DNA from: Elusimicrobiota bacterium
Lineage (GTDB): Bacteria > Elusimicrobiota > Elusimicrobia > Elusimicrobiales > UBA9959
Reading direction: 5' to 3'
Assembly (NCBI GenBank): GCA_016208085.1
Contig: JACQYT010000016.1
Location: forward strand, 62,001-126,000
DNA: 64,000 nucleotides
Below, one piece after another: positions 1-64,000 of the stretch (position 1 is the first letter of the stretch; each line of letters opens with the position of its first letter). The notes beneath the pieces are model-generated. The model did no database searches. It had not been told where the DNA came from and saw only the letters and a program-made list of their open reading frames with translations. Both the position numbers and the translations under genes were made by a program.

Positions 1-5
1 GAGGG

Positions 6-33
6 TTGCTTTTTGAGCGTTATATACTATAAT
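6..33 (+). promoter_or_regulatory. Probable sigma-70 promoter
   Basis: TTGCTT at 6-11 and a perfect TATAAT at 28-33 are separated by 16 nt and lie 28 nt before the first ATG. This is the only strong promoter-like signal ahead of the first gene. The window begins just upstream, so further elements may be cut off. Confidence 0.5.
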
Positions 34-61
34 TGCAAGTATCCGCAAAAAGGCGTCAGAT

Positions 62-586
62 ATGACTGAAAAGGAGTTTGTAAACAGGGTCACCAACAGC
101 AAAGCTGATTTTTTGAAACAGTTTTTTAATATTTTGAAGCGCGAAAAAACGGGATTTTGCGTCATAGGCGGTTTAGCCGTAAATGTCTACGCGGAGCCGT
201 TGGTCAGTCTGGATTTGGATGTCGTCGTCGCTCTGGAGAAGTTAGACGCTTTAACCGCTATTCTGGCGAAAAAGTTTAAAGTCAGGGTATTTGAGCGCAG
301 CGTAAATGTTTTTTCGGCCTCGTCCGACATCAGAATTCAGATACAGCGGGATGGAAGATATCAGGGGTTTGTCAGGCAGGCCAGAATCAGAAAGGTACTG
401 GGCTATAAATTGCCGGTGGCGGGGATTGCGGATGTGCTGCGCGGGAAAGTCTGGGCGTATTCGGACGCGACAAGGCGCCCCAGCAAAAGGCAGAAGGACC
501 TGGCTGATATAATGAGGCTGCTGGAGGCTGAAAAGGGCTTGTCCAGACTGCTCCCGGCGGCGGTAAAAAGGGCTTTGAAGTTATAG
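62..586 (+). CDS. Nucleotidyltransferase-fold protein (MNT/AbiEii-like)
   Basis: A 174-aa protein. Residues about 31-55 read GFCVIGGLAV followed by LDLDVVV, which fits the glycine-containing helix and the D-x-D metal motif of small nucleotidyltransferases related to MNT/AbiEii and DUF6036-type proteins. Such proteins often belong to toxin-antitoxin or abortive-infection modules, usually with a HEPN or AbiEi partner. No such partner is visible directly next to it. A late segment (RRPSKRQKDLADI) matches the R-x-K-D-x-x-D feature common near the end of these proteins. The start is chosen because AAGG lies 8-9 nt upstream and the promoter precedes it. The coding sequence for residues 15-40 recurs at 88 percent identity at the start of the HEAT gene at 3497. 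Enzyme activity is unproven. Confidence 0.7.
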   Translation: MTEKEFVNRVTNSKADFLKQFFNILKREKTGFCVIGGLAVNVYAEPLVSLDLDVVVALEKLDALTAILAKKFKVRVFERSVNVFSASSDIRIQIQRDGRYQGFVRQARIRKVLGYKLPVAGIADVLRGKVWAYSDATRRPSKRQKDLADIMRLLEAEKGLSRLLPAAVKRALKL

Positions 587-650
587 GCGGGCGGCGCCTT
601 CTTATAAAAAGCGGACTGTTTGAGAGGAATAAAGGGAAGGAGGCATTTAA

Positions 651-1031
651 ATGGGATTGACTCATGTGACTGTAAGCTTGAAAACAAACGAAAGGGCAAA
701 AAAGCAATACGAAGCGGATTTTCTGGTTGATACAGGAGCCACTGATTGTTTAGCGCCGGCGGCGGAATTAAAAAAAATTGGAGTAACCCCTGCTGGGAAA
801 ATGGTTTATGAATTGGCAAATGGAGACAAGGTTGAATATAAATTCGGGCTTGGAGTGATTGAGTTCATGGGTGAAATTACCGCCGGTCGGATTATATTCG
901 GTCCTGATGATGCTGAGCCGATATTAGGTGTTACCGCTCTGGAATCAGTGGGTATTTTAGTTGATCCTGTAAAACAGACTCTCAAACGTATGCCGGCTAT
1001 ACCATTAAAGCGGTTGCGATATGAAACCTGA
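651..1031 (+). CDS. Single-domain clan AA (retropepsin-like) aspartic protease
   Basis: A 126-aa protein whose residues about 25-34 read FLVDTGATDC, the D-T-G-A active-site signature of retroviral-type aspartic proteases. ILGVTALESVGILVD near residues 100-115 fits the second conserved segment (I-L-G, hydrophobic) of the fold. The length fits one half-barrel, which in this clan normally works as a homodimer. Small bacterial clan AA proteases of this size are known, but their substrates mostly are not. AGGAGG sits 8 nt before the ATG, a strong ribosome-binding site that fixes the start. The last codons and the stop lie inside the dispersed repeat that begins at 1021, so that repeat appears to have replaced or trimmed the native C-terminus. 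No signal peptide is visible, so a cytoplasmic location is likely. Confidence 0.75.
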   Translation: MGLTHVTVSLKTNERAKKQYEADFLVDTGATDCLAPAAELKKIGVTPAGKMVYELANGDKVEYKFGLGVIEFMGEITAGRIIFGPDDAEPILGVTALESVGILVDPVKQTLKRMPAIPLKRLRYET

Positions 1032-1120
1032 CAGCGGCCAAATTAACGGTAAAAAAGGCGGATTAAAAGCCGTTCTGGCCCGCTTTTACCCAGTTATTAA
1101 GATATTAAGAACCGTCCCCT
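1021..1120 (+). repeat. Dispersed ~100-bp repeat, copy A, with 36-codon micro-ORF
   Basis: This copy matches 1756-1852 and 4330-4429. Shared blocks include ATGAAACCTGACAGCGGCC (A and C), GGCGGAT, CTGGCCCGCTTTT and a terminal CGTCCCC box. An imperfect hairpin surrounds GGCGGAT. All three copies read open in the same frame from an initial ATG. Copy A encodes 36 aa (1021-1131) containing KKGG and LARFYPVIKILRTVP. Its start overlaps the protease stop and its stop overlaps the next ATG as ATGA. The CGTCCCC-type end resembles repeats associated with RAYT/IS200-like transposases in other uncultured lineages; that link is from memory. Whether the micro-ORF is translated is unknown. Confidence 0.75.
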
Positions 1121-1127
1121 ATGACCT

Positions 1128-1304
1128 ATGAAAATGGAAATCAGATTTTTCGACGAGAAGATCCCTTCCGATAAAACGGAAAAAACGGCGGAAGATATTT
1201 TTAAATCCGCGGGGCAGATAATGTTCAACTATTACAAACTGGTCTGGAAGAAGGACATCAGGCGGATGGGAGCGAAATATACGGTCAGGCTGGCAAAAAC
1301 ATGA
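1128..1304 (+). CDS. Small hypothetical protein coupled to a nucleotidyltransferase
   Basis: A 58-aa ORF that starts MKMEIRFFDEK and ends VRLAKT. Its stop TGA overlaps the next gene's start as ATGA at 1301-1304, the usual sign of translational coupling. Its own start overlaps the micro-ORF stop in the same way. The protein is charged and contains an aromatic patch (MFNYYKLVWKKD). I recognise no family. A small ORF coupled to an MNT-like nucleotidyltransferase suggests a two-gene module such as toxin-antitoxin, but it is much shorter than a HEPN domain and lacks a visible R-x4-6-H motif, so this is only a suggestion. It could also be the remnant of a longer gene cut by the repeat just upstream. 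Confidence 0.5.
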   Translation: MKMEIRFFDEKIPSDKTEKTAEDIFKSAGQIMFNYYKLVWKKDIRRMGAKYTVRLAKT

Positions 1305-1759
1305 GCGGGTTTTCCTACACCGACGAATATCTGGAATTTCTGCATGCCCTGGACAGGCATAAGATTGAGTATCTGCTGATCGGCGCTTACGCCGTTATGA
1401 TTCACACAAAAGTCCCGAGAGCGACCAAAGATATGGATACCTGGATAAGACAGACCCGGGAAAACGCGATTAAGTTGTCGGCGGCATTGAAGGAATTCGG
1501 GGGCCTGGAGGTTTCTGAGGAGGCTGTTTTGAAGCTGGGTCAAAGAATTGAAATCAAAAGCGAGGCGTTCAAAATTGAGATCTGGACTTCCCAGGAAATC
1601 CTGGGTTTTGAAGAAGCGTGGGAAAGGAAAATGACGGATACTGTGGAGAATTTTTCCATTAACGTGATCTCAAAAGAGGATTTGATAAAACTCAAAAAGC
1701 ATTTTAACAGGCCGCAGGATAAAATGGATTTGAGCCTGCTCCAAGAAAAAGATTTATGA
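1301..1759 (+). CDS. MNT/DUF6036-like nucleotidyltransferase
   Basis: A 152-aa protein. YLLIGAYAVMIH at about residues 25-36 and TKDMDTWI at about 43-50 form the G-x-Y/A-x helix and D-x-D pair of minimal nucleotidyltransferases. RPQDKMDLSLL near the end is the conserved C-terminal R-x-x-D-x-x-D-L feature of this group. It is coupled to the preceding 58-aa ORF by an ATGA overlap and has no Shine-Dalgarno sequence of its own, so its translation probably depends on that ORF. It is a different subfamily from the protein at 62-586. Relatives act as antitoxins that AMPylate partner toxins or as toxins themselves; which applies here cannot be told. Its stop codon overlaps the ATG of repeat copy B. 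Confidence 0.7.
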   Translation: MSGFSYTDEYLEFLHALDRHKIEYLLIGAYAVMIHTKVPRATKDMDTWIRQTRENAIKLSAALKEFGGLEVSEEAVLKLGQRIEIKSEAFKIEIWTSQEILGFEEAWERKMTDTVENFSINVISKEDLIKLKKHFNRPQDKMDLSLLQEKDL

Positions 1760-1852
1760 ACCGGACTGGTCGGATAAAAATGGGGAAAGGCGGATTAGAA
1801 TCCGTCCTGGCCCGCTTTTACCCAGTTATTAAGATATTAAGAACCGTCCCCT
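1756..1852 (+). repeat. Dispersed ~100-bp repeat, copy B, with 32-codon micro-ORF
   Basis: The second copy of the family at 1021 and 4330. Its right half, from CTGGCCCGCTTTTACCCAG through the CGTCCCCT box, is essentially identical to copy A, while the left 30 nt have diverged. The ATG at 1756 overlaps the stop of the preceding nucleotidyltransferase as ATGA. The frame stays open for 32 codons to a TAA at 1852-1854 and ends ARFYPVIKILRTVP, like copy A. Confidence 0.75.
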
Positions 1853-1873
1853 AAAACGTTACGGCGGGGAGAA

Positions 1874-1903
1874 AATTTATGTCGGCAATTTATGTCGGCA
1901 ATT
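1874..1903 (+). repeat. 13-bp tandem duplication before the HEAT gene
   Basis: AATTTATGTCGGC occurs twice in direct tandem (1874-1886 and 1887-1899), followed by AATT. With a single unit, the ATG would sit about 8 nt after the purine-rich GGGGAGA at 1867 and be in frame with the downstream gene. The duplication moves that ribosome-binding site out of reach of the in-frame ATG at 1892, which is one reason to prefer the start at 1940. Confidence 0.6.
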
Positions 1904-1939
1904 GACTATCCCGGTGAAAATATACTAAAGTTAGGGATT

Positions 1940-3067
1940 ATGAAAACAAAAAACATGCTGGCGCTTGCAGTTATTTTAATTTTCTGCGCCGCAATCGGTT
2001 TCTCCGCGCAGACTAAAACCGGCGATGGGAAAATAAAACGCAAGGCAAAAATGTCCGCTCCGGCCCGGGCGCCCGTGAAAAAACCGGCCGCAAAAGCGTC
2101 CGTCGCGACGGACGCGGCGCCCGCGGGAAAAAAACCCGAAATTTCATCCGCGACGGTTGTAACGGAGACTCCTTTTGAAACAGCGTTCAAAGAGTCAAAA
2201 TCAGGCAATCCGGCCGTCAGACGGCAGGGAGCGGACCAGTTCGGCCAGCTCAGGGACGGAAACGCGATTGGCCGTCTTGTTGAACTTTTAAACGATCCGA
2301 CAGGCTATGTAAGAGCCGCAGCCGCGGATTCCCTCGGCCTTTTGAGAGGCGGCGGGGACAAAGCCACGGAGAAACTGTGCGAAATGCTCGCAAACGACCC
2401 TGATGAAACAGTCAGGCAAACCATAGCGATTTCTTTCTCCTACATAGGCGACCGGAAAAGCGAAGACTGCCTGATCAAAGCGGTTAACGACAAATCCGGC
2501 GCGGTAAGATACGCCGCCATAAGAACTATCGGGACTTTAAGATTCTTCAAAGCTGAAAGCGAACTGATTAAACTGGTGGACAGCGGGGATTTGCAGATAA
2601 GGAGGAGCGTTATTGATACCCTTGGCCGGCTTCAGTCAAAAAACTCGGCCGACGCCCTGATAAAGCGCTCAGATGACGAGGATAACTATGTAAGGCAGGC
2701 GGTTGCCAGGGCATTAGGCGAAATAGGCGATGTGGCCGCTGTGCCCGCCCTCAAAACAAAACTAAGCGATCCCGACGATTCAGTTAAACTGGAGGCGGCT
2801 CTTGGCCTCGCCAAATTGAACGATAAAAGCGGCCTGGAACTGGCTGGTGAATTCGCGAAGTCAAAGGAAATAGCGCTGAAACAGCAGTCTTTGACCATTC
2901 TCTCAATGACAGGAGACGAAAAGAGCCTTAAAATCCTCGATGAACTGTATGAAACCGAGCAGGAACCCGGCTTAAAAAATTTTATAGACTCGTGCAGACG
3001 AGCCGTTAAATCAAGGCTGAAACCGGTGAAACCTCCGTTGACCCGTCAAGACCCGCGTGAGCCTTGA
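1940..3067 (+). CDS. Exported HEAT-repeat protein
   Basis: A 375-aa protein. Residues 1-24 form a signal peptide (MKTKNMLALAVILIFCAAIG then FSAQ). A lysine/alanine/proline-rich linker follows (about 25-80). From about residue 85 to 350 there are seven or eight HEAT-like repeats of about 31 residues with the pattern D-x-x-x-x-V-R-x-x-A-x-x-L-G, for example YVRAAAADSLG, VRQTIAISFSYIG and YVRQAVARALGEIG. HEAT arrays of this PBS-lyase type are protein-binding scaffolds, so this one likely acts in the periplasm or at the surface with an unknown partner. The reading frame extends upstream to 1892 (16 more residues), but the signal peptide begins cleanly at 1940. The consensus promoter of the next unit begins inside its last codons. 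Confidence 0.75.
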   Translation: MKTKNMLALAVILIFCAAIGFSAQTKTGDGKIKRKAKMSAPARAPVKKPAAKASVATDAAPAGKKPEISSATVVTETPFETAFKESKSGNPAVRRQGADQFGQLRDGNAIGRLVELLNDPTGYVRAAAADSLGLLRGGGDKATEKLCEMLANDPDETVRQTIAISFSYIGDRKSEDCLIKAVNDKSGAVRYAAIRTIGTLRFFKAESELIKLVDSGDLQIRRSVIDTLGRLQSKNSADALIKRSDDEDNYVRQAVARALGEIGDVAAVPALKTKLSDPDDSVKLEAALGLAKLNDKSGLELAGEFAKSKEIALKQQSLTILSMTGDEKSLKILDELYETEQEPGLKNFIDSCRRAVKSRLKPVKPPLTRQDPREP

Positions 3068-3092
3068 CAAAATCCGGTTATTCTGCTATAAT
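3064..3092 (+). promoter_or_regulatory. Consensus sigma-70 promoter for riboswitch unit 1
   Basis: TTGACA at 3064-3069 and TATAAT at 3087-3092 are separated by exactly 17 nt, a perfect consensus housekeeping promoter. The -35 box overlaps the stop codon of the upstream HEAT gene. Transcription would start near 3099 and give a leader of about 160 nt that contains the riboswitch at 3172-3256. A promoter this strong ahead of a leader RNA fits control after initiation. Confidence 0.85.
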
Positions 3093-3171
3093 ATAACCGC
3101 AAAGCAGTGCAGGAGCTGCCCCGCTGGGCGGTTTGGGGTGTGTGTTTTGGAGGGGTGGCGTGTTTTTTGAT

Positions 3172-3256
3172 ATCCGATAATAGCAAAGCCGGCTAAAGCC
3201 GGCGGCGCAAAGCTGCGACCCGCTAAGTGCGCGGGGGTCAGGCTACCGAAGATGGT
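3172..3256 (+). ncRNA. GEMM-I (cyclic dinucleotide) riboswitch 1, A20-type
   Basis: The leader has the ordered hallmarks of the GEMM-I aptamer. AGCAAAGCC is followed by a GCCGGC-TAAA-GCCGGC hairpin in the P1b position, then GGCGCAAAGC, then a second stem (GACCCGC pairing with GCGGGGGTC), then the closing CAGGCTACCGA segment. It matches the second element at 52154 in order and spacing. In the Vibrio Vc2 aptamer, G20 lies just before GCAAA and recognises one base of c-di-GMP; here that base is A, as in the cyclic AMP-GMP-sensing GEMM-Ib class. The numbering is from memory. The downstream ATG lies 4 nt after the aptamer, so ligand binding could act on translation or on transcript elongation. Confidence 0.85.
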
Positions 3257-3259
3257 TGT

Positions 3260-3487
3260 ATGAAAAAGCTGTTTTGCCGCCATTATCCGTTTTTTAAGGC
3301 CGCAGTGGCCGCGCTTTCCTGTTTGGGGGAAGCGCTGTCGTTGCGGTTCTTTTTATCCGGTCTTTCCGTTGTGCCGTTTATTTACTACAATAACGGAGCG
3401 CAGTATCCCGCCATGGGAACGGTTATTCCCATGGGGGTTGTTTGTTGTCGCGCCGGCGCTTTCGCTGCTGAATGTCCCCGGATTTAG
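3260..3487 (+). CDS. Small hydrophobic protein under riboswitch control (possibly frameshifted)
   Basis: A 75-aa ORF that begins MKKLFCRHYPFFKAAVAALS, with a basic start and a long hydrophobic stretch that could be a signal peptide or one to two membrane segments. The start at 3260 follows the riboswitch; a GTG further upstream lies inside the aptamer and is not credible. The last 20 residues (VVCCRAGAFAAECPRI) look out of character, and shifting frame near 3435 gives a hydrophobic tail ending PGFSEAL just before the next gene, so a frameshift or decay is possible. An inverted repeat at 3411-3434 lies just before that point. I recognise no family. The next gene starts 9 nt after the stop, so the two are probably co-transcribed. 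Confidence 0.45.
   Translation: MKKLFCRHYPFFKAAVAALSCLGEALSLRFFLSGLSVVPFIYYNNGAQYPAMGTVIPMGVVCCRAGAFAAECPRI
3411..3434 (+). repeat. Perfect 9-bp inverted repeat within the small ORF
   Basis: CCATGGGAA (3411-3419) and TTCCCATGG (3426-3434) are exact reverse complements around a 6-nt loop. The hairpin lies within the coding region, just before the point where the frame seems to degenerate. There is no T-run, so it is not a typical terminator. Confidence 0.5.
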
Positions 3488-3496
3488 CGAGGCTTT

Positions 3497-4150
3497 ATGA
3501 CTGATTTTCTAAAACGGTTTTTCAATGTTTTGAAGCGCGAAAAAGCGGGGTTTTGCGTTATAAGCGGTTTAGCCGCGCTGAGCCTGTTGTTGTGGGCGCC
3601 GTCTTTCGCCCAGAAAGATTTTAAAAACTCCGACAGGAATACGCGCCTTGAGGCAGTTAAGAAATCGGGTGAAACCGGCGCTCCCGGCGCGCTCAAATTT
3701 TTAAAAGAGGCCGCGAACGACGAGGATCCTTATGTCAGAGGGCAGGCCGTGAAAATAATAGGCGCATTGAAATCCAACGAATCTCCGGCGATTCTTAGTG
3801 CGGCGTTAAAAAGCGGGGATGCCAATACGAGATATGGGGCTGTTGAAGGGCTTGAGGCTTTGGGCGGCATAAAAGCCGTCGGCCTGCTCATAGGCCTTTT
3901 GGAACACAAAGACAGAAATACGCGCTGGAAAGCTGTTGTCGCGCTTGGGAATTTAAAAAATGACAGGGCCGTGGAACCTCTCCTTAAAACAGCCCGGGGA
4001 GAAAAAGACGAATATGTAAAAACAGCGGCTGTTGAAAGTCTCGGGAAAATAGGAACAAAAAAAGCCAGGGCGGCGTTGAATGTTCTTAAAACCGACAAAG
4101 ACGGGAAACTGTCAAAATGGGCGGAGAATGTATTGAAGGCGGCAAAATGA
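3497..4150 (+). CDS. Exported HEAT-repeat protein with borrowed N-terminus
   Basis: A 217-aa protein. Residues 1-40 (start MTDFLKRFFNVLKREK, hydrophobic LAALSLLLWAP, then SFAQ) form a plausible but unusually long signal peptide. Residues about 45-215 hold five HEAT/PBS-lyase-type repeats, for example PYVRGQAVKIIGAL, NTRYGAVEGLEALG, NTRWKAVVALGNL and YVKTAAVESLGKIG. The array resembles that of the HEAT protein at 1940 and probably binds proteins outside the inner membrane. GAGG 7 nt upstream supports the start. The first 75 nt are 88 percent identical to 106-180, inside the nucleotidyltransferase gene at 62, so its leader seems to derive from a copy of that unrelated gene. It lies 9 nt behind the small riboswitch-controlled ORF and probably shares its regulation. 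Confidence 0.7.
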   Translation: MTDFLKRFFNVLKREKAGFCVISGLAALSLLLWAPSFAQKDFKNSDRNTRLEAVKKSGETGAPGALKFLKEAANDEDPYVRGQAVKIIGALKSNESPAILSAALKSGDANTRYGAVEGLEALGGIKAVGLLIGLLEHKDRNTRWKAVVALGNLKNDRAVEPLLKTARGEKDEYVKTAAVESLGKIGTKKARAALNVLKTDKDGKLSKWAENVLKAAK

Positions 4151-4306
4151 TCTGCGGCTTAACGGTGAGGCCGGTATGAAAAAAGCGGAGTAAACTCTGC
4201 CGCTACGACGACAGACTTGAGAAAATCGTTTATACGCGATCCTGGAGAGAATATTTTTGCGCGATTTTCGCACCATTTCCAAAACAGGGGGTTTTTCAGC
4301 GGAATC

Positions 4307-4327
4307 AGAAAGTAAGCAACGTCCCCT
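4307..4327 (+). repeat. Solitary 3' tail of the dispersed repeat
   Basis: AGAAAGTAAGCAACGTCCCC and the next T match the end of repeat copy C (AGAAAGTAAGAAACGTCCCC) and lie directly before copy C. This suggests tandem insertion, or an older copy of which only the tail remains. Confidence 0.6.
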
Positions 4328-4329
4328 AT

Positions 4330-4429
4330 ATGAAACCTGACAGCGGCCAAATTAACAACAAAAAAGGCGGATCAATATCCGCCCTGGCCCGCTTTTGCCT
4401 GATAAGTAAGAAAGTAAGAAACGTCCCCC
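4330..4429 (+). repeat. Dispersed ~100-bp repeat, copy C, forming the giant gene's 5' end
   Basis: The first 27 nt are identical to copy A at 1021, and the shared CTGGCCCGCTTTT and CGTCCCC boxes follow in order. GGCGGAT-CAAT-ATCCGCC forms a perfect 7-bp hairpin. In this copy the micro-frame does not stop; it runs into the hydrophobic signal peptide of the giant protein, so residues 1-33 of that gene are repeat-derived. Confidence 0.8.
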
Positions 4430-7400
4430 TTCTTATTCTCCTTCTCCTTCTTCTTGCTGGGGGGGCTTATGCGGCGAATTCGGTTGTGGACGACGGCACA
4501 CTCAAATATTCCAATCAGAGGAAGGTTATATACAGCAAGGGCAAGGGTTATTGGGTTTTTTACGCCAATGCCGACGCTGTGCCGGCTTATAAATTTTCAA
4601 AGGACGGCGTTAACTGGGCGGGGCCCTGGCTGATATTTACGGACACCACAGGTGAAGGACCGGATGTCACGGTCTGGCATGACAGGGCAAACGACATTGT
4701 TTACGTGGCGGCCGGGCCTAATCAGGAGGATGACTGCGGGGCGTCCGGGACGGGCCCGAAGGTTTATGTGGTGAAAAGCGATGTGCTTCCTTCCTCCGGC
4801 GAGATCACCTGGAAGAGCGCGGACACCGTTGATATGAACGAAAAGGTTCCAAATTGCACCATCCTAGAGGGCAATTATGCCGATGAAAATGTGGTTTTTC
4901 CCAATTCAGTGTCCATAACCCGGGACTCGGACGGTTTTATCTGGCTGACCGCTTTATGCGGCGAGGGTTCTAACGGCGGCAATGACGATTATATACCGTG
5001 TTTCAGGCGGTCCGGCACGGCCAATGCCATTGATTTTACGAACGGCCACGATGAAATGGGCGCTAAATTTGTGGATGATGAAATTGGGGCCTGGCTCTGG
5101 GCCGTTCCCCATATAAGCGATGGCGGCATTTTCGCCAATTCCCCGCAGGATAATAAAAATATACCTTATAAAATCACAGCAGCGCTTGGTGAAACCCTTA
5201 TCACCGACCCTGACGCGGCAGTTGCCGATAAAGTAATAAACTGGGAAGCCAGCTTTTCGGCTGTTGTTGACAGCATTGGTAATGTGCATATGGCCGCAGA
5301 TGATAATAGCGTCAATGAATTAACCGAGTATTACCGCTGGGATTCCGCGGGGGATTTACAGGCCGGAAATCAGGGATTACAAATCAGCACCGGACCAAGA
5401 TACGGAACAAGCATCGGCATCTCAACCGGCACGGGTACGGATACGGTTTACATCGTTTACAGGTCAACGGCAAACGAGTTGTGGATGAAAAAGGCCTCCA
5501 CCAGCGCCGCCGCCGCCGGAGACTTCAAGGGGCCTTATTTCCTGGTTACAAAAAACGTTACAAGACCCAATGTGGGTTACGCGGTGCTGCCGCCCTATCC
5601 GCTGCCTTATGTTTATGAAGACGCGGGTAAAGTTATGTTCGGCAGGATTGTGACTTCAACTTTCGCGGCTCCGACAATCGCTTCTGTTTCGCCTGTTACG
5701 GTCGGCATAGGGGCCGGCATAATAGATAAAAGCGCGGATGAAACCTATGACATGAAAATAACGGGAACGGACTTTGTGACCGGCCCCGAGCCCGGCGTAA
5801 GCTGGGAAAGGAGCGCAGTCGTCGTTGACGGGATCACCGTTACAAGCGTGACTTTTGTCAACAGCACGGCGATTTGGGTCCATTTTAAGGTGGCCCAGGG
5901 CGTTGCCAAGGGGCCTATGGATCTGAGGGTTTCAAATTTTGACGGCCAGGAAGCGTTCAAGGCCGGTATCGCGTCGGTGACGGTTCCCACTTCGGAGCTG
6001 ACCTATCCCGTGGAACCTGTAAAATTTTCAAGCGGCATCGCTTCCATCAGCGGCACTTCCACTTATCTGCCCGTTATAAACCAGGTACTGCTGGACGCGC
6101 AGATAAAAATAGCGAGGGCTTCGGATAATTTTGAATGGGACGGGAGCGCTTATGTGGACCCTGCTGCCAGCGGCGCGCAGTGGAATAAAGCCGCGGGCAC
6201 GGATACCTGGAAATACACCGACTGGACCAATAACAGCGATGTGCAAAAGGACGCCGAAGGCTATACGCTGGAAAGCCGGGGACGGACCGACGACAGGGGT
6301 TTCGGCAACGCTTCGGGCGCCGTTATTTTTAAGATAGACAAAGCGCAGCCGGGCATTAATTTCACTTCTCCCAAACCCAATTCAAGCAATAAGTCCCTGG
6401 GAACTGTCCAGGGAACCGCCGCTGATTCCGGCTTCGGCTTGCGCAAAGTTGAGATGGAATTGATAGATTCAGTGGATAATGTCCTGGCTGAAGCGGACAA
6501 TGACGACAATTTCTGGAACGGGGACGCCTCCTGGCTGGCTGATTCAACCTGGTATTATCTGGTTGACCCGGACGGGAATCTCACGGATTACGCCTGCAGC
6601 GATCCCAATAGTGAGTGCGCGAAGAAAACACTGAATATGGTAGTCAAGCAGACTCCTGACCAGGCGGACGACACGAAACTTCCTTCCTTTACGGACGGCA
6701 GAAAATACAGGATACGGCTCAGGGCCGATGACATGCTTAATCCGAAAGTTTACGGCGCGAGCAGAGATTTCTATTATGATGTCACCAGGCCCACAATAAC
6801 CGTTGCCATACCCGAAGTCCTGGACCCGACCGAGCCGTCAAGTTTGGATGACGCCGATAATGTGTTCAGAAACCAGTGGAAGTTTTTTGAGGGAACCACA
6901 AAAGACAATGTGGCCGACGTGGTTATCGGGGCCAGGAGGATTTTTTATTGCGTCTATGAACAGGGCGGGGCTGATAAATGGGGCACCGACTGCGCAGGGA
7001 GCACTCCGCAATACGTCAAGTATGAGCATTCTCCGGACACCTGGACAGCCAGTTTCAGCGTGGATGTTTCAACAAACTGGAAAAACGGCTGGTGGTACAA
7101 GCTGCTGGTTTACGGCGAAGACGCGGCGCTGAATACGCACGGCACGGCGCTGGAGCCTTCCACAAGCGGATATTTTTATTATGACGAGGCAGTGCCCCTG
7201 GTTAAGATCTCATACCCGCTGGATGCGGGGAATTATGGAAAGGATTCGCTCAAAGAGATCTACGGCACGTCAAAGGACGACCATTCAAAGGTTAAACAGG
7301 TGGAATACAGGCTTGAGCATCCGCCGCTGGCCAAATGGGAGGCCACGGACGCCGGTGGTTCATGGAAAGACCAGAGCGCGGTAATCTGGAATATCGCCAA

Positions 7401-10400
7401 AACAACAACCGCTGTGCCTTATGAAACCTGGCTTTCCTCAAATATCGCCTGGGTTGACGGCGAGGAGTATACTTTCATAGGCAGAGCCCTGGATAAAGCC
7501 TTGAATTATTCCGCGGTGTATTCAACAGTGGCGTTTAAGTATGATGTTTCAGCGCCCAGTTCAACAGTAACAAAGCCGGTGGAGGCACGGACATATTCAC
7601 AGAAACTCGCGCAAATCAGCGGCACAATGATAGACATGCCCGATACCACAAGGCAAAGCGGTATAGACCTTTTTAAGGTCGGAATCTGGAGGGAATCCGA
7701 CGGTAAGTGGTGGAACGGCACGGCTAAAGGCTGGGAGGCGGCCAGAGACGATGTGGCCCACGCCGCGCCGGCGGGCCTGGACTGGAAGCATGAAAGTTTA
7801 GGCGGCTTCTGGGATACCGTCGGAACCGCTGAAACCTTCAAGGTCTATGTCTGGGGACAGGACAAGGTTGACAAACCAGACACAAGTTACAGGAATATAG
7901 AATCCTCAACAGTGTTAAAGAATACCTTTAAATACGAAGTGGCGCCGCCCACTTCCACGGTAACGGCGCCTATTCACAATAAATGGTACAGCGGGGTTTC
8001 AGGCTATGACCTGGCGGAGCTGAAAGGCACCTCATTTGATAGGCCTGTTTCCGGGCCCGGTTCGGGCAATACTGTTTCTAAAATGCAGGCTCATATCAGG
8101 CGGGGAAACAACGACGCGCAGTGCTGGGGCGGCAGCGCTTTTGACACCGACTGCGCCGCTGAAGCCGCCTGGAATAATATGACTTTTGTGGAGGCAAGCA
8201 CCTGGGCCCTGACCACCGGCGGCTCCGGCGGGATCTGGGAAAAAGTAATAGACGGGGAATCTTACAGGGTAAGAGAGCGGGCAAAAGACAATGCCTATGA
8301 CGGGACGGAATCGCTTTCGCCCAATATTGAAAGCGTATTTGAGGAAAACAGGAATGAGAAGATCTTCAAGGTTGATAAATCCACCCCGTCCGCGACGATA
8401 CAAATCCCCAAGGCCCCCGAGGTTTCCGTTCTTTCGGAGGTAAGCGGCACGGCCTCGGACGCGTACTCCGGGGTCCGGGGCGTGGAAGCGGCTTATTACG
8501 GAGAAACCGAAGCCAACTGGTGGAGCCCGGCGGCCAATACCTGGAGCCTTGGCGGCGCCGATTCAGTCCCTCCCGACGCCGCGTTCGTTCCAGCTTCAAC
8601 AACAACCACTTCGCCTGTCACTTTTAAGGTTGAAGGCAGTTCCATCCCCGCTCTTACAAACGGCCGTTTCTATAAGATATTCGCGAGAGGCATGGATAAT
8701 GTCGCCAATAAGGGCGCATTCCCGGGCCAGGCAAATTATACAACGCCTCCCACCCAATCGGCTTTTATCAGGATAAAAAAGGTAACCGCGGCGCCCCAGT
8801 CCTACTTCACGTCTCCGGGCCAGAACGGCCTGTTTTTCAAACCAGCTAATTTAACCGCGCTTGAAGGCACTCTCTCGGACGCCACCACCTGCCAGGTCAG
8901 GGTGATAAACGAGACCCCCGCGCCGGATACGGTCTGGACCGGTTCGGTGTGGGAGTCTACCAGCACTTATCTGAAGGGCTGCGCGGATGACACTTATGTG
9001 GTCGGTAAATCCACGTGCGGCTGGCATGGGACCGATAATCTTACCTGGGTTAAAACACTTGGGAATATCTGGCCGGCAGCCACCAATAAATTCTATGCGC
9101 AAGTGCGAGCAGTTGCAGATACGATTGTAGAACCCTCTCCATTTGAGAGCGTTGGTTTCTATATCGACCCTGAAGTTCCGAGTGTTGAGTTAAAACATCC
9201 ATTGCTTAGCGCGTACCAAGCAGGCGAGGTCAAGGCCAGCACCGCCAACGCCACGGACGCCGGGCTCGGAGAGCTGGATTTTGGAACCGGGAAATTTGAA
9301 ATAGTCCGCTCCTCGGACAGCAAGCATTATACTGGAACAGGTTTCACAAGCACCACCGATTACCTGCTTGCGTCAAGGGTTGTGGATGCCGGCCCTCCCG
9401 CGGTTTTGGACTATCTTGATTCAAATCTGAGCGCCGATACGGTGTTTAAGAACGGCCTGAAATACAAGGTCCGCTTCAGGATAGCGGATAAGGCCGGCAA
9501 TGAGACGGTTACAGCCTATCTTGAATTCATATACGATTTATCCAATGCAACTGCAACTATCAGCGTGCCATTGACCGACAGCGCCATAAACGAGATATCA
9601 ATAAGCTCCGGGGCGCATAAAGATGCTGATCCCGATATACTAGACAGCGATATAGGGCCGTCAGGCGTGGACAAGGTTGAAGTGTCAATATTTGCGGTCA
9701 GCGGTTCAAATGCCAACCAGTATTATAACAGGGCAAAAGGCACGTTTTCAAATCCAACTGAGTCCACTTCCTGGTCAACCATGACTGTTCATGCAAGTTC
9801 CTGGACCTTTGCCGAGGTTTCCCAACTGGTAAACGCCATGCAGGACGGCGTTTTCTACAGCATGCGCTCAAGGGCCTGGGATAAAGCCCGCAATCAGCAG
9901 ACTATATATTCCGTCCCGGAATCCTCGCGCGGTTATGTCTGGGACGTCTCGCCGCCCACAATAAGGCCGACAAAGCCGCTTGAGGGCGCTAAATGGCGGC
10001 CCTCTACGATTACGGATATCCAGGGCACTGCCAATGAGGAGCCCTCGGGCGACTGGAAGAGAAATTCGGGCTTTAGAAAAGTGGATGACGACACGGACAT
10101 TGAGATGACTTACTTAAATGGCCCGGATACTTATTACTGGACGTCCACAGGCTGGTCAAGCGCTACAGTCAGCGTTGTGCAAAGGCCGGTTGAACTTTCA
10201 GGCTCAACCACAATATGGAATCTCATTCCAAAACCTGTGGATGACACAACCGAGCCTTACAGCAAGGATTCCTGGCAGTATGCCGGCGACAGGGAATTCC
10301 GTCTGCGCGCTAAAGCAAGGGACGCTGCCACGGATGCGGCGGGTTATTACAACAGAAACGTGAGCGCTTTCTTCGGCGATGACGGCGCCAACGATTATTC

Positions 10401-13400
10401 AACCTTTATCGTGGACCCTACCGCCCCGGTTTCCTCCATAACGGCGCCGACAGCGGCTTTTGTGAGCACCCTGACGGTAATCAACGGCACCGCCAATGCC
10501 GATATTTCCGGCCTGGCTGAGCTTAAAATAAAACTCCTCAGAAACGCCGATAGCTGGGAATGGACAGGCTCCTCCTGGACGAATGTGGGAACCCCCTGGT
10601 GGTCCACGACCACCATCCTGAGCGCGACTGAGTGGGAATACACTAAAATTATAAACGCTTTTGAAAATGATAAGGAATATACTATTTCCCACAAAGCGAC
10701 GGACGCTTCGGGGAACATTGAAGCCGAGGTGAAAAGGGCGTTTAAATTTGACAATGCCGCTCCAAGCTCCAAATATACAAAACCGCCGGACCCGGCCACG
10801 GCGCTGAACCCTCCCCCGTATTCCAATCAGAGCATCTCGACAAGAAAGCTGGATAAACTCATAGGCACGGCCGCTGAGGCAAGCGGTTCAAATCAATCAG
10901 GTCTGGCTGAAATCTGGATAGCAATTGCCTCAGGCACAGGCTCCGGAGCTTTGTGGTGGTCAAATACCGACGGCAAATTCAGCGTCAGCCAGACCGAGGT
11001 GTATTGGTCGTCAAAGGTAGTAACCGGGACCGGCTGGGAGTATACACACGCCAATCTTCCTACCACGACAAGTTTTTCGAACGGCTCCGTCTGCAAGGCG
11101 TTTATAAGAGTGAAGGATACGGTCGGCAACTGGGCCGGCAATATAACAAATCCGGGCGATGCCGGTGAAATATCCCAGCAGTTTATATATGACGATGTCA
11201 TTCCAACTGTTGAAATAGGCGCGCCAAACAAGAAATTTTACAACAATATACTCACTACCCTGTGGGGAACCGCGTGGGACGGGGGAACAGGCGCAAACAA
11301 ATCGGGAGTGGATATTGTGAAAATCGCGGTCAGGGAAGCCGGCACGGGCTGGTGGAATTTTGCCACGAACGGGGGTTTCAACGTTTCCGACGCGGCCGAT
11401 GTGAACGGCGACGCCTGGACAAGCGCGCCCCTGACCGATCTGGGCAGCGGCAAATATAAATGGGAGCTCGCTTTTTCAACGGCAAGGTACGCCACCGGCA
11501 ACGATTACCAGGTTGTGGCAAGGCCGAAAGACAAGGCGACGAACATACAAGGCGGCGCTCCTCCCGCGGCGGAAGGCTATACCTTCACTTACGATAACGC
11601 GAAGCCTTCCACATACATTGATATGCCCAAGGATAATGCCGCGTATAATACTCTGACCGAGCTTAACGGCACCGCTGATGACGCCAATGTGGGGATTAAA
11701 GAAGTCAGGATGACGATCTTCAACATTACCGACGACAAATATTACGATCCCGCCAAGAACCCGGTGTGGACTACCGGCCCGGAGACGGACGCCCCCTGGG
11801 TTTTGACAAACGCTGTTTTATACGTCACTTCCGCCGCCTGGAAGTATTCAATTACTGACTCAACCTGGACAAGCGGCAAACAATACAGGGCCAGGCTGAG
11901 GGCCGAGGATAAAGCGGACAATCTGCACGTGGCCCTTGCCACGGCGACGTTTATTTTTGACACTAATGTGCCTGTATCCACCGTCACCTACCCCGCCGAC
12001 GGAGTTCATTATACGGCGGCTATAAAGCCGTTTACGATCAAAGGAACAAGTTTCGACTATCCGCTGGGCACAAAAGCGGAGGTAAACGAGATAAAGATGT
12101 ATGTCAGGCGCAACAGTGACAGTTATTACTGGACGGGCAGCGCCTGGCAGTCCGCGGAGTATAGTTTCGACATTGTTTCCCCGCCTTTCGATAATTGGGA
12201 AAAGGCGATGTCGGATGATATGTTCATCGGCAATGACGGCGAGATTTTCAGGGTTGAGACCAAGGCAAGGGATAGAGCGACAAACCAGGAAGCAAAGGGG
12301 CTGAAAACCAGTTTTGTCTATGATTTGCAAAGGCCCACCGCCACAATAACCTATCCTTCCGACAAGGGTTATATAAGCAAAACCGGGAAAATAACAGGAA
12401 CAGCCTATGACCCGCCGAATGGGAAAGTCAAGGAAGTATACCTGAGAATAAAACAGCTTACAGGCCCAAAACCCGACCATTACTGGCGGATCTCCGATTC
12501 AAGCTGGACAGTTGAAAACGCTCCGGCTGTCTGGAACGCGGTCACTTCATCCGGAACATTAAGCCCCGACGCCACCTCCTGGCAATTGGGTACGACTCCC
12601 TGGCAGACAGGCGAGGTCTATGAGATGAACGCTTATGCCATAGACAAAGCGGGTTGGACGCAGCAAGTTTACAGCACAGCCACGCAGATAGTGGCGGATT
12701 TTACGGCGCCGACTTCAACAGTGACATTCCCGGCCCATGGCGATGACTTAAATAGTGAAGTTTCCGTGATCAAAGGCTCCGCCGTGGACGCCTCTCCGGG
12801 CAAACTGGATAAGGTTCTTGTTTCCTATTATAAGGTCACGGCTACGGCCGGTTACTGGGACATAGCCACGGGAAAGTGGAATTCAGCGGCTGAAAAATTT
12901 TATGAAGCCGCAATCCTGGCTGATAACAGGTGGGAGGCCACGGGAGCGTCAACCCCGACCTGGGTAAGAACAACCGACGGAGTGGAATACCAGGTTTTCG
13001 CCAAAGGAGTTGATAAAGCGGGAAATGAAGTGGCAAAGCCCGGCGCCGCCGCGGCTGATACCTCATTAGTCCAGTTTAAATTACGGGCTATAGTTCCAAC
13101 GTCAGGTATCACGGCGCCTGACGGCCTTACTCCCCATTGGAAGGCTTCACCCATTCCGACTATCCAGGGAACAGCCCTTAATGCCACCACTGTCCAGGTC
13201 AGGATCGTGGATTTCGGACCCGACCTGACAGAGCAGGCGGGAAGCGATGATCTGGCCTGGGACGGCGGAAAATGGGTTTCAACCGCCACCTTCACCGGGT
13301 TTACCGGAGTTAAGGATTTTGACGGCGCCAACTGGTCATGGTCAATCGCTTCGGACAAATGGAACGTGAACAGGAATTACAGGGCCGCCTCAAAGGGGCT

Positions 13401-16400
13401 TGACGTCACAAATAGTCTTGAGGAAACTCCCAAGTCCGAGGACAGCAGAACATTTGTGATAGATTCCACGGAGCCGGTTGCGCTGATAACCAAACCTGAT
13501 AAAAGGTATCTCGTGTTTTTAAGCACTGTTTCAGGCACTGCCACGGATACCGCGCCTGGCGTGGTTAAAAACACTTATTTCAGGGTTAAAAGAGACGCGG
13601 CGGATGAATACTGGAACTGGAAGGCTTCAACATTTACTGCCCTGGACGGCGCCAATACTGACTTAACATCGGCTCTCGCGGACGGGCTCTGGAGTTATAC
13701 AACTGATTATTTCAAGACCAGCAAGGCATGGGAGGCTGATAAAACCTATATAGTCCGGTTCTTCGCGGTTGATAAAGCCGGCAATCAGGGCACTGCCAGC
13801 GAAAAAACATTCACTTTTGATATTTCATCGCCAACAACGAGAATATTGATTCCTTACGATTCCAATAAAAAGGGCATGCGGTCTCTGCCTTCTGTTTCAG
13901 GAACTGCAAAAGACAACTGGAAAAATGAAAGGGTGCAGATAGCGATGCAAAAGCAGGCGGAGACTCCCATCTGGTATGACGGCTCTGGTTTTACAGTAAC
14001 CGGCGCGGATCCAAACTGGCTTGAGGTGACAAACTCAGTGGGTTTCCTGTCCCCCGACGCTACAAGCTGGGCTTATGCACCGGCCGGCATGGACGAGGAT
14101 TTTGCATCTGGCTATAAATACCTGATACTTACGAGAGGGATTGACGTCGCGACAAATGTCCAGGACGTATTTGAGGTGGACGTTTCTTCAATGTATATGA
14201 CCATGGACAAACACGCTCCGGATTCTTTGATAGTCCGGCCGCTTGACGATGGGGACGGCAAAAGCGGAAGGTACAGGTCTTCAGACATAGGCCAGACCGG
14301 CAACTCAACGCACCTGAAAGGAACCGCCTCGGATAATCCGGCTTCCTATCCCAGCGGCGTAAGCAAGGTTCAGATCAGGCTTTCATATTTAAAGGATGGA
14401 GACACATATTACTGGACCGGTTCGGCTTTCAGCTCATATACGGTCACTGAAACCACCGCCTGGCAGGGAACTTCACTTTCAGGAAGCGCTCCGACCTGGA
14501 ACTGGGATTATATGACTGACATAGCCTGGAAGTCAGAGGACAGGGAATATAAATTAGAATCAAAAGCAATGGACGACTCAAGGCTTTCCGATGATACAGG
14601 CGACGGCAACTGGGAGACCGCCGCGGCCAGGCCCGATGATATACGGTATCTTATTGTGGACGACAGCCCGCCTTCGGTGCTGATAACAAGCCCTGTTGAC
14701 GGAGCAAAGTTAAACGTAACGCCGGAGATAAAAGGCACGGCCAACGCCGAGCTGGCGGGGCTCAGGGACGTGCGGATAAAGGTGTCTTCCAACGCGGCGG
14801 GAACCTGGGTGCTGGTGAGCGACAACAACCAGGCGGACGGTATCTGGGTCAGTTCCTGGAGCTGGACGGGTTTAAGCGGTTTGAAGGACGGAACCACGTA
14901 CCAGATAGTGGCAAAAGACCAGGACAATGCGCTCAACTGGGCTACTGTGTATTCAACTATAACTTTCGTCTACGACATAACGGCGCCCGTTGTGAAGATA
15001 GTCAAGCCCGTTGACGCAAGGTATTACGGCAGAAATTCGTCAATAGCGGATTATTATCTGGATACGCTCAGCGGCACGGCCGCGGACGCGTATGATGTGA
15101 AAAAAACGGAGATACAGATATACGAGGTGAATACAAGTTCCTACTGGCATACCACAGGCTGGAAAGTGGATGTAAGCAGCTGGCATAACGCGGGTAAAGA
15201 GACCTGGCAATTCGGTACGCCGCCGCTTACGGACGGTTATAAGTACCGGGTGGAGGCGCGGGCATACGACATAGCCGGGAATTTAAGCGCCTACACCACC
15301 AATTACGCCTATTATGATTCAACCGTGCCGCAGGCGGCCCTGAAAAAACCCGATAATTCGGGTTTTTACAGGGATTTGCCGGAGATAACCGGCACCGCCG
15401 CCGATCCCGCGAGCGCCGGCCCGTATAAATCGGATATGCTCAAGGCGCAGGTGGCGATACAGAAAGATCCGCCCGGGGGCGACTGGTGGAACGGCTCGGC
15501 TTTTGTCTCAGTCGAGAGAGTCTGGTTAGATGACAGTTCGCATAGCTGGCCTGACTGGGTACTGACAGGAGCGAGCACGCCCACCTGGGCGACAAATACA
15601 AAATACCGGGTGGAGGCGCTGTCCTTTGACGTATCCAGGAACACCTCCACCGTGGCGACGCAGGAATTTGTGTATGATACGCAATTGCCTGTTGCAAAGA
15701 CAACCGTACCCGCAAGCGCCTATATTAATTCCCTGAAGTATATAGAGGGAACCTCGGCGGACTCAAATAGTCTGGGCGGGATAAAGTTAGCGGAACTGCG
15801 CGTAAAGAATATAGGGGCAAACGCGTACTGGAGCTGGGTGGATAAGGATTACACAATATCGGACGCGAACCAGGCCTGGTATGTGGCGTCTTCAACCGTT
15901 AGTCCTGCATATTCGGCCTGGTTTTCAACAGGCACGCCGCCCGGCAAGCCGGACGGTGTGAATTTTATAAGCGGGATAGATTATGAGATACACTCCCGGG
16001 CGCTGGACAAGGCGGACAATTACGACAATGTTTATTCAACAAAGACATTCAGGTTTGACAGCGAAGCGCCGATCTCAAGCGTAACAACCCCGTCTGCGTT
16101 ATATGTATCCAATAACGCTCCCATTACAATATCAGGGACAAGTTATGACCCGGGCGGCAGCGGGGTAACAGTAGTGAAGGTTAAGATCCGCAGGAACAGC
16201 GATAATTACTGGTGGTCCGCTTCGGATGCCCAGTTTGCGGCCGCGGAAGGCGATAATAATACCTCAGGGACCAATCCCTGGAGCATAAACATAACGGCGG
16301 GGCTATTGGACAATGTATCCTATTATGTGCAGACAAGCGCCAGGGACCAGGCCGGGTTAATAGAGGCCTATCCCGGTTATAGTCCCCGGACCTTCTGGAT

Positions 16401-19400
16401 AGATTATTCAAGCCCGACCAGCGGTATAACCCAGCCGGTAGACGGCAAATACTATAAATCATTAGCGAGTCTCAAGGGAACAGCCAAAGATATCACTGCC
16501 GGGTTAAAAGAGGCGGGGATACTATTACAGGATTTAACCAAGAGCGCCTCATACTGGAATGCGGTCACGCCGGCATGGGAGACTTCGCCGGTATATTCCA
16601 CATCTTCAGTGACAGGCGCAAAGCCCGATTATAACTGGGAGCTTTCAAAACTGCCTTCCTGGACGCAGGAGACAAAGTATCTGGCGGTTTCAAGGGCAAA
16701 AGACAATTCAGAGCCGGTTTTAACGCAGACGGTGTTTAACGCGGGCATAAGTTCAAATTCATTCGTATATGATGTGATAAAGCCGACCTCAGTGATAACC
16801 CTGCCTGTAAATAACGGCGTATACGGCGGGTCCGGCAATCCGATAGGGACGATCGAGGGAACCGGGTTTGACAGCGATACGGCCTATACGGGCGGCCCGG
16901 CCGCGCCGCAAAAGCGCGTTGAGAAAGCCTATCTCGCGGCCAAACAAGACTGGACCACAATGTGGTGGGATGTCAGTAAAGGCACCTTCAGCGCCGCGGC
17001 GGCGATCTGGTATGCGGGAACGTTTGATACCGACGATAAATGGTATTGGACAGGAGCAAGCACGCCGACATACGTGAGCGGCAAGAAATATCTGCTCAGG
17101 ACACGGACCACGGACTATGCCGGCAATGAGGAGGATGCGTTTATAAGCGGCAAGAACGAGGTGGTATTCACTTATGACACGGCCCCGCCCGAGGCGGTGG
17201 CGCTTTACCCGGTAAATAACGAGCATTACAACAGTATTGATTCTGCAAACGGGACAGCCAAAGACGATGTGGGCATAGCTGTAAATTCAGTTGAATTTAC
17301 ATTAAGGGAGGTAGGCGGCAACTGGTGGAACGGTTCTACGTTTACGCTTACAAGCGAAACCTACCTGAAGGCAAATAATGCCGAGGGCGCAAGCGTCAGC
17401 TGGTCCACTGGAACGCTTAAATTCCAGACCAATTACACCTATGGAATAAAGGCCCGGGCGGTCGATAAAGCCGGCAATACAGGCGCCGCCTCGGGCGAGA
17501 ACCAGTTTATATACGATATAACCCCGCCGACAGCGACTGTGAGTGTGCCCGTAAATAACGGCAAATACAGAACAATAACACAGCTTAAAGGCGAACATAC
17601 CGACACCTCGCCCGGGATATCGCAGAGGGCGGAGGCGAGGATACATGATGAAGGGCCGGATTCAGCTGGGTATTATAACGGCGTGGACGGCTGGTCAACC
17701 TCGGTGGTCTGGATAGCCACGGAGACCACTGGCAATTTTAAACTATATCCGAGCAGCTGGGTGTACGATGTAAGCGATATCTGGACAACCGGTCACAAGT
17801 ATTCGGTGGTATCAAGGGCGAAGGATAAGGCTGGCAATTATCAAACAATATTTGACGTTGGTAATTCATCTAATACGTTTATATTTGACAACAGCGCTCC
17901 GAACACAGGCGTTACGATACCGGCCCAAAAAGCGAACAACGCTATAAGCAAGGTAGGCGGGACGGCAAAGGATTTGCCTGATGCGCCCAAGTATAAAGCT
18001 GGAATGACGAGCGGAAATGGTTCGGTAAAACTTACGCTCTACAATAAAACCACCGGCAAATACTGGACAGGTTCGGCCTGGACTGGAACAAGCCCGTCTA
18101 CCTTCACGGCGGATACGGCCGACAACTGGGCTAACTGGGAATATGCGATAAGCGCCTGGCAGACAGACAATGAATTTGACATAAAGACATGGGGAACGGA
18201 CGATATCGGCAATGAAGAGGCGCCTTCGGTCAAGTTCACGCTCATTTACGACACGACCCCGCCTTCGGTGCTGATAACCTCACCCACGGCCGCGGCCATG
18301 AAATCATTATCTCCGATTTTCGGCACCGCCAACGCCGATCTGGCGGGGCATAAAGGCAGTGAATTAAAGGTTTCAACGGGCAGCGGAGCCGATACAAGGT
18401 ACTGGACGGGCTCGGCCTGGACCGCTTCTGAAACCTGGCTTGCCACTACAAGGCTCGGCAATACCTCCTGGCAGTATGAACTGGGCGACGCGGCGCTTAA
18501 AGACGACGTGGTTTACACCTTTATAGCGAAGTCGCTTGATAATGCCGGCAATTATTCCTCGGTTTACTCCACTTATACGGTAACCTACGATACCACTGGT
18601 CCCAATGTTTCCCTTGCTTTCCCGAAAAACGGCGAAGCTTATTCAACCATAAAAGTTTCAACTCCCGCAGCGGGAACATCTTCAAACCCGCAGTCTTCGC
18701 CCAATACCGGCGTAAGTACGGTTACGGTCGCTATAACCGATACCGTGGATAGTAAGTGTTTTGACGGGGCTTCATTTACGGCATGCTCCGCCTCAATCTG
18801 GCTTGGGATTAATAACGGAACGGTTGCCGACTGGAAATATAATGATCCGGACATCGCCTTTACCGGCGATCACGAGTATAAGTTCGAAGCCAGGGCGACG
18901 GATATCGCGAAAAACGACTCGGCCGTTAAATCCGCGGCAGTCAAATATGACGTTGACAGGCCGACTTCGTCCATTACCGCTCCGCCGGCCGATCCCGACT
19001 ATGTAAACAAACTGGACAAACTCTCGGGAACGGCAAGCGATGACCCCGGAAATAATAAAAATTATGAGGCGAGATTAGGCACTTATACTCTTAAGACAGC
19101 AATGAAACTGCGCTATGGCGGCTGGTGGAACGGCGTCGACGCTTTTGACGGCGCTAACCCTGTATGGTATGAGGCGGCGGTCGACACGGGCCCTTACGGC
19201 TCGGGCGCGGTTGTTTTAGACTGGGCATACAATCTCCCGGCAAATATCCAGGATGTGATAGTTTCGCTTAAAACAACCGATTATGTCGCCGTTTCCTGGG
19301 CTTATGATCTGGCTCTGAACAGAGAATATGGGCCGCCTAATGCGGAGCCAAAGGCCAGTGATATCCCGGCCGGAGTCGGGAAAATAATCAAGTTTGACAA

Positions 19401-22400
19401 CGAGATTCCCACCGCTATCTCTACATTTCCCGCGAACGGCTCCTACCATAACTGGGACTCGTTAAAACTCGGCCCTCTCCGCGGCACTGCCGACGACAAA
19501 GGTAAAACCGACAGGGTTCATATTCTTGTAAAATCCAAAAACATGAACGCGACCTGGAAAGAAACTTATCTGGCCACAACCGATGACTGGGATGATACAA
19601 ACATAAGATATGGACGTTGGAGCACCACTACTTATAACAATGGCGCCTGGGAGGTGGCTATTCCGTCGTTTACCCCGGTCAATAACCACAGAATATACAT
19701 CTGGACCAGGGCGGTTGATAAAGCGGGGAACTGGATGCCGAACCCGACAAATACCCAGATAGACGACAATCAGAATCCAGACGGCTCAGCGGCCGGTTCG
19801 TTTATTTACGACAACAGCATCCCGGAAACAAAAGTGACCGTTCCGGAAAAATACGCTATCGCAAATGCCACGGGACTTGTGAGAGGAACTTCTTATGACG
19901 GCTCTCCCGAGCCGAGCGGCGTGAGCGAGGTCAGGTTAAGGCTGAGACGCTCGGACGATAAGTACTGGGATTTCGTCAATAACGACTGGACTGCCGCGGC
20001 CGCAAACACTTACAGCACCAACGGCACAAACCCCTGGGAGAAAATTTTTGAAGCGTCCTCGCAGAAAGACGGCTATCAGTATGATTTTTACCATTTTGCA
20101 AAGGATAACGCCCTCAATAATTCAGGCGGCGCTTATTTTTCCACTTTCACGTTTATACTTGATATGACAACCCCCACTTCCAAAACGACCTTTCCCGAGC
20201 ATAACAGCTTCCTGGGTTCCGTCACTAAAATAGAGGGGACCGCCGATGACAGCGTTGAAAATATCCAGGGCTGGGCCGCGCCGAGGAATTTTGAATCCGA
20301 AATAAGCTCCTACTCCACAACGGCGGTTGAAATCGCGATGCAAAGGCTTACCGATAATAAATGGTGGGACGGATCGGCTTTCGCTTCCGCCTCAAGAATC
20401 TGGTCAAGCGGAACTTTCACCGGCGCTTCCTCCGGCACCTGGAAGTATAATCTTCCCGACACGGCAATCGCTGATGGAACCACTTATTACGTAATGAGCA
20501 GAACGCAGGACATCGCTTTAAATCTCCAGACCGTTTATACCACCAATTTCTTCACGGGCGATACGACAAAGCCCGTCGGCATTTCAACCTCGCCCACGGG
20601 AACCGTAACCGCGATTTCCGGGATTTACGGGACAGCCCAGGACACCCTGCCGGGAGAGCTGAGAGCCGCCCAGGTCGTTAAACTGTCGCTTAAAACATCC
20701 AACGCCAAATGCTATGACCCGGACCAGAATGCTTTTGTCGCGTGCCCCACGGACACGTATCCGGGCAACAGGATCTGGTTTACGACGGGAACCGTCAATG
20801 ATCCGAAAGGCCAGCCCGCCGAGTGGGTATGGAATACCTCGCATATAACCGCCTGGATCAACAATGAAACCTACAATGCAATCGCGATGCCGATTGACAA
20901 AGCGGGTAACCAGAAAGACGCTCCGACCACTGAAACCTCCGATATATCATTTAAGCTGGTGGCTCCGACCGCTGATACTACAATTGACGCGCCGGTGGGG
21001 CCTGAGCTGAGGAGTTATCAGGCAGGCGATATAACGCAGATAAACGGCTTCGGAACAAACCTGAGGGCGACTAACAGCATACAGATACGGCTCAAGAGAC
21101 TGCTGAACGCCACAAGCTGGTGGTATGAGCCCGACAAAAAATGGGTCAATTCGGATACTTATACATTTGTCAATCACACCGGCGGCACCTGGGCTATGTC
21201 AATCAGCACCACGGCTTTTACCATTGACAACTCTTCATATGCATTTTCAACCGTCGGCTATAATATCACGGATGAAGCTGAAGATCCCCCGACCGTGAGA
21301 ACAATAGTAATTGACAACACAAAACCGGCCGGCGCTATTCTTTCGCCTGCGAAGTCCTGGTATAACCAATTTCCGACAGTTTCAGGAACCGCGACCGACC
21401 CGAAAAGTATTCTCGCGCAGCCGTTGAAAAAAGCGGACGTGGCGGACAAGGCCCATGTCTATGTCAGGATACGGGACATAGACAGCGGCAAATACTGGGA
21501 TGGGGACTCGTTTGAAACCGCTGAAACCGACATTGAAACTTCATATGACGACACCTTAACGCTGGTTGACTGGTCTACGGCTACCGCTATTAATTCCGCT
21601 TTGCTGGACGGCAAGAATTATAAAACCTATCTCAGCCCCAAGGATAGGGCGCAAAACAGGGAGCTGGATCCGGCCAATATGCCGCAATACGAAGTTATTT
21701 TTGATACTTCTCTGCCTAACTCGTACCTGGCTTCTCCCACAACGTATCAGATTTTAAGGGACATCGCCGAAATCACGGGAACCGCCAGGGATCCGGTCGG
21801 TTCAAACCCGCCGAATTTTAACTCGGATCTGGCCGGGGTTGAACTGCAGATATATTACGAGCAGGGGGTTAAGTGGTGGTACGACAGCTCAGGGAAATTT
21901 GCCGTAGACGGTTCAAGTTTCAATATCGTCTCAGGGACCACTCCATGGAAATACTCCCATACGGCCCTGGCCGGCGCGCTTACCTCCGGCAAATACTATA
22001 TTCTCCAGTCAAGAGCGCTGGACAGGGCCGGCAATACCCAGTCCGGATTTGAAATCCCCAAGTCCTCCCGGACATTTATCTGGGATAAAGACGCGCCGGC
22101 TTCGGGAATTATCGCGCCGCTGGCCGACGGAAATTACAAGCCCGACGGGCTTGCGGGCCCAACCGCCTTAAACGGAACGGCGACCGACCCCGCCCTGCCT
22201 TTTGTGACCGAACAGTTGAAGAAAGTGCAGATTAACCTGGGTTATCTGGACGGCGAGACCACTTATTATTGGACCGGTTCGGCTTTCAGCTCAAATACGA
22301 CTGAAACCGTCGCCTGGATAAACGCTATCGGAACCGGGACCTGGAGATACCCGTTTGACAGCGCCAACTGGGTTTCGGACAAGAAGTATACGCTGATGAC

Positions 22401-25400
22401 CAGGGCATTTGATCTGGCGGAGCCCTATCCCACCGCGGACGGCGGGAATGAACAAAACCCCTGGACAGTCAGGAATTTTATAATAGACGGGACCCCGCCT
22501 GTTTCAAGAGTATCGACGCCGGCCGCGGGCGGTTATATAAGCGGCTCCCTGCCGGAGATTTCAGGAACAAGCTACGGCGGGCTGTCGGGACTGAAATCGG
22601 GCGCGGACGGCCTGAAGCTCAGGGTTTACTACGTTTATGGAACCGACACCTGGTACTGGTACGGCGCAAGCTGGAGTTCTGCCGCCGCGAAGGATCTGCC
22701 TGTTGACTTTACGGCGTCAGTCTCCACACTCACCTGGAAATATCCGCCCACCGGCCAGGAGCCGCCCACGATCTCAACCCATAACCAGATATATAAAATT
22801 TCAATCGCGGGCGTTGACCTGGCGGCTAACGCGGAAACCGCTTCGGAGATTTCCGAAACTTCGGATTTGAATAAACCGGTCATCACAATTTCAACGCCGA
22901 TGGCGGGCGCGGACGCCTTCTACGGCCCGGCAAGGGCGATTGATCCAATTGTCGGTAAATCCACCGATTCGCCAAGCGGAATCGTTCCCCCGATCAAAAC
23001 GCAGCTTTCAAATATCTCGGAAGAGGGGGCAACCAAGCCCAAGTGGGATGGGAACGCCTGGGTTGTTGTTGACTCAACCTGGCTAATAACAACCGACATT
23101 GATCCCTGGACACTGGCGGCCCCGGCCTGGGTAAACAACAAGCGCTATAAAGCCGAGATGTACGCGAAGGATAAAGTCGACAATAAAACGGTAAGCGACG
23201 TCAAGAGGGAGTTCATTTATGACGTAAACAAGCCGTCTTCCACGATCCTGGTCCCGGGCGCCCAGTTCCATAACAACTCACAGATAAAGACGCTTTCAGG
23301 AACCGCCATTGACTGGGTGAACTTCTCCGCCACGGAAGCGGTTTCGGGAATCGTCCCGGCCGGAATTGAAATACAGATTTCGGACAATCCGACTTATGAA
23401 AGCGGCAATTCATTTGACGGAACCGGTTTTGCGGCCGGCAGTTTCTGGAGGCCGGTGAAAATCACGTTCACCGACGTGGTGAGTGACTCCGTTATTGGGG
23501 TTGACATAAACAAAAAGGCCGACTGGAATTATCCCAACGCAGATTCCTGGCCGCCCTCTTTAAGCGAAGGGACGACTTATTACGTGCGGGTCCGCTCAAA
23601 AGACAGGTCAATAAATCTTGGAGCGTACGTTGAAAAACCATTCTGTTATGACAATTCCGCGCCTACCTCCACTATCACAATGCCCGGCAATTTTGCCTAT
23701 ACTCCGCTGCCCTACATTGAAGGTACCGTGGCGGAACTTGTTTCAAAACTGAATTCGGGAGACGGCGTTCAGGCGGCGGTGTACTGGCCGGCGGAAGATG
23801 AGTATTGGAATGGAACGGGCTGGTCGGCGGCCGGGACCTTCGACGCTGCTGTTAACTGGCTGAACGCGACTGAAATTAACGGTTCTACCTGGACTTACAA
23901 GAAGACGGAACTGGAAAATGAATTTAAGACTATACCGGCCGCCCGCAAATACAGCGCGTTTGTGAGAGCGAAAGACGTTGTTATAAACGCGAACCGGCCC
24001 GACACAAAACCGGCTGGGGGCGGCGTGGATTTTACGATAGACCGTTTTGCTCCCGTTTCAAAGACCACATATCCGGCTGTCGGCAACGGTTCCATGGGTT
24101 ACTTTAATGCCCCCATAAATAACCTGGCCGGAACGGCGGCAGAAGTTGAAGCTGGTTATCCCTCGGGCGTGAACCAGGTTTATGCGAGAATAAGGAGGTT
24201 TGACGGCGCGAACGCCAGATGCGATTATAGCTGGGCCGATAATCTATGGACCACGACGTTATCGGACGGCTGGAGGGCGAAAGACGCGGGCGCTCCCGAA
24301 TCCTGGATCAAAATGATCTCGGAAAGCGCGTTTAAAGGGGTAAACGCCGGAGACTGTTATAAAGACCAGGATAAAGGCAACGGCTTTAAATTTGAAATCC
24401 AGTCTTACGCGCGGGACAATACGCAGCCTGTTTTCGGCGGACCGAATACCGAAGTGGCTTACGCGACCGCGACTTTTATAATTGACTATACCACGCCCAC
24501 GGCGTTCATACAAAACCCGCCGCATCTGGGTTATTTCAGCGCATTATCCTCCGTGGGCGGAACCGCCGCGGATCCTCTTGCCTTCAGCGGCGCTGTTCCG
24601 GGCGGACTTAAGTTGATAAGCCTTGAACTTGCGGACACCGACAGAAGCCCGCAAAAATACTGGAACTTCAATACCGCGGCCTGGCAGGATGCTTACGTTT
24701 CAACCACAAACGCGGCTTCTGCCGACTGGAGCATGACCGCTTTGCCCGTGAACGACCCGAAGACAGCGGCAAATTCCTGGGCGGTTTCAAGAGCAAGCGC
24801 CACATTTGTGCTGAAGGCGGAAATAACCGATAAAGCGGGAAATTACTCAGCCTTCAGCCTGAATCAGTCGTCGTTCACGCTTGATCTGATAGAACCTGAT
24901 TCCGTTATCACAGTTCCCGACGCTGAAAACGGGAACAAACTTTCAATCCCGAAGCTCTCAGGGACCGCCGCCGACTTTTTAGCGGATATTTCTACGGTCC
25001 AGGTGAGAATCTCGCAGGATACGACACAAAATGATCCCGACAATGATCCGGCTTGTACGGATACGGGAAATAACGGCAATTACTGGGACGGCGCCGCCTG
25101 GCAGACTTCCCAAAAATGGCTGGGCGTTGATTCCTATAATTCTACGGATGACAAATGGGAATTCAACTCCTCAAGCGTCGCCTGGAAGCCTTATTGCTAC
25201 TATATCGTAAAATCAAGCGCGACCGATAAGGTGCAAAACGGCGAATCAAGTTTCGGTTCAAGAAGATTCAAGTTTGATCCGCCTCCTTCCCTGACAAGAA
25301 TAACAGTCCCGGGGGATGGGAAATATCATAAGGCGCTGACGTTTGTAAAAGGCACCGCGAATTCCGACACAAAAGACCTCACGCTTGAAATAAAAAGGCG

Positions 25401-28400
25401 CAGCGACAATTACTACTGGAACTTTAATTCCCAGGTCTGGGAGAGCGCCCAGGTCTCAACGGGGCCGATTGTTCCTTCAGCCGGCGCATGGCTGTTTGAT
25501 AAAAATATACCGTCTTTTGTCAACGATTCTTCCTATACGTTCAAATCAACCGGGAGAAACTCTTCAAATATCAGTGAAGTCTCTCCGGCCGTGAATACCA
25601 TGTATTATGACAGCGCAGCGCCGGCTATCGGCCTGACGCTTCCCGACAGCGCGCTACAGTATTACAATGAAATGGTAAAAATCGACGGCACAGTCAAGGA
25701 TCCGCCGGGCGCGTCCCCGCCCGCGGCGGGCGTAAATAAAGTCTATGGCTGGATTAAGGCGCTAAACGGCGCTTATGAAGGAAAGTACTGGGATAATAAA
25801 ACATCTACTTTCACGGCGGCCTGGGCGCAGGCGGATAATGAGGGAAAATATTATGTGGCCGGCTCAACCTGGGATTATGCCGTTTCATATCCAACTGCCT
25901 GTTTCATAAACAGAGTCCGCTACGAAGTAAAATCAAAAGCCGCAGATTTGACTTACAGCAATGACGTGATTTCCGCAAATGAATCCAGCCTGCCGGATAC
26001 GGGCATTGACTTTGACTTTGACCTAATCACGCCGACCGCCACTGTCACCGCTGTTTCAGCCGGCCAGGCCCGTTCCGGAGTCTCAATCGCGTCGGGAACG
26101 CTCCAGGAAGAATTGATGCTGGCAAATGCCAGCGAACAGCCCGGCGTTCAGATCCAAACAGTCAGGGTGCATATTAAGGACAATAAAGGGGGTCAGTACT
26201 GGACCGGTTCAGCCTGGAGCAGTGATTCTTCGGTTTCAACAACCGCCGCGGTTCATCAGTCCTCCTGGTCCACAACAAGCGTGCCGGATTGGGCGGATAA
26301 CGCGATATACACCATGTGGGCCGAGGCTGAAGACAAAGCGGGCAATGTCCAGACAAACTTTACAGACAATGGTTCTTCGGTTACGTTTACGGCCGATGAA
26401 ACGGCGCCGGACATTGTGATAAACCTGCCCGCGGCTAATTCAAAAATTTCTTCGCTTTCAGAAGCCAAGGGCACCGCCAATGATCCGAACTGGGCGACCA
26501 ATTCGGGAATTAAGAACGCTAAAAACATCCAGGTTTCAATTTCATACCTAGATGGCTCAAGCACCTATTACTATGACAACGCCTCCTCGTTCTCATCCGC
26601 GACCCTCAATGAGACAAATTCGTTCTGGGAGGCTACCGGCTGGACGGCGGATGGACCTTCTTCGGGAACCTGGAAATATGCGCCCTCGGGGCTTGCCGGC
26701 GCGATGGCCGATAACAAGGTTTACAGAGTGAGAGCAAGGGCTAACGATAATGCGATTCCGATGGTAAATCTTTCCAATCTTGTGGTAAACGCCGGCATAA
26801 TATACGATAAAACGCCGCCCGTATCGCGGATTACCTCTCCAAAGGAGTCTGCACAGTTAAAAGCTCTCTCGTCAATTACCGGAACCGCGAAGGATAATCT
26901 GGCGGGAATATCAGCCAAGAGCCAGATTGAGGCGGCGATCCAGGAGGTTTCGCCTAGCGGCGGTCATTGGAACGGGGTGGTTCCCGGGACTTTCACCGGC
27001 ACGGCTGAGACATTTTACAACCTCAATAACGACGCCTCGCTGAATTCAACTTATGACGGCACAAACTGGGCATTTGACACCCCGGCGCTGCAAAACGGCT
27101 ACACCTACAGGATAAAAGTAAGGGCAAAAGACGATGTGTCTCCCCCGAACGCGGAAACCGAGATTTCTTCAATAACGTTCGTTTATGACACACAGGCTCC
27201 CGCCGCCGCGATTACCTATCCTGCGGGTTTGCCTGATTCAAAAGGCAATCTCAAGGCGGAGACCTATAAGGAGATAAAGGGAACCGCTTTTGAGAAGTTC
27301 ACGATAAAGTCCGCTTCAATTTCATTCCAGGAGGACAGCACCAGTCTTTATTATGACCAGGCAACTTCAACATTCAATTCAACCGCGCAAAAATGGCTGA
27401 CCGCGGCGATTTCGGGCGCGGGTCCCAATTATACCTGGATAGGTTCAACCGTGCCTCTCCAGGATAACAGGAAATACAATATCAGGGTTACGGCCGACGA
27501 CGCCGCGGGCAATGTTTTAACTCCCCCGTCGCCCACGTCAATAAGATACGACATCACCGAGCCGAAGTCCAATGTGACAAGCCCCGCCGACGAGAGCTTT
27601 CTCAATAACCTGAGTTCGGTATCGGGAACTGCCGAGGACCCTAATTCGGATCCCTCGGGAGTTAAAGCGACCCAGATCAGGATCCAGAGGAACGCCGATA
27701 GTTCCTACTGGACAGGTTCAATCTGGTCCGGCAACGAGGCCTGGCTGGCGGGCGAGGGAGGAACTTCCTGGACCAAGAATACGCAGCTGCCGCCCTCAAA
27801 CAATACGGCGGACGGCCTTGAAGACGGGAAGCTTTACGCGGTCAAATCAATATCATACGACGTGGCCGGAAACACCCAGAGCGTATTGCTTTCAGGAATT
27901 TCATTCAGGTTTGACGTTTCATCGCCGACCGCGTACACGCTGCAGCCTGAAAATAACAGGCGATACAATAAACTCGCCCAAATAAACGGAACCGCCAAAG
28001 ACGCTTTCAACGTCAAATATCCGCAGGTCAGAATTTGTGATACTTCTTTGACCAAGTACTGGAAGGGCGGCGCCGGTTGGGTTGATTCGTCCGACCCAGA
28101 TTTCCCGGAAATATGGAACGTGGCGGCCGGCTCTTCCTCAACGAACGCCGAATTCACCTGGAAATATGATTCCTCGGCCGTGACCTGGCCCGACAGAGAC
28201 AATGAATTAAGAGCCGACGTGAAAGTGATTGACGAGGCGGGAAACTATAACATACCCGCGTCAACGTTCAGTTTTGACAAAACCGCGCCGAAGTCGGAAA
28301 TACGCTATCCCCCCGTTGACGACGTGACTTATTCCTCCATGGCCTCAATTTCAGGGACTTCCTATGACCTGACCTCGGCGATAAATGACGTGAAAATAAG

Positions 28401-31400
28401 AATGTGGTATCTGAGCGCCGGCGCTACGTACTACTGGTCGCCTGTCTCTCCGCACTGGCAGGATACGGACACGGGCTGGGTGTCAATCGCGGGCGCCGGC
28501 GGAGCGAAAAACACATACAATCCCTGGTCATATACAAATTCGGACTTTACAAATCCGGGGGCGGTTACCTACGCGTGGAAAGAAGGCACGCATGACGGCA
28601 AGAACGGAAAAATATTCAATATCGCGACAAAAGCGATTGATTCCACTTCAAATGAAGAGGTCCTCTGGAGCACCAGAACATTTAAATTTGATAATGAGCC
28701 GCCGATGTCAAGACCGGTTATCCCCGGACCTGATACGGCAGTAAGAGCATTAGGCGCATTGTCGGGAACTTCAGTTGATGAAGTAAGCGCTGTTGAAAGC
28801 GCCAATGTTTCTCTATATTGCGAAGAATTAGCCAAATATTATGACGGTTCCACGTTTACCGCCACTTCAGAAACATGGTTAAAGGTGACATATCTCTATC
28901 CTTCTTCCTGGACGTACACAGTTGTAGACTCAGAGCTAAAATTTGTAAACGGAAGACATTATGTAGCCAAATCATCCGCCGCTGATACAATAGGACTTGT
29001 GCAGACTGATATCGGCAAGTCCAGATTCCTCTATGATACTAAGGAACCAAAGAGTTCAGTTACAAATCCGGTGAATGGGGCGATTTATACCGACCAGAAG
29101 GTTATTGTCGGAAATTCTTCCGACCCGGGATTTACTTCAGGAATAGACGGGGCCGGTTCCGGAGTTTATCCGAGTTTAGCCTGGCATAAGGGCAAAATTG
29201 AAATATGCGTGTTCAGGGATACCGCTCCATATATGGACGCGGAAGGTCCTCTTACTTACGGCGCAGGCTCAGGCTGGGACAATACAGGATATTTCTGGAC
29301 CGGTTCAACATGGAACCCTGTTTCAGACGGCGCCAAATGGGTTCAGGGCAAGTTCACGGACGAGGCAGGCAACTGGCAGTACGATGGCCTTGTATGCGTG
29401 TCAACCTCCGTTCCGTGCTGGTTCAGAGGCGACAATTATGCTGCATGGGCCAGAGCTGCTGATAATGTAAACAATTTACAGACTTCATACGAATCAGGTC
29501 CAAAATTCGGTATATCTGCGGAGGCGCAAAGCTTTGCGCTTTCCGTAACGAAAAATCCAATGATTGCCGGTGATGCCAGTGTTCAGCTTAGCGTTACGGC
29601 AAAAGATGGACCGGACGGCGCTGGCGCCAAAGCTTCAGGTTATTTAGGAACAGTAAATTTCTATATTGACGGGGTTCCAGGCGGACCTGAATACATGGAC
29701 ACCGATGACAATCCCGATGATTTGCATGGCCTGCCGAAGCAGTATCAATTTATCAAATCCGATTATGGCGAAAAGGCGGATTTCATTCTTAAGTTAAGGA
29801 AAGCAGAGGTAAGGCAGCTTCGGGTTGAAGACAGAGATAAGTCAAGCGTTTATGGAGTTTTAAATGTTACTGTCAACCCTGATGTTCCCGACAGAATCCA
29901 GGTAATCGCGGACTATGACCCCGCGGGACAAACACCTGCTCCCGGGAAAATGGAACCGTCCGGCAGTGAAGGAAGAACCGGCGTCCCCAGAACAAAGGTA
30001 GCAGGAAACTCATTCTATGTTCTGCTTCAGGTCACTGACAAATACTGGAACCTTGTTGTATCTTCAAAGGCTTCAGTTTCAGCAACAGACACTGACATCT
30101 ATAATTACGAGGCAAGTCCGGATGTAACTGCGGTGTTTACAGGGTCAACTACAATCTCCAGAAGTTTTGTGTCGGCTGATCCCGCCGGATGGCAGGTCAG
30201 CGCTACAGGACAGGGCACATACGCCAATCCATGCAATCCCTCTGATAAAGTCCCCGTCATCTCTCAGGAGGCGGACAGGCTCCTTGTTGTCATGACCGGA
30301 GAGACAAAGGTTCAGGGCAAATATCTTACCGATCCCAAAGGAAAAACAGGCGCTCCGGACGATACTTTTGCCGGAGGCGCTACCACAGGAACTGTTTACG
30401 CAGTTGACCCGTATTACAACGTTGACCCCGCCAAAAATTTCCCAGTCGCGGCTGAAATATCAACCGACAAGTATGATATTACGCCGTCTTCAAAAAATCT
30501 TACAAACGGCTCAACGACATTTATATTTCTGCCTGTAACCGCTGGAACTCATACAATAAAAGCGCAGTCATCCTCTCTGCCGGCTGCCACCTCGGTATAT
30601 TATACGCCGAATCCCGTGGAAGTATGGTGGGCAGCGCCTGTTAAATTACATCTTATAGCCGAAGGACAAAGTCTGGATCCGGGAAAACCGGCTTATGGCT
30701 CAAATCCTTCTCCCGGCGGAAAATCAGGCTCTCCGTCGGCGCTTATAGCGGGAGTAACCACGCAGATGACTGTGTATCTGGTTGACGACTACTACAATCT
30801 CGTCAAAGGAACCACTCCGTGGCTGGCAGTGTCTTCAAATACTCCGCTTGTTGAAATGCAGTTTACAAGCGACCCGAATATCCAGTTAAGGGGTTTTGCG
30901 CCGAATCCTTACGAGAAGAGTTTAATAGCGGGAACGACTAATTTTAGTTTCATTCCGGTTACAAGAAATCAAAGTCCGGGGCTTTCAGTCAGAATCAGAG
31001 ACACGCAGGCAACCGGCACAAGTTTCAGCACCGACACTGTGAGCGCAATAATAGTTAATCCAAATCAGGTTGTGGCTTTGCAGGTTCTTGTGCCGGGCGA
31101 ATCAGGAGGGGGCGAGAGCGCCTCAGAGGGAGCCATTTCAGGAAAAACAGGCAGTCCGGGTCCTCTTGCGGCAGGGACTGATTATACCCTGACTGTTCGC
31201 TCAGTTGATAAGTACTGGAACCTGGCTCCTGACGGAAGAAAAGTCAGGATCACATCCAATGACATTTATGCCGACCATCCTGACCAGCAGTCCCTTGCAA
31301 ATGGAGTCGCAAATATCTCCGGATTCCTGCCGAGCGCGGCAACCGGAAATCTTGTCATAAATGCAATTGATGACGACACAATAGACCCAGAGCTTGAGCT

Positions 31401-34400
31401 CCAGACGGTTTCCAAAATAACCGTAAATCCAGGTTCTCCGTCAAAGATGATATTTATGCTTCCCGAGCAGTATCTTGTGCCCGGCAAAACAGTCGCTCCA
31501 TATGGAGTGGCCGGGACTATCTCTACCCAGACCGCGGGCAACGCTTTCACGGCCATGGTGTATGCCGCGGATTCGCGATACAACAGGGTAAGCGGCGTTA
31601 ACAAAACAGATAAGATACGGATTACCTCTGACGACCCCAACGCGCAGCTTATCGGTACTTACAGCATGACTGACGGAAGCGCGACTATAACCGGGATAAC
31701 GCTAAAGACTGCAGGGACAAGGATGCTTACCGCCACCGACATAAGCGACACGCCTCTGGCCAAGTCCCAGTCCGGCAACTTCACGCTAAAGCCCAATGTC
31801 CCGACCAAGATCAGAGCGCTTGTTCCCGATGAGACAAGAGCGCCCGGCACATCAACCGGCAAGAGCGGCACGGTCAAGGGGCAGAAAGCCGGCGTGCCTT
31901 TTGAGGTGACGGTGGATATAACCGACGCTTACTTCAACCTGATTGGCGACGCAAGCCAGGACATAAAGCTGACAGCCAACGATCCTTATGCCACAATTTC
32001 TCCCTCCAGCCAGACCATCGTTTCCTCAGGCACGTTCACTGTCACGCCTATAGTCAAGGGCACATTGCAGATGAAGGCAATGCCTGTGGATTTTCTCAAG
32101 GAGCCTATCCTTTCCACCGGCACAGCCTCGGACATCAGCGTTTCACCCAACATTCCCAAGCGGCTGCTGCTGTTCCTGCCGGACGAAAGTTCCAAGCCCG
32201 GTCCAAAAGGCACCGGCGGCAAATCCGGCGCCGTCGCGGTACAGAAAGCCGGCGTAGACTTCCAGGTCAAGGTCGGGGTAGTGGACGACTATTCCAACAT
32301 AGTGCCCAATAAGGCGGTGGATGTCAAGGTAAACACGCCGCTGGACCCCTACGCCCCTTCCATTGCCACCGCGCCGGTCAACACCGATACCGGCTATACC
32401 GACCCGATATTTGTCAATATGAGGAAAGCCGCTAACCACTATCTGGAAGCGATAGATTACAACGGCGATACCGGCCTGGGCAGCGATCCGAAGTCTTCCA
32501 CATTCACCGTCACTCCGGCAGACCCCATAGGCCTCCTGCTATTGATGCCGGGCGAGACAGCTTTGCCCGGCGCGGGCAGTTATCCCAGCGGAGGCAAAAC
32601 GGCGCTGATCTCCACCCCGACAGCCGGCGCGCCCTTTAACGTGACCGTAAACCTCGTGGACGTCTTTATGAACCGCTATGAAGGTTATGAAACCGGACCC
32701 GAAGTTTATATCAACACATCGGACCCCTATGACCAGAACTCCGCTACCACCACGTTGAATTTCGGCGCGGTCAATATCATTCTTAACGTGGTAAAGAAGA
32801 GCACCGGTACTTCAGTCAAAGTCTTTCCGGCCCCGGGCGGCGCCAACCTGGTCTGTACCGCCAATAATCCGGCTGTCTGCGCCAATGACGACGCAGCGGC
32901 AAAATCCTCTTTCAAAGTCTACGCCTCCACGGCGGTCGCTCTGGCGGTGTTCCTGCCCGGCGAAAAGCTGGTCGAGGGAAAATGTGATATTGTCCCGCCG
33001 TGCGACCCAGGCATTGCGGCCGGCAAACCGGGCAGGACCGGCGATCCTGCTCCATATACCATCGGTTCCGGCTCACTTTATGCGACCGTGGCGCTTGTGG
33101 ACAAGTTCTATAACAAAGCCACCGAGCGCGTGGACACTGAGCAGGACACCAATCCCGTGGCCGTCCAGCCCAAAGTGAAAATAATTCTGCCCGATGATTC
33201 CAAGGCTCCCATACCGGCTGCCAGTACGCTTACTTACGGCGGAGCGGTGTTCACCGTCAACCCGAGGATATCCGTGGCGGACTACAACGTGCTGGCCGCT
33301 ACCACCCCTGATTCCAACGCTTCCTACGCAAACGGGCTCTCCACTACCACTGTTTATCCGGGACCGGCGACCCATCTCAACTACGTATTCGCCTCCACCA
33401 CCGTTGTGGCCGGCGAATGGTTCTCAGCGGACCTTTACGCGCTGGACGCTTATGAAAACGTAGTCTCCACCGGCCCCAATGTCTACGTGGGCACCGTGAC
33501 TTTCATAGTTGAAGACCAGGAGAATCTGAACCAGGATCCGGAGTTGCTGGCGGCCAGCACCGGTTATTCACCGGCCGACGCCGGCGTGAAAGAGCTTACC
33601 TCCTGGTTCAAACTTAAAAAGGCCGGGGAAGCCACCCTGGGGGCCGAGGATAATTCGGCGTCCCCGCCTATCGCCGTTTCCCCGCTGGCGCTGTTAACCG
33701 TGACGCCGAGCCTGCCCAACTCTTATAAAGTAGTTCCCAGCGACAATAAATCCATTTCTGCCGGCTCTTTATCAGGTCCCGGCCAGCAAGAGTTCCAGGC
33801 CCAACTGACCGACGCCTACGACAACAACATCTCCTCCAGCGGGCTGACCGCTTATATCCAGATAGCCACGTTCACCGGCACCGCCGGCGTTTTCTACTAT
33901 AAGTCCGACGGCATCTGGTACGAATACGGTTCCTCAATGACGGTCGTCACCGATTCAAGCGGCACCATCGGCGTGGTCATGGGGCTCGCCTACAGGGTGT
34001 CAAGCAAAGCCGGCGACTCGGCGCGGGTATGGGTCGGGACCGCGACCGTCAACATGCTTGAGAACTATATAGCCAGAAAGCAGAACGTTTCCGGCAAGCT
34101 TACCACGATAGGCGGCGTCCCGACCAAACTTGTCTTTATTGCGAACGAGGGCGAAACCCAGGTCCAGGACGCAGCTTCGGCCGGCGTAACGGAGGCGGGC
34201 GGCGGCGCAAAATTTACCGTTGAGCGCCGCGACGATTTTGACAACGCCACCCTGCAGGATAAAACCGATATTTATCTGATGATCCCCGATGAGCAGAAGG
34301 ACGTTCATACGAACTTAGGCAGGGAGTGGGGCTCTACCGGCGTCATCGGCGATTACGGTTTCAGAAACCTGATAAACGACCAATTCATACCGGCTGTCAG

Positions 34401-37400
34401 CATCATCTCGGGCAAGAGCCGCATATCGTTCAGATATCACGACCGCACGTCATCGTATTCCGGCGTTTCGCCGTCATCCAATACCTTTGAAGACTCGCGG
34501 CCGGGCTACTGGCAGATGGAAGCCCGTTCCGGCTCTATGCAGGCGGCTATCACCCAGCTCAAAATGAACCCGCGCGAAATAGTTAAGGTATCGTTTGACA
34601 ACGCGCCGCGCGCGATGCGCGCCGGTCAGGTAGTTGATGATCTCAGCGAGCTGCAGTTTTTCAGGGCGGAGCTCAGGGATGTGTTTGATAACCCCTCCAT
34701 CGCCACTATCCCCGTCCAGGTTGTGCTTTCCACAACCGAGCGTAAGGCCTCGTTAATAAACGATTCTTACGGCTTCTCGCTTTCAAGCGCTGTGTCAAAC
34801 GCTTTTCCGCCCATTTTTATCGCCACCATATCCATTATAAACCTGCCCATGGACAGTTACGGCACCACTTTCTACTATCTGGATACAACCGCCTCCAGCG
34901 TTTATGACGTTCCCGCCGACACCAGGCCCATAATAGGGCTGTCCGTCCCGGAGCAGGCGACCTGGGCCGCTTCCACGCAACCAGTTGTCATAACACCGAA
35001 TTATACCTACAGGGTCAACGTCAGTTCCGGCGCCGGCCAGACGCTTACGGCAGGCGTAATGTCCCCGGCGTTCGCATTCTCCATAGAAGACAGTTTCGGC
35101 AATCCCACGCCGGTCACAAAGGGTATAGAGGATTCTCCGGGGAACGGAGCTTCTTTCATCCTGAACTCGAATTCGCTCGGCGCTGTGAAGTTCTCCTCGC
35201 CCGGTCCGGATAATTTTATGGCGCCGCCGGGATCAGCCAAACTGATGCTGAACCAGGCTTCAACCACTTTCTACCTGATAGACACGCTGGCTTCCGCTCC
35301 CACCCATAAACTGACGGTAAATACGGTTAACGCCAAAGGCTGGTTGCCCGCGGTCTCTTCCTACACGGTCGTCCCCGCCCAACCGGACCATATAGCTTTC
35401 CGCACCGCGCCCAAGCGGCTGGTGGCGGGCACCACGGTGCAGTACGCCGATTATGTCCTCGGCGTCACCACGCCCACGGTCGTCTCCGTGGCGCTCATGG
35501 ACAAGTATGAGAACATCACCACCACCGGCTCCGACGTCAAGGTAATTTTCAAGGCGGCAAGGAACACCACCTACGGCGGCATAGACCCGTCGGAAACGGT
35601 GGATTCCTCCAATCCCAATTGGAAGCTGATAAAGACCAATCCGCTGGAACGGATCATTTTCCCCGGAGTTTCCGATTCAAGCATCTACGTCTGGGACACC
35701 ATTGTCGGGAGCGCCGCCGTTACCGCCGAGGCTTCTATCCCGTCCTACGGCGTCGGTTTCCCGCTCATTTCACAGGAGCAATATATAACGCCGAACATGG
35801 CCTCGTTTTTTACGCTGCATCACAGCTATACGTCCGGCAGCCCGCTCAGGGTGCTTTCTCCCGGAACCATCACGCTCAAAGCGCGCGATAAATACGGCAA
35901 CCAGGCCACCGGAGATTCAGTAAACGGCCGGTACTACACCGGCAAGGTGAAAATGGGGACCAACAGCAAAGGCTCCGCGGACCTCAGGGACTATTTAACC
36001 CTGACCACGGATTACGTATTCATACAGGACGACGCGGGCAAAAGACAACTGCTGCTGGAAGACACCATGGTGGAAAAGCTGAAAGTCAGCGTCACCGATT
36101 ATTACAATAGTTCGCTTTTCGGCTATACCAACGACGGCGACAGGGGGCTCCCGGTGCAGTCCGACGGCGATGTCGTCCTGAGCGGCATGGTAATCACGCC
36201 GGTAGATGTCGCGCCGCAGGACCCGCTGCCCGCCGCCAAGGTGTCCATAGGCATCACCAGGACGCAGCTTTACCAGGGCGACGGCGTACTGGCCGGCGTT
36301 CCGAGCCCCGTGGCGATGCTGAGGCTTACCATGCAGACCGCCCCGGCCGGTTCGCCGCCGGCGTACCTCAGCTCCGTGCAGGTCAAGAGTTCCGGCACTC
36401 TTTTATGGTCGGACATCGCCGAAGCGGGGTTCTACGCCGATAGTCCGGACAAGGGACAGACCGGCGTGTTCGACGGGGAAACGTGTCTCGGTTGCGCTCC
36501 GTCGGATATCTTCATCTCCAGCGGCGTTTATGACACGGAGATGGGCTCCTGGCAGTTTGAGGAACTGAATGTGAAAGTCTCCACCGCCGTGCTTATTTCC
36601 AACACCCCCAGGATTTTCTTCCTGACGGTCAGGGTTTCCACGTCGGCCGCCACGCCCAGGGATTTCGCGATGGCGCTTAACAACCCCAGCTTCGTGGTGC
36701 TGACTTCCACTTTTGTGGGCGTGGCCTATAATAATTTCCCCATTGTCACCAGCACCTCGCCGGTTAGGAACAAGCCTGCGGTTGTCAATGTAGAGGCAAG
36801 CGACATAGCCGCCTGGTGGCAGCCGCAGGTGGGCACCACCACGTTACCGCTTGCGCAGTATCCGTACGTGGATCAGGGCGAAAGCCGCGTAGGCATGCTC
36901 AAAATCCGCGCCTGGACCGATGACTTTGTAGGCAGTCTAAAGACGCTTAGAATAGTCAAGACCGGCACCGGCGCGGGAGCCGATCTCGTAAGCATGAGGC
37001 TATTTCTTGACGCGATAGGCGGCGACTATGAGCAGGGCAACGGGATATTCGAAGCCGCCGTAGACAAAGAAATAACCGATCCGCTCGCCCCCCCGGCCAG
37101 CGATCCGGAGGATCCGGAGCAGTTCATTCTGCCGATCAAGGATATTGTGCTGGACGGCAAGCTGACCACGACCCCCAAGACTTACTTTGTAGTCTATGAG
37201 TTCGCCTCCAGCGCCGTTCCGGGCCTGACCCACGGGGCAAAACTGGAAACCAGCGGCGTGAATCTCGCGGACGGCATCGTGGCCGCGTTCACGGCGGTCA
37301 ACTCTTCCACCGTGCCGGTCAAGCCGACAAGCAACGTCGTTTATCTGCTGGATGTAAACAAAACCCTGCCCAACGACTTTGCCAAGCCCACTTCCGTCAC

Positions 37401-40400
37401 GCAGAACGACGCGGACATGCCCATGATGCGGCTGACCATGAGAGTGGCCGGAAGTAAGGGCGCGGCCATGTGGAAAGGTCTTAAGCTCGATCGCTGGGTA
37501 ACTGCCTCCGAGAACGGCGGTTCGGCGCTTTATAACAAAGCGTCCGATGTGAAGAAAATAAGCGTCTGGCATGACACCAATAAAAACGGGCTCCTTGAAA
37601 CCGGGGGCGCGTCAAATGACCTGGAAGTGCTGCTGCCTGGCGCGCTGGACAGGATCTTCCCGACCGACACCCTTGAATCGGCGCTGGTCTCCACCGACAC
37701 GGTCATGAAAGTGACGGACATACAAAAGTTCTTCCCGACCGACAGCCCGTTTGCGATGGCGCCGGGCAGGCTTGTAATCAATGACGGACAGATCGATCCC
37801 GCCCTTAAAGAGGTGGTCTATTACTCAAGTGTGAACGTGCTGGACAACGCCTTCACGGGCCTCACTAGGGGGACCGAGAGCACGACCAGCCAGGACTGGC
37901 CCGCCGGAACCGTGATTTCGGGACAGGCCATACTGCCTATCATCGGCGACGACGGAGACCTGGACGGCCAGCTCCTCACCGCCATCTCAGAAGACGACTA
38001 TTTCGTGACTTACGGCATAGCCCCGCTTGCGACCGTCGACAGTTACGCCAATCTGGGCCTTTCCATGAGGACCAGCCATTATTTCATCATAACGGCGCCC
38101 AAGACGATGAGCGACATCAACATCGGCGTGATACCGCCGGGCAAGACCATCTCGCTGGTCGGCAGGGTGAAAGAATACGCCGATAAGGTCATAATAAAGG
38201 CTACCGATACCCTCACAGGCCCCACGCTCCGCCAGAAGCTCCTGGACCAGCCTATAATAGCCTTTACGGCGGAGACCGATGTGGCCGACGCCTACGCGCG
38301 GTGGTTCCTGGTCTATGCCACCGGTTCCGTGCTGGCCGACGGCACCGCAACCAGCGATGTAGACCAGGTAAGGGTCTGGTATGACTCCGATAACAACGGC
38401 TTTTTAGGGGAGACCGATGTGGTTGTGGGCAGCGGCACTTTCGGCAATACCATCTCCGGCGCGCTTGTCTCCAGAGTCAGTTTCTTTAAGCCCGAGAGAA
38501 TTATGACCCAGGCGGAAGCCGCCGCTTCCAATACCTCCCAGCGTTATTTCATAACTTACGACATCAAGGACTCCGCTCTGCCCAACGATCCTGCCGGCAA
38601 TCCCAGGTCTCTGGGCGCGGCGCTCAGAAAGCAATCGTTCCCGCTGGGCAGTCCGACCATAGACGACCCTGCGAAGAACGCGTTCACTCTGCCTAACTAC
38701 TTTGACGCGGCCTCCCCGCTGCCTTTCGCGTCAAAACTGCGCGAGCTCATCTCCGCGCCCAGCACAGTCACGGTGATCGCGCAGTCCATTTTTGCCTCGG
38801 CCAAGAGCGCCAATGTAGGAGCTATAAAGCTGCGCAGCGATGTAATCAATACCGGCGCGGCGGATACGGCCTGGCCGGTGAGCTCCAGCACCGGGATCCC
38901 GCCGTCCGGTTACGCGATGGTGGATTCGGAGATCATCCGTTACGGCGCCGTGGACATCGGCTCCTCGTTGCTTAAGTGGATAGACAGGGGGCAGTTCGGC
39001 TCGCCTATAGTGACCCATTCCTCAGGCGCCGTTCTGGGCGGCGAGCTCTATCAGGGCGCGGTAAATTATCCGCTGCTCAAGCTGAGCATTAATACCAACG
39101 GCTACGGCGTGCGCTGGCAGGGGCTAAAGCTGTCGCGCAAACTTCCGGCGGGCCTTAACGGCTACGATTCGGATGCGGCGCGGGTTTCCGTGTGGAAAGA
39201 CAACGGCAACGGCAAGTTCGACAGAGACTTCCTGACGGGGGTTAACCTCACCGACAAGGAAATCGGTTACGGCTCATTCGGCGTCAATGACCCGATAAGC
39301 AAGCTGACCATCGCGGTCGTTGATCCGGCTCTGAGCGGCCAGCAGTATGTGGTGATCGGCGCCACCCCGACGCTCTATTTCATCAGCGTCAGCATGGACA
39401 GGGCGTCCAATTTCTCCCATGAGGCGCTTGTGCCGCCAAACGACGTTTTCGGAGTGGAGGTCGTTTCCGAGGGCAGCTTCATATTCGGGCCGCAAGACTC
39501 CGGCCATATCGCCTATTTCCCGGACCCCATTGCCAGCCAGACGCACGTCATCATGCCGATGGTCAACAATATCACGGCCGAGCCGGAGGACGTATCGCCC
39601 GCGAACACCATACAGAACGATAAAAACGTCGCGGTTCTCGCTTTGAAGATGAAATCGGATAAAACTACGGCCAAAGTCCAGGCCATAAGGCTGGACAAGA
39701 CCGGTACGGCCAACGACAGCGATATAGACCTTATAAGGGTCTGGCTGGATTCAAACGATAACTGCCTCTTTGATTCGCAGGACACTTATCTTAATTCCAG
39801 CGGGATCTATCCCAATATGATCTCCTACGGCAACGAATCTTTCTCGTTCGGCACGGTCAACATAGCGCTTAAGAAGCCTATAGTGGTGGGCACCGAAACT
39901 GTCTGCGCCTTTATCAGCTATGATGTCTCGCAGTTTACCGCAATAGGCAACACTATGGGGCTGTTTATCGCTTCTACGGATTACTTCGTTATCGGCGCGC
40001 CGAACACCATTTCGCTTACCACGCACCCGGTGAACACCATGCCGATGCTGGTAAAAGAAATAGCAAGCAATATCGTGCTGGGCGTAAACGATGTGGCGGC
40101 GGAGCTGGCCGCTCAGGGCGGCGTCGGACAGGCGCAGGCCCCGGTGGCCATCACCAGGTTCAATCTCACCGCTGAAGCCGGCAACTCGCGCTGGACGGCC
40201 ATAAAAATACAGAGGTCCGGCGCTTCCAACGACCCGACTTCTCCTTTCGGCAAGAACACCGACATAAAGTTCGTCCATATCTACCAGGACTCAAACCAGA
40301 ACGATATTCTGGACATCAATGATATGGATATTTCACAGGCTAAGACCGAAGTGGAGCGCATATTCACCAGCACCGACACGGCGCCGTTCAACCTGGTCCT

Positions 40401-43077: not shown

Positions 43078-43123
43078 CCCGAAAATTGCCCGCCTGCCAA
43101 GTATTACATAGCTTCAGTTTATT

Positions 43124-43292
43124 AAAAATTTTTGCGGCAAAAATTTTTACTATGCCCCGACCTTTGGTCGGGGTAACCTTGGGGCAAAAATGTAGCGGCG
43201 GATGTAAATCCGCTTGAAGGGCGATTCACATCGCCCGCTACAATTACCGGCATAGCCTGGGTACATAAAATGTTGCCCGGCAACATTTTATT
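43124..43292 (+). mobile_element. Nested element (family 2) with hairpin ends
   Basis: The empty site at 58925/58926 shows exactly 169 bp inserted after TTTATT. The left end is AAAAATTTTTGC-G-GCAAAAATTTTT (12-bp arms, 1-nt centre) followed by a CCCCGACC/GGTCGGGG hairpin. The right end is AAAATGTTGCC-C-GGCAACATTTT followed by ATT. Hairpins at both ends without terminal inverted repeats, and insertion 3' of a T-rich pentamer, resemble IS200/IS605-derived PATE elements. No transposase is encoded. Confidence 0.8.
43191..43242 (+). repeat. 52-bp inverted-repeat cassette inside the nested element
   Basis: It is bounded by TGTAGCGG and CCGCTACA and contains two perfect hairpins, GCGGAT-GTAA-ATCCGC and GGGCGAT-TCAC-ATCGCCC. 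It is absent from the sister family-2 element at 51792, so it is a third layer of insertion or a separate cargo. Confidence 0.65.
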
Positions 43293-43411
43293 CGGCAATT
43301 GGGCGGGCAGGCAGTTGATATCAATTTGTATTGACTTGCCTGCCGGCAGGCAGGCAACTTGATGAATAAAAATATCCATGCAATTTTCGGGTTAAGATTA
43401 AAGATTGTGGG

Positions 43412-45295
43412 ATGAAAAAATACAGAAAATTCCTTATGTTTCATCCCTCATCCTTCATCCCTCATCCTTGCCTTTTATTCGGCGCGGCTTTGTCGCTTGC
43501 TCCGGTTTGCGGTCTGGCGCAGCCCGACGGCGGACTGCCGGGCTCATTTTCCCGGCAGGGCGTGGGGGCGCGGGCGCTGGGTATCGCCGGCTCTTTTGCC
43601 GGCATAGCCGACGATGCCGGCGCCGTTTACTGGAACCCCGCGGGCCTCGCTTTGCTCATAAAACCGGAACTGACGGTTAACCGCATCACTCTTTTCGCCG
43701 GCACCAATAACGACTTCATCGGCTACGGGATGCCTTTTAAAAAAATCGGCGCCGTCGGCGCGGGGTACCTTCGCCAGACCAGCGGAGATTTTCAGAAACG
43801 GGAGACTCCGTTTGATAATCCGACCAGCTTCGCTATCACAAGCAGTATGCTCCAGCTGGGGTGGGGAATCACGCTTCCCGCTGCTTACACCCCTGATTTT
43901 ATCCCCGGACAAATCAGCCTTGGCCTCGCTGTTAAGAATATTGCGCAGCAAATAGATACGGCAAGCGGTTCGGGAGCGGGGGCGGACGCGGGACTGCTCT
44001 ACCGGAACAAAAAAGGGCTTTCCGTAGGCGTTGTTGTCTCCAATATCGTGCCGCCATCGGTCACCCTGGTGTCCAAAACCGTTTCTTTTCCGGGAGTTCT
44101 TGACATTGCGCCGGCCTATACGCGGGTTATCGGTAAAGATTTAAAAGCCGCTCTGGCCGCCCGCACGAATTATTATACCGGCAGATTCCACCCGGGCGGC
44201 GGCTTGGAACTCCGGTACCTGGACAACAGGGCCGCGTTCCGCGCCGGGATCGAGGCCAAGGGTGTTTCCATGGGCATTGGGGCGCGCCTGTCAAATTACC
44301 AGCTGGACTACGCCATCCTCTTGCATGAGCTCGCGCCAAGCCATATTATTTCATTCTCCATGAAATTCGGGATGACCGCGGCTGAGCTGGCCGAGGAAAT
44401 TAAACGCGGAATGAAGAAGCTTGACCGGGAGGAAGCCAGGCGCGTGGCCCATAGTTATTATCTGGAAGGGTTGAACCTCGCCAAAAGCGGCAATCTCACC
44501 GCGGCCGTAAGCAACCTGGAAAAGTCCGATCTCCTGGATCCGGCTAACGACCAAGTGGAGAAGAAACTGGAGGAATTCAAGGCCGAACTTGCCCGCCAGC
44601 TGAACCGGCAGGTCGCCGGGACCTCGGCTATATTGGCCCGGCAGCAATACCAGCAAGGCAACCTCCTGGTCAGTCTTGAACACTGGAAAGCCGTGATCCA
44701 GCTTGACCCCGCCGACGAGGAGGCGAAGCTCGCCGTTGAAAAAATCGAATCCCGCCTGGGAAGCCGGGAGAGGGAGTTACTCGCCCGTACGCAAAGGGAC
44801 ATCATAGACGTCCAGCTCTCCCAGTTCCTGGCCAGGGCGCGGGGCTTGCTGGAGCAGGGGCTTTTAGTAGACGCGGTTACCGAAGTCAAGAAAGCGCTCC
44901 AGGCGGACGGAGACCATGAACAGTCAAAACTCCTTCTTGCGGAGTTAAATAAAGCCATGAGGGAAAAGGCGGACCAGTTATCCAGGGAGGCGGCCCAGGC
45001 TGAGGGAAAGAAGGATTTTAAAACCGCTATCGCGGCTTACCAGGCGATACTTCAGATGTTTCCCAAATCCCCTACGGTAAAAGAGAAGTTAAAAACCGCC
45101 CGGGCCGCCGGTTCCGGCAAGGTTAAGCCCGAACTCCAGAAGGAAGCCGAGCGCATGTACTACTCGGCGGTGGATCAATATTTAAAGAAGCAATATCAGG
45201 AATCATCCCGGACGCTGTCGCGGATCTTTGAGCTGGATCCTGGCAACGAGGGCGCGTTAAAACTTAAAGCCAAGGTGGAGGCCGCGCTGCAATGA
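43412..45295 (+). CDS. PorV-like outer-membrane barrel fused to TPR domain
   Basis: A 627-aa protein. The first 36 residues form a signal peptide interrupted by HPSSFIPHP, which is encoded by a 7-bp repeat. QGVGARALGIAGSFAGIADD then AVYWNPAGLA (about residues 48-80) is the hallmark N-terminus of PorV/PorQ (UPF0164, FadL-like) barrels, and beta-strand-rich sequence continues to about 325. Residues 340-627 are helical TPR-like repeats (for example NLEKSDLLDPAND, HWKAVIQLDPADEEA, AIAAYQAILQMFPKSP, TLSRIFELDPGNEGA). In Bacteroidota PorV shuttles proteins with C-terminal sorting domains through the type IX system, which fits its place between two genes with such domains. The stop overlaps the next start (ATGA), so the two are coupled. 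The start has no clear Shine-Dalgarno sequence. Confidence 0.8.
   Translation: MKKYRKFLMFHPSSFIPHPCLLFGAALSLAPVCGLAQPDGGLPGSFSRQGVGARALGIAGSFAGIADDAGAVYWNPAGLALLIKPELTVNRITLFAGTNNDFIGYGMPFKKIGAVGAGYLRQTSGDFQKRETPFDNPTSFAITSSMLQLGWGITLPAAYTPDFIPGQISLGLAVKNIAQQIDTASGSGAGADAGLLYRNKKGLSVGVVVSNIVPPSVTLVSKTVSFPGVLDIAPAYTRVIGKDLKAALAARTNYYTGRFHPGGGLELRYLDNRAAFRAGIEAKGVSMGIGARLSNYQLDYAILLHELAPSHIISFSMKFGMTAAELAEEIKRGMKKLDREEARRVAHSYYLEGLNLAKSGNLTAAVSNLEKSDLLDPANDQVEKKLEEFKAELARQLNRQVAGTSAILARQQYQQGNLLVSLEHWKAVIQLDPADEEAKLAVEKIESRLGSRERELLARTQRDIIDVQLSQFLARARGLLEQGLLVDAVTEVKKALQADGDHEQSKLLLAELNKAMREKADQLSREAAQAEGKKDFKTAIAAYQAILQMFPKSPTVKEKLKTARAAGSGKVKPELQKEAERMYYSAVDQYLKKQYQESSRTLSRIFELDPGNEGALKLKAKVEAALQ
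43441..43468 (+). repeat. 7-bp tandem repeat inside a signal-peptide coding region
   Basis: Four heptamers alternate TCATCCC and TCATCCT. They encode the HPSSFIPHP stretch between the basic and hydrophobic parts of the signal peptide. Because 7 is not a multiple of 3, loss or gain of one unit would shift the frame of the barrel gene. Confidence 0.8.
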
Positions 45296-48200
45296 CAAGA
45301 CGGCTTCTTTTTGTTTTCCTTTTATTGCCGCCTCCAATGGCCGGCGCCGCCACCATTGCAGGGAGAGATTTAGGCGGCCAGAGCCTCATCTGCGGGCCGG
45401 GCAGCACGGCGGATAATTCAATTTCCTGCTCGCCGAACGATACATTAAGCGGCGTCTTTACCAATGTCGGACTCTTCCAGATCAATGCTGGAACCACGGT
45501 CTTCGTGTCCCCCGGCATCCCGCTGGTCGTCTTCGCTTCCACCGTCTCCATTAGCGGCATCCTGAACGGTTCGGGTCGCGGCGAGGCAGGCGGTATCGGC
45601 GGCGGGCTGGACCTGCCAGGCAGCGACGGAGAGGGAAGGGGCCCGGGCAAAGGAGCAGCCGCCAATAAGGGCGGCGGCGGAGGCGGCTATGGCGGCGACG
45701 GTGGCGACGGCAGCGGCGCAGGGAGCGGGCTGGGTGTCAAGGGCGCCGCCTATAATGATACAGGCCTGCCCATCTCCACAGGCTCAATCTCCGTCGGCTC
45801 CGGCGGCGCCGGCGGCGGCGGGGGTACGGACCAGACAGGTGGAAGCGGCGGCCAGGGCGGGGCCTCTATCTATATGGAAGCGTCCTCGTTTGTTTTGACC
45901 GGCGGTACGATTTCCGTGAGCGGTGTGTCGGGGGGCAACGCCATCAAAACCGCGGGCGCCGGCGGCGGCAGTTCAGGAGGGGGTTTGCTCTTGCGCTGCG
46001 TAGTCTCCGCAACAACCGCGGGCGGCATTATTTCCGCATCGGGCGGCAAGGGCGGAGATGTGGCTGCTACATCGGAGACAATCTATCCCGGAGGGGGTGG
46101 CGGCGGCGGGCGGGTTAAGATTTACCACAGGCAGGCGGCGTTCTCCGTCACCATCAGCACAGCCAGCGGCGCCAAAGGCGAAGCCTACCTGGGGGGGGTC
46201 CTGGGCTCCCCGGCACCCGAGGCCGGCTCCATCGGGGCGGCCTCTTTCGCCATTGTGGCTTCCTCACCCACCAACCTGGCATTCCCGGCCGTGTTTGCGA
46301 CCTCCATCACCTGGAGCTGGACAGCCGCCCCGGACTGGGGAGACGCGGATGAGGCCTCCAGGAAGTACCGGCTCTACAGCGATACCGTCAGCTACCGCAC
46401 TCTGGACCGCTCGCCGCAGCTCGCCGTCTCCAGCGACACGGTCTCGACCACGGAGACCGGCCTGACGCCAAACACCACCTACACCCGCTATGCCACGGCT
46501 TTCACCAATTATTCGGACAGCCTGCCCTCCAATTCGGTCTCCACCCACACCCTGGCGAGCCTGCCTGGCGCCGCGCCCAGCGCTTTTACCTCCGTGGCCG
46601 CCGCCTCCCTGAACTTGAACTGGAGCGCGGGCTCGCCCTCCAATCCGGGCTACACCAAATATGAGGTAAACCGCTCCACCGATATAAATTTCGGGATTAA
46701 TGTATCAACTTCCTATGTTGTGGCCCTGTCATCTTCGCCGGAGGGGCTTGCCGCGAACACCACATATCACTTCCGGGTCCGGGCCATTAATCTGGACAAT
46801 CTGCCCACCTCATTTACTCCCGGCCTTTCCACCGCCACGCTGGCCGTGGCTCCCGCCGGCCCCTCATTTGCGGAAGTGAATTCCACCAGCTTTACCTTTA
46901 ATTGGTCAGCCGGCGGTAACCCGCCGCTGACCCGCTACATCGCCGAGATCTCCACGGATAACTTTGCCACAATGGTACAATCTTCAGATACTTTCAATAC
47001 CAGCGCCGCCTTTGTAAATTTGAAAGTCAATATCCTGTATTATGCCCGCGCCAGGGCGCAAAACCGCAACGGGATAGATACTGCCTTCACCGCCGCCGTC
47101 AGCACTATCACGGACGCGGTCCAGCCGCTTAACGCGGCTATTCCCTTTACGAACTTTTCAGCTGATGCCTTAACCTTCAACTGGGAATCCGGCGGCAACA
47201 GCGCGGGAACGGACTATAATCCCTGGATCTCAACCAGCAGCGATTTTTCGGCCCCTGTCTCGTCAGCCGTTACAACCGGCTTTAACTATGATTTCAAGGA
47301 TCTGCTGGTCAACGCCACTTACTACGCCCGCCTCCGCGCTATCGGGAAGGACGGAGTTCCCACCTTGTATGCGGGCTCCGTTTCCACGGTGACGCTGACC
47401 CTGGCTCCCGTGACAGCCGACCCGCCGTTCACGGGGGTCTTTGCCGCCAGCTTCACCTTCAACTGGGAGAACGGCGGCAACCCGGCCGGGACGCGCTACA
47501 CAGCGGAGATCTCCAAAGACGGGTTCGTGAGTGTATCCAGCGCGATACGAACCAGCGCCCTGAGCGCGGCCTTCTCCTCGCTTGCGGCCAACACGGTCTA
47601 CCAGGCCCGCGTGAAGGCGGTTAATTTCCTGGGGGTGGATGGTCCGTTTTCCTCCCCCATCGTCTCTACCGCCACCGTGGTTTCCGCGCCTGTTAACGCC
47701 GCCGTACCCTTCTCAAGTCTTTCAGCCGGCGGTTTGACCTTTTCGTGGGGAAGCGGGGGCAATAGCGCGGGAACGGACTATAATCCGTGGATTTCCACCA
47801 GCAGCGATTTTTCGGCCCCTGTCTCTTCGGATGTTATGACCAACCTCAATTACGTTTTCACCGGCCTGTCGGCCAATACCACTTATTACGGCCGTGTCCG
47901 GGCCATTGGAGAGGGGGGCGCTCCCACTGACTACACGGCTACCGTCTCCACGGTGACATATACCCTGGCTCCTACGACGCCGGCAGCGCCCTTTACCGAT
48001 ATCAGCGCCGGGAGCTTCACCTTTAGTTGGGAGAACGGCGGCAACCCTTCCGCCACACGCTACGCGGCCGAAATATCCAAAGATAATTTTGTCAACCTCA
48101 TTGCTTCGGTTTCAACATTAGCGCTGAGCGCGGGATTTACCGGCCTGGCGCCCAACACGGTCTACCAGGCCCGCGCGAAGGCGGCCAACTTCCTGGGTGT

Positions 48201-50304
48201 GGAAGGTCTCTACTCCAGTCCGCTCCGCTCCACCGCCACTCTGGCTATGGTCCCAGCCAACACCTCCCCGTCATTCACCGCTGTCTCGGCCGCTGCCCTC
48301 ACCTTCACCTGGGCGGACGGCGGCAACCCCGGCGGCACCTCCTATACCGTAGAACTTTCCAGCGCCGGCTTCGCGCTGGGCACGGCCATTTCCTCGGCCG
48401 CTACCCTGGCCCTCAGCCGGACCTTCGCCGGCCTGTCGGCCAATACAACCTACTATGGCCGCGTCAAAGCGGTGAATGTAGACAATATCCCGAGCGTATA
48501 CTCGACGTCCGTTCCTGTCGTCACCCTGCCGCTGGCCCCCGCCATGGCTTCTCCGCCGTTTGGAGCTGTGAATAGTTCAAATTTCACGCTGAGCTGGACG
48601 GCCAACGGTAATCCGCAGAACACGACCTATGTGGCGGAGATATCCGTAGATAACTTCGTGACCGCTCCGCTCTCCTCAACCACACTGAACCTCCAGGCCG
48701 CTTTCACGGACCTGACTCCGAATACAACCTATACGGCCAGGGTCAAGGCGGTCAATTTCGCCGGGGAGCCGGGGCCTTATTCCAGTCCGTTCGTCTCCAC
48801 CGCCGCGCTGGCCCTGCCCCCGCAGTCCGCCGTTTCCTCATTCACTTTGACCGATGACGGTTTAACCGTGCTATGGTCAGCCGGCGGCAACTCCGTCGGG
48901 ACGCGGTACGAGGCGGAGGTATCAACGCGCCCGGACTTCGCGCCCCTGTTGGCCAGCGCTACTGTAGTGGAGGTGAGTAAGAACTTCGTACTCGCGGCAA
49001 ACACAACATATTATGCCAGGGTACGAGCGCGCAACCATAATGGCATACTGACAACAAATCTTGAGCTTGGCAGCGAGATCACCTATGCGGCCCAGCCGGC
49101 TGTCTCGGCCAGCACCACCACCGGCTATGTCAGCGTGACAACATTCAGCTTCACCAACACTGTCTCCACCGGCGCGGGCAACCTGCTGTTCTACCGCTTC
49201 GCCTGGGATAAGAGCGCTACCCACGCCTGGAATAACCAGGAGTCAAGCTGGACCGCGCTCGGGGTGCTCACTACCAGCGCCACGGGCAATGGCTACTGGT
49301 ATCTCCACCTGCGGAGTTACAACTTTAAGGAACTCGGTTACAAGACGCTCGATGTCGGACCCTTTCAGATAGATTTGAACGAAGTAAAGGCCCCGGGCCG
49401 GCCCGTTCCGGCGCCCGGTCCCTACACAGCCGCCCCCGGGATCACGTGGAGCTGGCCGGTCGCCATCGCCTTCGGTGACACCGTTATTTCCACCTATATT
49501 GTGTCCGTGGGTACCACGTCCGCCGATTTTAATGTGCTGGTTGATTCCGCGGCCGGTCCATTGACGAGTTTTACCCTGGAGCCGGCGGCCAATGGCAAGA
49601 CCTATTATCTGAAAGTCAAGGCCAGGGACGAAGGCGGGAAAGAGAGTCCCTACTCCCCCGTGTCAAGCCCCGGCGTGCTAGTGGATCGGACTGTGCCCGG
49701 GCGCCTCGGGGCCGTACAGGCCGACCGCAAGTTTTCCTATGATTCTACCGTATTGTTCTCGTGGTCCGCGTCAGCGGATCTGGAGAGCGGGATTAAAGGC
49801 TATCTATTGGACCTGGGCACAACACTCAACGGCAATGATATATTTAACGCGAAAAACATGGGCTTGGACCTTTCCTGGCAGGCCACCGGGCTTCCCAGCG
49901 GCAAGTCTGTTTTCGCCAGGGTCCGCGCGGAAAACAACGCCGGAGGGTTCAGCGATTATTCCAATTCCGGACCGGGCATCCCGGTCTGGACTCTTGACCA
50001 GACGCCGCCCATGGTTAAACCATATAATTGGCCCAACCCGTTTAATCCACTGGGCGGACCCACCCAGATAGGATTTTTCCTGAATGCGCCCGCTAAAGTG
50101 ACTTTAAAGTTGTTTACGCTGGAGGGGAATCTGGTGTATGAGGAGACACACGCGGAAGGCTCCCCCGGTAATAAGGTATGGCCATGGGCCGGCCGCAACG
50201 GCATGGGAAAAACAGTAGCGCCGGGCGGTTATATTTGTATCATTGAAAAGAGCTATGCCGGCAAGGCGGAGCGGCAGCAATTTAAATTAGCGGTACTCTA
50301 TTAA
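45292..50304 (+). CDS. Secreted glycine-rich / fibronectin III repeat protein
   Basis: A 1,670-aa protein. Residues 1-20 are a signal peptide (MTRRLLFVFLLLPPPMAGAA). Residues about 60-330 carry beta-strand turns such as VSISGILNGSG with long glycine-rich runs (GGGGGGYGGDGG), like polymorphic beta-helix surface proteins. From about 335 to 1,560 come ten or more FN3-like domains with TFSWxxGGN and LxANTTYYxRVxA signatures. The last 95 residues (WPNPFNP ... TLKLFTLEGNLVYE ... GGYICIIE) form a FlgD-like/T9SS-like C-terminal domain related to that of the giant protein. It starts inside the stop codon of the PorV-like gene (ATGA) and is followed 3 nt later by the cyclase gene, so the three form one operon. 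Export by the neighbouring PorV-type system to the surface is the likely route. Confidence 0.85.
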   Translation: MTRRLLFVFLLLPPPMAGAATIAGRDLGGQSLICGPGSTADNSISCSPNDTLSGVFTNVGLFQINAGTTVFVSPGIPLVVFASTVSISGILNGSGRGEAGGIGGGLDLPGSDGEGRGPGKGAAANKGGGGGGYGGDGGDGSGAGSGLGVKGAAYNDTGLPISTGSISVGSGGAGGGGGTDQTGGSGGQGGASIYMEASSFVLTGGTISVSGVSGGNAIKTAGAGGGSSGGGLLLRCVVSATTAGGIISASGGKGGDVAATSETIYPGGGGGGGRVKIYHRQAAFSVTISTASGAKGEAYLGGVLGSPAPEAGSIGAASFAIVASSPTNLAFPAVFATSITWSWTAAPDWGDADEASRKYRLYSDTVSYRTLDRSPQLAVSSDTVSTTETGLTPNTTYTRYATAFTNYSDSLPSNSVSTHTLASLPGAAPSAFTSVAAASLNLNWSAGSPSNPGYTKYEVNRSTDINFGINVSTSYVVALSSSPEGLAANTTYHFRVRAINLDNLPTSFTPGLSTATLAVAPAGPSFAEVNSTSFTFNWSAGGNPPLTRYIAEISTDNFATMVQSSDTFNTSAAFVNLKVNILYYARARAQNRNGIDTAFTAAVSTITDAVQPLNAAIPFTNFSADALTFNWESGGNSAGTDYNPWISTSSDFSAPVSSAVTTGFNYDFKDLLVNATYYARLRAIGKDGVPTLYAGSVSTVTLTLAPVTADPPFTGVFAASFTFNWENGGNPAGTRYTAEISKDGFVSVSSAIRTSALSAAFSSLAANTVYQARVKAVNFLGVDGPFSSPIVSTATVVSAPVNAAVPFSSLSAGGLTFSWGSGGNSAGTDYNPWISTSSDFSAPVSSDVMTNLNYVFTGLSANTTYYGRVRAIGEGGAPTDYTATVSTVTYTLAPTTPAAPFTDISAGSFTFSWENGGNPSATRYAAEISKDNFVNLIASVSTLALSAGFTGLAPNTVYQARAKAANFLGVEGLYSSPLRSTATLAMVPANTSPSFTAVSAAALTFTWADGGNPGGTSYTVELSSAGFALGTAISSAATLALSRTFAGLSANTTYYGRVKAVNVDNIPSVYSTSVPVVTLPLAPAMASPPFGAVNSSNFTLSWTANGNPQNTTYVAEISVDNFVTAPLSSTTLNLQAAFTDLTPNTTYTARVKAVNFAGEPGPYSSPFVSTAALALPPQSAVSSFTLTDDGLTVLWSAGGNSVGTRYEAEVSTRPDFAPLLASATVVEVSKNFVLAANTTYYARVRARNHNGILTTNLELGSEITYAAQPAVSASTTTGYVSVTTFSFTNTVSTGAGNLLFYRFAWDKSATHAWNNQESSWTALGVLTTSATGNGYWYLHLRSYNFKELGYKTLDVGPFQIDLNEVKAPGRPVPAPGPYTAAPGITWSWPVAIAFGDTVISTYIVSVGTTSADFNVLVDSAAGPLTSFTLEPAANGKTYYLKVKARDEGGKESPYSPVSSPGVLVDRTVPGRLGAVQADRKFSYDSTVLFSWSASADLESGIKGYLLDLGTTLNGNDIFNAKNMGLDLSWQATGLPSGKSVFARVRAENNAGGFSDYSNSGPGIPVWTLDQTPPMVKPYNWPNPFNPLGGPTQIGFFLNAPAKVTLKLFTLEGNLVYEETHAEGSPGNKVWPWAGRNGMGKTVAPGGYICIIEKSYAGKAERQQFKLAVLY

Positions 50305-50307
50305 ACC

Positions 50308-51720
50308 ATGAAACTTAAAGTCAATCGGATCGCGTTAAAGCTATCGTTGCTTGCCTCTCTCTTCATCCTGGCCGTCATCGCCGCGATGACCGGGATCCTG
50401 CTGCAACAGGGCGAGCAGGCGATGATATCGGAGATGAAGCTCAGATCCATCGCGTATGCCCGTTCGGCGGGAGAAGCCATTTTTCCCCAGCTTGATACCT
50501 TTACCCTTCATTTCAACACGCAGGAAATGCTGAAAGAAAAGGGAGTAGAGTACGCCTTAATCTTAGCTGCCGATCGCAGGATTTTATCGCACACGGACCC
50601 GCAAAAAATCGGCGGAATCGACGCGAGCCCGGTCGCCCGGCGCGCTTCTGAATCCCCGAACGCGCTTGTCCAGCAATATTCCAGCCGCGGCGTTTCTTTT
50701 TTCGACATTTCGGCGCCAGTATTCTCCGGCAACCGCAGGACGGGTACGGTACACATCGGTTTTACGCGGGCTTCCGTGGCGGGCAGCCTGAAGGACGCTA
50801 AAAAACAGGTGCTTGTGCTGGTCGGTTCCGCGATTATACTATGCATAGCGGGTTCAATTCTTATTGTCGGTTGGATGCTTCGGCCGCTGCCTGTGCTGGC
50901 ACAGGCGACACTGGAAGTGGGAAAGGGTTGTCTGGATGTGCAGGTTAATTTTAAGATGAAAGATGAAATAGGCCAGCTGGCGCAAGCCTTCAACCGGATG
51001 GTCGCCGGTCTGCGCGAAAAGGAAATGATCCGTAGTACGTTCGGGCGTTATATGTCCAAAGAAGTGGTGGACGGTTTCCTTAACGGCAAGGTATCCCTGG
51101 AGCTTGGAGGCGAACTGAAGGAAATGTCGATCCTTATGTCCGACATCCGGGACTTTACGGAGCTTTCCGAAAAACTCCCGCCGCATGACGTAGTTCAGCT
51201 ATTAAACCGCTATTTCACCGAAATGGTACAGGCAATTGGAGCCCATGGCGGGACCGTGGATAAGTTTATCGGGGATGCCATCCTCGCCGTTTTCGGCTGG
51301 CCCCTGTACCGCCAGGACCACGCGAAGTTGGCGGTTACCGCGGCCCTGGAGATGAAGGAACGCCTAGCCGTTCTTAACGGCGCTTTAGTGAAGGAAGGCC
51401 GCAAGCCTATCGCGATCGGAATAGCCATCCATACCGGCAAGGCCGTAGCCGGCAATATCGGCAGCCTGGAGAAGGTGCAATACACGGTTATCGGCGATAC
51501 CGTGAACCTGGCCTCCCGCATGGAATCAGCCAACAAAGATTACGGCACCGATTTGATCGTGAGCCGGCCCGTATACCTGGCGACCAGCGGCTATTTTGAC
51601 TTTCAGGATATAGGTGAGAAGCCCGTGAGGGGACGCACGGAAGCCGTGCATATTTACCAGGTTTCAGGCCATAAACCCAACCGCCCTCCCCCGCCCGCTC
51701 CCGGTTCCGCCGGCCATTGA
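50308..51720 (+). CDS. Membrane-bound class III adenylate cyclase with HAMP domain
   Basis: A 470-aa protein. Membrane helix at about 9-31, extracytoplasmic sensor of about 140 residues, second helix at about 171-192 (VLVGSAIILCIAGSILIVGW), HAMP at about 192-246 (MKDEIGQLAQAFNRMVAGLR), and a class III cyclase domain at about 265-455. Metal aspartates lie in MSDIRDFTEL (about D279) and DKFIGDAILAVFG (about D323). GDTVNLASRME supplies the transition-state Asn and Arg. Lys before FIGD and Thr in YTVIGD fit ATP as substrate. The product would be cAMP, made in response to a periplasmic signal. It begins 3 nt after the secreted FN3 protein, so it belongs to that operon and may sense the state of the envelope or surface. 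No other cyclic-nucleotide gene is in view. Confidence 0.85.
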   Translation: MKLKVNRIALKLSLLASLFILAVIAAMTGILLQQGEQAMISEMKLRSIAYARSAGEAIFPQLDTFTLHFNTQEMLKEKGVEYALILAADRRILSHTDPQKIGGIDASPVARRASESPNALVQQYSSRGVSFFDISAPVFSGNRRTGTVHIGFTRASVAGSLKDAKKQVLVLVGSAIILCIAGSILIVGWMLRPLPVLAQATLEVGKGCLDVQVNFKMKDEIGQLAQAFNRMVAGLREKEMIRSTFGRYMSKEVVDGFLNGKVSLELGGELKEMSILMSDIRDFTELSEKLPPHDVVQLLNRYFTEMVQAIGAHGGTVDKFIGDAILAVFGWPLYRQDHAKLAVTAALEMKERLAVLNGALVKEGRKPIAIGIAIHTGKAVAGNIGSLEKVQYTVIGDTVNLASRMESANKDYGTDLIVSRPVYLATSGYFDFQDIGEKPVRGRTEAVHIYQVSGHKPNRPPPPAPGSAGH

Positions 51721-51791
51721 CACTTAGAGACGGTATTACTGAGCCTCGCATACGTCTCAAAGCTGAACCTCCAGTGTGTCCATTATTTATT

Positions 51792-52024
51792 AAAAATTTT
51801 TGCGGCAAAAATTTTTAATATACCCCGCCCCCAAGCCGCGGGGAAACCTTAGGAGCCGTTAAGAAATAACTGACACATTTGGAGGCACAGCTTTGAGCTG
51901 GATGCAAGGCGCGACGACGATGGTGTAGCAGAGCTACATTGAGGAGGAGCAACGCAGCAGCCGGCCAAAGATGTGCCTCCCCCAGGGGGCTGGTACATAA
52001 AATGTTGCCCGGCAACATTTTATT
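51792..52024 (+). mobile_element. Family-2 palindrome-ended element with different cargo
   Basis: The left hairpin AAAAATTTTTGC-G-GCAAAAATTTTT and right hairpin AAAATGTTGCC-C-GGCAACATTTT plus ATT are identical to those at 43124-43292, and it again follows TTTATT. The interior differs. It holds a segment bounded by GGAGGCACA (about 51880) and TGTGCCTCC (about 51972), a long imperfect inverted repeat that occurs nowhere else in the window. There is no ORF, and therefore no transposase. Confidence 0.8.
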
Positions 52025-52066
52025 CAGGCTGAATTAAGGCGAAGTTTGTCCCTTTTTAAGGCCCCT

Positions 52067-52080
52067 ATTGACATGTCAAT
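52067..52080 (+). promoter_or_regulatory. Perfect 14-bp palindrome upstream of the promoter
   Basis: ATTGACATGTCAAT is self-complementary and ends 10 nt before the -35 box at 52091. Its size, symmetry and position fit an operator for a dimeric regulator. The regulator is unknown. The other riboswitch unit lacks it. Confidence 0.45.
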
Positions 52081-52090
52081 AAAATAGGTC

Positions 52091-52118
52091 TTGACAAACG
52101 GTTTATATCTGCTATAAT
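52091..52118 (+). promoter_or_regulatory. Consensus sigma-70 promoter for riboswitch unit 2
   Basis: TTGACA (52091-52096) and TATAAT (52113-52118) are both perfect, with a 16-nt spacer, inside CTGCTATAATATA, which is also found at the promoter at 3064. Transcription would begin near 52125 and run through the riboswitch into the PorV-like gene, and perhaps into the motor genes. Confidence 0.85.
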
Positions 52119-52153
52119 ATAGTAACGATGAGTTAACAAATCCGTAAAGTGAT

Positions 52154-52237
52154 GTTGCGATAATAGCAAAGCCGGCGAAAGCCGGCGGCGCAAAGCCATG
52201 ACCCGCTGATCACGGCGGGGGTCAGGTTGCCGAAAAC
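52154..52237 (+). ncRNA. GEMM-I (cyclic dinucleotide) riboswitch 2, A20-type
   Basis: It shows the same ordered elements as the copy at 3172: GATAATAGCAAAGCC, a GCCGGC-GAAA-GCCGGC hairpin with a true GNRA tetraloop, GGCGCAAAGCC, a stem of GACCCGC with GGCGGGGGTC, and a closing AGGTTGCCGA. A replaces the usual G before GCAAA, as in cyclic AMP-GMP aptamers. The differences from copy 1 mostly fall in loops, a sign of selection on structure. The ATG of the PorV-like gene begins 2 nt after the aptamer. It is therefore likely to control production of that outer-membrane protein and perhaps of the downstream motor genes. Confidence 0.85.
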
Positions 52238-52238
52238 A

Positions 52239-53882
52239 ATGAAACGCTTATTTCATAGTGTTATTGCCCCGTTAAGAAGGGCGTTGATGAGCGGTGCCGG
52301 CCCGGCCGTTCGCGGCCGTTTCTTAACGGGGGTTTCTTTTGCGGTTTTTTTCTCTACCCTCTACCCTCTACCCTCTACCCTTTCCGCGCAGTCCGGCGGC
52401 CAGCCTGCGCAGTTTATGTCATACGGCGCCGGCGCCAGGGGCCTCGGCATGGGCGGGGCGTTCTTTGCGGTGGCCGACGACGCTTCCGCCTCATACTGGA
52501 ACCCCGCGGCGCTGATCATGCTTGAAAAAAAAGAAGCCACCGCCATGCAAGCGAGCCTCTTCGCCGACACCACGCTGAATTTTTTCACCTACGCTAATCC
52601 CACCGCCTCCAGAGGCACCTGGGCGCTTTCTATGACCCAGTTGAAATCCACGGGTTTTGAGAAGATAGAGATCACGCCCAATCCAGCGGGAGACGAAATA
52701 ATAGATATCAAATCTCTCGGGACTTTCGATAATACGGAACGCGCGTTCGCTTTTTCCTGGGGCCGCGAAGTCTCCGACAAGCTTTCTTTCGGCGTCATGG
52801 CCAAAAATATTTCCCGCCGGCTCGACACTTCAAAGGATTCTTTCAACGCCATAGACATCGCGATGCTGCAGAAGTTTTCAAAGATCTACAGAATGGCGAT
52901 GGGCATCCAGAACGTATTCTCCATAGTTTCGGGCGATACCGACGACAAGCTGCCGCTCACCCTTAAACTGGGGCAGGCCCTGAGCCTTTTTAAAGGCGGC
53001 CTTGTGTTCGGATTTGACATCGCCAAACCCCAGAGCGCCGCGATGAACTGGAGGTTCGGCGGAGAATACTGGCTTATGTCCTGGTCGGCTTTAAGATTCG
53101 GCGTCATGGGCGCGCCCGCCATCCAGGAAGCGGATTTCGGCGTGGGCATCAAGTACAGGAATTTCGGCTTTGACGTGGCTCAGGGCGTGCACGCCCTGGG
53201 TTCCACCACCAGGTTCTCGGTCACCATGCGCATGGGGCGCTCCAACAGGGCCAAACATGAGAAAGAGGTCAGGGATATCATACGCCAGGCGATGCAGTAT
53301 TTTAAATCCGGTTATTTCACTAAGGCCATAGCGAAGCTTAAATCCGCCTTGGACTCCGACCCCGGCAACAATGACATACGGCGCATGATAAGCCGCCTTG
53401 AGCTTGCGGTGGGTTATGTGCCGGACGCCACCGGAGGAGAGGAAGTGCCCACCCTTACCAGAAGAGGCATAATCAGCTACGTGGATGGAAATGACCTGAG
53501 GACCGCTGTCAACGTGCTAAGGCACGCGTTCAATAAAGCCCCGAAGAATGATCGGCTTTTGAGCCTGCTCAATATGGTGGAAAAAGAGGCCAATCTTTCC
53601 GAACTGACCAGGCCGCCCGAAGGCCCGCAGATCTTCACCTACATAGACCAGCGGACATATGACGCCAGGCAGTCGATCTACGACGGCAAGTACGATCTGG
53701 CCATGAAGCGCGCGCAGGACATACTTGATCTTGAACCCAACAACGAAACCGCGCTTGAGATCATGGGCAGCGCTTTCTACCTTATGGACCAGAAAGACAA
53801 AGCCGGCGTCATGTGGGAGAAAGTTCTGGAGATTAATCCCAACAACAAGATTGTAAGACAGTTCCTCAAACAGACGAAGTAA
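52239..53882 (+). CDS. PorV-like outer-membrane barrel fused to TPR domain (riboswitch-controlled)
   Basis: A 547-aa protein. The start ATG directly follows the riboswitch; a TTG 12 nt upstream lies inside the aptamer and is rejected. Residues 1-51 form a long signal peptide with STLYPLPSTLSA encoded by a 7-bp repeat. MSYGAGARGLGMGGAFFAVADDASASYWNPAALI (in parts: GAGARGLGMGGAF and YWNPAAL) is the PorV/PorQ signature, and the barrel runs to about residue 340 (FSVTMRMG). From about 350 to 547 the protein is helical with TPR-like repeats (for example AIAKLKSALDSDPGNND, AMKRAQDILDLEPNNETA, KVLEINPNN). It is the second such protein in the window and shares the two-part plan with the one at 43412. 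It is followed after 114 nt by the rotor fusion gene, so it may be the outer-membrane part of that machine. Confidence 0.8.
   Translation: MKRLFHSVIAPLRRALMSGAGPAVRGRFLTGVSFAVFFSTLYPLPSTLSAQSGGQPAQFMSYGAGARGLGMGGAFFAVADDASASYWNPAALIMLEKKEATAMQASLFADTTLNFFTYANPTASRGTWALSMTQLKSTGFEKIEITPNPAGDEIIDIKSLGTFDNTERAFAFSWGREVSDKLSFGVMAKNISRRLDTSKDSFNAIDIAMLQKFSKIYRMAMGIQNVFSIVSGDTDDKLPLTLKLGQALSLFKGGLVFGFDIAKPQSAAMNWRFGGEYWLMSWSALRFGVMGAPAIQEADFGVGIKYRNFGFDVAQGVHALGSTTRFSVTMRMGRSNRAKHEKEVRDIIRQAMQYFKSGYFTKAIAKLKSALDSDPGNNDIRRMISRLELAVGYVPDATGGEEVPTLTRRGIISYVDGNDLRTAVNVLRHAFNKAPKNDRLLSLLNMVEKEANLSELTRPPEGPQIFTYIDQRTYDARQSIYDGKYDLAMKRAQDILDLEPNNETALEIMGSAFYLMDQKDKAGVMWEKVLEINPNNKIVRQFLKQTK
52354..52381 (+). 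repeat. Heptamer CTACCCT x4 inside a signal-peptide coding region
   Basis: Four perfect copies of CTACCCT encode the hydrophobic end of the signal peptide (STLYPLPSTL). The same heptamer, as CTACCCT or its complement AGGGTAG, is arrayed at 55984-56018 and 56128-56155. A one-unit change in length would shift the reading frame. Confidence 0.9.
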
Positions 53883-53912
53883 AAGGCTGAGAGCTATCCG
53901 CAGCATCTTTTC

Positions 53913-53947
53913 CTTCAGCCCTCAGCCTTCAGTCTTCAGCCTTTATC
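53913..53947 (+). repeat. Degenerate heptamer array CTTCAGC x5
   Basis: The units are CTTCAGC, CCTCAGC, CTTCAGT, CTTCAGC and CTTTATC. A complementary AAAGGCTGAG sits just after the stop of the PorV-like gene (53882-53891), so the intergenic spacer is bounded by an inverted pair. Confidence 0.75.
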
Positions 53948-53996
53948 CATACTTATGAAATGTTTTTGTAATACGATATATGTAAAATAAAGCAGT

Positions 53997-55985
53997 ATGA
54001 AAAAGTTTATCGCCGCGGGACCGGTCCGCGCCGTTATCTATTTTATGTTCTCCGCGCTCTGCGGCGCGGGGCTTGTCCCGCTTTACGGGGTGGAGCCGCT
54101 GGACGCTTCGTTGATGAACAAGCAGGACTCCCTGCGCCGTGAAATAGAAGACAAGATAAAACAGGATATCCTGGACCCCATATTCGGCCCCGCCAGGGCC
54201 TTCGTATTCGCGGATATGGAGCTTCAGCTCATTTCCCTGAAAGCCGAGCAGAGCAAAGAAGGCTCGGGGGCGGTCCAGAAATACAAGGAAAAAGGCGCGA
54301 CTTCCGGCGGCATGGGACATGAGGCCGATTTCCTGATGCCAGGCATTCCGACGCCCAAATCCATACTAGGGAAAAGCAATACCCGGCCGAAGGAGGGGAG
54401 AGGCATCCTCACCCAGCAGGCCCAGGGCATAGAGCAGATAAGGTACGGCCTTCAGACCGAATTCAGAAAGTTTCAGGTGACTGTCATCCATGATAACAAG
54501 ATCTCAAGCGATACCGTAAAGATCGCCAGGGACCAGGTAACCGATTTCCTTGCGCCCTATCAGATCAAGCTGTCCGAGAAGATCGGCGGCAAAGATCAGT
54601 TTCGTCCGGCGACGGTCCTTTTTAAGCCGACCAGGTTTAATAGCTATAATATGCTTGACGATTTAAAAAGGCCCAGCGTCTATCTGCCGCTTTTATACGC
54701 GGCGCTGGCCCTTTTGCTGCTGCTGTTCCTGTTCGGGCCTCTGTGGGGATTCTTCAGGAAATACGTCAACGCCCTGCTGGCCAAGCCCGGCGCCGAAGTG
54801 AACATAGACCAGAAAATGGAGGAAGGCGGCGAGGGAGGCGGCGGGAAGGGAGGAGGCGCCGAGGAAAGCCGCCAGCAGATTGACATGAACTTCAAACAGA
54901 CGGGGGAAGAGGAGGAGTTTATGAAAAAATTTGAACCGTTCACCTATATCACGGAAGAAAATCTCAAAAGGCTCATTTATCTGTTTTTGCTGAGGAAAGA
55001 GGAGCCCTGGGTCATAGCGATAGTCTTGAACTACATGAAACCGGAGCTCGCCAGGCAGGTGCTTTCGTCTTTGCCGGTGGAAATGCAGTCCAGGGTGGCC
55101 ATGGAATCCCTGACGGTCAAGCAGGCCAGCGGGGAGCAGATAAAGGCGATAGATAAGGAGATAAAAGAGAACATAGATTTTGTGATGGGCGGCATAGAGA
55201 GGTTCGCAAGGATGCTTGAGGACTCCGAACCGACCATCAGAAAGAATATCCTTGAATATCTTAAGACCCAGAAGCCCGACATTTATGAAAAAGTAAAGAG
55301 GAAGATACTGATGTTCGAGGACGTGACGGGCTTCCCGGACAAGGACATGCAGCTCATAATAAGGAGCGTCGGCAACGAAGACATCGCGAAGGCCGTCTAC
55401 AAGGCCGATCCGCAGATCGTGAACAAATTCTTCAACAACATGTCCCAGGGCGCGGTAAAAGTCATCAAGGAGATAATGGAATATTCGGGGGAACTCACTC
55501 CTGTGCAGGTGGACGAAGCACAGATGAAAGTCCTAGACGCCGTCAAAACCCTGGAGGCGGAGGCGAAGATAAACGTGCGCCGGCAGAGCTCCCAGGAAAT
55601 AGATATAATAGACGGCTCTGAAATGTCTACGGACGCGCAGAGAAGAGAGAAATTCCAGAACATAGCCGGCTTCCCCCAGGCTTTTGGGGGGCGCCCGGAG
55701 TCTCCCGCCGCGCCGTCGCCTGAGAACGCCGCGCAAGCTCAAGCCTACATGAGCGCGGGCGCCGACCTTTACAACCAGGGGCGTCACGAGGAAAGCCTCC
55801 AGTATCTGGAATACGCCGCCGGCCTTGACCCCGCCTCGGCCGCCATTCAACAGTACCTGGGGGCCTCTTATTACGCTTTAGGGCGCATGACGGAAGCGCT
55901 GACGGCTTATGAACTCTACGCCCGGCTTTCAAACGACCCGGCGGTAACCGAATGGCTGAACAATTTTAAAGCGCAGGCAAAATAG
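53997..55985 (+). CDS. FliF(C-terminal)-FliG-TPR fusion, rotor-like protein
   Basis: A 662-aa protein. Residues 1-30 form a signal peptide or membrane anchor. Residues 45-210 match the C-terminal periplasmic domain of FliF: LDPIFGPARAFVFADMEL corresponds to the LEPIVGPGxVRAxVxAxxD segment, LMPGIPTP to the G-V-P-G loop, and FRKFQVTVIHD to the LSVAVLVD strand. A membrane helix spans 228-248. After a Glu/Gly-rich linker, residues 318-430 match the FliG middle domain (EEPWVIAIVLNYMKPELARQ, EH/PQ-like region) and 433-530 the FliG C-terminal domain (KILMFEDVTGFPDKDMQLII, VDEAQ). Residues 583-660 hold two TPRs. FliF normally forms the MS ring and FliG the torque-bearing switch ring. The N-terminal ring-building motifs of FliF are absent. 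MotA/MotB follow downstream. There is no clear Shine-Dalgarno sequence. I infer a rotor of a non-flagellar motor. Confidence 0.8.
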   Translation: MKKFIAAGPVRAVIYFMFSALCGAGLVPLYGVEPLDASLMNKQDSLRREIEDKIKQDILDPIFGPARAFVFADMELQLISLKAEQSKEGSGAVQKYKEKGATSGGMGHEADFLMPGIPTPKSILGKSNTRPKEGRGILTQQAQGIEQIRYGLQTEFRKFQVTVIHDNKISSDTVKIARDQVTDFLAPYQIKLSEKIGGKDQFRPATVLFKPTRFNSYNMLDDLKRPSVYLPLLYAALALLLLLFLFGPLWGFFRKYVNALLAKPGAEVNIDQKMEEGGEGGGGKGGGAEESRQQIDMNFKQTGEEEEFMKKFEPFTYITEENLKRLIYLFLLRKEEPWVIAIVLNYMKPELARQVLSSLPVEMQSRVAMESLTVKQASGEQIKAIDKEIKENIDFVMGGIERFARMLEDSEPTIRKNILEYLKTQKPDIYEKVKRKILMFEDVTGFPDKDMQLIIRSVGNEDIAKAVYKADPQIVNKFFNNMSQGAVKVIKEIMEYSGELTPVQVDEAQMKVLDAVKTLEAEAKINVRRQSSQEIDIIDGSEMSTDAQRREKFQNIAGFPQAFGGRPESPAAPSPENAAQAQAYMSAGADLYNQGRHEESLQYLEYAAGLDPASAAIQQYLGASYYALGRMTEALTAYELYARLSNDPAVTEWLNNFKAQAK

Positions 55986-56155
55986 GGTAGAGGGTAGAGG
56001 GTAGAGGGTAGAGGGTAGAGGGGGGAGAGGCGAGCGAACGAGTATATTGAATTAATAATTTTTTAATTAAAATGTAATCTCTACCCTTTAAAATATACAC
56101 GGCAAACGATAACGGCAGGGTAAACTTCTACCCTCTACCCTCTACCCTCTACCCT
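55984..56155 (+). repeat. Inverted heptamer arrays flanking an intergenic spacer
   Basis: AGGGTAG x5 (55984-56018), whose first unit overlaps the fusion gene's stop, is the exact reverse complement of CTACCCT x4 (56128-56155), which ends 6 nt before the next ATG. The arms of at least 28 bp could pair around an AT-rich 109-nt spacer. The pyrimidine array occupies the site where a Shine-Dalgarno sequence would be. Confidence 0.9.
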
Positions 56156-56161
56156 TATTTT

Positions 56162-58528
56162 ATGGCCGATAAAGATCCGAACGAGGAAAAAAAGATGAAT
56201 TTGCCGCCTCTACCGCCGGGCTTTCCCAGGCCCGGCGCTTCACAGCCTCCCGTTGGCGGGAGCGGTAAACCCATCCCGCCCCTGTCCGGCCAGGGTAAAC
56301 CCGCCCCTCCCATGCCGGGGGGCGCTCCGGCCTTCCCTTTTACCCAACCCCGCGGCGCGCAGCGGGATGCCGCCGCCGAAGAAGCCGCTAGGATGAAGGA
56401 AGACAGGGACAAGCTTGAAAAAAAGATAAGCGACATGGAGCGCCTGCTTTCGCAGGAAAAAGAGAAAGCGCTTCTGGCCACTTTAAAAAGCCAGCAGGAC
56501 GAGGCGCTTTCCTCCAAGGTGGAGTCTTCGCTGAAAGACATACAGGACAAGCTCCGCCGCGACAGACATGAACAGGAAACGGCGGAAGAACGGCTGACCC
56601 TTAAAGCAAAAATAAAAGAGCTTGAGACCAGGCTTGTGCAGGAGCGCGAAACCTGGATGCAGACTTTGCAAAGCCAGATGCAGGAGCGCGAGAGCGCGTC
56701 CAAGGATGTGGAAGGCCATTTCATTTACCGGCTTCAGGAGCTGGAGCGGCGCTGGCTTGAGGAAAAGGCCCAGTGGCAGAAGAATTTCGTGCAGAAAGAG
56801 GACGAAGTGCGCTCTCTTAAGCACAGTGCGGAAAAGCTGCGCGAGGTCTCCGACGAGCTGCGCCTGACGAACCTTGACAAGATAATGCTCGAGAAAGAGG
56901 CCGGCAGGTTCAAGGACGAGCTAGCCAGGGTGGAGCGGGACATAGCGCGGGATAAAGCCGCCGTTGATATTTACATGAGGAACCTCCCGGAAAAAGAGCG
57001 TGAGCTCGCCAATCTGCGCGCCGAGGTCTCCATGGCGAAAATGCGCGAGGAGCGCGCCCACGCGGATTTTAGGTCAAGGGAAGAAAAACTGCATTCCGAA
57101 CTGGACAGGCTGCAAAAGGATATCGGCTCGGTTGCGGACCGCAAGAACGCCGAAAAAGAGGAGGAACTGCAAAAGCTCCAGGCCCGCTACGAGGCCATGC
57201 TCCACGAGAAAGAGAACGCCGTGGCGCAGGTGTCCGGGGAAAAGATACGGGCCGTTTCGGAACTCGTGAAGATAAAAGGCTTTATCGCCAGGGTCCAGGC
57301 CGTCAACGCCGCGCTGGATAAGGAGCGCGGAAATCTGCGCGTTGAAAAGATGCAGCTGGCCCAGTCCATGGCCGCCAATATAGAAGAGACCAGGAAGATA
57401 AAGCAGGAACTGGAACATTTCAGGGCGACCCATCAAGGCGAAATAGACGAACTGATGAAAAAACACCAGGCGCGGCTTGAGCAGATAAAGGAAAACTATG
57501 CCGGCGACGTCGCCAGGGAATACAACGAGAAGCTGAGCCGCGCCGGGCAGGAATACCAGCAGGAGAAGCTCAGCCTTATAAAGAAGCGCCAGGACGAAAC
57601 AGCGGCTCTCGCTGCCGCGCTCCAGGAAGAGCACGCCAAAGCCGCCCGCGCGCAGCAGCAGGAGCTCACGGCGCGCCAGGAGGAATCCGCCAGGGCCGCC
57701 CGCGCGCAGCAGGAGGAACTTGCGAAGCTCTCCCAGGCGCATCAGCGGGAGCTTGCGGCGCGCCAGGAGGAATCCGCCAGGGCCGCCCGCGCGCAGCAGG
57801 ATGAATTGACAAGGGTCTGCCTGGAGATGAGGAATAAATACGAGAGCGACATAACCGAAATAACGACCGGCCAGAAAAAGCGTCTTGAACAGGAATATAC
57901 GGAAGAGATAAATAAGCTTAAGGAAGCAAAAGCCAGGTCGGAAGAGGCGGCGGTGAAACTGGAGGCCGAAACGCTGCGCCTGTCCGAAGAAGTGAAAAAT
58001 TCCGAGCTGTTGCTGTCCAGGAAGCAGAAAGAATTCATGGCCGCCGCGGCGCAAGCGCTTGGGACCAGGAAAAGTCTTGAAGCCAGGATCAGTTCCCTTA
58101 GCGCCGAAAAAGCGGATTATGAACAACGCTGTTACGCCGCGGAGGCCGAGGCGAAACGCCTTGTAATCGATCAAACCGGACTTAAGGCGGGTTTTGAGGC
58201 CCTTGCTGCCGAGAAAACCGCGAAAGAGGCCGACCTCGCGCGCCTGGCCCAGGACCTGAGATTGGAAAGCGACAACCGCGCCGGATTTGAATCCGAACTG
58301 CTGTTCCTTAAGCAGAAGATCCAGCAACTGGAATACCAGGGGACCGACCTGGCCGGGCAGCTTGAAGCGAAAAGGCAGGACCTGGCGAACGCCAGGGAAG
58401 CCGCCGCGCTGGACGCCCAGACCGCCCAGGGGCAAATAGACGCGCTGTCGGCCGAAGTGGAAAAATATAAAAATATAGAGAAATCTTTTGCAGAGCGGCT
58501 GAAGTGGGCGCTGAAGGGGAGAGGGTAG
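56162..58528 (+). CDS. Long cytoplasmic coiled-coil protein with proline-rich N-terminus
   Basis: A 788-aa protein without signal peptide or membrane segment. Residues about 10-65 are rich in proline and glycine (PPLPPGFPRPG, PPMPGGAPAFP). From about 75 to the end the sequence is almost continuous charged heptad coiled coil (Glu, Lys, Ala, Leu, Arg). Residues about 500-560 contain a recent 29-residue duplication around RQEESARAARAQQ; a 45-bp stretch is identical at 57670-57714 and 57757-57801. It lies between the FliF-FliG fusion and FlbD/MotA/MotB, so a scaffold or spacer role for that machine is likely. AglZ, a coiled-coil scaffold in Myxococcus gliding, is an analogue in role only. No Shine-Dalgarno sequence is seen, because a 7-bp repeat array sits there. 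Confidence 0.7.
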   Translation: MADKDPNEEKKMNLPPLPPGFPRPGASQPPVGGSGKPIPPLSGQGKPAPPMPGGAPAFPFTQPRGAQRDAAAEEAARMKEDRDKLEKKISDMERLLSQEKEKALLATLKSQQDEALSSKVESSLKDIQDKLRRDRHEQETAEERLTLKAKIKELETRLVQERETWMQTLQSQMQERESASKDVEGHFIYRLQELERRWLEEKAQWQKNFVQKEDEVRSLKHSAEKLREVSDELRLTNLDKIMLEKEAGRFKDELARVERDIARDKAAVDIYMRNLPEKERELANLRAEVSMAKMREERAHADFRSREEKLHSELDRLQKDIGSVADRKNAEKEEELQKLQARYEAMLHEKENAVAQVSGEKIRAVSELVKIKGFIARVQAVNAALDKERGNLRVEKMQLAQSMAANIEETRKIKQELEHFRATHQGEIDELMKKHQARLEQIKENYAGDVAREYNEKLSRAGQEYQQEKLSLIKKRQDETAALAAALQEEHAKAARAQQQELTARQEESARAARAQQEELAKLSQAHQRELAARQEESARAARAQQDELTRVCLEMRNKYESDITEITTGQKKRLEQEYTEEINKLKEAKARSEEAAVKLEAETLRLSEEVKNSELLLSRKQKEFMAAAAQALGTRKSLEARISSLSAEKADYEQRCYAAEAEAKRLVIDQTGLKAGFEALAAEKTAKEADLARLAQDLRLESDNRAGFESELLFLKQKIQQLEYQGTDLAGQLEAKRQDLANAREAAALDAQTAQGQIDALSAEVEKYKNIEKSFAERLKWALKGRG

Positions 58529-58581
58529 AGGGTTTAGGGTATAGGGTTCAGAGTAAGGAGTTACTTATCCCTATACCCTTT
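58520..58581 (+). repeat. Heptamer array with inverted partner
   Basis: AGAGGGT, AGAGGGT, TTAGGGT, ATAGGGT (58520-58547) overlap the stop of the coiled-coil gene. The complementary CCCTATACCCTT follows at 58569-58580. Together they can form a hairpin ahead of flbD. Confidence 0.75.
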
Positions 58582-58602
58582 CTTTATGTATAATTAATTA
58601 CA

Positions 58603-58827
58603 ATGATAAAACTTCAGAAGTTAAACGGCGTCGACGTCATCGTGAACGCGGACCTCATAGAGAGTATCGAGGCCGCGCCGGACACCGTTATTAACCTTGC
58701 GACCGGCAACCGCTTCCTGGTCAAAAACAGCGTTGACGACGTGGTGGCGAAGGTGGTCGAGTACAAGAAAAAGATCCATTCGGGCGGCAAAGTCGTAAAC
58801 CCTATAGATGGATACGAGAAGAAGTAG
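58603..58827 (+). CDS. flbD: FlbD family protein
   Basis: A 74-aa protein matching the short FlbD family across its length: MIKLQKLNGVDVIVNADLIE, then IEAAPDTVINLATGNRFLV, then a VVEYKKKI helix. FlbD-like proteins are usually encoded directly ahead of motA and motB in flagellar operons; their biochemical role is not well defined. Here it keeps that position (MotA follows, after a 348-bp spacer with a mobile element) although no other flagellar structure gene is seen. No Shine-Dalgarno sequence is visible. A TATAAT at 58589 lies just ahead, but without a good -35. Confidence 0.85.
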   Translation: MIKLQKLNGVDVIVNADLIESIEAAPDTVINLATGNRFLVKNSVDDVVAKVVEYKKKIHSGGKVVNPIDGYEKK

Positions 58828-59168
58828 GTAGTAGGTAGGGGTCGGATGAGATCCGAACTCCTTAAAACCTATCTACTAACCCGAAAATTGCCCGCCTGCC
58901 AAGTATTACATAGCTTCAGTTTATTCGGCAATTGGGCGGGCAGGCAATTGATATCAATTTGTATTGACAACTTGATGAATAAAAATATCCATGCAATTTT
59001 CGGGTGTCCGTTCACCTTTTGAACACGTCCGGCCGGTCGGTTTACCCTACCTACCGGCAGGCAGGCAATGAGCGCCGATGTGTTTTCGGTTCGCCGGTCA
59101 GGGCAGAAACCGAAAAAATTCAGCTTGAACTGAAACTTTCAGGCTAACTACCACCTACTACCTACTGG
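58823..59168 (+). repeat. Inverted heptamer pair around the flbD-motA spacer
   Basis: AGTAGGT x2 (58823-58836) overlaps the flbD stop, and its exact reverse complement ACCTACTACCTACT lies at 59153-59166 just before motA. Between them are the family-1 element (58880-59004) and about 140 bp with no gene. That remainder holds a short fragment of the GC-rich CCGGCAGGCAGGCAA block also inserted at 43338. Confidence 0.8.
58880..59004 (+). mobile_element. Family-1 palindrome-ended element, uninterrupted copy
   Basis: 125 bp bounded by CCCGAAAATTGC and GCAATTTTCGGG. An inner inverted repeat (TTGCCCGCCTGCC with GGCGGGCAGGCAA) can extend the stem. It is the empty-site form of the element at 43078-43391. 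It has no coding capacity. Confidence 0.85.
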
Positions 59169-59175
59169 AGACAAC

Positions 59176-59988
59176 ATGGATATCGCGACATTTACAGGAA
59201 TAATAGTATTCCTTGGTTTCGTTTTCGCGGCCGTTTTCGTGGGCGGCGACTACAAACTGTCCGCTTTCGAGCCCTTCATAAACCTGGAGGCCGGCCTTGT
59301 CGTAATGGGTGGCACTTTTTGCGCTATTCTGGTCAATTATCCGCTTTCCGCTGTTATAGGAGTGGGTAAGGTTCTCAAGCAGGTTATGACTTCCAAGGGC
59401 GAAGACACTTCCCGGCTGGTCGTGACTTTTCTAGGTCTTTCGCAAAAGGCCAAAAAAGAAGGTTTTCTGGCTTTAGAAACCGATGTCAAGGCTCTGGACA
59501 ATGATTTTCTTAAACGGGGCGTTCAGCTGGTCATAGACGGCGCGGACCATGAATTTATAAGGAACATGCTCGAGACGGAACTGGATTTTATCAGGGAGCG
59601 ACATAAGGTCGGCAGGGAGATCTTCAACGCCCTCGGCACCTACGCGCCGGCTTTCGGGATTATCGGCACGGTGCTGGGCATGATAATGATGCTGGCCACC
59701 ATAGACGACGTGGGGCAGGTCCCCAAGCGCATGGCTCTGGCGCTTTCAGCCGCTTTCTACGGCCTGGGCGCCGGTTACTGGCTTTTCCTGCCGATGGCCG
59801 GCAAGCTCAAGCACAGGTCGGAGGAAGAGCTTTTTGTAAAAGAGATAATAATAAGAGGCGTGCTCCTTTTACAGAGCGGCGCCACGCCCAGCGTCGTGGA
59901 GGCGAATTTAAAAGCCTATCTTGAACCTTCCAAGAGAAAGACCGTGACGAAAGAAGAAGAGAAAGGCGCCGGTAAAGCGGGAGCGTAG
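59176..59988 (+). CDS. motA: MotA stator protein
   Basis: A 270-aa protein with the standard MotA plan: helices at about 4-22 and 35-57, a large cytoplasmic loop (about 60-150), and helices at about 155-173 (TYAPAFGIIGTVLGMIMML) and 187-210 (ending GYWLFLPMAGKL). The two conserved prolines (TYAP, FLP) are present, and the loop ends IRERHKVGREIF, with charged residues in the region that contacts FliG. MotA pairs with MotB as a proton- or sodium-driven stator. GGAG 6 nt before the ATG supports the start. The FliF-FliG fusion encoded upstream is the natural candidate for its rotor partner. Confidence 0.9.
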   Translation: MDIATFTGIIVFLGFVFAAVFVGGDYKLSAFEPFINLEAGLVVMGGTFCAILVNYPLSAVIGVGKVLKQVMTSKGEDTSRLVVTFLGLSQKAKKEGFLALETDVKALDNDFLKRGVQLVIDGADHEFIRNMLETELDFIRERHKVGREIFNALGTYAPAFGIIGTVLGMIMMLATIDDVGQVPKRMALALSAAFYGLGAGYWLFLPMAGKLKHRSEEELFVKEIIIRGVLLLQSGATPSVVEANLKAYLEPSKRKTVTKEEEKGAGKAGA

Positions 59989-60013
59989 CCCGAAAATTGT
60001 CCGCAATTTTCGG
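59989..60013 (+). repeat. Minimal family-1 palindrome directly after motA
   Basis: CCCGAAAATTG (59989-59999), TCCG, then CAATTTTCGG (60004-60013). These are the two ends of the family-1 element with the interior missing. As with the copy at 43078, it begins at the base after a stop codon. Confidence 0.75.
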
Positions 60014-60114
60014 AAGGATGAAGGATGAGGGATGAAGGATGAAGGTAAAGACAATAGAAAATAAAGAGAGTTCTCTGACCCTTAGCCTTTAGCCTTTATC
60101 CTTTAGCCTTTCAG
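60014..60114 (+). repeat. Two heptamer arrays in the motA-motB spacer
   Basis: AAGGATG, AAGGATG, AGGGATG, AAGGATG occupy 60014-60041, in the complement sense of the TCATCCT array at 43441. CCTTAGC, CTTTAGC, CTTTATC, CTTTAGC, CTTTCAG occupy 60080-60114 just before motB. These two are only partly complementary. Confidence 0.8.
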
Positions 60115-60123
60115 TTTTTATTT

Positions 60124-60909
60124 ATGCCTTTAAAAGTCAGGAACATGATAGCTGAAGACGATCCAAGGGTGTGCCAGATAGGCCATCCGGCGCCGCCGTG
60201 GCTCGTCAATTACGCCGACCTGATGACCGAAATGGTCTGCTTTTTCGTCATCCTCTACGCCCTGTCCGCCGCGTTGAACAAGGATATGCAGGGCGCCCAG
60301 GAGAAGATAAAGGAAATGATTGAGAAGGGCAAGATGCAGGGGACTGTGGCCATAGACAAAGAGGGCCTCAGGATAACGCTTGAGGAGCAGAAAGACCGTA
60401 TCTTTTTTATGAGCGGCAGGGCCGAATTGACCGACGATATGAAGGCAGCGCTTGAAAATGTCGTCCCGGTCCTGGCTAAGCTTTCCGGCAAATACGATAT
60501 ACTGGTGGAGGGACATACCGACAACGTCCCGATAGCCACCAGGCAGTTCGCCTCCAACTGGGAGCTTTCCACGGCCCGGGCAACCAACGTGGTTAAAGTT
60601 CTGCTGGCGCGGCCGGGATTTGTTCCCAGTAAAATGGCCGCCGTCGGCTACGGCGAATACCATCCGATCGTGGTAAACAATACCGAGGAGAACAGAAAGA
60701 AGAACCGCCGGGTGGTATTCTTCGTAAAAATCAATTCTTACCCGGACGCGTCCAAAAAACCTTCTTCGCCCCCGAAAAAAGGGGCATCAGCGGTCATCGT
60801 AGCCGCTGATGAGGGCGCTCCGCATGCGGCCGGCGCGATTTCCGAAGCCGCGCAGCCCCAGGCCCCGCCCGGCGAACAGACTGAAGCGGCGCAGCAGGAG
60901 GGCCGATGA
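60124..60909 (+). CDS. motB: MotB stator protein with OmpA-like domain
   Basis: A 261-aa protein. The single helix at about 26-48 (WLVNYADLMTEMVCFFVILY) carries the ion-binding Asp at position 32, the same number as in E. coli MotB. A Glu at 36 where a hydrophobic residue is usual is odd. Residues about 128-210 are the OmpA-like peptidoglycan-binding domain (VEGHTDNVPI, NWELSTARA, VGYGEYHP, NRKKNRRVVFF). The C-terminal 45 residues are a low-complexity Pro/Ala tail. It anchors the MotA stator to the cell wall. It is separated from motA by 135 bp holding a minimal palindrome and heptamer arrays, and no Shine-Dalgarno sequence is visible. Confidence 0.9.
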   Translation: MPLKVRNMIAEDDPRVCQIGHPAPPWLVNYADLMTEMVCFFVILYALSAALNKDMQGAQEKIKEMIEKGKMQGTVAIDKEGLRITLEEQKDRIFFMSGRAELTDDMKAALENVVPVLAKLSGKYDILVEGHTDNVPIATRQFASNWELSTARATNVVKVLLARPGFVPSKMAAVGYGEYHPIVVNNTEENRKKNRRVVFFVKINSYPDASKKPSSPPKKGASAVIVAADEGAPHAAGAISEAAQPQAPPGEQTEAAQQEGR

Positions 60910-60911
60910 AT

Positions 60912-60976
60912 AAAAATTTTTGCGGCAAAAATTTTTACCATTCCCCGCCCTCTAGGGCGGGAAAACCTTGGGGCAA
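60912..60976 (+). repeat. Left-end fragment of a family-2 element
   Basis: AAAAATTTTTGC-G-GCAAAAATTTTT followed by a CCCGCCC/GGGCGGG hairpin and AACCTTGGGGCAAG. It matches the left 65 bp of the element at 43124 but lacks the right end. It starts 2 nt after the motB stop and ends 10 nt before the next ATG. Confidence 0.8.
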
Positions 60977-60986
60977 GAAGGATTTA

Positions 60987-61730
60987 ATGAAAACCGCGGC
61001 GCTGGGCGTTTCTTTCGTGTTTCTCACCGGCTGTTTCGGCGGATTTAAAAGCCTTAAGGTCGTGGATCTGACCGATACGCGGGTGGGAGACCTTTCTCTG
61101 ACCAAAAAAGTGACCGGCAAGCGCGAGTTTCTTCTTTTCTCCACCACCAAAACGGGGGTATTCCTTGAGGGGAATATCCAGGGCATAATCACCGATTACC
61201 AGGGCAACCCGATAGAGGGCGTCACGGTCAAGGTCATGCCGGACACGGGCCGTTCAAAGACCGGCGAAACGGCGTCCGATGCTTTCGCCGGCGTAGAAGA
61301 AAATGTCGGCGCCGCCATCAATCTCTCTTTCGCTCCCGGCATCAGCGATTCCATGGGGCTTTTTAAGATCCGCTTTTCGCTTCCGCTCGTTGACAAGGAA
61401 GTGGACGTCAGGGGCAAGCTGGTCTATAATCCGGGCTGGGACCAGGCCAGGCTTAACCTGGGCAAGGCCTACGAACCGCAGATGAAAGATTCTCCGTTCA
61501 GGCTCTACTATAGTATGAAAACCGGCTTTCTGGCTTTTGCCGAGGGCGTACGCAAAGCGATAGTTCAGCCGGTGGGCGAGGGCCAGGGCAAGCTCAAGGT
61601 CCTGCCCGGCTCCGCCGCCCCGCAGACGTTGACGCCCGCTGTGGAACCCGCCACGGGCCAACCTCCGGCCGCCGGCGCCCCGGACAAGGCCGAGGAAGAC
61701 CTTTTCAAAGGCTTCGATTTCGGCCAATAA
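60987..61730 (+). CDS. Lipoprotein with carboxypeptidase-regulatory-like domain
   Basis: A 247-aa protein. The start at 60987 is chosen because it gives a clean lipoprotein signal (MKTAALGVSFVFLTGC, Cys16 as the lipidated residue) and has AAGGA upstream; the frame also runs back through the mobile fragment to 60906, which is unlikely to be translated. Residues about 55-150 (GNIQGIITDYQGNPIEGVTV) resemble a CarboxypepD_reg-like beta-sandwich. The C-terminal 50 residues are Pro/Ala-rich and end DLFKGFDFGQ. It is the last gene before housekeeping genes and probably forms the periplasmic or outer-membrane part of the MotAB-associated unit. No specific function is recognised. Confidence 0.65.
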   Translation: MKTAALGVSFVFLTGCFGGFKSLKVVDLTDTRVGDLSLTKKVTGKREFLLFSTTKTGVFLEGNIQGIITDYQGNPIEGVTVKVMPDTGRSKTGETASDAFAGVEENVGAAINLSFAPGISDSMGLFKIRFSLPLVDKEVDVRGKLVYNPGWDQARLNLGKAYEPQMKDSPFRLYYSMKTGFLAFAEGVRKAIVQPVGEGQGKLKVLPGSAAPQTLTPAVEPATGQPPAAGAPDKAEEDLFKGFDFGQ

Positions 61731-61749
61731 AAATGGCGCAGCCATTTTT
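61729..61749 (+). terminator. Possible intrinsic terminator after the motor locus
   Basis: AAAAATGGC-GCA-GCCATTTTT is a perfect 9-bp stem with a 3-nt loop that begins in the stop codon and ends in a T-run. The GC core is short, so termination may be weak, but it is well placed between the lipoprotein gene and mnmA. Confidence 0.5.
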
Positions 61750-61839
61750 GCGGGACAGGACGGCTGGACCGCTTTTCGATTTCCGCTCCCCGGCTGCCTC
61801 GCTGTCCGGTTGCCTAGCCAAAAATACTAAAATATACTA

Positions 61840-62901
61840 ATGAAGAAAGTCGTGATGGCCATGTCGGGGGGGGTGGATTCTTCCGTGGCGGCGGCGCTGT
61901 TGAAGAAAGAGGGGTATGAAGTCATCGGCGTCACGCTGAACCTCTTTGCCGGAGAGAAAGGCTCCCCCGCCTGCTGCGGGGCCGCTCAAGCCGGCGCCGG
62001 AGCGCGCGCGGTCTGCGACGCGCTGGGCGTAAGACATTACTTCAAGAACGCCGGCGAAGTGTTCAAAAAAAAAGTCATTGATGAATTCGTCGGAAGTTAC
62101 GCGGCCGGCGCCACTCCCAATCCCTGCGTCAACTGCAACCGCTTCGTGAAATTTGCCTACCTTTTTGATCTGGCCGGGGCTTTCGGCGCCGGATATCTGG
62201 CCACCGGCCATTACGCGCGGATAGAAAAAACCCCGGACGGCCTGGGGTTATTGCGGGGCTTGGACCCCCTTAAAGACCAGAGCTATTTCCTTTACTGCCT
62301 GAAAAAAGAGCAGCTGTCCCGTGTCCTTTTCCCCCTGGGCGCTCTGACAAAACAGGAGGTCAGGAAAATGGCGGAGGAACTGGAGCTTCCGACCGCCAAA
62401 GTGAAAGAGAGCAGCGATATCTGCTTCGTCGGAGAGGGGGGTTACGCCGGGTACCTTAAAAAGAACGGCGGCCTCAAGCCGCGTTCCGGCAGGATCGTGG
62501 ACGCCGGCGGGAAAACCCTGGGCCGCCATGAAGGCTTTTTTAATTATACCGTGGGGCAGCGCCGGGGGCTGGGCGTTTACGCCGTGGAGCGTCTCTACGT
62601 GACGGCTTTGAAGCCCGAAACCAACGAGGTGACGCTGGGCGGACTGGCTGAAGCGCGCTTCAGCTTTTTCAAGGCTTCCGGCATGAACTGGCTCGTGAAA
62701 AAACCGGCGGCCGGCGCTCGCATCGCCGCGCAGATACGCTACCGGCACAAACCGGCTTCCTGCCTTATCGTCTCGTCGCACGGGACCGGGTTCTCCGGGA
62801 CTTTTGACGAACCGCAGTTCGCCCCGGCCCGGGGCCAGTCGGTGGTGTTCTATCAGGACGACCGGGTCCTTGGCGGAGGGGTGATAGAGGACGTGAGGTA
62901 A
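61840..62901 (+). CDS. mnmA: tRNA-specific 2-thiouridylase MnmA
   Basis: A 353-aa protein, the usual length. The PP-loop SGGVDSS at residues 9-15 binds ATP. The two catalytic cysteines are in NPCVNCN (about residue 90-95) and SSDICFVGE (about 188). GHYARI and the LKDQSYFL motif follow, and the C-terminal beta-barrel has TVGQRRGLGV. It places the s2 group on U34 of tRNAs for Lys, Glu and Gln, using sulfur passed from IscS-type enzymes. It sits behind a probable terminator and is separate from the motor genes; ddl follows 67 nt later. Confidence 0.95.
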   Translation: MKKVVMAMSGGVDSSVAAALLKKEGYEVIGVTLNLFAGEKGSPACCGAAQAGAGARAVCDALGVRHYFKNAGEVFKKKVIDEFVGSYAAGATPNPCVNCNRFVKFAYLFDLAGAFGAGYLATGHYARIEKTPDGLGLLRGLDPLKDQSYFLYCLKKEQLSRVLFPLGALTKQEVRKMAEELELPTAKVKESSDICFVGEGGYAGYLKKNGGLKPRSGRIVDAGGKTLGRHEGFFNYTVGQRRGLGVYAVERLYVTALKPETNEVTLGGLAEARFSFFKASGMNWLVKKPAAGARIAAQIRYRHKPASCLIVSSHGTGFSGTFDEPQFAPARGQSVVFYQDDRVLGGGVIEDVR

Positions 62902-62968
62902 GAAGTCAGACTTTAAGGTATTCCTTTTTGATATCCGATCTCTGACCTCTACATTGAAGGAGCATTTC

Positions 62969-64000
62969 ATGAAAGAGAAAATCGGCGTTATCTTCGGCGG
63001 CAGGTCGGCGGAGCACGAGGTGTCCATAGAGTCGGCCAAAACCGTGGTGAAGAATCTTTCCCTGGCGGGCTACGCGGTAAGCCCGATTTATATCCCGCGC
63101 CGCGGGGCGTGGCGGAGAGTGGCTCCCGCTGCGCTCGCCGGCGGCAGGCTCGCCGGCACGGACATGGAGCCTTCTTTCGGGAAAGAGAGTTTTATGCTGG
63201 CCGGCCGGCCTTTCCGGTTGGACGCGGTTTTCCCGCTGGTCCACGGCTCTACGGGCGAAGACGGGATCCTGCAGGGGTTTCTGGAGCTGCTGGACCTGCC
63301 TTATGTCGGCTCAGGAGTGCTGGCTTCAGCCGCCGGCATGGATAAGGCGCTCTCAAAAGATATCGCCCGCAAATCCGGCATCCCGCTCCTGCCGCATGTG
63401 GAAATATCCGGCAGGGATAAAAAAAGCGTGGCCGCCGCTCTTAAGGCGGCCAGGCGCCTGGGGCTGCCGCTTTTCGTCAAGCCGGCGCAGCTTGGCTCTT
63501 CCGTGGGCATCACCAAGGTTAAAGCGTTCAATGACCTCGCCAGGGCCGTGGCTTTTGCTTTTCAATATGATTGGAGGGTGCTGATAGAAAAAGGCGTGGA
63601 CCGGGCCAGGGAAATAGTGTGCGGCGCGCTGGGTTCGCCGCTGGACGCCCGCGCGAGCGTCTGCGGCGAAGTCAGGCCGAAGGGCAGGCATGAGTTTTAT
63701 GATTACGAGGCGAAGTATCTGGATGACAACGGCATTGATTTTCTGGCGCCGGCGCCGCTCTCCGTAAAAACGGCCGGCAGACTGCGCGCTCTGTCGGTAG
63801 CGATATTCAAGGCCCTGGGGTGCTGCGGCATGGCAAGGGTGGATTTCCTTATGGAGCCGGGGTCGGAGGACAGGTTCTATTTCTGCGAGATAAACACCAT
63901 TCCCGGCTTTACCTCCCACAGCCTTTATCCGACGCTGTGGAAGAAAACCGGGCTTGATCCCGTGAAACTCAGCCATCGGCTGGTTAGACTGGCTATTGAA
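62969..64000 (+). CDS. ddl: D-alanine--D-alanine ligase (3' end beyond window)
   Basis: 344 codons are open to the last base of the window, with no stop reached, so the C-terminus is missing. GGRSAEHEVS near the start, HGSTGEDGILQGFLEL, KPAQLGSSVGI and the closing EINTIPGFTSHSLYP are signatures of the Ddl ATP-grasp family. YDYEAKYL contains the Tyr typical of D-Ala-D-Ala rather than D-Ala-D-lactate ligases. The enzyme makes the dipeptide for peptidoglycan precursors. GAAGGAG 6 nt before the ATG supports the start. The family is usually 300-370 residues, so only a few residues are likely missing. Confidence 0.93.
   Translation, partial: MKEKIGVIFGGRSAEHEVSIESAKTVVKNLSLAGYAVSPIYIPRRGAWRRVAPAALAGGRLAGTDMEPSFGKESFMLAGRPFRLDAVFPLVHGSTGEDGILQGFLELLDLPYVGSGVLASAAGMDKALSKDIARKSGIPLLPHVEISGRDKKSVAAALKAARRLGLPLFVKPAQLGSSVGITKVKAFNDLARAVAFAFQYDWRVLIEKGVDRAREIVCGALGSPLDARASVCGEVRPKGRHEFYDYEAKYLDDNGIDFLAPAPLSVKTAGRLRALSVAIFKALGCCGMARVDFLMEPGSEDRFYFCEINTIPGFTSHSLYPTLWKKTGLDPVKLSHRLVRLAIE

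Follow-up and report, generated by a model that had tools for sequence, protein, structure and literature searches.

A GEMM-I riboswitch of the A20 subtype upstream of HEAT-repeat and giant-protein genes in an Elusimicrobiota family

Introduction

GEMM-I riboswitches that carry an adenine at the equivalent of nucleotide 20 of the Vc2 aptamer (A20) have been called sensors of cyclic AMP-GMP (cGAMP). The closest described examples are the GEMM-Ib switches of Geobacter, in which an A20G exchange in the Gmet_0970 switch shifts selectivity from cGAMP to c-di-GMP, and the A20 switch of pgcA prefers cGAMP ~1200-fold (PMC6456294). Nucleotide 20 is described as a selectivity factor and not as a hard filter: cGAMP riboswitches can bind c-di-GMP via a protonated adenine, and the Cd1 switch of Clostridioides difficile bound c-di-GMP without much change when its corresponding base, G11, was mutated to A (PMC9262584). 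The Hypr enzymes that synthesize cGAMP have Ser or Thr where canonical GGDEF domains have Asp (PMC9140294, PMC6456294). A literature search on Elusimicrobia and riboswitches returned nothing relevant, although the library was partial and the result is only weak evidence of novelty.

The locus described here lies in a stretch of 64,000 nucleotides (the window) of an Elusimicrobiota genome that is 90% complete. A preliminary description, made from the letters of the window, had proposed a GEMM-I riboswitch of the A20 signature ahead of a HEAT-protein unit, and had read the adenine as a sign of cGAMP signalling.

The window aptamer and its locus

The elements of the locus are listed below; all coordinates are those of the window unless a contig is named.

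3064-3092, + strand: sigma-70 type promoter, TTGACA-N17-TATAAT, 12 of 12 matches, with an extended -10 (TG)
3172-3250, + strand: GEMM-I (c-di-GMP-I, RF01051) aptamer, A20
3182, + strand: the A equivalent to nucleotide 20 of Vc2 (model position 11 in the RF01051 alignment)
3260-3487, + strand: leader ORF of 75 codons, its ATG 9 nt after the aptamer
3298-3348, + strand: predicted intrinsic terminator hairpin within the leader ORF, ~-34 kcal/mol by folding
3349-3357, + strand: U-rich tract of the terminator
3497-4150, + strand: exported HEAT-repeat protein of 217 aa, with a signal-peptide-like N-terminus
4330-43077, + strand: secreted giant protein of 12,915 aa, with Ig-like repeats and a FlgD_ig-like C-terminus, presumed to be a downstream member of the unit

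The covariance search with RF01051, which the preliminary description had named as the check on its proposal, gave 51.5 bits, where the gathering score is 35, with an E value of 3.8e-7 computed for the whole window and all 4227 Rfam families. The alignment covers the full model (1-87 of 87), and a search of the whole genome agrees. Of the interval first proposed, 3172-3256, the start was correct, while the aptamer ends 6 nt sooner, at 3250. The base before GCAAA, at 3182, is indeed an A, which places the element in the A20 subtype; the Vc2 numbering was obtained by counting from the conserved GCAAA. From its alignment and predicted fold, we judge the element to be a genuine GEMM-I riboswitch of this subtype.

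The P2/P3 fold and the outer P1 helix can be recognized in the window aptamer, and pairing of P2 and P1a is kept throughout the family, while the P3 of the window aptamer is imperfect, with several mismatched positions in the alignment. The outer P1a strands are pairable in 73 of 99 aptamers, versus 47.4 +/- 3.3 (maximum 58) in shuffles, a figure inflated by the kinship of the sequences. The P2 loop of the window aptamer is UAAA and not GNRA, and the CUAA/UAU segments of the model are absent, such that the docking of a GNRA tetraloop into a P3 receptor, a contact typical of the class but not a condition of Rfam membership, is not seen. Owing to the UAAA loop, the missing segments and the mismatched P3, the affinity of the aptamer could be low. 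The same features, together with a score below those of two neighboring aptamers, one elsewhere in the window and one just ahead of it, could even be taken to mean that the aptamer is degenerate, has lost its response to ligand and has left its terminator as a constitutive attenuator. The aptamer has nevertheless retained its binding core, P2 and the outer P1a pairing, and the same short P3 recurs, with terminators, in homologues across the family; we consider such decay highly improbable.

The promoter lies ~80 nt upstream of the aptamer and the intrinsic terminator downstream, the arrangement of a transcription-terminating riboswitch. The HEAT-repeat gene (PF13646, E 8.8e-41) begins 9 bp after the leader frame, and its signal peptide bears out the earlier reading of an exported HEAT protein downstream of the switch. 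The small hydrophobic protein that had been proposed alongside it fared less well: the frame is present (86 codons, 75 when counted from the ATG at 3260) and its position is conserved in 12 homologous loci, but no constraint at the protein level was seen. Substitutions among homologues fall almost evenly on the three codon positions (211:220:250), with 382 non-synonymous versus 84 synonymous codon differences, and the leader ORF was accordingly rejected as a real small protein. The giant gene is one open frame of 12,915 codons with many Ig-like repeats, and most relatives have ORFs of more than 2,400 codons at the corresponding place, truncated only where the examined DNA ends. That the promoter at 3064-3092 also drives this gene is an assumption based on how the genes are ordered and oriented; a promoter scan alone covered the 180 bp upstream of the giant ORF.

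GEMM-I switches across the genome and the family

Four GEMM-I aptamers were detected in the source genome by the whole-genome search. Three of them, absent from the preliminary description, are additional to the switch at 3172: one at 52155-52234, one at genome coordinates C3:61815-61894, ~0.2 kb before the first position of the window, and one on contig 41. The C3 copy carries a G at the position of interest (G20) and scores 59.7 bits. The elements around the second aptamer of the window are as follows.

52155-52234, + strand: second GEMM-I aptamer, A20 (RF01051, 70.7 bits)
52239-53882, + strand: outer-membrane PorV/UPF0164-like TPR protein of 547 aa, its ATG a few nt past the second aptamer
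52267-52331, + strand: intrinsic terminator hairpin, within the signal-peptide codons of the PorV-like gene

The G20 switch has a terminator of its own and lies 3.3 kb upstream of the A20 switch at 3172, with which its aptamer shares 91% identity across 80 nt. The nucleotidyltransferase-like ORF downstream of the G20 switch opens with a segment (window ~101-176) that matches the signal-peptide codons at the 5' end of the HEAT-repeat gene (3501-3575) with 88% identity across 75 nt, and it seems from this likeness that a duplicated fragment was recruited as the signal peptide of the HEAT protein. Near the second aptamer of the window, the region 50308-61730 encodes a class III nucleotide cyclase, the PorV-like TPR protein, a FliG-domain fusion, MotA and MotB/OmpA-like proteins, a cluster that suggests a surface motor.

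In addition to the source genome, 47 of 58 family-level relatives contain GEMM-I aptamers. Among 100 distinct family aptamers, 88 carry A20 and 12 carry G20. The named records that share the A20 core are mostly MAGs of Elusimicrobia or Elusimicrobiales, in agreement with the earlier suggestion of an elusimicrobial relative. By their neighborhoods the switches fall into four syntenic classes. Classes A1 and A2 stand upstream of HEAT/giant-protein loci, A2, which includes the switch at 3172, being the class with a leader ORF. In class B, which includes the aptamer at 52155, the coding sequence of a PorV/UPF0164-like TPR protein starts a few nucleotides after the aptamer. Class C precedes genes for a Kelch-like protein and a PorV-like protein, names that derive from reading of the sequences and not from a family search. 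Terminators of -10 kcal/mol or lower were predicted for all 30 switches of class A1, all 11 scored as A2, 38 of 40 in class B and all 15 in class C; these counts are approximate, owing to an automatic division that placed two A2 loci (L043 and L055) in class B and a few others in A2. The terminators of classes A2 and B fall within an ORF whose start is no more than ~16 nt from the aptamer.

Judged by this conserved gene order, the GEMM-I switches are part of a conserved, predicted surface-protein regulon in one Elusimicrobiota family. Such a regulon would provide a first experimental handle on the very large surface proteins (12,915 aa) of these uncultured bacteria.

Further repeats were observed in the leaders. 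In class B (L023-L035 and others), the interval between promoter and aptamer contains a direct repeat of the type CTGTAAC-N4-CTGTAAC, which resembles a Pho-box-type site; in class A2 loci a GTAAC repeat of similar kind is followed by a TATAAT directly ahead of the HEAT genes. In class C (L006, genome C41:6582-6684; relatives L062-L073), a second copy of the 3' half of the aptamer, e.g., GCCGGCTAAGCTGCCGAA, occurs downstream of the aptamer as part of the 5' arm of the terminator, which suggests a putative strand-exchange expression platform.

Enzymes and the identity of the ligand

In these genomes, cGAMP synthases were sought by the residue at the selectivity position of GGDEF domains (Ser/Thr versus Asp, the Hypr test). 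All six GGDEF domains found in the source genome have Asp at this position, as do all 30 in five relatives rated 98-100% complete (36 of 36 inspected). Across 59 family genomes, the Asp-type pattern matched in 56, while a DNA pattern for the alternative residues (NDxxGHxx-G-[S/T/C/R]) returned five hits, none of which lay within a GGDEF domain; no Ser/Thr GGDEF was thus found in the family. The SMODS nucleotidyltransferase domain (PF18144) was not found in the source genome, within the 90% that is covered. Neither kind of cGAMP synthase, a Hypr Ser/Thr GGDEF or a DncV-like CD-NTase, was therefore detected in the source genome, in which two PilZ c-di-GMP receptor domains are present. A synthase in the missing tenth of the genome is possible, but is made less likely by the family-wide survey, which likewise contains no Ser/Thr GGDEF. 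One Asp-type GGDEF (L008, genome C3:22960-23436) is conserved and has an unusual motif, GGDEI; in several relatives it is found ~30-40 kb ahead of the locus with the riboswitch and the giant protein.

GEMM-I aptamers with A20 also occur outside the Elusimicrobiota, in Bacillota, Omnitrophota, a Nitrospirae MAG and others. Among 13 such genomes that were checked, all encode Asp-type GGDEFs, and no Hypr GGDEF was detected in 12. The Nitrospirae MAG (L184 with L107) encodes a GAF-GGDEF protein whose Hypr position is occupied by Ser (NDTHGHLAGS...GGDEY) alongside an A20 GEMM-I switch. It is, on these residues, a candidate cGAMP system outside Geobacter, and it demonstrates that the Ser/Thr pattern can find a true case. 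In an Omnitrophica MAG (L083, 4937-5029), a match to RF03167 (c-di-GMP-I-GGC, 61.4 bits) shares its contig with a nearby A20 GEMM-I aptamer.

The window switch could still be a true cGAMP (GEMM-Ib) riboswitch, with an enzyme that escapes the Ser/Thr Hypr signature. A20 is present in 88 of the 100 family aptamers, the A20/G20 selectivity switch is published for Geobacter (PMC6456294), the Nitrospirae MAG indicates that A20 aptamers and genuine Ser-type GGDEFs are paired outside that genus, and in a genome that is 90% complete a synthase of a novel kind is conceivable. This explanation is weakened by the enzyme surveys described above, in the family as well as in the 12 further A20-bearing genomes without a detectable Hypr enzyme, and by the behavior of the nucleotide itself. 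Orthologous switches carry either base: in class C, the switch of the source genome has A20 and that of a genome of the same genus (G001) has G20, ahead of the same downstream gene, and such interchange of A and G is repeated among orthologous switches of sister genomes. We thus regard a dedicated cGAMP switch as rather unlikely.

The same interchange would be compatible with a promiscuous aptamer, which accepts c-di-GMP and cGAMP alike and in which nucleotide 20 drifts, since the cells would have only one messenger; the published view that nucleotide 20 influences selectivity without being a hard filter (PMC9262584) points in this direction as well. The strong excess of A20 (88 of 100) is, on the other hand, suggestive of selection over drift, although the sequences are related, and we find promiscuity distinctly unlikely.

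The occurrence of Asp-type GGDEF domains alone in the source genome and in the five relatives favors c-di-GMP, which we consider the probable ligand of the window aptamer, with some reserve. On these comparisons, the letter A20 does not appear to be a reliable sign of cGAMP in this family. The preliminary claim that the adenine denotes a cGAMP sensor is accordingly not upheld by the Asp-only GGDEFs, the lack of a detected SMODS domain in the source genome, the absence of Ser/Thr GGDEFs among the 59 genomes and the A/G flips between orthologues; its extension of cGAMP signalling to a new phylum is backed by nothing beyond the A itself. Since nearly all of its switches are A20, no synthase of a known type was found and A and G are exchanged, the family constitutes a natural test of the rule by which A20 is used to call cGAMP sensors.

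Coupling of aptamer and terminator

The explanation that we favor overall, with moderate confidence, is that the window element is an A20 GEMM-I transcription attenuator, which most likely senses c-di-GMP and gates the HEAT and giant-protein genes. The intrinsic terminator is the basis for inferring attenuation. The aptamer would sense a cyclic dinucleotide, most likely c-di-GMP, and its binding would alter the passage of RNA polymerase through the terminator, and hence the expression of the HEAT and giant-protein genes.

The way in which the aptamer acts on the terminator appears to differ among the classes. In class A1, the 3' tail of the aptamer, CCGAAGA, is complementary to UCUUCGG in the 5' arm of the terminator (median z -1.18 versus shuffled arms), which would fit an OFF switch of the Cd1 type. 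In class A2 the corresponding median z is -0.47, and at the window locus z is 0.05. A direct antiterminator formed by the 3' end of the aptamer and a terminator arm found no support in classes A2, B and C, in which the pairing was no better than with shuffled arms. An anti-aptamer helix of GGCGCAAAGCU with AGCUGUUUUGCCGCC, present in the equilibrium fold of the whole window leader, was likewise set aside, as no equivalent was seen in the A2 homologues. In class A2, the 3' end of the aptamer thus probably does not act by simply pairing with a terminator arm.

The terminators of classes A2 and B lie in codons just past the aptamer, which makes a coupling through translation initiation an attractive guess, and our preferred one for the window switch is that translation of the leader ORF may couple the aptamer to readthrough of the terminator. 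The model is weakened by the lack of codon-level constraint on the A2 leader ORF. The intragenic terminators are deeper than those of synonymous-codon shuffles (medians -21.2 versus -11.1, and -29.3 versus -14.7), but the shuffled sequences were at least as deep as the natural ones in 20 of 132 and 109 of 468 cases, and the comparison is thus supportive only. A bolder combination, in which ligand-controlled initiation of translation gates transcription through in-codon terminators (in the leader ORF of A2 and the signal-peptide codons of B), while A20 reads a messenger, possibly cGAMP, from an unrecognised synthase, is in our estimation very unlikely.

Comparison with known riboswitches

With the GEMM-I family as modelled in RF01051, the window switch shares the full-length covariance match, the GCAAA and CGCAAAG core, the equivalents of A47 and C92, and a position upstream of surface-protein genes with an intrinsic terminator after it. 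It departs from the family in its A20, in a shortened P3 without CUAA/UAU, in the UAAA loop of P2 and in a terminator that lies inside an ORF opening directly after the aptamer.

The GEMM-Ib switches of Geobacter (pilM, pgcA) are similar in A20 and in transcriptional control by an intrinsic terminator. In contrast to Geobacter, the Hypr GGDEF was not found in the 59 family genomes, nor SMODS in the source genome. The targets are also different, being cytochromes and pili in Geobacter and the HEAT/giant and PorV/Kelch proteins in the Elusimicrobiota. Moreover, the aptamer and terminator folds of pilM are mutually exclusive (PMC9262584), whereas the window terminator does not overlap the aptamer.

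The latter arrangement is shared with Cd1 of C. difficile, a c-di-GMP transcriptional OFF switch, in which aptamer and terminator can likewise coexist. Unlike Cd1, the window switch, as a member of class A2, displays no complementarity between aptamer tail and terminator arm above chance. The resemblance is closer in its class A1 sisters, whose tail and terminator 5' arm could form a Cd1-like antiterminator.
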